In this document: positions 1 through 64,000 of the stretch, in pieces
Numbering within the stretch: the first letter of the stretch is position 1
Layout of the letters: the number at the start of each line of letters is the position of its first letter
Source: Lichenostomus cassidix
Lineage: Eukaryota > Chordata > Aves > Passeriformes > Meliphagidae
Length of the DNA: 64,000 nucleotides
Reading direction: 5' to 3'
NCBI GenBank assembly: GCA_008360975.2
Contig: VLJF02000033.1
Span: forward strand, 3,906,001 to 3,970,000
Notes under the pieces: generated by a model
Databases searched by the model: none
Told to the model about the DNA's origin: nothing
The model's input: only the letters and a program-made list of their open reading frames with translations
Program-made: the position numbers and the translations under genes

Positions 1-59
1 GAGGCCATTTTAGGGCAATTTTGGGGCAAATTTAGGGCAATTTTGGGGCCAATTTAGGG

Positions 60-540
60 CGATTTTGGAGCAGTTTTGGGCCAGGGGTTCATCCCCTCCC
101 CTTCAACCCCCAAAATCCTCTTTTAACCCCAAAAACCCTCCTAAAAAACCACTCCCCACCCTCCCTCCTCCTCCTGGAGCCACCATTTTGGGGCCATTTT
201 AGGCGATTTTGGGGTCATTTTAAGCTGATTTTGGGGTCGTTTCACAGCCAGGGGTTCATCCCCTCCCCTTAAACCCCCAAAATCTTCTTTTAATCCCCAG
301 AAAACCTTCTCCCCTCCCTCTCCCTTCCCTCCTCCTCCCCCTGGGGCTGCCATTTCGGGGCCTCCTGGGGCCATTTTAGAGCCATTTTGGGGTCAATTTA
401 GGGCGATTTTGGAGCCATTTTGGGCCAGGGGTTCACCCCCTCCTCTTCAACCCCCAAAATCCTCTTTTAACCCCCAAAATCCTCTTTTATCCCCCAGAAC
501 CTCTCCCCACCCTCTCCCCTCCCTCCGCCCCGGAGCCGCC
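60..540. repeat. Three-copy tandem repeat in the last PPP1R10 intron
   Basis: A unit of about 170 bp beginning with a CCAGGGGTTCA block starts near 82, 248 and 426, followed by CCCCAAAATCCTCTTTTA-type sequence and a GGAGCC(A/G)CC block. No coding exon can be defended inside it. Confidence 0.75.
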
Positions 541-662
541 CATGCCGGGTCACCCCGGGCCGGTTCCGGGGTCGTTTTGGGGCCGTTTTGGGCCATTTTG
601 GGGCCGTTTTGGGGCCGGGGGCCGGCGCCTGACGCGCCCCCCCCCCCTTTTGTCTCCCCCAG

Positions 663-772
663 ACATGTCGAGCCGCGCCGTGTGTCGCCACTTCATGCTC
701 AAGGGCAGCTGCAGGTACGAGAACAACTGTGCCTTCTACCACCCCGGCGTCAACGGGCCTCCCCTGCCCTGA
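663..772 (+). CDS. PPP1R10: PPP1R10 (PNUTS) last coding exon, C-terminal CCCH zinc finger (partial gene)
   Basis: This exon follows a good acceptor (CCCCCAG at 656-662), starts in phase 1 and ends at TGA 770-772. It encodes about 36 residues with one zinc finger of spacing C-x8-C-x5-C-x3-H ([10 protein letters not shown], then [10 protein letters not shown]) and ends GVNGPPLP, which I recognise as the PNUTS C-terminus. PNUTS is a nuclear scaffold that targets protein phosphatase 1 to chromatin and to transcription termination; the finger is its RNA/DNA-binding end. The rest of the gene lies to the left of the window. It converges on ABCF1, as in human. PRR3 is a paralogue with a similar finger and is the main alternative. 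No further exon could be supported in 1-662, although the stretch just after 540 reads as Gly/Pro-rich in one frame. Confidence 0.88.
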
Positions 773-2665
773 GAAAAACCCAAAAAACCCAAAAAAAACC
801 ACAAAAAACCCCGAAAAAATCCACCCAGCTAAACCCCCCGACCCGAAAAACCCCCCCGGTTATGGCTTCTGTGAGGCCTCGGGGGTCCCGGGGGGGAAAA
901 TGGGGGAAAAAATGGGGAAAAATGGGGGAAAAATGGGGTTTGGTGGTGGTGGATTTGGGGGGGAGTTGGAATTTTTGGGGGGAGTTGGAAATTTTTGGGG
1001 GTGAATTGGAATCTAGGGGGAAAAGTGGAATTATTTGGGGCGGAAATGCCTCTTTAAGGGGTGGAAATTTGAGTTCTGAGGGGGGAGATTTGAATTCAGG
1101 TGGAAAAATGGGAATTTTGGGGGGGAGAAATGCCTCTTTAAGGGGTGGAAGTTGGAGTTTAGGTGGTGAAATTGGAATTATTTGGGGGGAAATGCCTCTT
1201 TAAGGGGCAAAAATTGGAGTGTTGAGGGAAGAAATTTGAATTTAGGGGGAAAATGGGAAATTTTGAGGGAGAAATCTGATTTAAAGAGGGGGAAATTGGA
1301 ATTTAGGGTGAAATTGAAGGTTTTTTGGGCAAAATGCCTCTTTAAGGGCTGGAAATTGGAATTTAGGGGGAAAACAGACATTTTTGGGGGGATATACCTC
1401 TTTAAGGGGTGGAAATTGGCGTTTTGAGCGGAGAGATTTGAATTTAGAGGGGGAAAATGGGAATTTTTGAGGGGAAATTGGAATTTAGGGGGGAGAAATC
1501 CAAATTTGGGGGGGGAAATGCCTCTTTAAGGGGTGGAAATTGGAATTCATGGGGTGAAACTGCCATTTTTGGGACAGGAATTGCAATTTAGGGGTGAATT
1601 TGCCTCTTCAAGGGGTAAAAATTTGAATTTAGAGGCGGAAATTGGAGTTTAGGTGGAGAGTTGCCCATTTTGGGGCAGAAATTGGGATTTAGGAGGAGAA
1701 ATGCCTCTTAAAGAGGCAGAAATTGTTGCTTTTGAGGCCAAAATTGGCATTTTTGGGGTGAAATCCCAAGGGACAGGAATTGTCATTTTTGGGGTGGAAA
1801 TCCCAGGGGCAGAAATTTTCCTTTTTTGGGGCAGAAATTCTCATTTCTGGGGTTTTCACTTCTCCCAAGAGGTGCAAATTATCATTTTGGGATGTAAATC
1901 CCCCCTAAGGGTTGAAAATGTCGCTTTTGGGGCAGAAATTCCCAATTTTGGAGCAAAATTCCTCATTTCTGGGGTTTCAACTCCCTCAGGGCTCAAAAAT
2001 TCTCAATTTTAGGGTGAAAACCTTTGATTTTCAGGGCACAATTCCCTCCCCAGGGTTGAAAATCCTCTGTTTTGGGGCAGAAATTCTCATTTCTGGGGCA
2101 AAAGAATGTCAATTTTTTTCAGTTTTAACCCCCCAGGGTATCAAAATTCTCAAATTTTTGGGTCAAAACCTTTAATTTTTGGGGCCCAAATGCCCCCCAG
2201 GGTGTCCCTCCCCCTTTGAGGGGGGGCTGGCCCCTCCCCCAACGGGTGACAGACCCCCCTGGGGGCAGAAAATTCATTAAATATCCACTAATTAATCATT
2301 AATTACTCATTAATTAATGATTAGCCATTGATCACCACCACCCCTCCCCCCCCGGGTCCAACTCTGCCCATGGGGGGAGGGGAATTTCCCCTCCCCCACC
2401 CCTCAAACCCCCCCCCGGACCCCCAAAATCCTCCCCTCCCCCCTCAGCTCGGGGTCTCTGCCGCCGCCCCTCCCCCACTCAGCGCCGCCGCCATTTTGGG
2501 GGGTGGGGTGGGGGTGGGGGAGGGGCGGGGTGGGGGAGGGGCTGCGCCGGACGCTGTTTTCTGTGAAAACTTCGGCTGGGGGGGAGGGGCTTCCCGCCCG
2601 CCCCTCCCCCCACCTTTTGTATATTTTGTACATTAATAATAAACTTTTTTTGGGGAGAAAATCCC
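773..2665 (+). other. PPP1R10: PPP1R10 3' UTR, mostly minisatellite, with AATAAA at 2638-2643
   Basis: After the stop codon there is no other exon. From about 950 to 2200 the UTR consists of degenerate repeats of a GGGGTGGAAATTGGAATTT-type unit; the motif ATGCCTCTTTAAGGGG recurs near 1047, 1127, 1191, 1339, 1519 and 1602. A C/G-rich block follows. A consensus poly(A) signal at 2638-2643 is followed by a T-rich stretch, placing the transcript end near 2660. Confidence 0.75.
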
Positions 2666-2719
2666 AGAAAATCCTGCAGGAATGGCTGAGGCTGGATCTG
2701 TGGGGGAGGGGAGGGAGAG

Positions 2720-3545
2720 GGAGGACATTCCGGAATGTTCTTGGGGTCATTGGGTCAGTCTGGAACCCATTTGGGGTCATTTGGTCACTCTGGATCCCAT
2801 TTGGGGTAACTGCAGAAGCCATTTGGGGTCATTTGGTCACTCTAGGACCTATTTGGGGTCATTTGTCCATTCTAGGGTCTATTTGGGATCAGTCCAGATG
2901 CCATTTTGGGGTCATTTGGTCATTCAGGAACTCACTTGGGGTCACTCTGGAACACATTTGGGGTCATTGGGTCACTCTAGGACCTATTTGGGGTCATTTG
3001 GTCCCTCTGGAACCCACTGGGGCAGGTGAATGACGTCACCTTGCTGACCACACCCACACCCTACAGTGACCACGCCTCTAAATGACGTCATCAAGAATCA
3101 CTCACCAAAGTGATTTCACCTCAACTGACCACACCCCACAGTGACATCATCCCTAAATGGCCTCAGCCTGCTGACCACACCCCCACTGACCACACCCAAC
3201 TGATCATCCCCACTGTCACTCCAACTGACCACACCCCATTGACCACACCCAAAATGACCCAATGACCACACCTCACAATGACATAACCTTACAATGATGT
3301 CACCCCAAATGACCACACCCAAGTGACCACAGCCACAATAACATCACCCCACAATGACCACACCCACAATGACCACACCCACAATGACCACACCCACAAT
3401 GACCACACCCAACTGCTCCGATCCCACAAGGACCACACCCCACAATGACCACACCCACAATGACATCACCCCACAATGACCTCACCCACAATGACCACAC
3501 CCACAATGACCACACCCACAATGACCACACCCAACACCACCATTG
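2720..3545. repeat. Intergenic minisatellites between the PPP1R10 and ABCF1 3' ends
   Basis: Two arrays fill the gap between the convergent genes. From 2720 to 3030 a unit of about 40 bp contains TTTGGGGTCATTTGGTCACT. From 3035 to 3545 a 15-16 bp unit (CACAATGACCACACC) repeats many times. The open frames here are by-products of the repeat. Confidence 0.85.
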
Positions 3546-3556
3546 CTCCACCACCT

Positions 3557-3562
3557 TTTATT
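3557..3562 (-). terminator. ABCF1: ABCF1 poly(A) signal
   Basis: AATAAA on the minus strand about 115 nt downstream of the ABCF1 stop codon, and the only good hexamer there. Confidence 0.8.
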
Positions 3563-3675
3563 ATTCCTAGTTGGACCTTCCCCTTCAGCCCCTCCCCTGT
3601 GACCCCTGCTGGTCACTCTGCTGGTCACTGTGGTCACTCCACTGGTCACTCCGGTCACTCTGGTCACTCTGGTGG

Positions 3676-6600
3676 TCACTCCCGGGGTCGATGCACCATC
3701 ACCTCCCCCAGGGCCTCCAGCACCTCCCGTTTGTAGTCGTCGAAGTCGCCGTCGATTTGGCTCAAGCCTTGCTCCTCCACCACCCACAGCTGGCAGTTGG
3801 TCTCGGTGATCAGCCTGGCGTCGTGGCTGACCACGATGACCGCTGGGTGACCGCAATGACATCACAGTGACCTCACAATGATGTCACAGCCAGGCCACGC
3901 CCACCCTGCCACGCCCAGCCTCACCTCCTTTGTACTCGTTGATGGCGTCGGCCAGAGCGTCGATGGATTCGATGTCCAGGTTGTTGGTTGGCTCGTCCTG
4001 GGAGAGGTCAGGGGGTCAGGTGGGTGTGGTCACACCTGGGGGTGACCTTTCCAGAATGGCCGCGCCCCTCCCAGACTGACCACGCCCCCAAAACCACACC
4101 CACAATCCCTGACCACACCCAGGCCACACCCAGGCTGTAACCAGGATAAGGCCAAGGGGTCAAAGGGTCACTCAGGTGTGGTCACACCTGGCCAGGCCCC
4201 ACCCCAGGACTGGCCACGCCCCTCCCAGCCAGGCCACGCCCCTCACCAGGATGAGGACATCAGGTTCTCTGCAGGACAATTCGGCAAACACAACTCGAGC
4301 TTTCTGCCCACCTGTGGGAAATGGGTGTGGTTAGCCACGCCCACACCCAGGCCACGCCCTCCAGAACATAGCCACGCCCTCCCAGGTGCTCGTCACGCCC
4401 ACAGATGGAAACCAGACAGTAGCCATGCCCTCTAGGTTGAAGCCACGCCCACACAGGTGCTTGCCACACCCACCCAAGACAATTGCCAGTCCCTAGACAC
4501 TGGCCACGCCCCTTCCGGCACTGGCCACACCCTCTCAGGTGCTTGCCACACCCTCTAGCTCACAGCCACGCCCTCCCACGTGGAAACTACATCCTCCCTG
4601 CTATGTGCCACACTTTCCCAGATGGTAGCCACACCCCCTACACATTAACCACACACCTCCAGGTGACACCCCCACCTCATGAAGCCCCGCCCACCTGAGG
4701 TCACACCCACCTGATAATTTGGCAATCGCCAAGGTGTGGGCATGGCTGTGACTCTAACCCCACCCCCCAGGCCCTAAGCCCCACCCACCTGACAATTTGG
4801 TTATATGCAGGGTGTGGGCGTGGCTGTGACTAACCCCACCCACCCGAGGCCACACCCACCCGATAATTTGGCAATCTGCAGGGTGTGGGCGTGTCCCTCC
4901 AGGCCAAATCTCCCCAGACACCTCCTGGCGTCCTGGTGCGCGAGGTTGAAGTTCCTCTGCAGGAATTCTGCCGCCGTTTCCTCCAATCGCAGCTGCTCTG
5001 CTGCTTGCTGGTTGAAGAACCCGATTTTCTGGGGGCGGGGCCAAGGGAAAGGGGCGTGGTTAGTCATGGCCACACCCATGGCCACACCCATTACACTCTG
5101 TAGGTTAACCAGCCTGATTTTTCTGGGGGCGGGGCCAAAAGGGGGTGTGGTTAGTGATTGACACACTCATTACACCTTGTTTGTTAAAGACCCCATCTTT
5201 CTGTGGGAGGGGCCAATGGGAAAGGGGCGTGGCCAGCGAGGGACACACCCATTACAGTGTGTTGGTTAAAGAACCCCAACTTCTGCAGGGGGTGGGGCCA
5301 GAGGGAAAGGGGTGTGGTCAGAAATGGACACACCCACCATGCCTTGTTAGGTAAGACCCTCCAGGTCTACAAGAGGCGTGGCCAGAGGGGGCGTGGTCAG
5401 TGATGGACACACCCACTGACACACCCAGTTGGCTAGAGTCCCACTTTGTGTGGGCGTGGCCAAAATGGGTGTGGTCAGGCATGACCACACCCACTCTAGA
5501 TGATGCAATAACTCCACCCTCTGCAGGGAGAGGAGCCAATTCAGGCCACACCCACCCAAGCCCCGCCCCACCCCCAAGCCCCACCCCCTCACCAGGCGGT
5601 GGTTTCGCCTCATCTGCCCTCGGAGCTGCGGAGAAATCGGGGAGAAAAAGAGTTAAAATGCCTCATTTTTAGGAATTTCCCACCATTTTTGGGCCCTCTT
5701 CAATTTTTAGGGGTTTCTTCCATTTTTGGGAGTTTCTCTCCTCTCATTTTTTTGGATTTTCCTTCCGTTTTTGAGGAGTTTTCCCTCCCAGCTTTTTGCA
5801 ATTTCTCCCTGGATTTAGTATTTTTATCCCCCCCATTTTAGGGGATTTTCCCACCCAATTCTTGGGATTTTTTCCCCTCCAATTTTTGGAATTTCCTCCC
5901 CTCATTTTAGGGCATTTCCCCCCTATTTTTGGGATTTTCTCCTCCCCATTTTTTTGCATTTCTTCCCCCCATTTTTGGCTTTTTTCCCCCCAACGTTATT
6001 TTAATATTTTCCCCCCCATTTCTGGGGTCCCTCTTCCCATTTCCAGTGTCCCCAATCCCATTTTTTGGGGTTTTTTTCCCCATTTTCGAGGTCCCTACCG
6101 GTGTCAAAGCTCCGGTGAGCAGCTGCAGCAAAGTGCTCTTGCCGACCCCATTGGGGCCCACGATGCAAACTGGGAATTTTGGGGAGGAAATTTGGGAATC
6201 CTGAATTAGGGCAGAAACCCCCAGGACCCCCCGTGGGATTTTTGGGGATCCCAGGGGGTTTTTGGGGGGATTTCAGAGGTTTTTTGGGGATTTTTTTGGA
6301 TTTTTGGGGATTCCAGGGGGTTTTTGGGGATTTTTTTGGGATTTTTTTGGGATTTTTGGGGATTTTTTTGGGATTTTTGGGGATGCCAGGGTTTTTTTGG
6401 GGGGGATTTCAGGGTTTTTTTGGGGATTTTTTCGGGATTTTTGGGGATTCTCACCTCGGGATTCCATGTCGATCCCAAAATCCAAATTCTTGAAAAGAAG
6501 CTCTTGGCCCTCATAGCCAAAATCTACACCTGAGATTTGGGGAGAAATCAGGGATTTTTTGGGGGGAAAAAGAGACCAAAATCCATCCTGGGAGCCCAAA

Positions 6601-9600
6601 ATTCATCCTAGAGGTTTTCCCATCCCTCAAAATCCCGAAAATCCTTCCCAAATCCCAGAAAATCCTCCTTTAACCCCAATTTTGTGCCCCCAAACCCCCA
6701 GATTTCCCCCCAAATCCCCAAATTTTCACCCCCAGACTCCCAAATTTCACCCTCAAACCTCCAAAATTCCCCAAATTTCCCTCCAAACCCCCATATTTCC
6801 CTCCCAAACCCCAAAAATTCCCCAAAATTCCCCCAAATGCCCAAGTATTCCCCCAAACACCCAAAATTCTCCCAAATTTTCCCCCAACCCCCAAATTTCC
6901 AAAATCTCAAACTTTCTCTCCCAAACAGCAAAAATTTCTCCCCAAATCCCCGAAATTCCAAACCCCAAATTGTCCCCCAAAATTCCCAATTTCCCTCTAA
7001 ACCCCTACCCCCTTTTAACCCAAATCACAGATTTCAAACCCCCAAATTCCCCAAACCCCAAAACTCCCCAAACCTTTGAATTTTCCCCCAAACCCTCAGA
7101 TTTCAACCCCAAATTCCCACAATTCCCCATTTTTCACCCCCAAATCCCCAAATTTCCCCTCAAACCCCCAAAATCCCCCCAAAACTCCCCAAATTTTCCC
7201 CCAAAATTACCGTGGAGGCCGAGGATGGGGGGGCTGAGGGGAGGAGGGTTGGGGAAGGTGAATTTCACTGTATATTCTCGAGGTTTCCTGAGCAGCTCAG
7301 GAGCTTCAGCTGAACTTTCATCCGGAGCTCGACGGCGACACTTCTGCTGCTTCCTGGTCAGAGCTTCCTTCGTCTGCTTCTCCTGAAATTTTCGGGGGTT
7401 TTTGGGGATTTTTTAGGAATTTTTTAGGAATTTTTGTGGGAATTTTTGGGCATTTTTGGGGAATTTTTAGGAATTTTTGGGGGATTTTTGTGGGCATTTT
7501 TTTCTTGATTTTGGAGAAATTTTCGGGAAATTTTGTGAGATTTTTATGGGAATTTCTTGAGAATTTTAAGAGGATTTTTTGGGAAGAATTTTAAGAGGAA
7601 TTTTGGGGGGGATTTTGCAGGAATTTAGTGAGGATTTAGGGAAATTTTGTAGGATTTTGTGGGGACTTTGTGAGAATTTTGGGGGAATTTTGAGCAAATT
7701 TTGTGGGAATTTCATGAGAATTTTGGAGGAATTCTGGAGGAATTTTTGGGGCAACATTGTGGGACCCAAATCCCTGGGATTTTTGCACTCAGATTCCTGA
7801 GATTTTTGGATCTAAATCCCATGATTTTCAGGTTGAAATCTCTGCAATTTTTGGACTCAAATCCCAGGATTTTTGGGCTGAAATCCCTGCAGTTTTGAGG
7901 CTGAAATCCCAGGATTTTGGGGCTTAAATCCCAGGATTTTGGGGCTCAAATCTCAGAAATTTTTTTGGGTCAATTTCAGGCTCAAATCCCAGAGTTTTTT
8001 CGGGTCAAATCCCATGAATTTTGGGCTGAAATCCCAGGATTTTGGGGAATTCCTCACCGCCTGCTTGGTGGATTTCCCTCCAGCTTTGAGATCTCGAAGT
8101 TTCTTCTCCTGTTTCTCAAATTGCTTCATGAGTTCCTTTTGCTTCTGCTGGTACATCTTCTTGAAAGTCACTGAAATCCAAAAATTTGGGGAATTTTGGG
8201 AATTCCAGATCAGTGTTTTCCCATTTTTTCCCATTCTCGCCGTTTTTCCACCCAAAATTTCCCAGAATTCCGGGATTTTTCACTGTAATTCCCAAGGTTT
8301 TCTCCCAGTTTTCCCCTCACTCCTCATTTTCCCATTCTACTCTCATTTTCATTACAATTCCCATTTCAAATTTTTCTCCATTTCTTCCCAATTTTTCACC
8401 AATTTTCATTCCCAATTTCTCCCCAATTTTTCTCCATTTTTTCCCCAGTTTTTCCCCAAATTTCCATTCCAAATTTCTTCCAATTTTTCTCCCTTTCTTT
8501 CCATTTTTCCCCAATTCCCATTCCAAATTTCCACCCATTTCCCCCCCTTTTTCTCATTTTTTCCCTGTTTTTCCCAGGTTTTTTCCCCATTTTTGCCATT
8601 TTTCCCCACTTTTTCCCCATTTTTTCCCATTTTCACCATTCCTGGATTTCCCTGGAATCCTCACTGTAATTCCCACATCAGCAGTGCAGCCATTGCCAAT
8701 CCAGACCACAAAGCCCCATTTTTGGCAGTTTTTCCCATTTTTCCCCATTTTTTCCCCATTTTTTTCCTCGATTTTCCCATTTTTTTTCCGTTTTTTCCCA
8801 TTCTTGCCATTTTTCCGCCCAGAATTCCCTGAATTCCCTGGAATTCTCACTGTAATTGCCCCGATAGTAGTGCAGCCGCTGGGAATCCAGGTGGATGATG
8901 TCAGTGCAAACGTCATCCAGGAATCCTTGGTCGTGGGAAACAACCAGGAGAGTTTTCTTCCAGCTCTGCAGGTAACTGGAAATGGGGGAAAAAATGGGGA
9001 TTTTGGGGAAAATGGGCATTTTGGGGAAGTGGGGATTTGGGAAAAAAATTGGGGGGAAAATGGGGATTTGGGGGAAAATGGAGTTTGGGGAAAAAGGGGA
9101 ATTTGGGGAAAGAAATTGGGGGAAATGTGGATTTGAGGGGAAATGGGGATTTGGGGGAAAATGGGAATTTTGGGGAAATGGGGATTTGGGGGAAAAATGG
9201 GGTTTGGGGGACAAGAATTTGGGGGAAAAGCCACAATTTAAGGGGTGGAAGGGATTTCTGAATGACCCAAAGCCCATGTTTTCCACCTTCCCAAAAATTA
9301 AAAAAAAATTCCTAAAAATAAAATAAATTCCCAAAAATTGTAAAAAAAAATCCCAAAAATTCCCAGAAAATTCCCACACACCCCAAACACCCCAAAATCC
9401 CTGAAAATTGCCCCAAAATTTCCCGAAATGCCTCACTTGTTGAGCCAGATGACAGCGTTGAGGTCCAGGTGATTGGTGGGTTCATCCAGCATGAGCAGCG
9501 TTGGCTCCAGGAACAGAGCCCTGGGGGGGGAAACACCTGGATACACCTGGATACACCTGGGGAACACCTGGGGACACCTGGGGACACCTGGGATATACCT

Positions 9601-12600
9601 GGGGACACCTGGGATATCTGGGATAGACCTGGATACACCTGGGGAACACCTGAGATACACCTGGGGACAGCTGGATACACCTGAGATACAGTTGGGGACA
9701 TCTGGGATACACCTGGATACACCTGGGGAACACTTGGAAACACCTGGGGAACACCTGGGATATCTGGGATAGACCTGGATACACCTGGATGTAGCTGGGG
9801 ACACCTAGGGAACACCTGGGGAAATCTGGAAACAGCTGGAACACACCTGGGGACACCTGGGATACACCTGGATACACCTGGGATATACCTGGGCAACATC
9901 TGGGGACACCTGGGGACATCTGGGATACACCTGGATACACCTGGATATAACTAGGGACACCTGGGGAACATCTGGATACACCTGGGATAGACCTGAGATA
10001 TATCTGGGGACACCTGGGATACACCTGGGGAACACCTGGGAGGTGCCACACCCACACCTGGCCACACCCACACCTGGCCACGCCCCTGCCCCACCCTCAC
10101 CTGGCCAAGGACACTTTCACTCTCCACTCCTCCAACTTCCAGCTTGAGCTGTTCTGCATTTCCAGGTGAATCCCAACCACACCCATGGTCACACCCTCAC
10201 CTGGAGCTCACCTGAGCTTCACCTGTACTCACCTGGCCAGGGAAACTCTCATCCTCCACCCTCCGGAGAACTTCCGCGTTGCTCTGTTCTGCATTTCCGG
10301 CGTGAATCCCAAACCTGCCAGGATCCTCCTGGCTTTGGCTTCGGCTGCTGCTGCGCCGATGGCGCGGAGCTCCTCGTACACCTGCGCAGGTGAGGGGGCA
10401 GGTGTGCCCAGGTGTGCCCCAGGTGTGCCCAGGTGTGCCCCAGGTGTGCCCCAGGTGTGCCCAGGTGTGCCAAGGTGTATCTCAGGTGTGTCAAGGTGTA
10501 TCTCAGGTGTCTCAGGTGTGTCAAGGTGTATCTCAGGTGTGTCCCCAGGTGTATCCCAGGTGTCCCCAAGTGTATCCCAGGTGTGCCCCAGGTGTGCCCA
10601 GATGTATCCCAGGTATCCCCAAGAGTATCCAGGTATATCCCCAGTGTGCCCAGGTGTATCCCAGGTGTATCCCAGGTAGGTCTCTCAGGTGTGCCCAGGT
10701 TTGCTCAGGTGTGCCCAGGTGTATCCCAGGTGTGCCCAGGTGTATCCCAGGTGCCCAGCTGTATCCCAGGTGTGTCCAGGTGTATTTTAGTGCCCCCCAG
10801 GTGTATCCCAGTCCCTCCAGATGTGTTTTACTTCCCCCCATGTGTATCCCAGGTGTGCCCAGGTGTCCCCCAGGTGTGCCCAGCTACCTTCTCCAGCTGT
10901 TCAGCAGCTGCATCATCCCCGCCCTCGATCAGCCCCTGCAGCCGTCGCTCCTCATCCAGCAGCCGCAGGCGTTTGGTGTCGGCTTTGAGCACGGCCTGGA
11001 CGGCAGGTGTGTCATCGGCCACCACCTCTGGGGACAGGTAAGGCACAGGTGAGTCACAGGTGTGTCATTGATAACCCCCAGGTGTGTCACAGGTAACCCC
11101 TAGGTGTGGTACAGGTAGCTTTGAGCACGGCCTGGACGGCAGGTGTGTCATCAGCCACCACCTCTGGGGACAGGTAAGGGACAGGTGAGACAGGTAAATA
11201 CACGGGTGAGTCATGGGTAACCCCTAGGTGTGTCACAGGTAGCTCTGAACAGCAGGTGTGTCATCAGCTGCCACCTCTGTGTACAGGTAAAACAAGTAAA
11301 TACACAGATGTGTTACAGGTGTGTCATTGATAACCCCCAGGTGTGTCACAGGTGTATCTCAGATGCCATCCAGGTGTGCCCAAGTGTGTTCAAGTCTATC
11401 TCAGGTGTGCCTAGGTGTGTCCCAGGTGTCTCCAGGTGTATCTCAAGTGCCCCAAGGTATGTTCAGGTATATCTCAGGTTCCCCCAGGTGTGCCGAGGCG
11501 CACCAAGGTGTGTTCAGGTGTATCCCAGGTGTCCCCAGGTGTATCCCAGGTGTCCCCAGGTGTGTCCAAGTGTGCCCAGGTGCATCCCAGGTGCCATTCA
11601 GGTGTGCCCAGGTGTATCTCAAATGCCCCCAGGTGTATCTCAGGTGTATCCCAGGTGTATCCCAGGTGCCCCCAGGTGTGTTCAGGTGTATCCCACGTGT
11701 ATCTCAAATGTCTCCAGGTGTGTTCAGGTCTATCTCAGGTGTGTTCAGGTGTATCTCAGGTGTCCCAGGTGAGCTCACCTTGCTCACACAGCAGCACATC
11801 AATATTGGGTGGGATGCTCAGCGCTCTGTTCGCGATGTGCTTCAGCAGCGTCGTCTTCCCTTTCCTGCCCAAAAAACCCAGAATTTACCCCAAAATTAAC
11901 CCCAAACTCCAGAGCTCCCAACCCCCGGGAATGCCAGGAATTGCAGGAATCCCAAAATTCCAGGATTTGGCCCCAGCAATCCCAAAAAGCTGCGATTTGG
12001 ACCCAGAATGGAATCCCAGGAACCTCAAAATTCCAGGATTTGGCCCCAGAAATCCCAAAATTTGGGGATTTGGCCCCAGAAGTCCTAAAACTGGGGGATT
12101 TGACCCCAGAAGGGAATCCTGAGAACCCCGAAACATTGGGATTTGGCCCCAGAAATCCCAAAATTTGGTGATTTTGCCCTAGAAATCCCAAAATTTGGGG
12201 GATTTGACCCCAGAATGGAATCCCGGGAATCCCAGAATATTGGGATTTGGCCCCAGAAATCCCAAAACTGGGAGATTTTGCCCCAAAACTGCTCACCCGT
12301 TGGGCCCCACGAGGCCATAGCGCCGCCCAGCCACGATGTAGAGATCGGCGTTGACGTAGAGCTCCTTCCCATGAGCAGAAATGCTGAATTTTTCCAGCTG
12401 AAAAAGAGGGAAAAACGGGAAAAATGGGGTTTTTTTGGGGTCCCAAAGCAGATTTTGGGATTCCTGAAGCAGATTTGGGTTCCCAAAGCACATACTGGGG
12501 TTCTTAAAGGGGATTTTGAGGCTCCTGAAGCAGATTTTGGGATTCCCAAAGCAAATTTTGGGATTCCTGAAGTGGACTTGGAAGTTCTCAAAGCAAATTT

Positions 12601-15600
12601 TGGGGTTTTTATTGCGGATTTTGGGGGGGTTTGGGGTCCCCGAAGCAGACTGGGGGGTCCCAAAGGGGATTTTAGGATTCCCAAAGTGGATTTTAGGGTT
12701 CCCAAAGCAGATTTTGGGGTCCCCGGGAAGGACTTTGAGGTTTTTACGGCAATTCTGCAGTCCTTGAATTGGATTTTTAGGGCTTCCAGGGCGAATTATG
12801 CAATTTTCTGGGGCTTTGCAGGAGGATTTCTTGGGTTTTTAGGGTTCCTGAAGCAGATTTTGGGGTTCCCAAAGGTGATTTTGGGGGATTCTGTGGTCGC
12901 CGAGGCAGATTTTGGGGATACCAAAGGGGTTTTTGGGGTTTCTGAAGCAGATTTTAGGGTTCCCAAAGGGGTTTTTGGGGCTCCTGAAGCAAATTTTGGG
13001 GTTCCCAAAGGTGATTTTGGGGTCCCTGAAGCAGATTTTGGGGATCCCAAAGGGGTTTTTGGGGTTTCTGAAGCAGATTTTGGGGTCCCCAGGGGATTTT
13101 GGGGCTCACCTTGATGTCGGAGGCGTTCTCCAGCATGGCCTGGCGCGAGGACAGCTCAGCCTGGGACACGGCGAAGTCGCTGTCCCCCGAGGCTGCCGCG
13201 GCTCTCAGCGACGCCACCTGGCGCTCGTACTCCGCCTGGGCGGGGCAGGGGGGGCGTGGTCAGCAATGGACACGCCCACAGCGAGGCCACGCCCCCGTTA
13301 AACCACACCCGTTTTGGGAAACAACATGCAGGGCTAAGCCACACCCACTATGCCAAACCACACCCCACTAAGCCACACCCACATCATTAAGTCACAGCCC
13401 AGAAAAAGCCACACCTACTAGTCAAAGCCACACCCCCTTAAGCCACACCCACCCAGTTAAGCCACATTATACATTAAGCCACACCCACCCCACCCAGCCA
13501 CACCCCTTTAAGCCACGCCCACATCATGAAAACATATATGCTCATTAGACCACGCCCACTAGTCTCAGCCACACCCCATTAAGCCACGCCCAGAATCAGC
13601 CACACCTGTTAAACCACACCCACATCATTAAAACAAGTCCCGTATTAAGCCACACCCACTATTCCCAGCCACACCCCACAAAGCCACACCCATTATCAGG
13701 CCACACCCACAAACCACACCCATAAAACCACGCCCCCTCACCTGCTTCTTCAGCTTTTTCTTCTCCTTCTTGCTGACTCGAGCGTCAGGCCCCGCCCTCG
13801 GCCCCGCCCCCTCCTCCTCCTCCTGTGGGAAAACCCAAAAATAGCCTCAGGGATCCCAAAAATAGCTTCAGGGATCCCAAAAATAGCCTTAGGGAGCCCA
13901 AAAATATCATCAGGGATCCCAAAATTACCCCTGAATACCCACAGGAACCCCAAAAATGTCTTCAGGGATCCCAAAAATAACCTCAGGAATCCCAAAAATA
14001 TCTTCAGGGATCCCAAAAATGGCCTCAAGGATCCCAAAAATGGCCTCAAGGATCCCAAAAATAGCCTCAAGGATCCCAAAATTACCCCTAAATACCCACA
14101 GGAACCCCAAAATATCCTCAGGGATCCCAAAAATGTCTTCAGGGACCCTAAAAATAGCCTCAGGGATCCCAAAAATATCCTCAGGGATTCCAAAAATATT
14201 CTCAGGGATCCCAAAATTACCCCAAAAATACACCCAGAGAGCTCATAATATCCTCAGTGAGCCCAAAATACAACCAGGAACTCCAAAATTACCCCTAAAT
14301 ACCCTCAGGGAACCCAAAATACCCTCAGGGAGCCCAAAAATATCCCCAGGAACCCCAAAAATAACCCTGAAAAACCTTCAGGGACCCCAAAACACATTAA
14401 GGGACCCCAAATCCAACCCCAAACTCACATTGTCACTTCCTTTCCGGGTCTTTTCCTCTTCCTCCTCATCTTCCTCTTCCTCATCCCTCAGAGCTCCAAA
14501 TTTGTTCTGTCACAGAATGGGGGAAAAATCCCAAATTTCAGGGTTTTAAGCAGAAAAAAAATCCCATAAAAGAATCCCAAAAAACCCCAAAAATAAAAAA
14601 AACCCAACCAAGTTTTAGGGTTTCAAGCCCCTTAAAAAAAAGCCCTAAAAACCCCAAAAATCAAAGAAAAATCCCAAATTTTCCCCCCTTTACCTTCCTG
14701 TTCTTAGCCTCCTCAGAGCCTTCAGCCTCATCCTCGCTGAGGGATTTGCCCTGAGCATTTTGAGGACAAAAACAACAAAATTTGGAATATTTCAGGATTC
14801 CCCCTAGATCTGGGATCCTCAAAAGTGGGGAAAAAAAACCCCAAAAATGAGGAAAATCCCCAAATCCTTCACCTGTTTCTTCCCTTTGGGTTTTTCATTT
14901 TTGCCTTTCTTCTTTTTCTTCTCAGCCTCTTCTTCCTCCTGTTGGGAATTCCCAAAATTTTGGGGTTTTTTCCCAAGGATTTTGGGGTTTCCTTCAGGAA
15001 TTTGGGGTTTCTTTCAGGATTTTGAGGTTTTTCTCCAAAATTTTTGGGTTTTTTCCCCACGAATTTTACTTTTTTTTTTCCCCAAAGATTTTGCATTTTG
15101 TCTCAAGGGATTTTGGGATTTTTTTCAAAGGATTTTGGGACTTTTTTTCCAGGAATTTTGGGTGTTTTTTCCCAAAGATTTTAGGGTTTTTCCCACAGAT
15201 TTTGGGAAGTTTTAACCCCACCTTGTTGCTTTTCCCCTTGGGGATCTTTTTATTCTTTTCCTTCTCCTTTTCTTCCTCTTCCTCCTCTTCTTCCTCACTC
15301 TGCTCCTGGCTCAGCGCAGCAAAGACATTCCCACCCTAAAAAAGGAAAAAAAACCCAAAATATCCAATATTTCCTCAAATTCCAGTTCCTCACAGCTTTA
15401 ACACCCACCAAATACCCTAAAATTTGGGGAATTATTGCATTTTCTCCCATTTTTGGCAAAGTTTTCCTTCCAAATTCCCTCCACATTTTGGGGTTTTCCC
15501 TCCTATTTTCGGGTTTTTCCTCTGTTTTGAGATCTTCCTCTCCTATTTTGGTATTTTCCTCTCATTCTGGGGTTCCTTCTCTGCATTTTGGGGTTTTTTT

Positions 15601-18485
15601 TTTCTCATTTCCAATCTCTTTTCCCACCAGTTTTGGTTTCTTTCCCAAATTTTGTGTCTGTCTCTCACATTTTGGGTTCCTCTCCCTCTATTTCAGAATC
15701 TTTCCCTATTTTTAGACTTCTTTATTTTAACATATTTTCCTTATTTTTGGGAATCTTCCCCCTTATTTTAGGGGTTTTTTTTCTTTAAATTGGAGTCTTT
15801 GTCTCCTATTTCAGTTCCATTTCTATTTATTTCAAAACTTTCCCTCCCCATTTTGAAATCCTTTTCTTATTTTAGGACTTTCCTTACTTTAGCACTTTTT
15901 CCATTTGATTTTAAGTTAATTCTTCATAATTTAGAATATTTTCCCTTCATTTTGGACTCCTCTCCCCCTATTTCAAAGCCCCCCACCCAAATTTCAGGGT
16001 CCCTCCCCCTCATATTGAAACCCTTCCCACATTTTGGGTTTTTTTTCCCAAATTTCCCATTTCCCACCCCAAATTTTAATTTTTCCTCTCCCTCACCTTC
16101 CTCCTCCTCCCTCCTTTCCTCGCCGCCGGAGCTGTGGGAACAATCTGGGGTCACCAAGGGGTCAAAATCCCCCCCAGGACCCCAAAATTCCCTCCCAGAC
16201 CTTCCTCCTCCTCCTCCTCGGAATCCGCAGCAACCAATGCCTGCAGCCGCCGGCTAAGCTCCTCCTCTTCCGGCTCAGGCTCCGCCCCCTTGGCCCTCCG
16301 CCCTTCCTTCCGCCGCTCGCGCTTCCGCCGGGAGGCCTGAGGGGTTAATTAACTTCTAATTAGCGTTAATTGGCCCTTAATTAGTGCCTTGATTAGCTCC
16401 CCTGGGACTTGGATTCATGGAGGGTTTGGCTCTGCCCGCTCTGGCCACGCCCACTTTAGCTCCTCCCATTAGGCACCACCCATTTAGGCCACTCCCCCCT
16501 TTGCCACACCCTTTTGGTGTCTCTAAGCCACACCCCTTTAGGCCCCTCCCCCTTCTGCCACACCCCCTTAAGCCCCTCCCCTCACCACCAGAAACCAGGC
16601 TCTCCCCTCCTGGCCACACCCACTTAAGCTCCTCCCCTTCCCGCCACACCCCTTTAAGCCCCGCCCACTCCCGGCCCATTAGCTCCACCCACTTTTCCCT
16701 GCCACACACTTTAGCCTTTAAGCCCCACCCATTAAATCCTCTCCTACACTGGCCACACCCCTTTAAGCCCCACCCCTAATTCCACACCCATTAAGCTCCT
16801 CCCCTTAAGCCACACCCCTTTAAGCCCCACCCACTCACTGCCCATTAGCTCCACCCACTTTCTCCCTGCCCCACCCCTTTAAGCCCCACCCAGTCAATCC
16901 CCTCCTATTCTGGCCACACCCCTTTAAGCCCCGCCTCTTTTCAATGCCAATCACTTTCTGCTCCTCCCCTTTTAACATGTAACTCCTCCCCATTTAGCCC
17001 CTCCCTTTTAGGCCACGCCCCCTTTTAGCTCCTCCCATTCTATTTGTTAATCCCTTCCCTTAATCCCCACCCTCTTTAGCCCCTCCCCCTTTAGCCACAC
17101 CCTTTTAAGCCCCTCCCCTCACAAGCCCCGCCCCTAATTAACGCTAATTAACCCTAATTAACCTGAGGTTGGGGAGGTCCCTCCTTCTCAGGGCTCTGGG
17201 GTTGCTCAGCCGGCGTCGCCTTCTCCTCCTCGGCCAATTCCTCGAAAAACTGAGGGGAAATTTGGGAATTTTGGGATTTTTGGGATTTTGGGAAGGGCAG
17301 GGGATTTGGGGAAGGTCAAAAGTCAAAGGTCACTCACGGATTTTTTGCTCCTCCGGTCCTTCTTGCCCTTCTTGACCGGAGTGTCTGAGGGGGAAAAGGG
17401 TCTGGGGTGTCCCAAAATCCAAGGATTTAGGGGAAAAATCCCTTCCCGGAATTTGGGGTTTGCTCTTTAGTGCAGGCCGGGGTACAAAAAGGGGGATTGT
17501 CCCAAAAAAGGGGGATTTTTGACCAAAAAAAAGGGGGATTTTTGACAAAAAAAGGGGGATTTTTGACAAAAAAGGGGGATTTTTGACAAAAAAAAGGGAT
17601 TTCCCCTCATAAAAAGAGGGATTCTCCACAGAAAAAGGAGAATTTCCCCTCATAGAAAGGGGAATTTTCCACAAAAAAAGGGGGAATTTCCCTCATGGAA
17701 AGAGGGGATTCTCTGCCAAAAAAAGGGAGATTTCCCCTCACAGAAAGGGAGAATTCTCCACAGAAAGAAGAGAATTTTTCCATCAGAGAAAAGAGGGATT
17801 TCCCCTCACAGAAAGTGGGGATTCACTACCAAAAAAAGGGAGATTTCCCTTCATGGAAAGGAAGGATTTTCCACAGAAAAAGAGGTTTTGGGGGATTTCC
17901 CCTCATGGAAAAGAAGGATTCTCCACAGAAAAAGAAGGAATTTCCCCTCACAGAGAAAGGAGTTCACAGAAAAGGAGGATTTCCCCTCATGGAAAGGAAA
18001 GATTCTCCACAGAAAAATGAGGATTTCCCCTCACGGAAAGTGGGGATTCTCCACAGAAAAAGAGGAATTTCCCCTCACGGAAAGGGGTCGAACCCTCCTC
18101 CCCCTCATTTCCCAGGGGGTCCTGGAGGTCTCATCTCGAGGGCTTCCCCCTATTCCCGACCCAATCCCGGTGATCCTGAGGGATTCCCATCCCGGGATTT
18201 CCCCGCTTCCCGCTCCCCGAAATCCCGGTAATCCTGAGGGGATCCTGAGGGGATCCTGAGGGGATCCTGAGGGGATCCTGAGGGGATCCCAATCCCGGAC
18301 TTTCCCCCAATCCCGAGGGTCCCATCCCGGGGGTCTCCCCTCAGTCCCGGGGGTCTCATCCCGGCGGTCCCATCCCGGATTTCCCCCAAATTCCCGGTTT
18401 TCCCCTCCATCCCGGGGGTCTCACCCTCCTCGCCCCCCTTCCATTCCTCCTGCTTGGCCCCCGCCTGCCGCGCTCCCTTCGGCAT
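3676..18485 (-). CDS. ABCF1: ABCF1, ATP-binding cassette F1 (ABC50), complete in 26 coding exons
   Basis: ABCF1 is a soluble ABC ATPase that binds eIF2 and ribosomes and promotes translation initiation. Coding exons in transcript order: 18485-18425, 17384-17338, 17249-17163, 16336-16201, 16131-16097, 15335-15222, 14938-14873, 14750-14694, 14506-14429, 13822-13742, 13235-13110, 12397-12297, 11864-11779, 11027-10888, 10381-10233, 9520-9437, 8975-8851, 8170-8058, 7382-7211, 6529-6455, 6169-6099, 5625-5593, 5028-4860, 4311-4247, 3997-3925, 3842-3676. All junctions are in phase and sum to 2511 nt (836 aa; human about 845). The N-terminal third is Lys/Glu-rich. NBD1 has GPNGKGKT (~327), SGGWR (~444) and DEPTNHLD (~467). 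NBD2 has GPNGVGKST (~649), SGGQ (~735) and DEPTNNLD (~758). The donor after 17163 is a weak GTTAAT. The start matches MPK at the family N-terminus. It is divergent from GNL1. Confidence 0.97.
4700..5470. repeat. Exon-edge repeats on both sides of ABCF1 coding exon 23 (5028-4860)
   Basis: On the donor side, the exon end reading TTGCCAAATTATCGG plus its donor recurs as diverged copies near 4706-4760 and 4788-4850. On the acceptor side, the exon start (AAAATCGGGTTCTTCAACC, minus strand) plus its acceptor recurs, increasingly diverged, near 5105, 5185, 5262, 5350 and 5430, each followed by a GGGGCGTGGTCAG-like block. The period is about 80-90 bp. Confidence 0.8.
6200..8050. repeat. Low-complexity and short-unit repeats in ABCF1 introns
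   Basis: Introns flanking coding exons 19 and 20 are built of 10-25 bp units: GGGGATTTTTTTGG (6240-6450), CCCCAAATTTCC (6610-7200), GGAATTTTTGGGG (7390-7760) and ATCCCAGGATTTTGGGGCT (7770-8045). All long open frames here are shadows of the repeats. Confidence 0.8.
8290..8790. repeat. ABCF1 intron with T/C-rich repeats and a copy of an exon end
   Basis: TTCCCATTTTTC-type units fill the intron. At about 8640-8705 there is a diverged copy of the 3' end of coding exon 17 with its donor (real copy about 8840-8905); both read CACTGTAATT(G/C)CC then AGTGCAGCC on the plus strand. Confidence 0.7.
9530..10175. repeat. ABCF1 intron minisatellite plus a duplicated half exon
   Basis: From 9530 to 10060 a 10-14 bp unit (GGATACACCTGG, GGGGACACCTGG) repeats dozens of times. 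Immediately beyond, 10098-10175 is a diverged copy of the 3' half of coding exon 15 with its donor (real copy 10230-10312); TCACCTGGCCA and GTTCTGCATTTCC are shared. Confidence 0.82.
10390..10885. repeat. ABCF1 intron minisatellite, CAGGTGTGCCC/CAGGTGTATCC unit
   Basis: A unit of 10-12 bp repeats about 40 times between coding exons 15 and 14. Confidence 0.9.
11040..11775. repeat. ABCF1 intron: exon-start copies followed by CAGGTGT minisatellite
   Basis: Two copies of the 5' part of coding exon 14 with its acceptor lie at about 11113-11178 (nearly identical to 10980-11040) and about 11238-11292 (diverged). From 11300 to 11770 a CAGGTGTATCTCAGGTGTGCCC-type array fills the rest of the intron. 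Confidence 0.85.
12420..13095. repeat. ABCF1 intron minisatellite, about 30 bp unit
   Basis: Units of the type TTTTGGGGTTCCCAAAGCAG and GGGGTTCCTGAAGCAGA alternate about 20 times between coding exons 12 and 11. Confidence 0.85.
13265..13740. repeat. ABCF1 intron repeat, AAGCCACACCCAC unit
   Basis: Short C/A-rich units (AAGCCACACCCACTA and variants) with occasional CATTAAG spacers. Confidence 0.85.
13840..14420. repeat. ABCF1 intron minisatellite, CAGGGATCCCAAAAATA unit
   Basis: A unit of about 21 bp repeats roughly 25 times between coding exons 10 and 9. Confidence 0.88.
16360..17150. repeat. ABCF1 intron, TTTAAGCCCCACCCAC-type repeat with TTAATTA ends
   Basis: The intron between coding exons 4 and 3 is built of short C-rich units. 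Both ends of the intron carry clusters of TTAATTA (16345-16385 and 17135-17160). Confidence 0.8.
17470..18105. repeat. ABCF1 intron 1 minisatellite, GGATTTCCCCTCA/GGATTCTCCACAG units
   Basis: A composite unit of about 44-60 bp (GGATTCTCCACAGAAAAAGA plus GGATTTCCCCTCACGGAAAG) repeats about 14 times between coding exons 1 and 2. Confidence 0.88.
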
Positions 18486-18836
18486 GGCCTGGCACCGCGC
18501 ACTGCGCATGCGCACCCACCGCGGCCCCGCGCCGCTTCCGGGCAGCACCGCCGCTCCCCATTGGTCCGCTCTCACTCAAGCCCCGCCCACCCTCCACACG
18601 CCCCTCCTCCTATTCGCTCTCGCCTGTTGGTCCCGCCCACCCGTGAGGTAACTCGCTTTCCTATTGGTTGATCCCGCCCCGCCCAGTGTCGTGCGCTGCT
18701 ATTAGTTCGCTTAGCTGTCAATCACCACGCTGCCCTGCGGCCTTGCGGTTTCCCATTGGCTCCTCCCCCGTAGTGTCTCCGCCCCTTCTCTCCTATTGGT
18801 GGAGCGAGGCTCCGCCCAGTCCCGTGAGCTCCCGTC
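18486..18836. promoter_or_regulatory. Bidirectional CpG-rich promoter between ABCF1 and GNL1
   Basis: Only 351 bp separate the two start codons. The stretch holds at least four ATTGG (inverted CCAAT, NF-Y type) boxes, near 18559, 18663, 18754 and 18796, and many CpGs. There is no TATA box, as expected for divergent housekeeping genes. ABCF1 and GNL1 are close and divergent in human too (with PRR3 between). Confidence 0.75.
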
Positions 18837-21800
18837 ATGCCCCGCAAGCTGCCGTTCAGCGCCAAGCGGAAAAAGCAGCAGCTCCGGGATCGGCGGGAGC
18901 GGAAACGGGGCGGTGAGGGGAGGGCGGTGAGGGAGGGGAACCCTCGGGATGTGGGGAGAGAGATCCCCGGGAATGAGGGCGGGAAACCCTGGGAATGGGG
19001 ATAGGGATGGAAGGGGCTGGGAGTCCCGGGAAGGAGGGCTGGTAGTCCCGGAATTGGGGGAGATAAACCCCCGGGAATGAGGGCTGGGAACCCTCGGGAT
19101 ATAGAGAGAGAAATCCCCGGGAATGGGAATAGGAACTCACCGGGATTTGGGGATAAGGATGGCAGAGAAGAATCCCTGAAAAAAGGGAGAAAAAGCCCTC
19201 CCGGGATGGAGACGGAGATCCCCGGGATGGTGACAGGGACCCTCAGGATGCCACCCGCAGGATGGTGACAGGGAAATCCCGGGATAGTGACAGGGAAATC
19301 CCGGGACAGAATCCTCTGGAAGTTTCCAGAACCCCCTAATTCCATCCCTCGCTGGCCGCAGATGCCCCGGCAGGACCTGCCCAGGGTCCCGGCAGCCGCA
19401 GCGGGAGCCGCGAGAGAGGCGGCGATGGTCCTCCTGGAGACCCCCCGGCTGAGCCTGCCGCGCCTCCCCGGCGCCACGACCCCGGCAGGTACCGAGGGGC
19501 AGCGGGAGATGTGGGGAGGGGTCGGGGTTTGGGGGGAATTAATCGGGAATTAGGGAAAACGCTTGGGTTTTGGCTGGAGTTTGAAATGGGGGAAAGCCCG
19601 GACTGGATTTATGCTGGAATTGGAAATGGAGGAAAGCCCGGACTGGATTTCCGCTGGAATTTAAAATGGGGAAAGCCTAAACTGGATTTGGGCTGGAATT
19701 GGAAGTGGAGGAAAGCCTGGACTGGATTTCAGCTGGAATTGGAAGTAGAGGAAAGCCCGGACTAGATTTCCGCTGGAATTTAAAATGGGGAAAGCCTGGA
19801 CTGGCTTTCAGCTGGAATTGGAAGAAAGCACGGATTGGATTTGGGCTGGAATTGGAAGTGGAGGAAAGCCTGGACTGGATTTAGGCGGGAATTGGATTGG
19901 GGAAAAGCCTGGACTGGATTTTCATTGAAATCTGGAAGGGAATAAAAATCCAGAGTGGATTTTGTCTGGAATCCAAGATGAGGAACGAAAACCTGGACTG
20001 GAATCTGGATTGAGAAAAGCTGGACTCAATCAAACCTGGGATCTGAAATGAGAGAACCTGGACTGGATTTTATCTGGAATCTAAAATGAGGGAAAACCCG
20101 GCCTGGATTTTACCCTAAATCCAGACTGGAAGGAAAACCTGGTCTGGATTTCAGTTGGAATCGAGACCAAGGGCAAACCCAGCCTGGATTTCTGCTGGAA
20201 TTCAGACCAAGGGAAAACCTGGTCTGGATTTCACCTATAATCCAGGCTGGAAGGAAAATCCAGCCTGGATTTCACCCAAAATTCTGACTGGAAGGAAAAC
20301 CTGGCCTGGATTTCACCCAAAATCCAGCCTGGAAGGAAAACCCGCCCTGGATTCCAGCCACACCCAGGGGTCTCCAGGCCCTGCAGGGTGTCCAGCGGCA
20401 GGTTGGTGACCCCAGTGTCCCTCCAGGTTCCGGCTGCAGCTGGGAGGACCTCGGGCTGAGGCTCTGGAGAGGAGCAAGAGAAGAGCCCAGGAGGAGCTGC
20501 TGGAGCTTCTGCCGGACAGTGCCTTGGAGCTCGAGCCAGACAGTGTCTATGGGCCTGGTGAGGGGGGAGTGACCACTGGGAGGGGCAAAATGGCCACTGG
20601 GAGGGGTGGAGTGACCACTTGGAGGGGTTCATTGGCTACTGGGAGGGGTTAATTGACTACTGGGAGGAGTTAGTTGACCACTTGGAGGAATTAACTGACT
20701 GCTGGGAGCAGCTAATTGGCTATGGGGAGGAGCTAATTGACCACTGGGAGGAGTTAGTTGGCTACTGGGAGGAGTTAATTGATTGCAGAGAAGAGTTGAT
20801 TAATTACTGAGAGGAGTTAATTGGCTTTTGGGAGGCGTAATTCATTAGTGGGAGGAGTTAATTGACTATTGAGCAGAGCTAATTGACCACAGGGTGGAAT
20901 TAATTGTCCCAGGAAAGGATAAAGTTACCACTGGAAGGACTCAAGTGGCCCCTGAGAGGGACAAACCCCCCTGAGGGACCCCAAACCCCCCCGAGGGTGG
21001 CCCTGTGACCCCGAGTGACCCCTTGGATGTCCCCAGGGCTGGACTTTCCCCGCCGCCCCCCCTGGAGTTTCGGGATGAACCCCGAGGAGCTGCGGGTGAA
21101 GGAGGAAGCAGCGTTTGGGGACTTCCTGAGGGCTTTGGGACACCGAGGGGACAAGGGGGACACCAGTGGGGACACTAATGGGGACCTGGCGCCTTTCGAG
21201 CACAACCTGGAGGTGAGAGGGGATGGGGTGGTTGGGGGTGGTTTGGGGACGTTGGGGACATCAGGGGGATTGGGGGCATTGGGGACATTAATGGGGACAT
21301 TGAGGATATTGAGGGTATTGGGGACATTGGGGACATTTGGGGGATATTGGAAATATTTTGGACATTGGGGACACTAAGGGTGTTGGGGACATTGGGGGCA
21401 TTGGAGATATTGGAGACATTTGGGACATTTGGGGACATTAGGGACACCTTGGGGACTGTGAGGAGGTGGCACGAGGCTCACAGGCCACCCCAGGGGCTCT
21501 CAGGCACACAGAGGTGACCCTGCTGTCCCCAAATTGTCCCCAGACGTGGCGCCAGCTGTGGCGAGTGCTGGAGATGTCTGACGTCGTGCTGCTGATCGCC
21601 GACGCTCGGCACCCGGTAAGGGGGGCTGGGGGTCACCTGGGGGTCACTTGGGGGTCACCTGGGGGTCCTGAATCCCCCCAGGGCCACATTGACCTCTCCT
21701 CTGTCACCTGGGGGTCACTTGAGGGTCACCTGAGGGTCACCTGGGCGTCCTGAAATCCCCTCAGGGCCACATCGACCTCTCCTCTGTCACCTGAGGATCT

Positions 21801-24800
21801 CCTGGGGGTCCTGAACCCTCCTCGGTCATCTGGGAGTCCCTAGATGTCCAAAGCCACACTGGCCCCTTGTGTCACCCCAAGGGTGTCCAGGACCCTCCAG
21901 TGACCCCCTGTCCCCCTCAAACCTGTCCATATCAATGTCCCCAAGTGTCCAGGACCCCCCAGTGACCTCCCCCCAGGAGTGTCCAGGACCCCCCAGTGAC
22001 CCCTCAAACCCCCCCAGACACATCCATATCGGTGTCCCCAAACCCTCAATGACCCCCTGACCCCCCCAAACCTGTCCATGTCAATGTCCCCAAACCCCCA
22101 GGACCCCCCAGTGACCCCTGAAACCCCCCAAACACATCCATATTGGTGTCCCCAAACCCTCAATGACCCTCCTCACCCCCAAACACATCCACATCGATGT
22201 CCCCAAACCCCCAGGTCCCCCCTGACCCCGCTGTCCCCCCAGGCCCTGTCGGTGCCCCCCGCCCTGGCCGCCCACGTGACGCAGGAATTGGGGAAGGGTC
22301 TCATCCTCATCCTCAACAAGGTGGACCTGACGCCCCCTGCGGTGGCAGTGGCCTGGAGTCACCTGCTGAGGGGACGTTTCAGTCCTGCTCGGGTTGTCCC
22401 TTTCAGCACGGCGCCGCCCCAAAGCGGGACCCCCGCCCCGGGTAATTTGGGGGGTTTTTGAGAGATTTGGGGTGGAATTGAGGGGGTTTGGGGTGGGATT
22501 GAGGGGGTTTGGGGTGACCTTGAAGGGACTTTGGGGTCCTGGTGGGCTTTTGGGGTGACATCTGGGGGGTTTGGGGTGGCAGTGGGGGATTTTTAGTCTT
22601 ACATTGGGTGGTTTTTGGAGTTGACTTGTGGGGATTTTAGGATGACATTGGGAGATTTTTGGAATGACTTAGAGCTTTTGGGGTAACATTAGAGGGGCTT
22701 TTAGGGTGACATTGGAGGGTTTTTAGAGTGATATTGGGGGCATTTTTGGGGTCCTGACCCCCCCACATTGCCCCCCAGGGCTGCAGAAGAAGCAGAAGAA
22801 GATGGGGAGTCGCTGGGGTCGCGCTGTGGGACCTCGACTGTTGCTGGAGGCCTGTGAGGACATTGTGGGGGGCGCAGGTCAGTGGCGAGGGGTCTCTGGG
22901 GGTCACCTGAGGGTCACCTGGGGGTCTCAGAGGGGTTTGGGAGACCTGGGATCACCTAGGGTGGAATTGGGGTTGGGGTCACCCATCCAGGCTGTGCCTG
23001 GGGCAGACCCTGCTTAGCTTTGTAATGGTGGGGGTGACCCAAGGGGGGCTCTGGGGGTCTTGGGGGGGCAGATGAGTTGGGAGAGGTCCCTGGGGGTCAC
23101 CTGGGGTCACCTGGAGGTCACCTGGGGGTCTCAGGGGGTCACCTGGGGGTCTCAGAGGGGTCTGGGAGACATGGGATCACCTAAGGGGGGGAATTGGGGT
23201 TGGGGTCACCCATCCAGGCTGTACCCGGGGCAGACCCTGCTTAGCTTTGTAATGGGAAGGGTGACCCAAGGGGGTCCCTGGGGTGTCCCTGAGTGTCCCC
23301 TCAGTGTCCCCTGGGTGCTCAGGGGGTCCCTGGGTGTCACAAAGCCATCCGAGTGTCCCCCTGGTGTCCCCTGGTCACTCTGGGCGTCCTTGGGATGCCC
23401 TGGGGTTGTCCTTAAATATTCCCCAGGTGTCCCCATGTCCTCTGAGTGCCACAGGGGTGTCCCTGAGCATCCCCCAGGTGTCCTATGGATGTCCCTGAGT
23501 GTCCCCCAGGTGTCCCCTGGGTGTTGTGGGACTCCCTGGTCACCCTGGGAGTCCCTGGGGTGTCCTGGGCTTGTCCCCAAGTGTCACCCCAGTGTCCCCA
23601 TGTCCCCTGGGGTGCCCCAAAGCCACCCCTGAGTGTCCCAAGGGTGCCCCAAAGCCACCCCTGAGTGTCCCAAGGGTGTCCCAAAGCCACCTCTGAGTGT
23701 CCCTGGTGTCCCCAGTGGACCTGTCGAGCTGGCGGGCGCGGCTGGAGAGAGCAGAGCAGCGGCCGGAGGAGGATGAGGAGGAGGAGGAGGAAGGGGAGGA
23801 AGCCCCGGGAGGTGACAATGACAGTGACGAGGACAGGGATGGAGCAATGGCGCCTCGGCAGTGGGAGAGATATCGGCATGGCGTCCTCACCCTGGGATGT
23901 GTCGGTGAGGGGCGTGGCTGCGGGGGGGCGTGGTCAGGGTGGGTGGATTTATGTGGGTGTGATCAGAGTGGGTGGAGCTAAAGTGGGTGTGGTCATGGTG
24001 GAACTACAAGGGGTGTAGTCATTGTGGGTGGAGCTAAAATAGGTGTGGCCACTAACTGTATCCCAAGTGGGTGTGGCTCACTCTAGGTGTATCCCAGCTG
24101 GGCGTGGCTCACCCTGGGTGTGGCTCAGTGTGGGTGTGGTTTAGAGGGGTGTGGCTGGCTCTGGGTGTGTCCCAGGTGGGCGTGGCTCAATGTGGGTGTG
24201 GCTTTAGGTGGGCGTGGCTCAATGTGGGTGTGGTTTTAGGTGGGCGTGGCTCAGTGTGGGTGTGGTTTAGAGGGGCGTGGCTCACTCTAGGTGTATCCCA
24301 GCTGGGCGTGGCTCAGTGTGGGTGTGGTCTAGACGGGCGTGGCTCACTCTGGGTGTGTTCCAGCTGGGCGTGGCTCACCCTGGCCCCGCCCTGCCCCGCC
24401 CAGGTCTGCCCAACGCCGGCAAATCCTCGGTGCTGAACGCGCTGCTGGGGCGTAGCGCGGTGGGCGTGTCCCGAGCTCCCGGCCGCACTCGCTACTTCCA
24501 GACTCACTTCCTGACGCCCACCGTGAGGCTCTGCGACTGCCCAGGCCTGGTGTTCCCTTCCCGGGCGCCGCCCGAGCTGCAGGTGAGCTCACCTGGACAG
24601 GTGGGACCTAAAGCCGTCCAGGTGTGATCTAAATCCATCCAGGTGTGACCATAACTTACCCAGATACAACCAAAATCCAGCCAGGTGTGATCCCAAACCA
24701 TCCAGGTGTTACCCTGAACCATCCAGGTGTGACCTTGATCTGCCAGGTGTGACCCTAATCCATCCAGGTGTGATCTAAATCCAGCCAGGTGTGACCATAA

Positions 24801-27418
24801 GCTATCCAGACATGACCTAAATCCATCCAGGTGGGACCTAAATCCAGCCAGGTGTGACCATAAGCTATCTAGATAGGACCTAAATCCAGCCAGGTGTGAC
24901 CATAAGCTATCTAGATAGGACCTAAATCCAGCCAGGTGTGACCCAAACCCATCCAGGTGTAACCCTGACCAATCCAGATGTGACCTATGTGTATCAAATC
25001 CCTTTTTTTCCCCATTTTCCCCCATTTTTTCCTCATTTCCCCCATTTTTCCCCATTTTCACCCATTTTTACCCATTACCAGGTTTTGGCAGGACTGTACT
25101 AAATCTATTTTTCCCATTTTCCCCCATTTTTTCCCCATTTTCCCCATTCCCAGGTCCTGGCAGGGCTGTACCCAATCCCATTTTTTTCCCATTTTTCCCC
25201 ATTCCCAGGTCCTGGCAGAGGCATACCAAATCCCATTTTTTCCCCCATTTTCCCCCATTTTTTCCCCCAGGTCCTGGCAGCTGTGTGCCCAGTTTTATCT
25301 CTCTCCCAGGTGCTGGCAGGGCTGTACCAAATCCCATTTTTTTTCTCCATTTCCCCCCATTTTCCCCCATTTTTCCCCATTCCCTGGTCCTGGCAGGTGT
25401 GTAATCAGTCCCATTCCCAGGTCCTGGCAGGGGTGTACCCAGTTTTATCTCTCTCCCAGGTCCTGGTAGGGGTGTACCAAATCCCATTTTTTTTTTCTAT
25501 TTTCCCAGGTCCTGGCAGGGCTGTATCAAATCCCATTTTTTTTCCATTTCCCCCCATTTTTCCCCATTCCCAGGTCCTGGCAGGTGTGTAGCCAGTTTTA
25601 TCTCTCTCTCAGGTCCTGGCAGGGCTGTATCAAATCCCATTTTTTTCCCCATTTTCCCCCATTTTTTTTCCCATCTCCCCCCATTTTTCCCCATTCCCAG
25701 GTCCTGGCAGGTGTGTAATCAGTCCCATTCCCAGGTCCTGGCAGGGCTGTACCCAGTTTTCTCTCTCTCCCAGGTCCTGGCAGGTGTGTACCCAGTTTTC
25801 TCTCTCTCCCAGGTCCTGGCAGGTGTGTATCCCATCGCCCAGCTGCAGGATCCTTACTCAGCCGTGGGATTTCTTGGCTCTCGCCTGGATTTGCCAACCT
25901 TGCTGCAGCTCAGACCTCCCAGCGGCCCTGGCTGGACTGCCTGGGAGCTCTGTGAAGGTGGGAACTCGGGAATTTTGGGGGAATTTTTGGAGAATTTGGG
26001 AATTTTGGGGGAATTTGGAAATTTGGGAGAATTTGAGAACTGGGGGGAATTGAGGAATTCGGAGGGAATTTGGGAATTTTAGGGTAATTCGGGAATTCAG
26101 GGAGATCTGAGAAGTTCGGGGGAATTTGGGGAATTCAGGGAGAATTTAAGAAATCAGGGGGAATTGGGGAATTTGAGGAAGTTCAGGGGAAAGTCAGGAA
26201 TTTGGGAATTTGGGGATTCATGGGGGAATTGCGGGGGAAATTGGGAATTCAGGAATTCAGGGAAATCCGGGAATTCAGGGGAATTTGGGAATTCAGGGGG
26301 AAATTTGGGAATCCAGGGAAAATTCAGGAATTTCAGAATTCAGGGGGAATTTGGGAGGAAATTAGAACGCAAGGGGAAAACCAAGAAATCAGAAATTTGG
26401 GAAATCTGGGAATTTCACAGCAAATAGAGACATTTCCTCGAAACCACCCCAAAATTCCATGTTTTTTTGGGATTTCCACAGCCTGGGCGGAGAAAAGAGG
26501 TTACAAGACGGCGCGAGCAGCTCGGAATGATGTGGCCAGAGCTGCCAATGGCATCCTCAGGATGGCAGCTGAGGGGAGGCTGAGGCTCTGCATGACACCC
26601 CCGGGGTTCTCCCGGGAAAAAGGTACCCAAAATCCCCCAAAAAAACCCCAAAAAAATCACAAAAATTCTCTGCATGATCCCGAGAATTTCCAGAGCAAAT
26701 GGGTACCAAAAAACCCCCAAAATATCATGTAAAAATAATTTTAAAACCATTAAAAGCATCTGCATGACACACTCAGGCTTTTCCTAGCAAAAAGATATCC
26801 TGAAAACCCAAAAAAAATCATAAAATCTCTTTGCATGACACCATCAAAATTTTCACAGCAGGAAGGTATCCAAAATCAGCAAAAGAAAACCCAAAAAAAT
26901 TAAAATAACCCCAAAAAGCCCTAAAATCAACGTTTATGGGGGGTTTGGAGTTCATCTTTGGGGTCTGGGTTCATCCTGGGGGTGTTTTTTGGGGTCAGTA
27001 GACTTTTTTTTAGGCTCAGTAGAAGTTTTTTGGGATCAGGGGGTGTTTTTTGGGATCCTGGGGTGGTTTTTTTTGGGATCAGTGGAGATTTTTTTGGGGA
27101 TCAGTGGAAGTTTTTTGGGGCCAATGGTTGTTTTTTGGGTTCAAATCCCACCCAGGCTCTCCCAGCCCCACCCCTTTTCCCTGACCATGCCCCTTTTCAC
27201 TAACCCCGCCCCTTTCCCCTCCCCCAGAGCAGTGGGAGGAGCATCCGGACACCTCAGCCATGGCGGCCATGACGGGGGGAGGGGCAGCACCCCGAAATCC
27301 CCCTGGAGAAGCTTCCAGTTCCGAGGAGGAGGAGGAAGAGGAGGAGCCAAGCGAGGCCACGCCCCCTCCCAGCCCCGCCCACAACCCCTTCGCACTGCTG
27401 GGGGAGGATGAATGCTAA
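18837..27418 (+). CDS. GNL1: GNL1, circularly permuted GTPase (HSR1), complete in 12 exons
   Basis: GNL1 belongs to the YlqF/YawG family of circularly permuted GTPases, linked to nucleolar ribosome biogenesis and G1 progression. Exons: 18837-18912, 19362-19488, 20427-20557, 21037-21212, 21544-21615, 22243-22441, 22779-22877, 23716-23904, 24404-24582, 25813-25957, 26482-26622, 27228-27418. Phases agree and total 1725 nt (574 aa; human 607). The start MPRKLPFSAKRKKQQ matches the family and is basic. The permuted order is visible: G4 NKVD (~219) comes before G1 GLPNAGKS (~357) and G3 DCPG (~401). The C-terminus ends ALLGEDEC after an acidic run. Another acidic run sits in exon 8. AATAAA is at 27483-27488. 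Exon 10 is preceded by an array of copies of its own start. Confidence 0.97.
19560..20370. repeat. GNL1 intron 2 minisatellite, about 47 bp unit
   Basis: A unit of GGACTGGATTT(C/A), GCTGGAATT and GGAGGAAAGCC blocks repeats about 17 times; it reads open in several frames but has no gene. Confidence 0.88.
20575..20930. repeat. GNL1 intron 3 minisatellite, GGGAGGAGTTAATTGACTACT unit
   Basis: A unit of about 24 bp repeats about 14 times. Confidence 0.88.
21220..22235. repeat. GNL1 introns 4 and 5 minisatellites
   Basis: Intron 4 holds GGGGACATTGG-type units (21225-21450). Intron 5 holds GGGGGTCACCT units and two copies of a CAGGGCCACAT block (near 21680 and 21763), then a unit of about 60 bp with CCAGGACCCCCCAGTGACC and CATCCATAT (21880-22215). 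Confidence 0.8.
22868..23275. repeat. Duplication of about 200-220 bp including the GNL1 exon 7 donor edge
   Basis: The block with CACCCATCCAGGCTGT and CTGCTTAGCTTTGTAATGG occurs at 22978-23047 and again at 23200-23270. The start of the first copy includes the exon 7 end and donor (22868-22890); the second start, at about 23065, is a diverged version. Confidence 0.72.
23275..24395. repeat. GNL1 introns 7 and 8 minisatellites
   Basis: Intron 7 is made of GTGTCCCCTGG-type units up to exon 8. Intron 8 (23920-24390) is a GGGCGTGGCTCAGTGTGGGTG array. Confidence 0.85.
24590..24985. repeat. GNL1 intron 9 minisatellite, ATCCAGCCAGGTGTGACC unit
   Basis: A unit of 20-25 bp repeats about 16 times directly after the exon 9 donor. 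Confidence 0.85.
25080..25830 (+). repeat. Array of decoy copies of the GNL1 exon 10 start and acceptor
   Basis: The block (C)CAGGTCCTGGCAGGNNTGTA, which is the true exon 10 boundary (acceptor at 25811-25812), occurs about 14 more times upstream, at intervals of about 35-90 bp: near 25080, 25152, 25206, 25268, 25308, 25385, 25420, 25458, 25506, 25571, 25610, 25700, 25733 and 25772. Between copies are C/T-rich tracts (TTTTTCCCCATTTT or TTTTATCTCTCTCC) that act as good polypyrimidine tracts. Each copy also contains CAG|GTGTGT-like donor sequence 10 nt after the acceptor. Confidence 0.93.
25960..26440. repeat. GNL1 intron 10 repeat, GGGAATTTGGGAATTCAGG unit
   Basis: G/A-rich units of about 20 bp repeat about 22 times. 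Confidence 0.85.
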
Positions 27419-27482
27419 GCCACGCCCACTCGGGTGCAAACAGCCAATCAGAGCGCGAGGATTGTCGCACGACCATATATGG

Positions 27483-27488
27483 AATAAA
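27483..27488 (+). terminator. GNL1: GNL1 poly(A) signal
   Basis: AATAAA 65 nt after the GNL1 stop codon. Confidence 0.85.
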
Positions 27489-27539
27489 GGGAGGTTTATT
27501 TCTGCAGAGCTGATTGGTTGATGGTGGCGCGGTGGGGAC

Positions 27540-28195
27540 CAATCACGGGGCAGGGGTGGGGCCTGGGGGGTGATGTCATTGATGAAGTCACACTCTTGTG
27601 GCCACACCCACATTGCCTTATATGGAATTAGCTTGATCCTCCATAGCCACACCCACATTGCCTTATATGGAATTAGCTTGTCCCTCCATAGCCACACCCA
27701 CATTCCCTTATATGGCTTTAGCCCCACCCACATTGGGAATTAGCTCCACCTTATTTTAGCCACACCCACATTGCCTTATTTGGATTTAGCTCCACTCACA
27801 ATTAGGTTTAACTCTACATCCTTTGGCCACACCCACATCCCCATATTTGGCTTTAGCTCCACCCATATTTGCATTTAGCTCCACCCCTTCGTTTGGCCAC
27901 ACCCACAATTCCTTATATGGACTTGGCCCCGCCCATGTTTTGGTGCAATGCCTTTTCCTCTGGCCACACCCACATTCCCTTATATGGAATTAGCCCCACC
28001 CATAGTTGCACTCAGCCCCGCCCCTTTATTGGCCACACCCACATCACCTTATATGGATTTACACACAACCATAACATTGCCATAGATGGGCTTGGCCACG
28101 CCCATTCTTTAGCCACTCCCACATGCCCTTATATGGACATATGTAGCTTTTAAAAGCCACTCCCACATTCCCTTTGGCTCCACCCCTTCCCTTTA
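27540..28195. repeat. Minisatellite between GNL1 and RPP21, about 45 bp unit
   Basis: The unit GCCACACCCACATTGCCTTA followed by TATGGAATTAGC repeats about 14 times between the convergent gene ends. It probably forms much of the RPP21 3' UTR; I found no AATAAA for RPP21 here. Confidence 0.88.
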
Positions 28196-28206
28196 AGCCC
28201 CGCCCC

Positions 28207-31200
28207 TCACTGACCGCTGGGCGTGGCCTGGTCGGGTGGGTGTGGCTCAGGTGGGCGTGGCTCAGGTGGGCACAGGTAGCGCCGGGCGTGGCCACAGCTC
28301 AGACAGCGCAGGACTAGGCGGGGCTGACCACGCCCTAGGGTGGGGCAGGGGGCGTGGTCAGCTCTGGACACACCCAAAATATCCCAAAAATCCCCAAAAA
28401 GTGACCCCTGAGGCCACCAAGACCTTTCCCAAATCTTCCCCAAAACCCTCCAAAATCCTCGTTAAAAATTTTCTTTAAACTTATTCTAATTCCCCCCAAA
28501 AAACTCCCAAAATCCTCCCCAAAAATTCTTTCTACATCCCTCTCAAATGCCCCCAAAATCTTCCCCAAAAATTCCCCTAAAACTGCCTGCAAATCCCCCC
28601 CAAAATATTTCCCAAATCCCTTCAAAAGTCTCCCCAAAATCCCCCCAAAAATCCCCCTGGAATGCTCCCAAAACCATCCAAAAACCCTACAAAAATCCCA
28701 CACAAACCTGTTCCAAAATAGCCCCAAAATCCTCCCCAAAATTCCCACAGAACTCTCCCCAAAATCCCTCCCAAATCCCTTCAAAAGTCTCCCCTAAATC
28801 CCCCAAAAAGCTCCACAAAAATGCCCTAAAATCCCCCACAAAACCCCAAAAAAATACCCCCAAAACAGCCCCAAAATCCCCTAAAAACTTCCCAAAATCC
28901 CTCCCAAATCCCTTCAGAAGTTGTCCCTAAATCCTCCCAAAACCTTCCCAAAATCTTGCCAAAAACCCTCCCAAAAATCCCCCCAAAAATTTCCCCAAAA
29001 ATGCCCTAAAATCCCCCTCAAAATAGCCCCAAAACTCTCCCCAAAATCTCTCCCAAATCTCCTCAAAAGGCTCCCCAAAATCCCCCTAAAACTTCCCCAA
29101 AAATGCCCTAAAATCCCCCACAAAACCTCCAAAAATTGCCCCAAAACGGCCCCAAAACAGCCCTAAATCCCCCAAAATCCCAAATTCCCCCGAATTTCCC
29201 CCAAATCACCTCTGATCCTCACCCCACTGCCCTCCCCGGGCGCCAGCAGGGAGCAGCAGCGGCGGCAGAGACGGCGTTTGACCGAGGGAGCCCTGGGGAG
29301 GGGAAAAAACCCCAAAAATCACCCCAAAATATCCCAAAATTGGCACAAATCACCCCAAAATACCCCAAAACCAGCACAAATCACCCCAAAATACCCCAAA
29401 ATCAGCACAAATCACCCCAAAATTGGCACGTATTACCCCAAAATCACCATAAAATGTCAAAAAACCCCCACAAAATTCCCTAAAAATCGCCCCAAAATGC
29501 CCCAGAATTACCCAAAATCCCCACAGATCACCCCAAAATCACCAGAAATCACCCCAACATACCCCCAAATTACCCAAAATCACCACAAAATCACCCCAAA
29601 ATCACCATAAAATGTCAAAAAAACACCACGAAGCCCCTAAAAATCACCCCAAAATCCCCCAGATCCCAAAATCCCCACCAAATCCCCTGCAAAGCCCCCA
29701 AAAATCCCCCAAAATCCCCCCAAAACCCCATCAAATCCACCCAAATCTCCCCCAGACATCCCAAATTTCCTCCCAAACCCCCAAAATTCACAAAATCTCC
29801 CCCAGACCTCCCAAATTTCCCTCTCAACGCCCCGAAAAACCGCGAAAAAACCCCAAAACCCCCTCAGATCTCCCCAAAATCTCCCCAGACATCCCAAACT
29901 TCCTCCCAAACCCCCCAAAATCCCCAAAATCCCCCAAAATTCCCCCAAACCCGCACATGCGCAGCACGAGGCGCCGCGCCGCCGCCCGCTGGGTGCTGCA
30001 GTAGAAGCGAGCCAGGCCTGGGCTGAGCGGCAGAGCCCAGTGAGCTGCCTGGGGGCAAAAAACGGGGGGTCAGGGGGTGCAGACCCCTCCCCAAATTCCC
30101 TAAACCCCCAAAATTCCAACCCCGAGACCCCCAAAGTTACCCTGAGACCCCCCGGGTTAGGGAAACCCAACCTTGAGGTCATCTGGACACCCCAAAAGTC
30201 CACCTGGACACCCCCAGGACACCCTAAAGCCTCTCCAAAGGTCACCCAGGGGTGCAGACCCCTCCCCAAATTCCCTAAACCCCCAAAATTCCAACCCCGA
30301 GACCCCCAGAGTTACCCTGAGACCCCCAAAGTTAGCCTGAGACCCCCCGGGTTAGGGAAAGCCAACCTTGAGGTCATCTGGACACCCCAAAAGTCCACCT
30401 GGACACCCTCAGGACACCCCTAAGGGTCACCCAGGGGTGCAGACCCCTCCCCAAATTCCCTAAACCCCCAAATTCCAACCCCGAGACCCCCAAAGTTAGC
30501 CTGAAACCACCAAAGTTACCCTGAGACCCACCCGGGTTGGGGAAACCCAACCTTGAGGACACCTGGACACCCCAAAACTCCACCTGGACACCCTCAGGAC
30601 ATCCCTAAGGGTCACCCAGGGGTGCAAACCCCTCCCCAAATTCCCAAAATCCCCAAAATTCCAACCCCGAGACCCCCAAAGTTACCCTGAGACCCCCCGG
30701 GTTAGGGAAACCCAACCTTGAGGTCATCTGGACACCCCAAAAGTCCACCTGGACACCCCCAGGACACCCTAAAGCCTCTCCAAAGGTCACCCAGGGGTGC
30801 AGACCCCTCCCCAAATTCCCTAAACCCCCAAAATTCCAACCCCGAGACCCCCAGAGTTACCCTGAGACCCCCAAAGTTAGCCTGAGACCCACCCGGGTTA
30901 GGGAAAGCCAACCTTGAGGTCATCTGGACACCCCAAAAGTCCTCCTGGACACCCCAAAATCACCTCCAGGACACCCCTAAGGGTCACCCGGGGCTGCAGA
31001 CCCCTCCCCAAATTCCCTAAATCCCCACGGAGACCCCCGAGGGTCCCGAAATTGATGGAAAACTCCCCAAAACTCACCCCGAAACCCCTCTGGGGATCCC
31101 CCGAACACCCCCAAGACTCCCTAAACCCACCCCAAGACCCCCCAGACCCTTCAGGACCCCCAAACTTCCCCCCATAAACCCCCAAAACCCCCTCAGGACC

Positions 31201-31422
31201 ACCCGGACTGTCCCCATAATCCCCTCAGAACCCACCCAGACCCCCCAAAACCCTCCAAAAACCCCGAAAAACCTCCCGATTCTCCCCCAAATCCCCTCAG
31301 GACCACTCAAACTCTCCCCCAAGACCCCCAAAGCCCCAAAATCGCCCCAATTCTGCTCCCCTCACCTGGAACAAGAAGTTCAGTCTCTGCAGCGCCTCTC
31401 GGTCCCTCACGGGCGCCGCCAT
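28207..31422 (-). CDS. RPP21: RPP21, ribonuclease P/MRP protein subunit p21, complete in 4 exons
   Basis: Rpp21 is a zinc-binding protein subunit of nuclear RNase P, which removes tRNA 5' leaders. Exons: 31422-31366, 30048-29957, 29292-29223, 28323-28207 (336 nt, 111 aa; human 154, so the C-terminus is shorter). The N-terminus (MAAPVRDREALQRLNFLFQ) and the exon 2 motif ARFYCSTQR match the family. The four zinc-ligand cysteines are present as CRRC (59, 62) and CLSC (80, 83). The last exon ends in a Pro-rich tail and TGA at 28207-28209. The loop between the two Cys pairs is shorter than in human. It lies convergent to GNL1 and divergent from the RING gene. Confidence 0.92.
28380..29220. repeat. 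RPP21 intron 3 repeats
   Basis: C/A-rich units (CCCCAAAATCCCTCCCAAATC, about 150 bp higher-order period) fill the intron. Confidence 0.8.
29300..29945. repeat. RPP21 intron 2 repeats
   Basis: Units of CACAAATCACCCCAAAATA type (29300-29620) followed by CCCAAATCTCCCC-type units. Confidence 0.8.
30065..31015. repeat. Six-copy tandem repeat of about 182 bp in RPP21 intron 1
   Basis: Units beginning GGGGTGCAGACCCCTCCCCA start near 30074, 30251, 30437, 30621, 30797 and 30980. Each contains CCCCGAGACCCCC(A), GGTTAGGGAAA and CTTGAGGTCATCTGGACACC blocks. Copies are only a few percent apart, so the array is young. Confidence 0.92.
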
Positions 31423-31520
31423 CTTGCCCCGCGGGGAGGGGGGGACTTCCGTGCGGCGTTGCGTCACTTCCGGCGGCGGTTTCGGCGCGAAAGGCCGTGA
31501 GGGGAAGGGGGAGGGAGCCA
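31423..31520. promoter_or_regulatory. CpG-rich divergent promoter for RPP21 and the RING gene
   Basis: Upstream of the RPP21 ATG are GCGTCACTTCCGG (CRE-like plus ETS core) at about 31460 and TTTCGGCGCGAAA (E2F-like palindrome) at about 31480. There is no TATA box. It may also serve the downstream RNF39-like gene. Confidence 0.6.
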
Positions 31521-31654
31521 TTTTGGGGTCGAGTTTGGGGAGAATTTGGGGACAATTTTGGGACTGCTTTTATGGATTCCCGCCTTTTAGGGACGCTTTT
31601 GGAGGCCCTTTTTGGGGATCCTTTTGGGAAGTCCTCATAGGGACCCCGCAATGG

Positions 31655-32830
31655 CCTCCTGTCCATCTCTGTCCCCTCATGTCCATCCCTGTCCCCTCAT
31701 GTCCATCCCTGTCCCCTCATGTCCCTCCCTGTCCCCTCCTGTCCCTCCCTGTCCCCTCATGTCTATCTCTGTCCCCTCATGTCCATCCCTGTCCCTCCCT
31801 GTCCCCTCATGTCCATCTCTGTCCCTCCCTGTCCCCTTGTCCCCTCATGTCCATCCCTGTCCCTCCCCACACGACATTCCCAAGTTCCTCCTTGTCCCCG
31901 CGTGTTTCCCACGCCACTCCCTGTCGCCGTGCCCGTGTTTTTCTTGTCCCTCTGTGTCCCCTCCCCTGTCCCTCCCTGTCCCTCCCACCCCAAGCCGCTC
32001 CTTCCTCGCTGTCCCCTCCCTGTCCCCGTGTCCGAGTTTTTTCCGTCCCCACATTCCAATGTCCCTCCGTGTCCCCTTGTCACTCCTCGTCCCCAAATCC
32101 CAGTGTCCCTCCCTGTCCCCGTCCCCAAATTCCGCTGTCCCTGCGTGTCGCTCTGTCCCTCCCTGTCCCCGCGTCGGTGTTTTTCTCCTCCCTTGTCCCT
32201 CCCACTTCTGTCCCCACCTCTGTCCCCTCCCTGTCCTCGTGTCCGTGTTTTCCTGTCCCCACATTCCAATGTCCCTCCGTGTCCCCTTGTCACTCTTCAT
32301 CCCCAATTTCCCGTGTCACTCCCGTGTCCCTCCGTGTCACCGTGTCCGTGTTTTTCCTGTCCCCACGCCTCTCCCTGTCCCCTCCCCTGTCCCCTCCCTG
32401 TCCTCGTGTCCGTGTTTTCCTGTCCCCACATTCCAGTGTCCCTCCGTGTCCCCTTGTCCCTCCCCACCCCGACATTCCATTGTCCCTCCGTGTCCCTCCG
32501 TGTCCCCATCCCCAGATTCCCGTGTCCCTCCTCGTGTCCGTGTTTTTCCCCTCCTTGTCCCCTCCCCTGTCCCCTCCCACTTTTGTCCCCACCCTGTCCC
32601 TCCCTGTCCTCGTGTCCGTGCTTTTCCTGTCCCCACATTTCCCTGTCCCCACATTCCAATGTCCCTCCGTGTCCCCTTGTCACTCCCCGTCCCCAAACTC
32701 CCCTGTCCCTCTGTCCCTCCCTGTCCCCGCGTCCGTGTTTTTTTGTCCTCACGCCCCTCCCTGTCCCCTCCCCCGTCCCTCCCACCTCTGTCCCTCCCTG
32801 TCCCATCCCTGTCCCCTCTGTCCCCCGCGC
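31655..32830. repeat. Minisatellite upstream of the RNF39-like start, TGTCCCCTCATGTCCATCCC unit
   Basis: A T/C-rich array of TGTCCCTCC, TGTCCCC and GTGTCCGTGTTTTT blocks spans about 1.2 kb. It keeps several very long open frames on both strands (up to 745 codons), which are compositional artefacts. Confidence 0.88.
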
Positions 32831-32844
32831 CACCCCATCCCGCC

Positions 32845-35556
32845 ATGTCCCCCTCAGCGCCACCATCCCGCGGTCCCCTGGCCCGGCTGGCCGAAGCCAC
32901 CCAGTGTCCCTCGTGCGGGGTGGCCCTGCAGGACCCTGTGCTGCTGCCCTGCGACCACAGCTGCTGTCGCCGCTGCCTGCTGTCCCCTCCCCTCGGCGAC
33001 ACGGCCGGGACCCCCGCGTGTCCCCGCTGTCGCCGTCCTTGTCCCCTCGGCCGGCTGCGCACGGCGGTGGCGCTGGCGGTGGAGGCGAGGATCGTGCGGA
33101 GGCTGGCGGGGGACAGAGCTGGGGACAAGGAGGGGGACATTGGGGACAGCGGAGGGGACGCGGCGGGGACGGCGACACGGCCGGGACAGCGCAGAGTGCG
33201 GAGGTGCAGGTGAGAGGGGGAATTTTGGGGGGATTTTGGGGATTTGGGGACACGGAGGGGACATGGGAGGGACCGCAGCGCGGCTGGGAAAGCGCAGAGT
33301 GCGGCGGTGCAGGGGAGAAAACAGAAGATTTGGGATTTTGGGGGAGATTTGGGGGATTTGGGGACAGGGAGGGGACACCGCAGAATGTGGAGGTGCAGGT
33401 GAGAGGGACAGGGGATTTGGGATTTTGGGATTTGGGGACATGGAGGGGACATGGGAGGGACCGGAACGCGGCTGGGACAGCGCAGAGTGCGGCGGTGCAG
33501 GGGAGAGGGGGAAATTTTGGGGGAGATTTGGGGGATTTGGGGACAGGGGGAGGACAGAGGGGACAGTGCAGAGTGAGGAGGTGCAGGTGAGAGGGACGGG
33601 ATTTGGGGTTTTGGGGGAGATTTGGGGGATTTGTGAGAGATTTGGGGATTTGGGGACATGAGAGGGACAGAGGGGACAACGGACAGCGAGGAGGTGCAGG
33701 TGAGAGGAGGAGTTTTGGGGAATTTTGGGGGATTTGGAGGATTTTGGGACAGGGGAGGGGACAGTGGAGAGTGCGCTGGTGCAGGTGAGGGGGGAAAGGG
33801 GAATTTGGGGCAGATTTAGGGGATTTTGGGGACATGGAGGGACAGAGGGGACAAGGAAGAGTGAGGAGGTGCAGGTGAGAGGTATGGGATTTGGGAAATT
33901 TTGTGGGATTTTGGGGAGATTTGGGGATTTGGGGACATGAGGGGGATGGAGGGGACACCGCGGGGGACACCAGAGGGGAGAATTTGGGGAATTTTGGGGA
34001 TTTGGGGACACGGGAGGGACAGAGGGGACAGCGGAGGTGCAGGTGAGGGGAACGGGATTGGGGAGATTTGGGATTTTGGAGGGAAATTTGGGGGAATTGG
34101 GGGATTTAGGGACATGGGGAGGATGGAGAGGATTTGGGGGAGATTTGGGGGAAATTTGGGGGATTTAAGGAAAATTGGGGTCCTGGGAGAGTTTGGGTTG
34201 AATTCGGAGAATTTGGGGACATTGAGGAGGACAAAATTTGTAGGATTTTAGATCTGGGGTGACTCGGGGGGACATTGGGGACATCAAAATCCCCAAAATT
34301 CCACAGAGAAATTAAGGATTGGAACAAAAAATCCAAAAAAATCCCATTTTTGGACAGAATTTTGGGGGAAATTTTGGGATTTCCTTACCCCTCACGTGCC
34401 GAGGCCACCTGAGCCACCCCGGGCTGTCACCGCGCCCCAAACGTGACCTCGATGTCCCCAGCCCTGGGCAGCCCCGCCCCCTCCCCGCCCGGCCAGGTGA
34501 CATTTTTGGGAGGTGACAAAGTTTTGTTTTGGTGCCACCTGGGCTCCTCCTCCTCCCCAACCCCGAATTTTGGGTTTTTTTTAATCCTTCCCTCCAAATT
34601 TTTGGGGTTTTTTATCTCTCACCCCAAATTTTGGGAACTTTTTGTGTCCCAACCCCCAAAATTTTGTGATTTTTTTTATGTCCCACCCCAAATTTTTAAG
34701 TTTTTTAATATCCCACCCCAAAATTTTGAGGATTTTTTAACATCCCCTGCAAATTTTGGGATTTTTTCTGTCCCACCCCTCAAATTTTGGGGTTTCTTTG
34801 TATCTTCCTCCAAAATTTGGGGTTTTTTTTCCCATCCCACCCTCCAAATTTTGAAGTATTTTTGTGTCCCACTCCCAAATTTTTGCTTTTCTTTTCATGT
34901 CCCACCCTCCAAATTTCAGGATTTTTCATGTCCCACCCCCAAATTTTGGGGTTTTTCTTGTATTCCCACCCCAAATTTTGGGATTTTTTCATGTTCCCAC
35001 CCCTAAAATTTGGGGGTTTTTGGGTTCCTCCCCCAAATTTTGTTATTTTTTCATATTCCCACCCCCAAATTTGGGATTTTTTTGGTATTCCCACTTCAAA
35101 TTCTGTTATTTTTTCATATTCCCCCCCAAATTTTGTTATTTTTTTCGTGTCCCCATCCCTAAAATTTATTATTTTTTCATGTTCCCACCCTAAAATTTGT
35201 TATTTTTTTGTATTCCCACCCCAAATTTTGTTATTTTTTCATATTCCATCCCCAAATTTTGTTACTTTTTCATGTTCCTACCGTCCAAATTTTGTTCTAT
35301 TTTCATGTCCTCACCCCAAATTTTGCTTTTTCCTGTGTCCCACCCCAAATTTTGTTATTTTTTCATGTTTTTACCCTAAATTCTGTTATTTTTTCGTATT
35401 CCCACCCCAAATTTTGGGGTTTTTTTGTGTCCCACCCCAAATTTTCCTGACTCCTCCCCTTTCTCTCCCCACAGCCTCGGAGCCAAACTGCGAGCAGACG
35501 GCGCCCCTCCCCCACCCCCGCGGGACCCCCAAAAACCCTCCCCTCCCCCCAAATAA
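32845..35556 (+). CDS. RNF39: RNF39-like RING finger gene without a B30.2 domain
   Basis: The first exon (32845-33209) starts MSPSAPPSRGPLARLAEATQ and encodes a C3HC4-type RING: CPSC, then CDHSCCRRC, then CPRC, followed by a helix-like stretch with LRTAVALAVEARI. Spacing and this post-RING motif match RNF39, which sits beside PPP1R11 in human. The exon ends in phase 2 at a GTGCAG|GTGAGA donor. The only later acceptor that keeps a short tidy frame is at 35471-35474 (exon 35475-35556), giving a 148-residue protein with a Pro-rich tail and TAA at 35554-35556. Human RNF39 continues with PRY/SPRY; none is visible here. The second exon is inferred from phase only, so the gene end is uncertain. The expected activity is E3 ubiquitin ligase. 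Confidence 0.68.
33185..34060 (+). repeat. Tandem copies of the RNF39-like exon 1 end and donor
   Basis: The block GCAGAGTG(C/A)GGAGGTGCAG followed by GTGAGAG is the real exon end at 33192-33215. It recurs near 33293, 33381, 33481, 33568, 33683, 33767, 33857 and 34033, with a period of about 90-100 bp and GGATTTGGGGACA-type filler. Most copies keep the GTGAG donor; two read GGGGAGA instead. Confidence 0.88.
34540..35460. repeat. RNF39-like intron minisatellite, CCCACCCCAAATTTTGTTATT unit
   Basis: A T/C-rich unit of about 35 bp repeats about 26 times and makes a long pyrimidine tract before the acceptor at 35474. Confidence 0.88.
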
Positions 35557-35557
35557 A
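35552..35557 (+). terminator. AATAAA overlapping the inferred RNF39-like stop codon
   Basis: AATAAA contains the TAA (35554-35556) of the inferred last codon. If it is used, the 3' UTR would be only some 20 nt. Confidence 0.45.
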
Positions 35558-35579
35558 CCCCAAAAAATCCTCACAGGTG

Positions 35580-36775
35580 TCACCTTTAATGGGGGGAGGG
35601 GAAACCCCAAAATCCTCCCAAAAATGGGGGGGAGGGGAATGGGGGGGAGGGGCGGTTTTGGGGTCTTTGGGGGTCTCAGTGTCCATTTTTTGGGGTGTCC
35701 AGGTGTCCATTTTGGGGTCTGAGTGTCCATTTTTGGGGTTTCTGTGTCCATTTTTTCTCCAGTTTTGGGGTTTCTGTGTCGATTTTTTGTCCATTTTGGG
35801 GTCTCAGTGTCCATTTTTGGGGTTTCTGTGTCCATTTTTGGGGTCTGAGTGTCCATTTTTGGGGTTTCTGTGTCCATTTTTTGTCCATTTTGGGGTCTCA
35901 GTGTCCATTTTGGGGGTTTCTGTGTCCATTTTTTGTGTTTTGGGGTTTCTGTGTCCATTTGTCTATTTTTGGGGGTTTCAAGCCTCAATCCCAGACATTG
36001 AAATTTAAGGTGTTGGGAGATGAATTTTTGGGGTAAAACTCTGGAATTTTGGGGGTAAAACTCCAGAGTTTTTGGGTCTAAAACTCCGGAATTTTGGGTC
36101 TAAAACCCCACAGTTTTGGGGATAAAACCCTGGAATTTTGGGTCTAAAATTCTGGAATTTCGGGGCTTAAACTCCAGAATTTTAGGCAACAACTATGGAG
36201 TTTTGGAGCTAAAACCCCAGAATTTTGGAGATTAAACTCTGGAATTTTAGGCCTAAAACCCCAGAATTTTGAGGCAAAAAACCCAGAATTTTTGCACTAA
36301 AATCCCAGAATTTTTAGAGCTAAAGCCATGGAATTTTGGTGTTAAAACCCTTGAATTTTGGGTCTAAAACCCCAAGATTTTGGGGTTAAAGCCCTGGAAT
36401 TTTGGCTCGAAAATCCTTGAATTTTAGGGCTTCAACTCCACAATTTTGGGGTAGAACTTGGGAATTTTGGGGTTAAAACCCTTGAATTTCAGGTTCAAAC
36501 CCTTGAAATTTTGGGTCTAAAACTCCAGAATTTTCCACCTTAAATTCTGGAATTTTAGGATGAAACCCCTGGAATTTTAGGCCTAAAACCCCCAGAATTT
36601 TAGGTTTAAAACCCCAAAATTTTAGGGCTTCAATTCTGTCAGTTTCAATCCAAAACCCCAGAAATTTCGGAGCCAAAACCCCGAAATTTTTGGAGCTAAA
36701 GCCCTGAAATTTTGGGGGTTAAAACCCTGGAATTTTGGGTCAAAAACCCCCAAAATTTGTGACTAAACATCCACT
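35580..36775. repeat. Minisatellites between the RNF39-like gene and PPP1R11
   Basis: From 35640 to 35990 a unit of about 30 bp (GTGTCCATTTTTGGGGTTTC) repeats. From 36010 to 36770 a unit of about 27 bp (TTTTGGGTCTAAAACCCCAG) repeats. A run of about 20 T at 36777-36796 follows. No gene is seen. Confidence 0.85.
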
Positions 36776-36906
36776 TTTTTTTTTTTTTTTTTTTTGGGGC
36801 CCCAAAAAACCTCTGGAATTTCCACGCCCGGAGTTTAACCCCTTCAGTGCCGGGACGGGATGGGATTCTTAACCCCCTCGGTGCCGAAGGAGGAGATTTA
36901 ACCCCT

Positions 36907-39710
36907 TCAGTGCTCCATGGCCGTCGGCGACGCCCCGGCGGGGGGAGGGGGCAGATTTTGGGGTCCTCCCCCTGCCCCCCCCCGGCGCCCCCTCCCCCTT
37001 TTGTGGCCCCTGACGCAGTGCTGATGCCCGCAGCCCCCCTCCCCGCCCCGGGAGCCCCCCGGGATCCCCCCTGGGCTTCCCTCTTCCTCCTCCTCCTCCT
37101 CTTCCTCCGAGCTCTCCGAGGAGCTCTCGCCGAACGCCCGCGGCTTCTCGTAGATGCAGCAGCCTGGGGGGCAAATTTGGGGTTTTTTTGGGGGTTTCTG
37201 GGGGTTTTGGGGGGGTTGGGAGTTGGAGGAGATGAAATTTGGCTAAATTTTGGGGGATTTTGAGGGGGTTTCGGGGCATTTTGGGGTCCCTGGGGGTGTT
37301 TTTGGGGAGGTCTTGAGGGGTTTTGGGGAAGTTTTGGGGGTCTGGAGGGATTTTTGGGAGGTTGGGAGTTGGGGAAGAGGGAATTTGGGGAGGTTTTGGT
37401 GGATTTTGAGAGGGTTTTGGGGCTCCCCAGGGGGATTTTGGGGTCCTTGGGGGAACAATGGGAGCATTTCTGGGGTTGTTTTGGGGATTTCTGGGGGTTT
37501 TGGGGGTGTTTGGGGGGTCGGGAGTTGGGGGAGGGGGAATTTGGGTAAGTTTTGGGGGATTTTGAGGGGATTTTGGGGTCCCTGGAGGGGTTTTGGGGAG
37601 GGCTGGGGGTTTGGGAGTTGGGGGAGAGGAAATTTTGGGGTCCCCGGGGAGGAATTTTTGAGGGTTTGGGGGATTTTGAGGGAGTTTCGGGTCATTTTGG
37701 GGTCCCTGGGGGTGTTTTTTGGGAGGTCTTGAGGGGGTTTTGGGGGATTTTGGGGCTCCAGTTCCTCCCACTCAGCCCCCAAAAATTCTGGGATGATTTA
37801 GGACAATTTGGGATGATTTTGGCTACTCCCACTCAGCCCTGGGGTGGTTTTCAGAGCCATTTTGAGGCCATTTTGAGGTGATTTTAAGGGATTTTGGGGA
37901 TATCTGGGTGGCGTTTTTGGGGCTCCCATTCCCAAGGAAATTCGGGGATAATTTTGGGATAATTTTGGGGCATTTTTGGGTCACTCACACTTGGAGGAAC
38001 GCCGCCCCAGGTGCTCATTGTCCACTGTGTCACTTGACCACTCGACCTTCTTGTCAGGTTTTCTCTTCCTCAACTTCAGCGTCAAACTGCGATTCTCCTG
38101 CGGCCAGAGGTCACTTGGGGTCACTCTGGGGTCACGCAGGGGTCATTTTGTGTCCCCAAAGGTCACTTTGGGTCATCAGGGGTCACTCATGGTCACTCAT
38201 TGGTCACTCAGGGTCTCCAGGGGTCACTCAGGGTCACTTTGAGTTATCACAGGTCACTCATTGGTCACTTGGGGTCACTTTGGGGTCACTCAAGTGTCCC
38301 CACATGGTCACCAGGGACACCCAGGGGTCACTCATGGTCACTCAGGGGTCACTTTGGGTCACTCTGTATCCTCAGTATTAGCCAGGGGTCACTCTGGATC
38401 ACTCATTGGTCACTCAGGGGTCATTTTGGGTCACTCTGTGTCCCCAAGGGTCATTTTGGGTCATTCAGGGGTGAGTTGGGGTCACTCAAGGGTCACTTTG
38501 GGTCATCAGGGGTCACTCTGGGTCACTTATTGGTCACTCAGGGTCTCCAGGGGTCACTCGGGGTCACTTTGAGTTATCACAGGTCACTCATTGGTCACTT
38601 GGGGTCACTTTGGGGTCACTCAGGGGTCATTTTGTGTCCCCAAACAGTCACCAGGGACACCCAGGGATCACTCATGGTCACTCATTGGTCCCTTGGGGTC
38701 ACTCAGGGTTACCAGGGGTCACTCAGGGGTCACTCTGTGTCCCCAGGGTCACTCAGGGTCACTCATTGGTCACTCAGGGGTCATTCTGGGTTACCAGGAG
38801 TCACTCAGGGGTCACTCTTTGTCCCCAAAAGGTCACTTGGAGTCACTCAGGGGTCACTCACTGGTCACTCAGTGTTCCCAAGGGTCATTTTGTGTCCCCA
38901 AAAGGTCACTAGGGACACCCAGGGGTCACTCATTGGTCACTCAGGGGTCAGTTTGGGTCACTCTGTGTCCCCAGTATCACCCAGGGGTCACTCTGGGTCA
39001 CTCATTGGTCACTCAGTGTCCCCAAAAGGCCACTAGGGACACCCAGGGGTCACTTTGGGTCATCAGGGGTCACTCACTGGTCACTCTGGGGTCACTCAAG
39101 GGTCATTTTGTGTCCCCAAAGGGTCACCACAGACCCTTCCCAGTATATCCCAGTTCACCCACAACACCCAGAACCCCATTCCCAGTATCCAAACCCCCTC
39201 CCAGTACCCAACTCCCATTCCCAGTATTCAAAATGGATCCCTCCCAGTATCCAAAACCCCTTCCCAATACCCCAACCCCATTCCCAGTATATCCCAGTAT
39301 ACCCACAGCCCCTTCCCAGTATCCAAAATGGACTCCTCCCAGTACCCCAGACCCCATTCCCAGTATCCAAACCTCATTCCCAGTACATCCCAGTATACCC
39401 ACAATACCCATAATCCCATCCCCAGTATCCCAACCCCATTCCCAGTATATCCCAGCACACCCACAGCCCATTCCCAGTACCCCAACCCCTTCCCAGTACA
39501 TCCCAGTATATCCCCAGTACCCATAACCCCATTCCCAGTATCCCCAACCCATTCCCAGTATCCAAAATGGAGCCTCCCAGTACCCCCAACCCCCATTCCC
39601 AGTATATCCCAGTTCCCCCCCACCCCCCCCGCGGCCCTCACCGGTTCAACGGCTCCGGTCTCGGTGACAGTGGCAGTGCCACAACCGCCGCTGTCCGCCG
39701 CCTCCGCCAT
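36907..39710 (-). CDS. PPP1R11: PPP1R11, protein phosphatase 1 inhibitor 3, complete in 3 exons
   Basis: Inhibitor-3 binds and inhibits PP1, forms a complex with SDS22 that controls PP1 maturation, and has reported E3 ligase activity. Exons: 39710-39642, 38097-37989, 37163-36907 (435 nt, 144 aa; human 126). The core is clear: [20 protein letters not shown] with the PP1-docking KVEW, then [29 protein letters not shown], an acidic Glu run and [10 protein letters not shown], ending TAMEH. The protein is longer than the human one because of a longer Glu run and added Gly-rich stretches around the CGHQHC block. The start MAEA matches the family and sits in a CpG island. It is followed on the same strand by POLR1H upstream, as in human. 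Confidence 0.96.
37190..37985. repeat. PPP1R11 intron 2 repeats
   Basis: G/T-rich units (TTTTGGGGTCCCTGGGGG, TTGGGAGTTGGGGGAG) repeat with a higher-order period of about 140 bp up to 37780, followed by 200 bp of degenerate sequence. Confidence 0.8.
38105..39125. repeat. PPP1R11 intron 1 minisatellite, GGTCACTCAGGGGTCACTTT unit
   Basis: Units of 10-30 bp repeat for about 1 kb, with higher-order copies of about 330 bp (for example 38195-38300 and 38525-38630 are nearly the same). Confidence 0.9.
39130..39630. repeat. PPP1R11 intron 1 minisatellite, CCCATTCCCAGTATCC unit
   Basis: A unit of 16-20 bp (CCCAGTATATCCCAGTA and variants) repeats about 28 times directly after the exon 1 donor. Confidence 0.9.
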
Positions 39711-40025
39711 GGCCCCGGGGGACTCCCGGGGCCTCCTCGGGGGGAGAGCGCGGCACTGGGAGGGAAAGGCGCCGCTACTGGGATGGGGAGGGGGCGGAAC
39801 TGGGAAGGGCCGGGCCGCTCTCGCCCGCCCCCGGTGCAGCGCCCGACGCCTCCCCCACTTCCGGTGTGCGCGGCCGCGCCGCTTCCGGTGGGTGCGGCAG
39901 GGAATGAGGTCCCCCTGTGCGAGGCACTTCCGGCGTACGGCACTTCCGGCGTGCTGCACTGCGCGGCGCTTCCGCCGTACGGCGAGGGGGATTGTGGGAA
40001 ATACGGGATGGCGGAAGGGACAAAA
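39711..40025 (-). promoter_or_regulatory. PPP1R11: PPP1R11 CpG-island promoter with an ETS-site cluster
   Basis: Five or more CTTCCGG/CTTCCG cores lie between 39855 and 39975, including a direct repeat CACTTCCGGCGTACGG / CACTTCCGGCGTGC. ETS-family factors typically bind such cores in housekeeping promoters. There is no TATA box. Confidence 0.6.
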
Positions 40026-40089
40026 CAGGGCTGAAGGCGCAATTTGGGGGAATTTAGGGGGTAAAGGGGTAATTAAGGGGATTTGGGGG

Positions 40090-40375
40090 AAATTTGGGAG
40101 GTCGAAGAGGGTGTGGGGTCACTTGTGGGGTTCCAAGAAGGGTCTGGGGTCACTTTAGGGGGGGTCAGAGAGGATCTGGGGTCACTTTTGGGATCCCAAA
40201 AAGGGTTTGGGGTCACTTTTGGGGTGGCAAAAGGGGTTTGGGGTCACTTTTCAGATCCCAAAAAGGGTCTGGGGTCACTTTAGGGATCCCAAAACGGGTC
40301 TGAGGTCACATTTAGGGTGACAAAAAAGGGTCTGGGGTCACTTTTTGGGGTCTCAGAAACCAAAACAGCCCTAAA
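40090..40375. repeat. Minisatellite between the PPP1R11 promoter and POLR1H 3' end
   Basis: A unit of about 34 bp (AAAAAGGGTCTGGGGTCACT) repeats eight times. Confidence 0.88.
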
Positions 40376-40451
40376 AAAACCCCAAATTTGAGGGGTGTGT
40401 CACTTTTATTCCTCCTTTGGCACCGAAAACGATCCCAAAAAAATCCCAATT

Positions 40452-43400
40452 TTAGGAATCTTCTTTCTCCTGCAACCTGTGGGGAAAAGGGAGGTGGGTT
40501 GGGGGGAATCCCAGGATTTTGGGGGGAATTCCTGGGATTTGGGGGATTATTTTAGGGGAATTTTGGGATTATTTCAGGGTGATTTTGGGGTGATTTTTGA
40601 GGTGATTTTGGGGTGATTTTTTGGGATTTCAGAGTGATTTTTGGGGATTTCTGGTGTTATTTTGGGATAATTTCAGGGTGATTTTTTGGGGTTATTTTGG
40701 GATAATTTCGGGGCGATTTTGGGATTATTTCAGGGTGATTTTGGGTGTAATTTTGCGATGATTTTGGGGTAATTTTTGGGATTTCATGGTGATTTTTTGG
40801 GAATTTTGAGGCGATTTTGGAGGCTATTTCAGGGTGATTTTTGGGGTGATTTGGGGATTATTTCAGGGTTATTTCAGGGTGGTTTTTTTGATCTTAGGGT
40901 GATTTTGGGGTTATTTTGGGATTATTTTAGGGAATTTTGTGGTGATTTTGGGGGTGATTTTGGGACAATTTTTAGGTTATTTTGGGGTGATTTTTTTTTA
41001 TTTTAGGGAGATTTTGTGGTGATTTTTAGGGTTATTTTGGGTGTGATTTTGGGGTTCTTTCAGGTGCTATTTTGGGATTATTTTGGGGAATTTTGGGTGT
41101 GATTTTGGGATGATTTCAGGGTGATTTTTTTTATTTTGGGGTGATTTTTGGTGATTTTGGGGTTATTTCAGGGTGATTTTTTTGGCATTTCAGGGTGATT
41201 TTTTGGGATTATTTTGGGATAATTTCAGGGTGATTTTGGGATTATTTTAGGGAATTTGGGGTATGATTTTGAGATGACTATATAAGTTATTTCAGGGTGA
41301 TTTTTTTGGGTTTTTGGGGCTTATTTTGGGTGTGATTTTGGGGTTATTTCAGGTGCTATTTTGCGATTGTTTTTGGGAATTTTGGGACGATTTTGGATGC
41401 TATTTCAGGGTGATTTTTGGGATTATTTCCAGGTGATTTTGGGATGATTTCAGCGTAATTTTTTGGACATTTCAGGGTGATTTTTTGGGAATTTTGGGGC
41501 GATTTTGTTTGCTATTTTAGGGTGATTTTTGGGATGATTTCAGGGTGATTTTTGGGATGATTTCAGGGTGATTTTGGGATGATTTCAGGGGGATTTTGGG
41601 ATAATTTGGGGGGATTTCAGCTCAGCTCTCACCTGCACTGAGGACAGGTGTAGAACACAGTTTGTCCTTCATCAGCTGAACGCATTTGCCTCGTGTGGTA
41701 AAACATCCCCTCGTGGCCACACCTGGGGCAGCGCCGCTCCACCTGCGCCAAAATCCCAGTTAGTCACCCCAAAAATACAAGTTATCCATCCCAAAAAAAT
41801 CCAGTTATCCATCCCAAAAAAATCCAGTCATTCACCCCAAAAAATCCAGTCATTCACCCCAAAAATACAAGTTATCCATCCCAAAACTTCCAGTTATTCA
41901 CCCCAAAAATTCCAGTTATCCATCCCCAAAAATTCCAGTGATTCATCCCCAAAAACTCCAGTCATTCACCCCAAAAATACAAGTTACTCACCCCAAAAAA
42001 TCCATTTATTCACCCCAAAAAATCCACTTATTCATCCCAAAAATTCCAGTCATTCATCCCAAAAATTCCAGTCATTCATCCCAAAAATTCCAGTCATTCA
42101 CCCCAAAAATTCCAGTTATCCATCCCAAAAAAATTCCAGTTATTCACCCCAAAAAATCCAGGCATTCACCCCAAAAATTCCAGTTATTCATCCCAAAAAA
42201 TTCCCATATTGGTTCCAAAAAAATCCCGCTGTTTACGCCACAAAATTCCCATTTTTAAGCCTGAAATTCAAGTGTTATCCCCTTATAATTCCGATTTTTA
42301 CACCCTAAAATTCCAGTTATTCACCCCAAAAACTCCAGTTATTCATCCCAAAAAATTCCCGTATTGGTTCCAGAAAAAATCCCACAGTTTACACCCAAAA
42401 ATTCCCATTTCTAAGCATGAAATTAAAGCATTATTCCCTTAAAATTCCAGTTTTTGCACCCGGAAATTCCATGGTTTAGCCCCTAAAATTGCAGCATCAT
42501 CCTCCCCCAGAATTCCATTAGAACTCCTCCCAGAAATTCCCAAAATTCCAGCGTTATCCCCAAAAATTCCAGCCATTTCCCACCCACCACCAAAATTCCC
42601 AAATTTCTAGCTTCCCCCCCAAAAAATTCCCTTTTTCCCCCCCCCCCGAATTTTTTGGGATTTCCCACGAATTTTTTTTTGTTTTCCCCATTCCCAATGA
42701 TTTTTTTTTGGGGATTTTCCCCAATTCCCAAGGATTTTTTGGGAATTCTCACCGTGGGTCCCTCCTGGGGGGCTGCAGCCCCCCCGCCCCTCCCCCCGCC
42801 GGGCTCCAAAGGGTTAAATTCCAGAGAACTCCGGATGGTTCTGCCCTCGAAATCTGGGGAAAAAACCAGGAATTTGGGGGAAAATTGGGAATTTGGGGTA
42901 AATCAGGGGATTTGGGGGGAAATTTTGGGGTGAATTTGGGAATTTTAGGGGATTTTTTGCATAGTTCTGCCCTCGAAACCTGGGGGGAAAAAACAGGAAT
43001 TTGGGGAAATTTGGGATTTTTGTGAATTTTGGGGGATTTGGGGTTTTTTAGGGGGAATTTTGGGGTGAATTTAGGGATTTTTTGCATGGCTCTGCCCACA
43101 AAATTTGGGGGGAAAAACGGGAATTTTGGGAAATTTTGGGGATTTGGGGTAAATGAGGGGATTTGGGGTTTTTTTGGAGAGGTTTTTGAGGGTTTGGGAG
43201 GGGTTCATGTGGGATTTTGGGGTTGTTTTGGGGGAGAATTTGAGGTTTTTATGGATTTTGGGGCGATTTTGTTAACTTCTTGCTGTTTTTTTCAGATTTA
43301 GGATTTTTTGGGGTTTTTTTCAGGGTTTTTCCCCCAAATCTGAGCAGCTGAGGCAGAAGGAGCAGTGAGAGCAGCAGATGGAGGTGGGGTGGACTTTGTT

Positions 43401-43831
43401 TTGGGATTTCTGTCAATTTTCTTTGACATTTTATTGATTTTTATGGGATTTTTTTGGGGGATTTTAGATTTTTATGGGGTTTTTTTTGGGATTTCGCATT
43501 ATTTTGGGGTATTTTTTAGGGTTTTTCCCCCCAAACCTGAGCAGTTGAGGCAGAAGAAGCAGCGAGGACACCGAACAGAGCTGAGGGGGATTTTTGGGGT
43601 GGGTTTTTTTGGGATTTTTTCAGGATTTTATGGGGATTTTGGGATTTTTTTTCAGGATTTCTTTAGGATTTGGGATTTTTTTGGGGTTTTTCCCCCCAAA
43701 CCTGCGCAGTTGAGGCAGAAGGAGCAGCGAGGACAGCGAACAGAGCTGGGAGCTCCAGGCCGAGGCAGAACTGAACCACATTCAGGGCAAAATTCCAGCT
43801 GGGATTGGAAACAGGACTGGGAGAACTCCAT
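40452..43831 (-). CDS. POLR1H: POLR1H (ZNRD1/RPA12), RNA polymerase I subunit, complete in 4 coding exons
   Basis: This is the small Pol I subunit with an N-terminal zinc ribbon and a C-terminal TFIIS-like ribbon needed for transcript cleavage and termination. Exons: 43831-43702, 42853-42753, 41742-41633, 40476-40452 (366 nt, 121 aa; human 126). N-ribbon: CPEC (15, 18) and CPRC (33, 36). C-ribbon: CPRC (82, 85) and CPQC (110, 113), with the RSADE acidic hairpin (99-103 region) that carries out cleavage. The protein ends QEKEDS, as in the family. AATAAA on the minus strand lies near 40405. A non-coding first exon probably ends near 44728 (GAAGAG|GTGAAG). Exon 2 has a Gly/Ala-rich insertion relative to the human protein. 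Confidence 0.96.
40545..41625. repeat. POLR1H intron 3 minisatellite, TTTCAGGGTGATTTTGGG unit
   Basis: A unit of about 20 bp (GGGATTATTTCAGGGTGATT) repeats about 50 times over 1.1 kb. Confidence 0.92.
41755..42480. repeat. POLR1H intron 2 minisatellite, CCCAAAAATTCCAGTTATTCA unit
   Basis: A unit of about 20-24 bp repeats about 30 times, degenerating toward 42480. Confidence 0.92.
42940..43590 (-). repeat. Copies of POLR1H exon edges inside intron 1
   Basis: On the minus strand the exon 1 end and donor (real at about 43750-43695) is repeated at about 43584-43530 and, more diverged, at 43372-43330; all carry CTGAGGCAGAAG-like sequence on the plus strand next to CCCCCAAA. The exon 2 start and acceptor (real at 42853-42835) is repeated at about 42980-42960 and 43105-43085 (plus strand GCAT(A/G)G(T/C)TCTGCCC). 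Confidence 0.85.
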
Positions 43832-43899
43832 GGCTGAGGGGAAAATTAGGGTTTTTTCCCCCAATTCCACCCCAAATCCTCCCCTGATTCTCCCATTGC

Positions 43900-44725
43900 T
43901 TCCCAGGTCATGATTTCACCCCAAAAAACATAAATTCTACCCAAATTTACCTCAAAATATCTTTAATTCCTTCAATTCCCCTCAGGCCCAAACTCCCCCA
44001 TGGCTCCCCAAGTTCCTCTATTTGCCCCAAATCCCAAAAAAACCAAAATTTACCCCAAATTCACCCCAAACGCCTCAATTACCCCAGAGGTCAAGTTCCC
44101 CCATTTCTCCAAATTCCCGAGTTTACCCCAAATCTCCACAAAAACTCCAAAATTCCCCCCAAAACCCAATACCTCAATTTCCCTCACCCATTAAAACCTC
44201 TCAAAAACCCCAAAATTCCCCTCAAAACCCCAAATTTACCCCAAAATCCAATCCCTCCCGACTTTCCCCAACCCCTCCATTTTCCTCACCCCCTAAAACT
44301 CCCAAAAAAACCCAAATTTCCCTCATTTTCCCCAAAATTCGCCTCCCCCTCAGCCTTCCCAAACCCCCACATTTCCCTCAGTACCTAAAACTCCCCAAAA
44401 ACCCCAAAATTCCCCTCAAAACCCCAAATTTACCCCAAAATTCAATCCCTCCCGACTTTCCCCAACCCCTCCATTTCCCTCATCCCCTACAACTCCCCAA
44501 AAACCCCAAAATTTCCCTCATTTTACCCCAAAATTCAACTCTCCGCAACACCTTCATTTCCCTCACCCCCTAAAACTCCCCAAAAAACCCAAAATTCTCC
44601 TCAAATCCTCCCAAAATCCAACCCTCTCGACTTCCCCAAACCCCCACATTTCCCTCACCCCCTAAAACTCCCCCAAAACCTCCAAATTTCCCTCATTTTA
44701 CCCCAAAAATTCTCCTCCCCTTCAC
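43900..44725. repeat. C/A-rich repeats in the POLR1H 5' intron
   Basis: Units of CCCCAAAATTCCCTCA type with a higher-order period of about 120 bp (ACTTTCCCCAACCCCTCCATT recurs) fill the space between coding exon 1 and the inferred non-coding exon. Confidence 0.8.
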
Positions 44726-44727
44726 CT

Positions 44728-45206
44728 CTTCCCGCCGCCGCCTCAGCCCCAGCACGCGCGGGGAACTCCGCCCCTTCCTGACGTCACTTCCGCTCCCTCC
44801 TCCCCGCGCGGCCCGCCCTCGCTGACCCCAGGAGAGCTTAATTAATCCCCATTTAATTAATTAATGAGCTAATTACTGTGAAGGGCGGGACAGATGAGGG
44901 GCGTGGCTTGTGAGGGAGGGGGCGTGGCCACTACGCGCTTAATTTGCATATACCGCTCTGATTGGTCTCCGCGCCGCTGATGGGCGTGGTTTCCCCGTTG
45001 CTATAGCGACGCTTCCGGTGCGGCCAACCGGAAGTTGGCGGCGCTGCCGGGAGGCGCCGCCGGTACCGGGAGGGGGCGCGGGGTTGGATCGCGGCCTGAA
45101 AAGGGGCGAATTTTGGGGGAAAAACCCCAAATTTTGGGGATCCCCCGGGGTGGCGGGAAAGCCGCGGAGCCGCTGAGGGGCGGCGAGGCGCGGAGAGGCC
45201 GCAGGT
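44728..45206. promoter_or_regulatory. Bidirectional CpG-island promoter of POLR1H and MGAT1
   Basis: The island holds TGACGTCACTTCCGC (CRE plus ETS) at about 44778, two TTAATTAA blocks at 44835-44875, CTGATTGGTC (CCAAT) at about 44958, and CTTCCGGTGCGGCCAACCGG at about 45012. The likely MGAT1 first exon ends at 45205 (GGCCGCAG|GTGATT); the POLR1H non-coding exon would run the other way. Confidence 0.65.
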
Positions 45207-47629
45207 GATTCCCGGAGGGCTTTCCTGGGGCCTTGTTTTGGTGCGGGGAGGTGGTCGGGGGGCTTTGCTGAGGGCCGGAAAGGGTCTGGGGGAGATTTTT
45301 GGGGTTTTTTGGGGGTCTGGAGGGGTTTTGTGAGGCTTTTTTGGGGGTTGGGGGGATTTTCTGAGGTTCTTCCGGGTTTTTTGGGGATTTTTTTGGGGGT
45401 CTGGGGGGATTTTCTGAGGTTCTTCCGGGTTTATTTGGGGGTTTTTGGGGCCTTTTTTGGGGCCTTTTTTGGGGTCTTTTTGAGGCTTTTAGGGATCTCC
45501 AGAATTCCCGGTTGGAATTCCCTCCCTGAGGAATTTTTTTTTAGGGATTTTTCCCTCCATAAATCGGGAAATCAGGAGGGAATTTGGGGGAATTTTAACC
45601 TTTTCCTCCTTTTTTTTCAGGAGCTCTCGACTTTCCCCTTCCCCCTCAAGGCTTCGGAGCTGCGAATTCCCAAACTTTTCCCCCCAAAAAAATTATAAAT
45701 TCCCGAGGGATTTTCGGGATTCTCTGGAAAACGGAGGGGGAGGGGGGAACCCCAGCGACCCCCCTCCCCCCGGAGCGAGGCAGCGCCAGGTAAATTTGGG
45801 ATTTTAGCCCAAAAAAAGCCGCAAAAACGGGAAAAAATTGGGATTTTCGGGAAGATTTGTGGGTTGGGTGTGTGAAAAAAGCATCGTTTTGCCCAAAATT
45901 TGGGGTTTTTGCATCAAAATTTGGGTTGTTTTGGTGTTTTCCGTGTGGGATTTGGGAAGTTTGGATGCCTAAAAGAGGTTGGATTGGTTAAAAATGGGAA
46001 TTAAGGAGGAATTTTGGGGAGGAATTGCTGAGTTTGGGGTCTGGGAGGAGGGAAAGGAGTGAAAATCCTCCCAAAAATTCAGGAATTGGGTGGTTTGACC
46101 TCAAAAATTCCTCGTGGGAATGGGAAAAAAAGGGAATATTTCACTCCCAGCCCCAAAATTTAGGAATTTTTTGGAGATTTGATGGGATTTAATCAATTGG
46201 CTCCTTCCCAGGAGGGAAGGGAAAATCCCACGTTTTGCTCACTCAGCACCTCCAGCTGCAGCCGGAGCCACGTTTGGGGCAAAACTCCCCGATTTTGGCC
46301 AAAAATCCCCAGAATTTTGGACAAAACCTTCCGGATTTGGGTGGAAATCCCGAGGTTTTGAGTGAAAAAAGCAGAATTTTGGGTCAAAAACCCAGGATTT
46401 TGGGTCAAATCCCAGGATTTTTGGATCACAACTTCCAGATTTGGGTCAAACCCTCCGGATTTAGCGGCAAAGCCCACAATTTTGGGGGCAAATCCCTGGA
46501 TTTTGGAGCCAAACCCCGCAGGTAATTCCCTCCCCCACCTCTCTTTTCCCAACTTTTCCCCCTAAATTCACTTTTCCCACTTTTTTTCCTTCCTTTTCAA
46601 CCGCTTTTCCGGGTTTTTTTTGGGCGTTTTTAGGGGATTTTGGGGGTTTTTTTGGCATTTCCTGTTTCCCCCTCCTTTCCCAAGGGATTCCCTTTGTCCC
46701 CAACCCTTTTCCAGCCCATTTTTTGGGATCAAATCTCACTTTTCCGGGTTTTTTTTGCTCTTTAATTCCCCTTTTCCGCCGCCGACGTGGCCCGGGGCAG
46801 AGTTTAACCCTTGAGCTTCTCCCGGATTGAGCAATCCTGGAGCTTTTTCCCTTTTTTTGGGTTTTTTTTTTTTTGAGTTTTCTCTGTTTTTTTTCTCTTT
46901 TTCCCGTTTTATTTCAACCCTCCCATAGTTTTTCCCCTTTTTTCTGGTTTTTTTTGGCATCTCCCTGCTTTTTTTCCCCTTTTTCCAGGTTTTTTTTTTT
47001 GAGATCTCCTGGATTTTTTCCCCTTTTTCCCTGTTTTTTTCTTTTTTTGAGCTCTCCCTGCTTTTTTATCTATTTTCCCTTCATTCCTCCATTTCCCCCC
47101 TTTTTTCTCTATTTTTTTTCTGTTTTCCACCCTTTTTTCTCCTTTTTTTCCCATTTTTTTCCATTTTTTTGTCCCTTTTTTCCCCCCTTCTTCAACCCCA
47201 AATTCGGGGAACATTTAAATCCTCAAATCCCATGGATTTTATCCCATTTTTTCCACCCTTTTGGGTTGAAAATCCTCCCTGGAACAAATCTGAGTTGAAA
47301 TTTAACAGAATTGGACTTTGCCCTCCCAGAAGGGAACTGGATTTGCTTTTTCCCCACTTTTTAAAGCAATTTTGGCTCATTTTCAATTCAATTTTAGGGA
47401 ATTTTTAAATGAATTTTAGGGAATTTTTAGGATTTTATTGCCTATTTGCTCCAATTTGCTTTCCTCACTTTTTTAAAATCCTTTTTTTGCCGTTTTTTAG
47501 GGGATTTTGGGGCTATTTTGGTCCCAAAACTGAGGTTTCAGTTCCTCTTTGGGGTGTGGCTTTGCTGCTTTGGGGTTTTGGCTTCCGGGGGAAAATTTTG
47601 GGGCAAAATAAGTAATTTTTGGGGCTGAA

Positions 47630-48830
47630 ATTTGGGAATTGTGGAGTTTTTGTGTTCCTAGTTTGGGAATTGAGGCTTTTTCCTGCCTGAAATTTGGGAA
47701 TTTTGGGGGTTTTTTTGCCACTAATTAGGGATTTGTGGCTTTTTTGTGTCCATAATTTTGGGAATTGTGGCTTTTCTGTCGTTTTAACTCAGGAAATGTT
47801 CCTGAAATTTGGGAATTGTGGCTTTTTGGGTCCCTTAATTTAGAAATTGTGGTTTTTCCTTGTCCCTAATTTAGAAATTGGGACTTTTCCATACTTGAAA
47901 TGTGGGAATTGCCACTTTTCTGTGCCTGAAATTTGGGAATTGTGACTCTCTGGGTTCCCCTAATTTTGAAACTGTGACTTTTTTGTGTCCTTAATTTTGG
48001 AAATTTCAGCTTTTCCATACCTGAAATTTGGGAATTGTGACTTTTTGGTTCTCCAAACTTAAAAATTGTAACATTTTTATGCCTGAAATTTGGGAATTGT
48101 GACTTTTCCTTGTCCCTAATTTTGGGAATTTTGGCTTTCCATACTTGAAATTTGGGAATTGTGACTTTTTGGTTCTCCTAATTTAGAAATTGTAACTTTT
48201 CTGGGCCTGAAATTTGGGAATTGTGACTTTTTGGTTCCCCTAACTTGGAAATTGTAACTTTTCTATGCCTGAAATTTGGGAATTGTGTCTTTTCCTCATC
48301 CCTAATTTTGGGAATTTCACCTTTTCCATACCCAAAATTTGGGAATTTTAGCTTTTCTCTGTCCATAACTTGGAAATGGTGACCTTTCCATACCTGAAGT
48401 GTGGAAATCGTGACTTTTCTGTACCTGAAATTTGGGAATTGTGATATTTTGGTTCCCCTGATTTGGAAATTATTTCCTGATTTGGAAGTTGTGACTTTTT
48501 TGTGCCTGAAATTTGGGAATTGTTACTTTTCCATACTTGAAATGTGGGAATTGTGATTTTTCTATGCCTGAAATTTGGGAATTGTGTCTTTTCCTTGTCC
48601 CTAATTTTGGGAATTTTGCCTTTTCCATACCTGAAATTTGGGAATTTTGGCTTTTCCATACCCGAAATTTGGGAATTTTAGCTTTTCTCTGCCCATAACT
48701 TGGAAATGGTGACTTTTCCATACCTGAAGTGTGAAAACCGTGACTTTTCTGTGCCTGAAATTTGGGAATTGCGATATTTTGGTGCCCCTAATGTTGGGAA
48801 TTTCACCTTTCCCACACCCCAAAACTTGTG
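47630..48830. repeat. MGAT1 intron minisatellite, CTGAAATTTGGGAATTGTGACTT unit
   Basis: A unit of about 36-45 bp repeats about 28 times. One higher-order block of about 300 bp is duplicated (48295-48440 resembles 48600-48750). Confidence 0.92.
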
Positions 48831-48878
48831 AATTTTACTTTTCCTAACCCCAAAATCCCGTTATTTCCCCCCAGCCCC

Positions 48879-48884
48879 ATGTGA
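48879..48884 (+). promoter_or_regulatory. MGAT1: Start-stop element (ATGTGA) just before the MGAT1 ATG
   Basis: An ATG directly followed by TGA lies three bases before the MGAT1 start codon (48888), in frame with it, and downstream of the inferred acceptor, so it should be in the mRNA. Start-stop uORFs are known to stall or recycle ribosomes. Confidence 0.7.
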
Positions 48885-48887
48885 AGG

Positions 48888-50222
48888 ATGCTGAAGAAGA
48901 CCAGCCTGGCTCTGTGGGGAGCCGCGCTCTTCCTCGCCTGGAACGGCCTCCTCCTCCTCTTCCTCTGGAGCCGCCCGGCCGTCCTCCCCAATTCCCAAAA
49001 CCCCCAAAATCCCGACAATTCCCACCTCCTGCCCGCCCAGCTGCTCCGCCTGGCTCAGGACGCCGAATCCGAGCTGCGCCTGCAGCGCGAGCTCCTCCTG
49101 CAGATCCAGAAGTTCAGCCAGCTCCACCAACTCCAGCACCACAAAAAAACCCCCAAACCGCCCCAAGCGGCCGCGCCGAGCGAGGCGGAGTTCCCGGTGA
49201 TCCCGGTGCTGGTGCTGGCGTGCGACAGGAGCTCCGTGCGCCGCTGCCTGGATAAACTGCTGCGCTACCGGCCCAGCGCCCGCCGCTTCCCGGTCATCGT
49301 TTCGCAGGACTGCGGCCACGCCGAGACCGCCAGGGTCATCGCCTCCTACGGCCAGTCGGTGTCCCACATCCGCCAGCCGGACCTCAGCGACATCCCGGTG
49401 CCGCCGGAGCACCGCAAATTCCAGGGTTATTACCGCATTTCCCGGCATTACCGCTGGGCGCTCGGCCAGGTGTTTCGTACTTTCCGCTACCGCGCCGCCA
49501 TCGTGGTGGAGGACGACCTGGAGGTGGCTCCGGATTTTTTCGAGTATTTCCAGGCGGTTTTCCCGCTGCTGCAGAGGGATCCCAGTTTGTGGTGTATTTC
49601 GGCGTGGAATGACAACGGCAAGGAAGCCATGGTGGATCCGGGGAGGGCGGAGCTGCTTTACCGCACGGATTTTTTCCCGGGCTTGGGTTGGTTGCTCCTG
49701 GCGGAACTTTGGGATGAGTTGGAACCCAAATGGCCGGCGGCTTTTTGGGACGATTGGATGAGGCAGCCGGAGCAACGCCGCGGTCGTTCCTGCGTGCGGC
49801 CGGAGGTGTCCAGGACGATGACCTTCGGCCGCAAGGGCGTCAGCCACGGGCAGTTCTTCGATCAATACCTGAAGTTCATCAAACTCAACGACCGCTTCGT
49901 GCCTTTCACCCAACTGGACCTTTCTTACCTCAAAAAGGAGGAATACGAAAAATTCTTCCTGCAGCAGGTTTATTCAGCCCCCGAAATCCAACTGGAGGAG
50001 CTGCAGAAGGATCCTGGCAGGGATTCTGGGGCGGTGAGGCTCCAATATCGGGGCAGGGATTCCTTCAAGGCGATGGCCAAAGCCTTGGGGTTGATGGATG
50101 ACCTCAAATCCGGCGTTCCCCGCGCCGGCTACCGCGGCATCGTCAGCTTCGTGTGCCGCGGCCGCCGCGTCTTCCTGGCTCCTCCCTCGGACTGGACGGG
50201 CTACGACCCCTCCTGGAGCTGA
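48888..50222 (+). CDS. MGAT1: MGAT1, N-acetylglucosaminyltransferase I, single coding exon
   Basis: GnT-I transfers GlcNAc from UDP-GlcNAc to the alpha-1,3 arm of Man5GlcNAc2 in the medial Golgi, the first step to hybrid and complex N-glycans. The 444-residue protein (human 445) is a type II Golgi protein: short cytosolic MLKK, a hydrophobic anchor at about 6-27, a Gln/His-rich stem to about 100, then the GT-A catalytic domain. Family motifs include ACDRSSVRRCLDKLL, VSQDCGH, the metal-binding EDD at 208-210 in VVEDDLEVAPDFFEYF, SAWNDNGKE, YRTDFFPGLGWLL, FWDDWMR and TFGRKGVSHGQFFDQ. It ends GYDPSWS. The gene maps with TRIM7, TRIM41 and RACK1 in human 5q35. The start is preceded by a start-stop uORF. 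Confidence 0.98.
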   Translation: MLKKTSLALWGAALFLAWNGLLLLFLWSRPAVLPNSQNPQNPDNSHLLPAQLLRLAQDAESELRLQRELLLQIQKFSQLHQLQHHKKTPKPPQAAAPSEAEFPVIPVLVLACDRSSVRRCLDKLLRYRPSARRFPVIVSQDCGHAETARVIASYGQSVSHIRQPDLSDIPVPPEHRKFQGYYRISRHYRWALGQVFRTFRYRAAIVVEDDLEVAPDFFEYFQAVFPLLQRDPSLWCISAWNDNGKEAMVDPGRAELLYRTDFFPGLGWLLLAELWDELEPKWPAAFWDDWMRQPEQRRGRSCVRPEVSRTMTFGRKGVSHGQFFDQYLKFIKLNDRFVPFTQLDLSYLKKEEYEKFFLQQVYSAPEIQLEELQKDPGRDSGAVRLQYRGRDSFKAMAKALGLMDDLKSGVPRAGYRGIVSFVCRGRRVFLAPPSDWTGYDPSWS

Positions 50223-50239
50223 GGCCTGGCCTGGGGGGC

Positions 50240-50900
50240 GTTTGCCCCGATTTTGGGGGGTTTGGGGTGGATTTGGGGTGGATTTGGAGCTTGCGGGGTG
50301 GAGTGGGTGAGTTGTTTTCCAGAATAAAAGGTGAAAAAATGGGGAATTCTCCCCGAAATTCTGGGTTGGTTTCGTTGCCACTTCCATCCAATCTTCATCC
50401 ACCCCTTTTGGACTTAAATTTGGGTTTTTTGGGGTGGATTTGGGGCCTGCGGGGTGAAACAGGTGAGCACTTTTCCAGAATAAAAGGTGAAAAAATGGGG
50501 ACTTCACCCCAAAATTCTGGGTTGGTTTCATTGACACTTCCATCTGAATTTCATCCATCCCTTTTGGGCTTAGATTTGGCTTTTTTTGGGTGGACTTGGT
50601 ACCTGCAGCATGGATCAGGTGAGTTCTTTTCCAGAATAAAAGGTGAAAAAATGGGGGATTCTCCCTGAAATTCTGGGTTTTTGTCACTGCCGCTTCCATC
50701 CCTGCATTCAGCTATTAAAAAAAAAAAAATTGTTAAATTTGGCTTTTTTGGGGTGGTTTTGGTGCAGATTTGGGGCAGATTTTGCATTCACCAGCACTGT
50801 CATGGGGTTAAAGCAGAGTGGGGAATTATTTTCATGAATAAAAGGTGAAATGGGGGATTCTCCCCAAAATTGCAGGTTTATTTCGCTGCCAATTCCATCT
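50240..50900 (+). repeat. MGAT1 3' repeat array with a poly(A) signal in each unit
   Basis: A unit of about 155-200 bp occurs at least four times, and a fifth partial time. Each unit has TTTTCCAGAATAAAAGGTGA, then CCC(C/G)AAATTCTGGGTT, then TTCCATC and TTTTGG. AATAAA occurs near 50324, 50480, 50635 and 50837. The first should serve MGAT1. Confidence 0.92.
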
Positions 50901-51685
50901 GAGCTTCATCCTTGCATGTACCTGTTGAAAAAATTCCTTTTTAGGTTAAAAAAACCCCTCAAATTTGGCTTTTCAGGGGGAATTTTTGGGTCTTGCAGGG
51001 AGGAATGTCCCACTGACCCTCGTTTTGGGGGAGAAAAAGCATCTTTTTGAGCATGGAAAGTTAAAAAATGACACAAAATCTCAGAGTTTTATTTCATCCT
51101 AATAAATTTGAATTAAAATAGCGGGGAAGCGATGGAGTGGGAAACTGGGCAAACTGGTGACACTGGGAGGGATTTGTGTCTCAAGCAGGATTTGGGTTAA
51201 ATCCAGAAGGGTTTTGAAACACTTTTTCTGCCAGATGAAACCAGCAGGAGGGATGACAATCTTGAAAGAGATTTCAGGTCGGAGCCACAATTTAATTTAA
51301 AAAAACTAAAATAAAACTACATATATAGAAAGAAACTGGTTTAAAAACCATAAAATCGGAGTTCAGGCTGGGGGGGTCGCAGTCCAGTGGAAGTTCTGCT
51401 CCTCCTATATCCATCCAGTGCTGCCGATGTCCCCAAGTCCCCAAACCTGATGAAATTGGCTCAAATTCAGGTGGGAATGCCCAGTGCCTCCGCCAGGGGG
51501 AGGAATTTCACAAGGGAATGAGGGAATCCTGTGAGGCACTGCACAGAGTCCCTCAGAACAGGCCGGGAGTCCCGCCGGGAGCAACTGCCATGGCTCTGAG
51601 GGGCTTCCCACGGGCTCGGGGTCTCTCCCAGGTATCTCTGCTCCTGCCGGGGCTGCAGGACGTCTCTGCTCCATCCCGGACTCAC
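50900..51685. other. Intergenic sequence with a minus-strand AATAAA and no recognisable gene
   Basis: Tandem repeats stop here and the base composition becomes mixed. On the minus strand AATAAA lies near 51091, and there is a long A/T tract at 51290-51360. Open frames of 63-126 codons show no domain I recognise. Confidence 0.5.
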
Positions 51686-51750
51686 CACAGCGGTTCCTTG
51701 GCCTCCTGCCCAGCCCGGGACATTCCAGGCTTTTTTTCCTCTCCCGACAT
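51686..51750 (-). pseudogene. Orphan first-exon-like segment of a lectin-type gene
   Basis: An ATG at 51750 opens a 21-codon frame (MSGEEKKPGMSRAGQEAKEP...) that ends at a perfect donor (CTGTG|GTGAGT). A TATA box (TATAAAA, 51792-51798) lies 42 nt upstream. The promoter block and the segment around TGGAATGTCCCGG...GGGCAGGAGGCCAA are repeated near 56.6 kb. No TM or C-type lectin exon follows on this strand before 51090, so it is probably a duplicated 5' end left without a body. Assignment to the lectin family rests on the shared promoter and is inference. Confidence 0.45.
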
Positions 51751-51965
51751 TTTGAGGAAAGGTCTGGAAGCTTCGCTCCCCTCACGGACCCTTTTATACC
51801 CCATGAAAAGCCCGCCTCTCACCCCCATTGGCAACTTTCCCGCCCAAAGCCCACCACTCCTTTTGATTGGCCGACTCTCCCGTCACTCCTCATCCTCACG
51901 CCCTGATTGGCCAGAGCGGCTCTGAGGGGCGATCCCGCCTCATCCCCACATCGCTGCCATGTCTC
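51751..51965 (-). promoter_or_regulatory. Lectin-family promoter block, copy 1, with TATA and CCAAT boxes
   Basis: Read on the minus strand: GGCCAATCAGGGCG, GAGGAGTGACGGG, GGCCAATCAAAAG, GCCAATGGGGGTG, then TATAAAAG and TCCGTGAGGGGAG. The same order of blocks occurs near 57.9 kb and partly near 56.7 kb. Confidence 0.7.
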
Positions 51966-53040
51966 CGCTCCTGACGCGACTCTAATTGCGGTGCGGACTT
52001 TGCAGCTTTTACCTCCTACATTATTTTATTTCTTTTGCATTAAATGTTTCTCCATCCCCTCCACTGTCCCTCGTGTCCTCTCAGCACCAGCAGCCCCGCG
52101 AGGGCTTCAGCTGGGCTGGCAAAGAGGCTCTGCTGGGAGCTCCCAAATCAGTTTGGTTCGGTTCGTTCTGAGGAGAAATTATTTTTGAGGCTCTTTACCT
52201 GTGGAGAGATCCTCCTTTCTCTCCCTCTTCCCCTCCCCTTGGCACTGCTTCGTTGTGCTTCAATCTGCCTCCCTGAAGGAGAAGAGGAAGATTCTGGAAG
52301 ATTCCTGTCCCTTTGCTCAGGTGAGCTCAGGCTGCAAGGAGGGAAGAATTTCCCACAAAAAACAACATTCCCAGTTTTAGGATCAATTTTTTTTCGTGAT
52401 CAGCCTCCCCTTGACTGCAGCAACCACCTGAACAAGCTGCCCCAGGGCAGCCGTGTGTTGTTTCACACTGCTGACCACAAGAGCCACCTTCGCCCTCAGG
52501 GAGGACAGCGACCACCGGCGCCTCAAGGCCATTTATGGGGTGGAAAAAGAGCTTTGGGTGATGTTTGTCTCAGGAGGGACGGAAATCGGGGGGGTCAGGG
52601 CGGAGGAGCTGCGGAAATGGGGCTCTGGCTTGGCTGGGTGCTCGCTGCAGAGTGTAAAAACCACCTCAGCCAGGTCATTTTCTCTTAAATGGGGATAAAG
52701 TGGTGATTTTGGGGTGTTTCAGGAGGTGCTTGGGGGGTTCTCAGCCCCTCGGAGAGGAGCAAAGCTCCCAAATGCACCATCAGCGATGGTGCCTCACACT
52801 TTTATACCTTTAGTTCCCGTAATTTTGGGTTGTTTTCTACCTTTCCTGCCTCCAACAAATCCAGTCCCATCCTGGTTTCCAAAGGGAGCAGCTGACTGTC
52901 TCATGGAAGTGACCTAAAAACAAGAAATTAGTGAAAAACTGATTTTCTGAGCTCTTGGGAACATTTTCCATCCTTTCCCCTTGAAGGAGAACCTTATTTC
53001 CAAATGGTCACTCTGTTTTTTGGGATGACCTGGTGGGATT
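51966..53040. other. Intergenic stretch without a recognised gene
   Basis: Ordinary-composition DNA. A plus-strand frame at 52453-52698 (TTRATFALREDSDHRRLK... LWVMFVSGGTE) looks amino-acid-like but I do not recognise it, and it has no clear splice sites or Kozak start. It could be an old gene fragment. Confidence 0.3.
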
Positions 53041-53044
53041 CAAA

Positions 53045-53200
53045 CTCCAGGAAAGACTTTGAGGGAGAAAATCAGGAAAATTCCTTTATGGAAAGGGTTG
53101 TCCAGGTGGAAATTCCCCATCTCTGGGGGGATTGAACAGCCCTGAGTTTGTGGCACTTGGGGACACTCAGGAGTGACTTTGGCACTGCCGAACCCCAAGA
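53045..53200 (+). mobile_element. CR1 LINE 3' fragment, degenerate
   Basis: The run with TTTATGGAAAGGGTTGTCCA, CCCCATCTCTGG, TGTGGCACTTGGGGACAC and CTTTGGCACTGC follows the order of blocks in the 3' end of avian CR1 elements. An internal deletion is apparent. Recognised by eye only. Confidence 0.65.
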
Positions 53201-53643
53201 TTTTTAACAACATTTTCCATCCTCAACAATCCCACCATTCCCTCAGAACCACCCGATTTTCTCTTCCCCACCTTAAATCAGCACATTGGACAGAGGGAGG
53301 AAAAGCTAAAGCCGCCGCTTCGCTCAACCCGAATTTTGAGTTAGTTCGGCTTTTTTTATTGTTAAACTCACGCAGTTTGGGTGATTTTTGATTCTCGGAA
53401 AAGCCGCGGTAGGATTTCTGCCACCACACTCTCCTCGATCCCCTCGGGAGGAACAATTTCTCCCAATTCCTGCCCGGTTGGGAGGCGGAGGATGTGGCAG
53501 GTTTCGCTTTTGCCCGGGGCCGGGCTCTGGGGGTGGCTCCGCTCAGCTCCCCCCGCCCGGGGCCGGGCTGGGCAGGGCTAGCGACCCCCGGCAGGCTCCG
53601 GCCAGCTCGGCCAGGGCCAGCCGGAGCTGCCGCCGGTGCCACC

Positions 53644-55958
53644 ATGGCCACCGAGATCGTTTATGCCGACCTGGAGCTGGGGCAGGGGCAGCGCTGCGGG
53701 GGGAGGCTGCAGCCCCCCGAGCCGGGCTGTGAGTGCGGATTTGGGGGGATTTGGGGAGGATTTGGGGGGATTTTGGGGAGATTTGGGGAGATCTGGGGGG
53801 GATTTGGTTGTGAAAAGTCGCGGGCGGTGCAGGAGGGGAAGGGCTGGGGTGGGATCAGATCCCGATGAGATTTGGGGTTGAATTTCTTGGATGCGCCCGG
53901 CATTGCATCTCTCCGCGACGCAATTAAATGGGACTAATTCCTTAATTAATTCCTCCACTGCGATTCCTTCCCAGGGAATTCCTCCTCGGGATTCCCTCCC
54001 TCGCGATTCCTCCTCCGGGAATCCTACCCCGGATCCTCCCATGGACTTTTCCCCTCGGAATTTCTCCCCCAGGATCCTTCCCGGGGATTTCTCCCGGAAT
54101 TTCTCCCCCAGGAATTCCTTCCCCCGGAATCTTCCCGCTGCGATTCACCCCATGGCATTCCTCCCCGAGCATCGTTCCCCGGGATTTCTCCTCCGAGAAT
54201 CTCTGGGATTCCTCTCCGGGTTTCCTCCCCTGGGAATTCCTCCCGGGATTCCTCCCCCGGTGCCCCGGGAATCCCAGAGTGTGACACCATGCGACCTGCT
54301 GTCCCCTCTGTCCCCTGCAGCTCCAGGCTGTCCTCGGTGGCACCGCGTGGCGCTCGGGGCTGGCTGGACCGGGAATGTCCTGCTGGGAGTGGCCGTGGTG
54401 GCTCTGGGCTGCTCGTGTGAGTGTGGGGAGGGGACAGGGGGGACACGGGGGGACACGGGGACAGCCTGACAGCGGGGAGGTGACCCGGGGGGTTGTGTGG
54501 CCATGGGGAAAATGTCTCGGGTGGGTCGGACAGCCCCGGGCTGAACTCGGGCTCACCCAGAGCCACCATTGCAGCAGCCCCGTGCCCAGCTGGTGGCACA
54601 TGGCTGTTGTCACCCCCAGCACCCCCAAACCCCCCCGGGCAGGCGGCAGGGAGACCCCGATGGCTGCTGGATGTCGGGGAGACCCCCAGAGGGGCAGGGC
54701 TGGGGGAAACCCCCCCAAACCCAGGGCTGCCAGCTGTGCCCGTGTGGGGCAGGGGGTGCTGAGCAGCTCCTCAGCCTGGCCTCAGAGCCTCGGCGCTGCA
54801 CGAGGGGGACAGAGGCTCTGCGGCTCTCGGAGGTGGCACCAGAGCCGCGGTGACACCTCGAGGGGCCACATCCTGTCACCGGCACGAAGCCACCGTGGGT
54901 GGGGACAGCTCTGAGCAGGGGGAGCTCAGGGCTGCACAGTTTGGGGCTGGCAAGGTGCTGTCACTGCTCAGCTCTCTTTCCTTCCCTGCAGCTCTGCTCC
55001 GGCAGCCGGAGAACCAGGGAAGCTACAGGATCAGGAATGGGAATGTTGGAAACGAAACCAACAGCCAGGAGAATGACATTTTGAAGTTGAGGAAAGCTCT
55101 CTGCCTGTCACAGCCACCAGGTAACAACCCTGAGGTGTCTCTGCTCCAAAAGCTTTCCCAAAATCTCGTGGCACACCCAGATCGGAGCCCCAAGGGCAGC
55201 TCTGGGTGTCCCCGGGGACTTGGTGAGGACTTGCTGGACTGACCCAGCTCTGATCCCATTTTCCAGAGGCTCAGGGATGCAGGATTTGCCCCCAGGGCTG
55301 GACACTGGGAGGCACCAAGTGCTACTGGGTTTCCACTGGATACAACTCTTGGAAGAAGAGCCAGGAGGAGTGCAGAAGTCGGGGGGCAACACTGCTGGTC
55401 CTGCAGGATCAGGAGGAGCTGGTGAGGGAATGATGGGGTTGGGAATGTGGGATGGACTGGGGGGCTGGGGGCACCCGGGAAGGGTGAGGAGGTTCCCAAA
55501 ATCCCAGGATCAGCCCCTCCCCGTGTCACCCCCAGGTGCCTCTGAGGGACACAAAGGGTCTCAGTCCTGGGATGAGCACAGACCCATTTTGGGGTGACAA
55601 TCCATTGGCCATCAGGGTCACCGTTTGTCCTTCCACCAGGAATTCCTCAATGACACCCTGCAGAAACGCGGATTCTGGATTGGGCTGTGGATGCCTGAAG
55701 CTGGGAAAGGCTGGATGTGGTTGAATGGCTCCAGCCTGGACAGAGACCGGTGAGCATCAGGGGCCAAGGAAAGCACCCCAATGTCCCCTGGGGGACCCCA
55801 GGGTGACCCAGGCTCTCTCCTGCACCCACAGGTTCCAGGTGGACCTCAAGGAGCAACCTGGACTCTGTGGGGTGATCAAGGGAGACAGGATCAGCTCTGA
55901 CAGCTGCAGTGCAGCAGTGATGCCATGGATCTGCCAGAGAGAAGCCACCAAACTCTGA
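53644..55958 (+). CDS. B-NK/KLRB1-like inhibitory NK C-type lectin receptor, complete in 6 exons
   Basis: A type II membrane receptor of the NK lectin family. Exons: 53644-53728, 54321-54416, 54992-55120, 55267-55421, 55640-55749, 55832-55958 (702 nt, 233 aa), all in phase with good splice sites and a GCCACCATGG start. The cytoplasmic tail carries an ITIM at the very N-terminus (EIVYADLEL, Tyr7), as in chicken B-NK. The TM segment is about 38-60, followed by a stalk with an NET sequon (~81). The C-type lectin-like domain (108-230) has the cysteine pattern C108, C111, C122, C139, C204, C217, C225 and the core FWIGLWMPEAGKGWMWLNGS. Calcium-binding motifs are absent, so protein ligands are expected. 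The convergent neighbour is the likely CLEC2-type partner. KLRB1, KLRF1 or B-NK orthology cannot be separated by eye. Confidence 0.93.
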
Positions 55959-55959
55959 G

Positions 55960-57190
55960 CTGGGGCGGGAGAGACACTCGGGGGGGATGTGAGAGCCAGG
56001 TGGGGATGATGTGGGAGCTACTGCCACCATCAGTGCATGACAGCACTGCACTGCACATTTGTGCACAGCTGCACAAATGGGCAGTGACGTTTCCTGGCTC
56101 TGTTCTCTGCTGCATTCAAACCACATCACAAACAGGAAGCAAACAAAAACCCAAAACGGAGTTTCCTCTGCTGCAGAGCTCACTGAGGCTTTTACCCTAT
56201 ATAAACTTTCCTACTGCAGTCCTTCAGTGTCTTTTCACTCCAATCTGCCCCAAGGCATCAATCACGGTGTGGGGCAGCTTTGGCCTCAGGGCACCCAACA
56301 AATCACAGCAGAATAACTAGTAAAACAAATCCTACAAAAACACCTCCACCCCACCCTTCCCTCCTTCCCGGGTTTCCTTTTATCCCCCATTCCCTCCCTC
56401 CTCCCCACACAGAGGCACAGGGGACTGGGGTCACAGCCAGCTCATGGCACTGCCACCCTCTCAGGCAGAGAATCCTTGTCCTGCTCCAGCCTGGCGTCCT
56501 GCCAGGGCTCCAGGTCACACCGAGGTCCCAGCGGTTCAGGAGAGCAGCAGCTCTTTGGCCTCCTGCCCGGGCCGGGACATTCCAGGTTGTGCAAATCACG
56601 ATATCTCCTGGAGAGCAGCGCACCGAGAGGGGTGGAGCAATTTGTGCCAAGGCTGTGACTCACCTGGCTGATTCTCCCATCACTCCTCATCCTTGAGCGC
56701 TGATTGATCAGAAAGAGGCGGGGGGAGAAACCATCCCGGGTTAGTCCCACATCTCGCCCCCTGGGGCTGCCCCGTTCTGGCAGGGCTCAGCCCTACATCA
56801 CTTTGATTTCCCCCAGAAAGGGAAAACGGCTCCAAATCCCTCTGGCTGTGCAGAGAAGGGGAGACATTTCTCACCTTCTCCACGGCAGCTCCAAGGTTCT
56901 GCCAGCCGCAATGGAACGGGCAGAGGGAGCAGGGCAAGGGACAGCAGTGCCAGTGCTGAGGGGACAGGAGGGAAAACAGAGGCATTTCACAAACATTTAA
57001 TGAAAAAGTAACAAAATAACATAGTATTCAGCAACAAAACATCACATTCTTTATATTATCAGGCACTGAGGTGACGCTGAGAGTCTGTGCAGGGCAGACA
57101 CTGCAGCTAAGGAAGGACATCCCTGTGCTGGGGGTGGGTGGAAAGGAGAAGTAGAGTGCTCAGCACGGAGAAGGTCCTTCCTCCACCCTT
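55960..57190. other. Interval between the convergent lectin genes
   Basis: Holds the 3' flank of the plus-strand lectin and, at about 56400-56760, a second minus-strand copy of the 5' region seen near 51.5-51.9 kb. An ATTAAA on the minus strand at 56996-57001 is the best poly(A) signal for the minus-strand lectin. No further exons recognised. Confidence 0.5.
56440..56765 (-). repeat. Lectin-family 5' region, copy 2, decayed
   Basis: Minus strand: GATCAATCAGCGCTCAAGG, GAGGAGTGATGGGAGAATCA, then a TGGAATGTCCCGGCCCGGG block followed by GCAGGAGGCCAAAGAGCTGC. It matches the copy at 51.5-51.95 kb but lacks the TATA box; the exon-1 frame runs into a stop (CTCTCCTGA) with no donor. Confidence 0.65.
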
Positions 57191-57191
57191 G

Positions 57192-58909
57192 CTACAGTGT
57201 GGGGGTTTGGAGTCTGCTACAGATATACTGCATGTCATTTGAGCAGATCCCACTCCAGAGATAATTCTCAGCCAGATACACACACGGTGCATTGCCCAGC
57301 GCAGGAACCCTGCAGGGAGGAGCAGAGACAGTGATGGAACCTCAGGGAGATACCTTGTGCCCCTGTGCCACCCAGGCCCTGCCTGTGCCCCCCAGCACTC
57401 ACGAGGAGTTGAAGTTGCTGCCATCCACCCACTGCAGCTGCTGGTCCTGTCTGTGCAGCCCGAGCCAATAATCGTTGTTCCTGCTGAAGTTGAACAGGAA
57501 CTCCTGGCAAGGGGAGAGAAGCCAACAATGGGAGCTGCACCTCTGGCCCAGGAGCTCCCCAGGCTCCCCTCAGCCACCCCAAACCCCTCACTCACCATTT
57601 CCCAGTCCTCGAGCACAGCCAGGGAGGCCCCGAGCTCAGAGCACCGAGCCTTAGCCTGATCCCAGGTGAGACGATCGCTCGAGAGGAAGTAGCAGATCCC
57701 GTGGTACCCAACCCAGCCATGGGGACAGGCCAGAAGCAGAGGAGTGTCAGGAGTAACTGCAGTAACCGGAGTGTCTCCATGTCTTCTCTCTGCAGAGAGA
57801 ACAGGTCTGAGGATTCTCCCCTCACGGAGCAGCCCGAGCTCCCATTGGCTGGTTTTCCCGCTCAAACACCTCTACCCGTCACAATTGGCTGATTCAGCCG
57901 TCACTCCTCGCTCTCCCGCGCTGATTGGTCAGGGCGGGGCTGAGGGACGATCCCGGCCGTGAGGGAGCAGTGAGCCCGCAGTGCCCCGAGCGGTTGGGCT
58001 GAGGCTGCTGCTCCTCCTTACCTGACACAGCAGCCAAGGACACCGCCAGAGCCACAGCCAGGAGCAGGAGCAGAGTCAGCACAGCCAGGGTGAGCACGGG
58101 ATGGGATCTGATCCACTTAACAAGAGCTGGAAAGAGCAGCTCGCCGTGAGGATGGAGCTGTCCTGAGCAGGCCCAGCCCTCACATCCCCACCCAACACCC
58201 GGGGAGCACAGGAGGGACTCTCAGCCCTTGTGCTCCTGACTCTACTGGCAGCAGGAGAGACCAGGGATGGGGACACAGCCAGGGACATGGCCAGGGGACT
58301 GCCTGCAGCAGCAGAACTGCCCAGGGCCAGGTGTGTCAGTCCAGCAGAGCACAAGGCCTCTTCCAGAGCCCTGGACACAGCCATACCCTGGCAGCCCTGT
58401 GCTCCTGGGCTCACACTGTCCATTGTCCCCTCCCTACAGGCCACAGTGCTGTCCCTGCACTCACCCAGAAATCCTCCGAGAGTTCTTTTCTGTTTATTCC
58501 TGGTTGCTGATCTGCCCTCGGGATCATGGGGTTCTTTCACACTCCTATTACTGGAGCAGAGTACTTTCTGCACATCCTCATTTGCTTCACACTCACTAGT
58601 GGCACCTTTCTGCTTGTAACAAGTGATTTCTTGTGCCTGAGGAAAATATGTAATCCCACCTGCCAATCTATTCTGGGGATGCAAGATCTCCTTCACAACC
58701 CCATGAGTGGAGCAGAATTCGCTCTCCTCCAGCTCACAGCTGGGATCTCTCTGCTTGGCATGGAGAACACCTGGTTTCTGAGACATCAGCAGTGCTGAGA
58801 AGGCCTTTTTAAGTTCAGCGTTGGACACAGTTTGACAACTACATTGATGGATGGTTAAACAGGGCATGATGAGACATCTGGGCTGGTCCTGGCCCTGCGC
58901 TTTCCCCAT
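57192..58909 (-). CDS. Blec/CLEC2-like C-type lectin with an unusually long repeated N-terminal exon
   Basis: Exons in transcript order: 58909-58465, 58126-58022 (TM), 57789-57596, 57503-57403, 57309-57192; 963 nt, 320 aa, phases 1-1-0-2. The TM (~159-181, LTLAVLTLLLLLAVALAV) and the C-type lectin-like domain (CPHGWVGYHGICYFLSS, WDQAKARCSELGASLAVLE, NNDYWLGLHRQDQQLQWVDG, NAPCVYLAENYLWSGICSND, YICSR) are secure and match Blec/CLEC2-type ligands, with no Ca-binding motif. The first exon is less certain: it is chosen because its donor (TTTCTGG|GTGAGT) is in phase with the TM exon. It encodes about 148 residues, with a repeated element (KQR/KQK...SCELEESEFCS, VKE...P...R). The 57789 acceptor has the better tract; 57756 is an in-phase alternative. 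An upstream non-coding exon near 60.2-60.3 kb is possible. Confidence 0.75.
57815..57965 (-). promoter_or_regulatory. Lectin-family promoter block, copy 3, inside an intron of the Blec-like gene
   Basis: Minus strand: GATCGTCCCTCAGCCCCGCC, GACCAATCAGCGCGGGAGAG, GAGGAGTGACGGCTGAATCA, GCCAATTGTGACGGG, GCCAATGGGAGCTCGG, TCCGTGAGGGGAGAATC. It lies between the TM exon and the first lectin-domain exon. There is no TATA box. It is either a relic of a duplicated gene start or an internal promoter. Confidence 0.6.
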
Positions 58910-59282
58910 GGTCAGGAGGGAGCTGCCAGCTTAGTCCTGCCCTGACACTATAGGTAGGGGGGGACAGAGAAGTGATGTTTCCAGGGCTGTCACTGTCACC
59001 GATGCTCCAAAGGATCCCCTCGAGGCAGAGACTCCACACTCACCAAACCGTGCTGGAACACAAAGAAAGCTCTCAGCTTTGAAGCTCCAATTCAAAAGGG
59101 AGCAGCTCCACCCCAGTTCCCATTGTGGCCAAAGCAGCAGCTCAGGAACAGACAGCAACGATTTTTGGGCACAGCGATGGGATGTACTCATGTCTTGGTT
59201 TAGCCACAAGAAAAAGTAATGAAGCAACAAGGAGAGAACCACAGCAGCAGCACTGGCAGCGTGACATCGCTGGGGTCACACA

Positions 59283-59428
59283 AGGCCAATTCACAGCATG
59301 ACAGAATCCTCTGAGCTGGACAGAACCCACAAGGAACTTCGAGTCTAACTCTTGACAGAATGCCTGCTGTGGGGTGAAATCCCAACCTTGGCATTATCGG
59401 CACCATGCTCTACCCAATGTCCCATTTC
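59283..59428 (-). mobile_element. SINE with tRNA-Ile-like head and CR1-like tail (TguSINE type)
   Basis: Read on the plus strand: a CR1-type 3' end in reverse (GACAGAATCCTCTGAGCTGG, ACCCACAAGGAACTTCGAGT), then AATCCCAACCTTGGCATTAT and GCACCATGCTCTACCCAA, which is the reverse complement of a tRNA-Ile anticodon region and D-arm. This head-tail combination is known from passerine SINEs. Recognised by eye. Confidence 0.65.
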
Positions 59429-60210
59429 TTTTAGCAGCACATGTGTCAAGGCAATAGAGAAACGGTTAAATATATAAATACAGGGTTAGGGTATAAACGT
59501 GTAATGCTAGGGACACGGGATGAGTTCTGGGATGGTTCCAGAGGGAGAAGGAAATCCCCAGCCCCAGCCCAGGCAGCTTCCACATCATCTCCTCTTCCTG
59601 CAGGTTCATTCCCTCCAGATCAGGCACTGAGCTGATGCCGCCAAGAAGCAGCCCGGAGTGACTCAGCATTGTCCCCGGCATGTCCTGCGCTGAGGGTTGG
59701 AGCTCAGGGACAGCGAGCGCGGACAGCGCCCTTTGTGTGCGTTGACAGGGAGGGAGTGGCGGGGAAGGCGGAGCGTGGGCGGTTCTGCCCCCGAGGCGAC
59801 AAGGCGGGACGGGACTCCCCCGGACCGCCTCCTCCTTTCCGTCCCCGAGTGCTTTGGGTTATGAAAGATGTTTTTCTGCTTCCACCCAGCCCCTGGCACG
59901 GACATCTCCCGCTGCACCAGGGGCTCCCAGCCCGGTCCTGCATGGCCAGAAACTGTCCCGATCACAGGAGAGACACCTCTGTGCCCCCCACAGCAAGCGG
60001 GACGAGCCAGCGCTGCTCCGGCATCACCGGCAAGGAGACCGTGGGCAGCCGCTCCCTCAGCGGCCTCAGGCCAGCGGCAACACGGCGCCACAGCCAGGGA
60101 GGGAGGGAGGGAGGGAGACGGGAGAAGGAAGCCGCCACAGCCCCCCTGCCGCCCCCTCCATCCGCCCGCAGCGAGCCCCGAGCCCCGGCACAAGGCAGCG
60201 CGGCTCCCAC

Positions 60211-60460
60211 CTGCGCTGGGACAGCCTCTCCGAGCTGCGCCGCCGCCTCCCCGGGCTCTGCGCTCCGCTCCGGTCACTGCCGCAGCTCTGGGGTCCGGGG
60301 GTCGGTCACTGCCGACGCCCCAGGACCTGTGCTGTCAATGCTGAGAAAGGTGGCTCGTTGCTCAGTGGGTATTTATAGAGAGCAGCTCTGACCAAGCAAC
60401 ACCCAAGACAACGAAGATTTCTGGGAGAATCAGCCAATAGGAATGAGCTATTCCCCTGGA
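60211..60460 (-). promoter_or_regulatory. Minus-strand TATA promoter and candidate non-coding first exon
   Basis: Minus strand: CCTATTGGCTGATTCTCCC (inverted CCAAT) at about 60430-60450, TATAAAT at 60371-60377, then a G/C-rich segment ending in a donor (CAGCGCAG|GTGGGAG) at 60211. The surrounding 59.7-60.3 kb is CpG-rich. It could be the 5' end of the Blec-like gene or of a gene whose remaining exons are not recognised. Confidence 0.5.
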
Positions 60461-63370
60461 CACGCCTCCTTTACCCTTTGGGAAAGTTGGTCTCTTCTGT
60501 CCCAGGCTGCGCTAACTGTTCAAAAAAGCCTTGATAAACAATGTCTTGGCTGAGTTCCACTTGGTCACAAACCTTGTCTCCCTTACACGAGTCCATGAGC
60601 TCCTCTTTTCCCCACCAACAGCCCAACTCGCTTTTTATCCTCCTCCATGACTCAACATGCCTGTTTATCTCACTTTCAGACCAAGCTGACAGCCCTAAGT
60701 GCAGCCAGGGCGAAACACTGCTGTGACTAAAACTTATCTCTCAGGTCCTATAAACAGCAACCCAAAATGAGCCCCTCGGAGCTCTCCTGGAGCAGCTCCT
60801 CCCTCTGAGTGATGCCTTTCCGAGCTGGAAAATCTCCTCTTTGCTGCACTCAGTGATCCCCAAACAACGAGGGACCCTGGGCTGATCCCCTCACTGCTCG
60901 AGGCTCAACCCTTTGCCTGCTGGGGAGATGGACAACCATCCATAGTGAGCATTTAATGTACTTGAGGAGATTTCCTGACAGGAACTGACTCTTTCCATCT
61001 GTGAGCAAACACTGCCCTGAATAATGTGTCAGAAATTCTGCTCGGAGGAGTTTTAGTGCCTCAGACATCTGAGTAAGTCAGGCCTGTAAGTGAGGTTAAG
61101 TCAGAGTTACAAGCCCAGTTAAATGCTGCTGAGTGTTGCTCCACTGTTGAATTGCTCAATTAAGGTTAAATGTTGCTAAGTGTAATTCCTTTTGTTGAAT
61201 TGTTAAGACGTCAGTTAAGGCATAAGTTAAAAGGAAAAAATAAGTTAAAGTACTGGTAAACTGGGAATTGAGGAAGGAGATAGAGGTCAAGGGAATTGTT
61301 TAACTTAGGAGTTGTTTCACTTTTGATTCTCCTCCTCTGGTCTCTCTGATAATAAGTACAATTAATTTCACTATTTTTCCATCTATAGCATGGGCCAAGT
61401 GTGCTCTAAGCACTGAGACTGTCAGGAGAAAAGAGTAAATTCAGGTGTAAAGTCCAGTGCACAGAGGGTTAAATAGGCTGCTTCATGTGTAAACAAGGAA
61501 GCAATAAAAGATAAAAGCTCACCAGGAAGGCAAACACCATCTGTCTCCTGTTTTGATAGGAAAATCCTCTCATAATGTTAGAATAAAAGTACAGAAAATC
61601 CAGGGTATTGCTGGTTTTGATAGTGAAACTCCTGAGATTCATGAGATGTAAATGTGACTCCCAAAAACCCCCAAATCATCAGGAGATGACTAAACTCAAA
61701 GTGATAGCAATCAGAGATGAAATCAGCTACCAGGGAGGGGGAAGGGTTGTTCTGTGTTACAGTTCCTTCATTAGGAAGATTGAGAACAAATCCAAGTGCA
61801 TTTGATAAAAGGATGGACTTTGGCATCCTCAGGTGAAACCCAGGACTCCTCTGAGCTCTTTCTCCTGCAACAGCAGAGAAACTGTGAAGAGAACCAGAAG
61901 GTTCTGCCTCTGGGAAATGGAAAATTGGGATTTTTGGTAGGCACAGGAGCTGTTTATTCCAAATTAAACACCCTGCAAGGGGAATGAAGTGGTGATTTTG
62001 TCACAACTGTCAGTGAAATGAGCTCCTTTTCCATCTAATTGAATTCAAACTGGGGAAATGATGGATAATTCATGGATTTTTGCACTGCCCAGCTCTCCAG
62101 AACCATTAGTAGGAGGGAATTTACTGGAAAAACGGTTTGAAATTCTCTGAGGTCAAAGTTCTGGATTTTGAAATGCCCAAGGTTAAATTCAACTGAGCAG
62201 GAGACAAACTGTGAGGGAATTGCAGACTTGCCTTGGCATGATCAGGGCATGGATCAGAAATTATTATGGTACTGACTTTTGAAATTACTCATAAAGATTT
62301 TATTGTTTTGGCTGATCATACTCAGGCTGTGCTCTAAAAACTTAAGCAAGAATTGATAATTCTGCCTCTGGGCTTGGGAAGTACCAGGCATCTTTTAAAT
62401 TATTCCCTTCTGAGAGCCAAAATCTTTCCCAAGGAATTCTGGCACAATTCCCAGTGGCTCAGGGGTGAATCACTGCCAATTTTCCTGACCAGATCAATGA
62501 TGTGAGTCAAGGATGACCCAGCTGCTAGTGAGGAGTCACAGCCATGGAGCTGCTAAATCAGGATCCCAAAATTCCCTCTGGGACAGAGCCTGAGGTCAGT
62601 GGGACACAGGGGGGACAGAAGGGTTTGGGACACAAGAGAAGCCACTGACTGAGCTCAGTCCTGTTGTACAGTGGGACAGGAAATCACCTTTGAAATTCAA
62701 AATCCTGCTCTGCTTCTGATTCCTAAACCAAAAGCACTTCAGACAATCACAAGGAGTTTACTCCAGCCCAGCTGTGTTTAAAGGCAAGCCTGACAGAGCA
62801 CCTAGATTGGAAACAACACAGAAAGAAATAACTTTTTTTTTGCAACAGAAAATGCACTGCAGGATTTGCATTCCCCATCCTGAAGGAGGTGATTTAATCT
62901 AAAGCTTTACCATGAGTTGTTTGAGCACAGAAGGAAGAAATGGTTGTTGTAACATTTGCATTCCCACTTTGCAGCTGAGGGAAAGAAAAGATCTGGAGGG
63001 ATTGTAAGTATGGTTTGGCTTAGTGCACTCTGAGCAGAGAAAAGTTTTTTATTGGCAGAGTTCATGTTGATCTAAGCCTGCAGGAAGGGGAAAACCAGCT
63101 GAAGTTTCCATTCTGCACTGCAGAGCACAAAGAGAGAACCAAACAAGATGAAAATAACGAAATTACTTGGCTCACAGGGCCAAAAAAGCCACAGAGAGAA
63201 GCACACATTTTGGTTTCACAAGAGATCACCCTACCAGTTATTAAAACTAAATGTGGCGCCAGAGTTTGTCAGTGAACTGAAGCATTAAATTCTAGACAGG
63301 TTCTGAGACAGGAATTTGCTCCAAAATGAAGAAGGAATAACTTTGTATCTGCACTTGGATGCATTTTAAA
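60461..63370. other. Intergenic DNA with no recognised gene
   Basis: Mixed-composition sequence with only short random open frames. No RNA gene, lectin exon or MHC class I/II exon was recognised on either strand. Confidence 0.6.
61076..61560 (+). mobile_element. Possible degenerate solo LTR or other old insertion
   Basis: Two diverged copies of a block of about 48 bp (GTTAAATG(C/T)TGCT(G/A)AGTG ... GTTGAATTG) at 61118-61214 are followed, some 290 bp on, by an AATAAA (61503) and a CTGTCTCCTGTTTTGATAG end. The layout resembles an avian LTR, but I could not define terminal TG/CA or a target-site duplication. Confidence 0.25.
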
Positions 63371-63371
63371 A

Positions 63372-63490
63372 ATTGGTGTTGGGTGCTTTGTAATTGACAT
63401 TGGGTACACTTATAATTGAAGTTAGATATATTGTAGTTGAAGATGGGTATGTTGTAATTGAACTCAGATACACTGTAACTGAAACATCTG
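63372..63490. repeat. Five-copy minisatellite, about 21-24 bp unit
   Basis: Units of the type TGTAATTGAACTCAGATACAC repeat about five times with substitutions. Confidence 0.8.
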
Positions 63491-64000
63491 TCCTAGGTAT
63501 GTCCTGATCCCATGGCAGAGTCCTTGTGACACTTTTTTTGTGCTGGGACTGCTCCAAAAAAACACAGAATCACCAAAAAAGTGGAGACTTGAGACAATAG
63601 AAATTTTCAGTTCTCCTAAAGGTGCTAGATGGAGTGTAAAGATTAACTAGCAGAGAGATAAAAGGGGATAAAGGCGTGCTACAGGATGATAAAGGTGCAC
63701 TGAATTAGGACAGGAACAGAGAAAGAGAACTACAGTGAGGGTTTTGCCAAGTTATGGAATGAGAATCAATTCTGAGGAAAGCTGAGCTGTAACATCAGTG
63801 AGTGCAATCACTAGAAACACCTTTAGACAACCTGCCAGGACCATAAAAGGACTCTGAGCAGGAGGTGGGTGGATGGAAATGAGTACCAGGAAAGGGTTAT
63901 GAATTAGTGAGAAAACGTTCCGTGATGAATATGTGTGATCAGGCTGGAACAAATACCCGATTGTAAAGCTCCACCCACAAGTCAGACCCACGAGATCGTC
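63491..64000. other. Unassigned sequence at the right end of the window
   Basis: No gene, RNA or clear repeat is recognised. Confidence 0.5.

Follow-up and report, generated by a model that had tools for sequence, protein, structure and literature searches.

The window analysed here, the whole 64,000 nt stretch of Lichenostomus cassidix contig VLJF02000033.1 (4.41 Mb, repeat-dense in parts), holds a GNL1 gene whose coding exons are intact and join at GT/AG borders (Table 1). A protein search in which 8000 candidates were scored returned passerine GNL1 in all seven top-scoring records (80–82% identity to the window gene) among the best 120 of 896 listed. In a protein tree of 27 chosen rows, the window and 26 of 121 fetched proteins, the window GNL1 fell among passerines. 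All the other passerines sampled, apart from the jay Aphelocoma, formed a clade that excludes it, and the fork leaving out these two is supported at 94/90, which is under the program's star. Among the neighbours of GNL1 are a RING-finger gene at 32845 and, on the minus strand, a gene of the ABC family (ABC_tran match). We take the minus-strand genes flanking GNL1 to be ABCF1 and RPP21, both of which are grouped together with GNL1 in the human MHC.

Table 1. Features of the GNL1 locus and its surroundings, in window positions.
Feature	Position	Strand	Description
GNL1 gene	18837..27418	+	12 coding exons joined, open CDS 1725 nt, 574 aa
GNL1 exons 1-6	18837-18912, 19362-19488, 20427-20557, 21037-21212, 21544-21615, 22243-22441	+	
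GNL1 exons 7-12	22779-22877, 23716-23904, 24404-24582, 25813-25957, 26482-26622, 27228-27418	+	
GNL1 intron 9	24583..25812	+	1230 nt, the longest intron of the 11 in GNL1
5' array of intron 9	24601..24945	+	decoy donors CAGGTGTGA or CAGGTGGGA, 12 in all, at spacings of 21 or 42 nt (20 in one instance)
TGTGTATC, left border of acceptor array	24988..24995	+	followed by AAATCCC, as in two array units
Acceptor-edge array	25079..25812	+	14 copies of exon 10 edge (25079-25790) with pyrimidine-rich spacers
Copy starts 1-7	25079, 25151, 25206, 25268, 25307, 25384, 25418	+	
Copy starts 8-14	25457, 25506, 25571, 25610, 25698, 25732, 25771	+	
Multi-unit duplication	25364..25767	+	90-nt stretch from 25364 recurs at a lag of 314 nt, 97% identity
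AG-less copy	25387..25403 (copy start 25384)	+	reads CCCTG, yet donor-like CAGGTGTGT present
Best-scoring copy	25509..25525	+	acceptor score 16.6, top of intron 9; true site 14.0
Second nearest decoy unit	25735..25773	+	39 nt, in frame, would add 26 aa; weak acceptor score 6.6
Nearest decoy unit	25774..25812	+	39 nt, in frame, would add 13 aa (VLAGVYPVFSLSQ); acceptor score 14.0, as true site
True exon 10 acceptor edge	start 25810	+	
GNL1 exon 10	25813-25957	+	source exon of the copies
RING donor-edge copies	33210..34044	+	8 copies of the donor edge of exon 32845-33209, in the following intron

Ahead of exon 10, intron 9 carries 14 direct copies of the exon's own acceptor edge, CAG/GTCCTGGCAGGTGTGTA (a slash marks an actual or putative splice border), each with at most four mismatches over 20 nt. 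This agrees with the original prediction of about 14 copies, and no copy at this threshold occurred in 20 Markov sequences as long as the window (ten each of order 1 and order 3). Each repeat takes in the pyrimidine tract and AG and ends ~17–19 nt into exon 10, the source thus lying within 1 base of the exon border, and 13 of the 14 copies retain the AG. Spacing between units is irregular (34–88 nt) with three types of spacer, and because one 90 nt stretch recurs nearly unchanged further along the array (Table 1), several units appear to have been copied together. Mismatches to the exon edge, 2–8 over 21 exonic nt, become more numerous the farther a copy lies from exon 10 (rho 0.63; permutation p 0.008, one-sided). 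When all 22 GNL1 splice edges were compared with all 11 GNL1 introns at up to five mismatches, the 20-mer of this acceptor matched 14 times in its own intron and never in the other ten, whilst 20 of the other 21 edges had no copy in their own intron; the scattered remainder were the intron 10 donor (one match in its own intron, two in others) and the intron 3 acceptor (one in another intron). The intron 9 acceptor is therefore the only GNL1 edge copied in bulk. Internal exon 20-mers matched neighbouring introns in 53 of 1841 comparisons, mostly through one simple stretch of exon 4. A separate array at the 5' end of intron 9, which looks intronic in origin, contains 12 of the intron's 16 donor-like sites scoring at least 7, the other GNL1 introns having 0–2 such sites.

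We scored splice sites and branch points with simple matrices written from approximate frequencies, the values are therefore good for ranking only. Scoring each copy, a check proposed along with the original prediction, showed that the top 12 AGs of the 66 scanned in intron 9 are all array members, the true site included. Copy 25509 ranks highest (16.6), the true acceptor second (14.0), with copies 25271 and 25774 level with it, and 9 of the 14 copies score at least 12.4, no more than 2 bits below the true acceptor. Copy 25384 has lost its AG altogether. A donor had also been proposed 10 nt into every copy, yet CAG/GTGTGT is carried by only four of the 14; the donor-like CAGGTGTGT lies in copies 25384, 25571, 25698 and 25771. 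For the true site there was no strong branch point candidate, the best being the A in GTGTAC 23 nt upstream, which itself lies within the exon-derived repeat.

Translation of the decoys shows what their use would do to the protein. It had been expected that decoys would usually introduce stops or frameshifts, which is the case for 11 of the 13 decoys bearing an AG, all of which lead to a premature stop, but not for the two nearest to the exon, 25774 (+39 nt) and 25735 (+78 nt), which are in frame and open (+13 and +26 aa). Exon 10 would be 184 nt long with the nearest decoy and 876 nt with the farthest. Exon definition favours the acceptors of shorter exons, here the last copies of the array. 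Recursive splicing was considered and rejected, a recursive splice site being an AG followed immediately by a strong donor, whilst CAG/GTCCTG scores only 0.5 as a donor against 3.9–10.9 for true GNL1 donors. A 10 nt microexon running from the acceptor to the GTGTGT donor of one copy is likewise unlikely, as only three upstream copies have both AG and donor and the result is out of frame; among longer cryptic exons, 5 of 38 acceptor-donor pairs would leave the full-length frame open.

Predicted GNL1 proteins from database records of related birds contain sequence of the same kind. In the cuckoo-finch Anomalospiza imberbis, a 121 aa insert sits exactly at the exon 9/10 junction of isoform X1 (P0008, 681 aa) and reads one repeat in all three frames (VLAG, RSWQG, GPGR). 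Searched against the window by tblastn with low-complexity filters off, this insert gave 112 matches, 29 in the array and 83 outside, the best of all being in the array (3.6e-15) compared to 2.7e-6 for the best outside it and 2e-4 for the reversed insert as control. In isoform X3 of the same species (P0033) exon 10 is skipped and exon 9 joined to exon 11 out of frame. A search of the region found one further protein with a piece of such an array, Lonchura striata P0121, a scrambled model in which SWQGCTPFSLLSQ represents one copy before exon 10. Back-translated, the copies of Anomalospiza and Lonchura would be of the GGGCTG type, and the AATCCC spacer would match the Anomalospiza peptide AYLNPV. 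The other passerine models listed with this junction pass directly from exon 9 into exon 10 (LQ/VLAG), except that of Onychostruthus (P0053), which has unrelated sequence there. Taken together, the relatives' models suggest that the array is common to passerines, but since its core recurs genome-wide (see below), GNL1 arrays may also have grown in parallel in separate lineages. Competition among near-identical predicted acceptors is supported by both the scoring and the cuckoo-finch isoform model, and we infer that decoy acceptors may be used in GNL1.

Copying of this type has been described in avian dot chromosomes as exon stuttering or sequence stuttering (Hron et al. 2026, PMC12954441), and among the literature matches listed this paper alone uses either phrase. 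In the text drawn on here it reports 115 chicken genes and 236 introns, 190 on dot chromosomes, with more than 90% of sources at exon borders and splice sites copied along with them, giving potential alternatively spliced transcripts. The GNL1 array resembles this closely, being made of direct tandem copies of an exon edge and its splice site in the adjacent intron, with the source at the border, the coding exons intact and the introns repeat-dense. The published screen was made in chicken, with expansions in other birds and gerbils mentioned in passing, and GNL1, passerines, the MHC and RNA-seq are absent from the main text of the paper. It argues for an independent and recent expansion in each species, in contrast to the passerine-shared array suggested by the relatives' models. 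The screen counted blastn-short exon matches of at least 20 nt and at least 42.1 bits, which is a cut-off for detection rather than a definition. No GNL1 exon match reached 20 nt, the copied part of the exon thus falling below this cut-off (best exon 10 match 17 nt, 34.2 bits), although a 44 nt query spanning the edge gave 77.8 bits. The GNL1 array fits the definition of exon stuttering, though it is under the screen cut-off. A second case lies downstream in the RING-finger gene, where one exon match passes the published cut-off (32 nt, 48.1 bits) and six of the eight donor-edge copies keep a donor scoring at least 10.8. With an acceptor edge copied in GNL1 and a donor edge in the RING-finger gene, the copying affects splice edges of both types in less than 10 kb.

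The other close likeness is to the mirages of amphioxus, in which intron-exon boundaries of globin and Adh3 genes are duplicated in tandem, in the manner of a minisatellite, and are unstable in length (PMC3087553). As described in the parts of that paper used here, mirage length differs between haplotypes, many units keep AG/GT signals, and in BflGb6 the copied segment runs from the 3' end of an intron into the beginning of exon 2, an acceptor-side arrangement as in GNL1. The differences are that mirages are cephalochordate, have units of 150–160 bp (BflGb6 and BflGb9) or 10–72 bp (Adh3), and have been linked to intron gain. As the name is used for cephalochordates, we regard this as a likeness of kind and not of descent. 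Globin RT-PCR and Adh3 data suggest that mirages leave splicing undisturbed (PMC3087553), and these data therefore count against simply assuming that decoys are used in GNL1, whereas the predicted cuckoo-finch isoforms speak for disturbed splicing. Avian GC-rich genes also have introns built of tandem repeats, which are hard to sequence (PMC6792250), although exon-edge copying is not described for them in the text we cite. On the donor side, and in a mammal, the human 6-16/IFI6 gene has a minisatellite with multiple splice donors (Turri et al. 1995, via PMC4526556). There, as in GNL1, a tandem repeat at the border of an exon offers the splice site in several usable copies. The 6-16/IFI6 unit is reportedly shorter than that of GNL1. 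In NAGNAG and other tandem acceptors, nearby 3' splice sites a few nt apart compete and the length of the protein changes. The GNL1 array differs from NAGNAG sites, with AGs 3 nt apart, in having 13 acceptor edges in units of 34–88 nt.

The question of origin is complicated by the core of the repeat, CAGGTCCTGGCAGG, which is also found outside GNL1. Across the genome the 15-mer CAGGTCCTGGCAGGG was counted 117 times, 62 on the forward and 55 on the reverse strand (0 for the reversed string), with arrays on contigs C4, C357, C29, C31 (two), C68 and C461, whilst the 19-mer CAGGTCCTGGCAGGGCTGT occurs ten times, always within arrays. The array at 2.127 Mb on C31 adjoins a PA2G4 exon (PDB match 4.9e-20) whose start lacks the core, and the core thus recurs in arrays with no matching exon beside them, that in PA2G4 being an example. 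A minisatellite of a generic avian kind, with core CAGGTCCTGGCAGGG, competes seriously with growth from the exon edge: it could have come to lie in intron 9, any resemblance to exon 10 being a coincidence, or it could have rewritten exon 10 by gene conversion. The original prediction named a closer match of the copies to unrelated sequence than to exon 10 as evidence against itself, and over 16 nt the outcome is mixed, 6 of the 14 being nearer the dispersed core (four perfectly), 5 nearer exon 10 (four perfectly) and 3 tied. One finch GNL1 model, Coccothraustes P0037, moreover has Leu after VLAG, which many array copies encode, though it is a single case: in 116 matched rows (of 121 fetched) the residue is Ile in 73 and Val in 41, i.e. 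114 of 116, the sole Ala being the decoy copy of the cuckoo-finch. However, almost every vertebrate GNL1 row listed carries VLAG or something close to it, so that these residues of exon 10 were not derived from the array. What follows the core is more telling. The exon-like continuation [GT][GCT]TGTA is present at the true edge and in all eight intronic core copies of GNL1 (9 of 9), whilst at seven other places in the genome none of 76 core copies has it, with the reservations that the pattern was picked after GNL1 had been seen (by strictness GNL1 has 7, 8 or 9 of 9) and that the seven places are partly related (L020 is kin to L021, and L033 to L036). Mean pyrimidine content in the 15 nt upstream of the core is 0.86 in GNL1 against 0.23–0.67 at the other places. 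Nor do the spacers point to an incoming repeat: compared beyond the core, C4 and GNL1 units show no greater similarity than shuffled sequence (p 0.885, or 0.54 with columns permuted), which does not support transposition of whole units between the two. We consider the settled minisatellite improbable.

Growth from the exon edge, as originally predicted, is instead supported by this continuation and by an 8-mer common to the array border and exon 10. TGTGTATC occurs three times on the plus strand of the 64 kb, at 10841, at the left border of the array (24988) and in exon 10 (25824), and two array units contain TGTATCAAATCCC exactly as the intron reads at 24990, at the border. The border match is suggestive only, as some 8 nt match within 40 nt of the border would arise by chance in 1.6–15% of cases under the Markov models used, and CAGGTGTG, another 8-mer of exon 10, recurs ten times in the 5' half of intron 9. 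At another locus (L039), CAG/GTCCTGGCAGGG follows a pyrimidine tract and looks like an exon acceptor (VLAGNEAIRG); it has the same acceptor edge and no array, the core alone is therefore not sufficient to produce one. Hairpin formation by the repeat unit was not supported, DNA folding of three unit sequences giving z-scores of 0.71, −1.01 and 0.74.

Selection might instead have kept the array as a regulatory cassette, an ordered set of acceptors, some in frame, which would yield GNL1 isoforms. The cuckoo-finch isoform models, one translating such an array and another lacking exon 10, the two in-frame decoys nearest the exon and the 12 decoy donors in the same intron could all be read in this way, but most AG-bearing decoys (11 of 13) truncate the protein, the other passerine models listed with this junction run directly from exon 9 into exon 10 (P0053 apart), and irregular spacing with decay over distance fits drift; amphioxus mirages also seem to be without effect on splicing in the cited account (PMC3087553). 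We therefore regard such a cassette as highly unlikely. That the array is an artefact of assembly is scarcely credible: tandem arrays are difficult to assemble and the copy number rests on one assembly, but most copies differ from the edge and from each other, in mismatches as well as in spacer type, and related arrays are present in the GNL1 models of other species.

In our judgement the intron 9 array is quite probably exon stuttering, the bird counterpart of amphioxus mirages, formed by local tandem duplication of the exon 10 edge. We infer the mechanism of duplication as follows. The acceptor edge of exon 10 (the pyrimidine tract and AG together with ~19 coding nt) would have been repeatedly duplicated in tandem into intron 9, the founding event probably being a duplication between the two direct copies of TGTGTATC in the intron and exon 10, which would yield the unit, and later duplications may have taken several units at once. 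The process was most likely mutational and not selected. Its outcome would be a row of potentially competing 3' splice sites, of which the last copies would be favoured, lying closest to the donor of exon 10; the nearest decoy, if used, would lengthen the protein in frame by 13 aa, whilst farther decoys would give mostly truncated messages.

The GNL1 array is thus an instance of a kind already described in chicken stuttering and amphioxus mirages, to which it adds three things: related arrays in other passerines, isoform models in which the array is translated, and a core motif dispersed through the genome. It extends the newly named instability of exon stuttering to a passerine GNL1, the isoform models predict that copied splice sites are used, and the relatives suggest that such arrays can persist across lineages. 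A rather doubtful further idea is that stuttering is driven by sequence, with CAGGT-rich cores resembling the splice consensus (CAGGTCCTGGCAGG) expanding genome-wide and exon edges that carry one stuttering, in which case the GNL1 array would be an old passerine one whose decoys are now spliced in some species. If true, this would help to explain why most stuttered sources sit at exon borders, and it could be tested in any high-quality bird genome. In GNL1 the copied splice sites could lead cells to the wrong choice of splice site. The likeness to mirages raises the question of whether one mutational process acts in both birds and amphioxus.

The exon that encodes a RING finger has its donor edge (GGAGGTGCAG, followed across the boundary by GTGAG) repeated in eight copies within its own intron, and this array is the mirror, on the donor side, of the GNL1 array, in which it is the acceptor edge that is repeated. 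Donor-like sites are also arrayed in GNL1 intron 9 itself, where use of either of the first two is predicted to extend exon 9 in frame.

Arrayed features of the window and a reading frame matching GNT-I
Feature	Position	Description
Donor-like array	24601-24945	12 sites of CAGGTGTGA/CAGGTGGGA; 5' half of GNL1 intron 9
RING-finger donor-edge copies	33210-34044	8 copies
Single open frame, 445 aa	48885-50219	full-length GNT-I match, 5.6e-186

Both the donor-like array of intron 9 and those near 10399-11771 have the motif CAGGTGTG as a unit. Within positions 1-38500 the plus strand holds 49 occurrences of this motif, where a first-order model predicts 0.7. The frame matching GNT-I adjoins the repeat-rich part of the window.

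Elsewhere in the same genome, the core CAGGTCCTGGCAGGG is common to unrelated minisatellites (loci L020, L022 and L033-L036), one of which adjoins a PA2G4 exon. Two small contigs, C357 (locus L021) and C461 (locus L036), repeat array loci of contigs C4 and C31 with a different arrangement of copies. These small contigs may be alternative haplotypes, in which case variation in array length would be shown.
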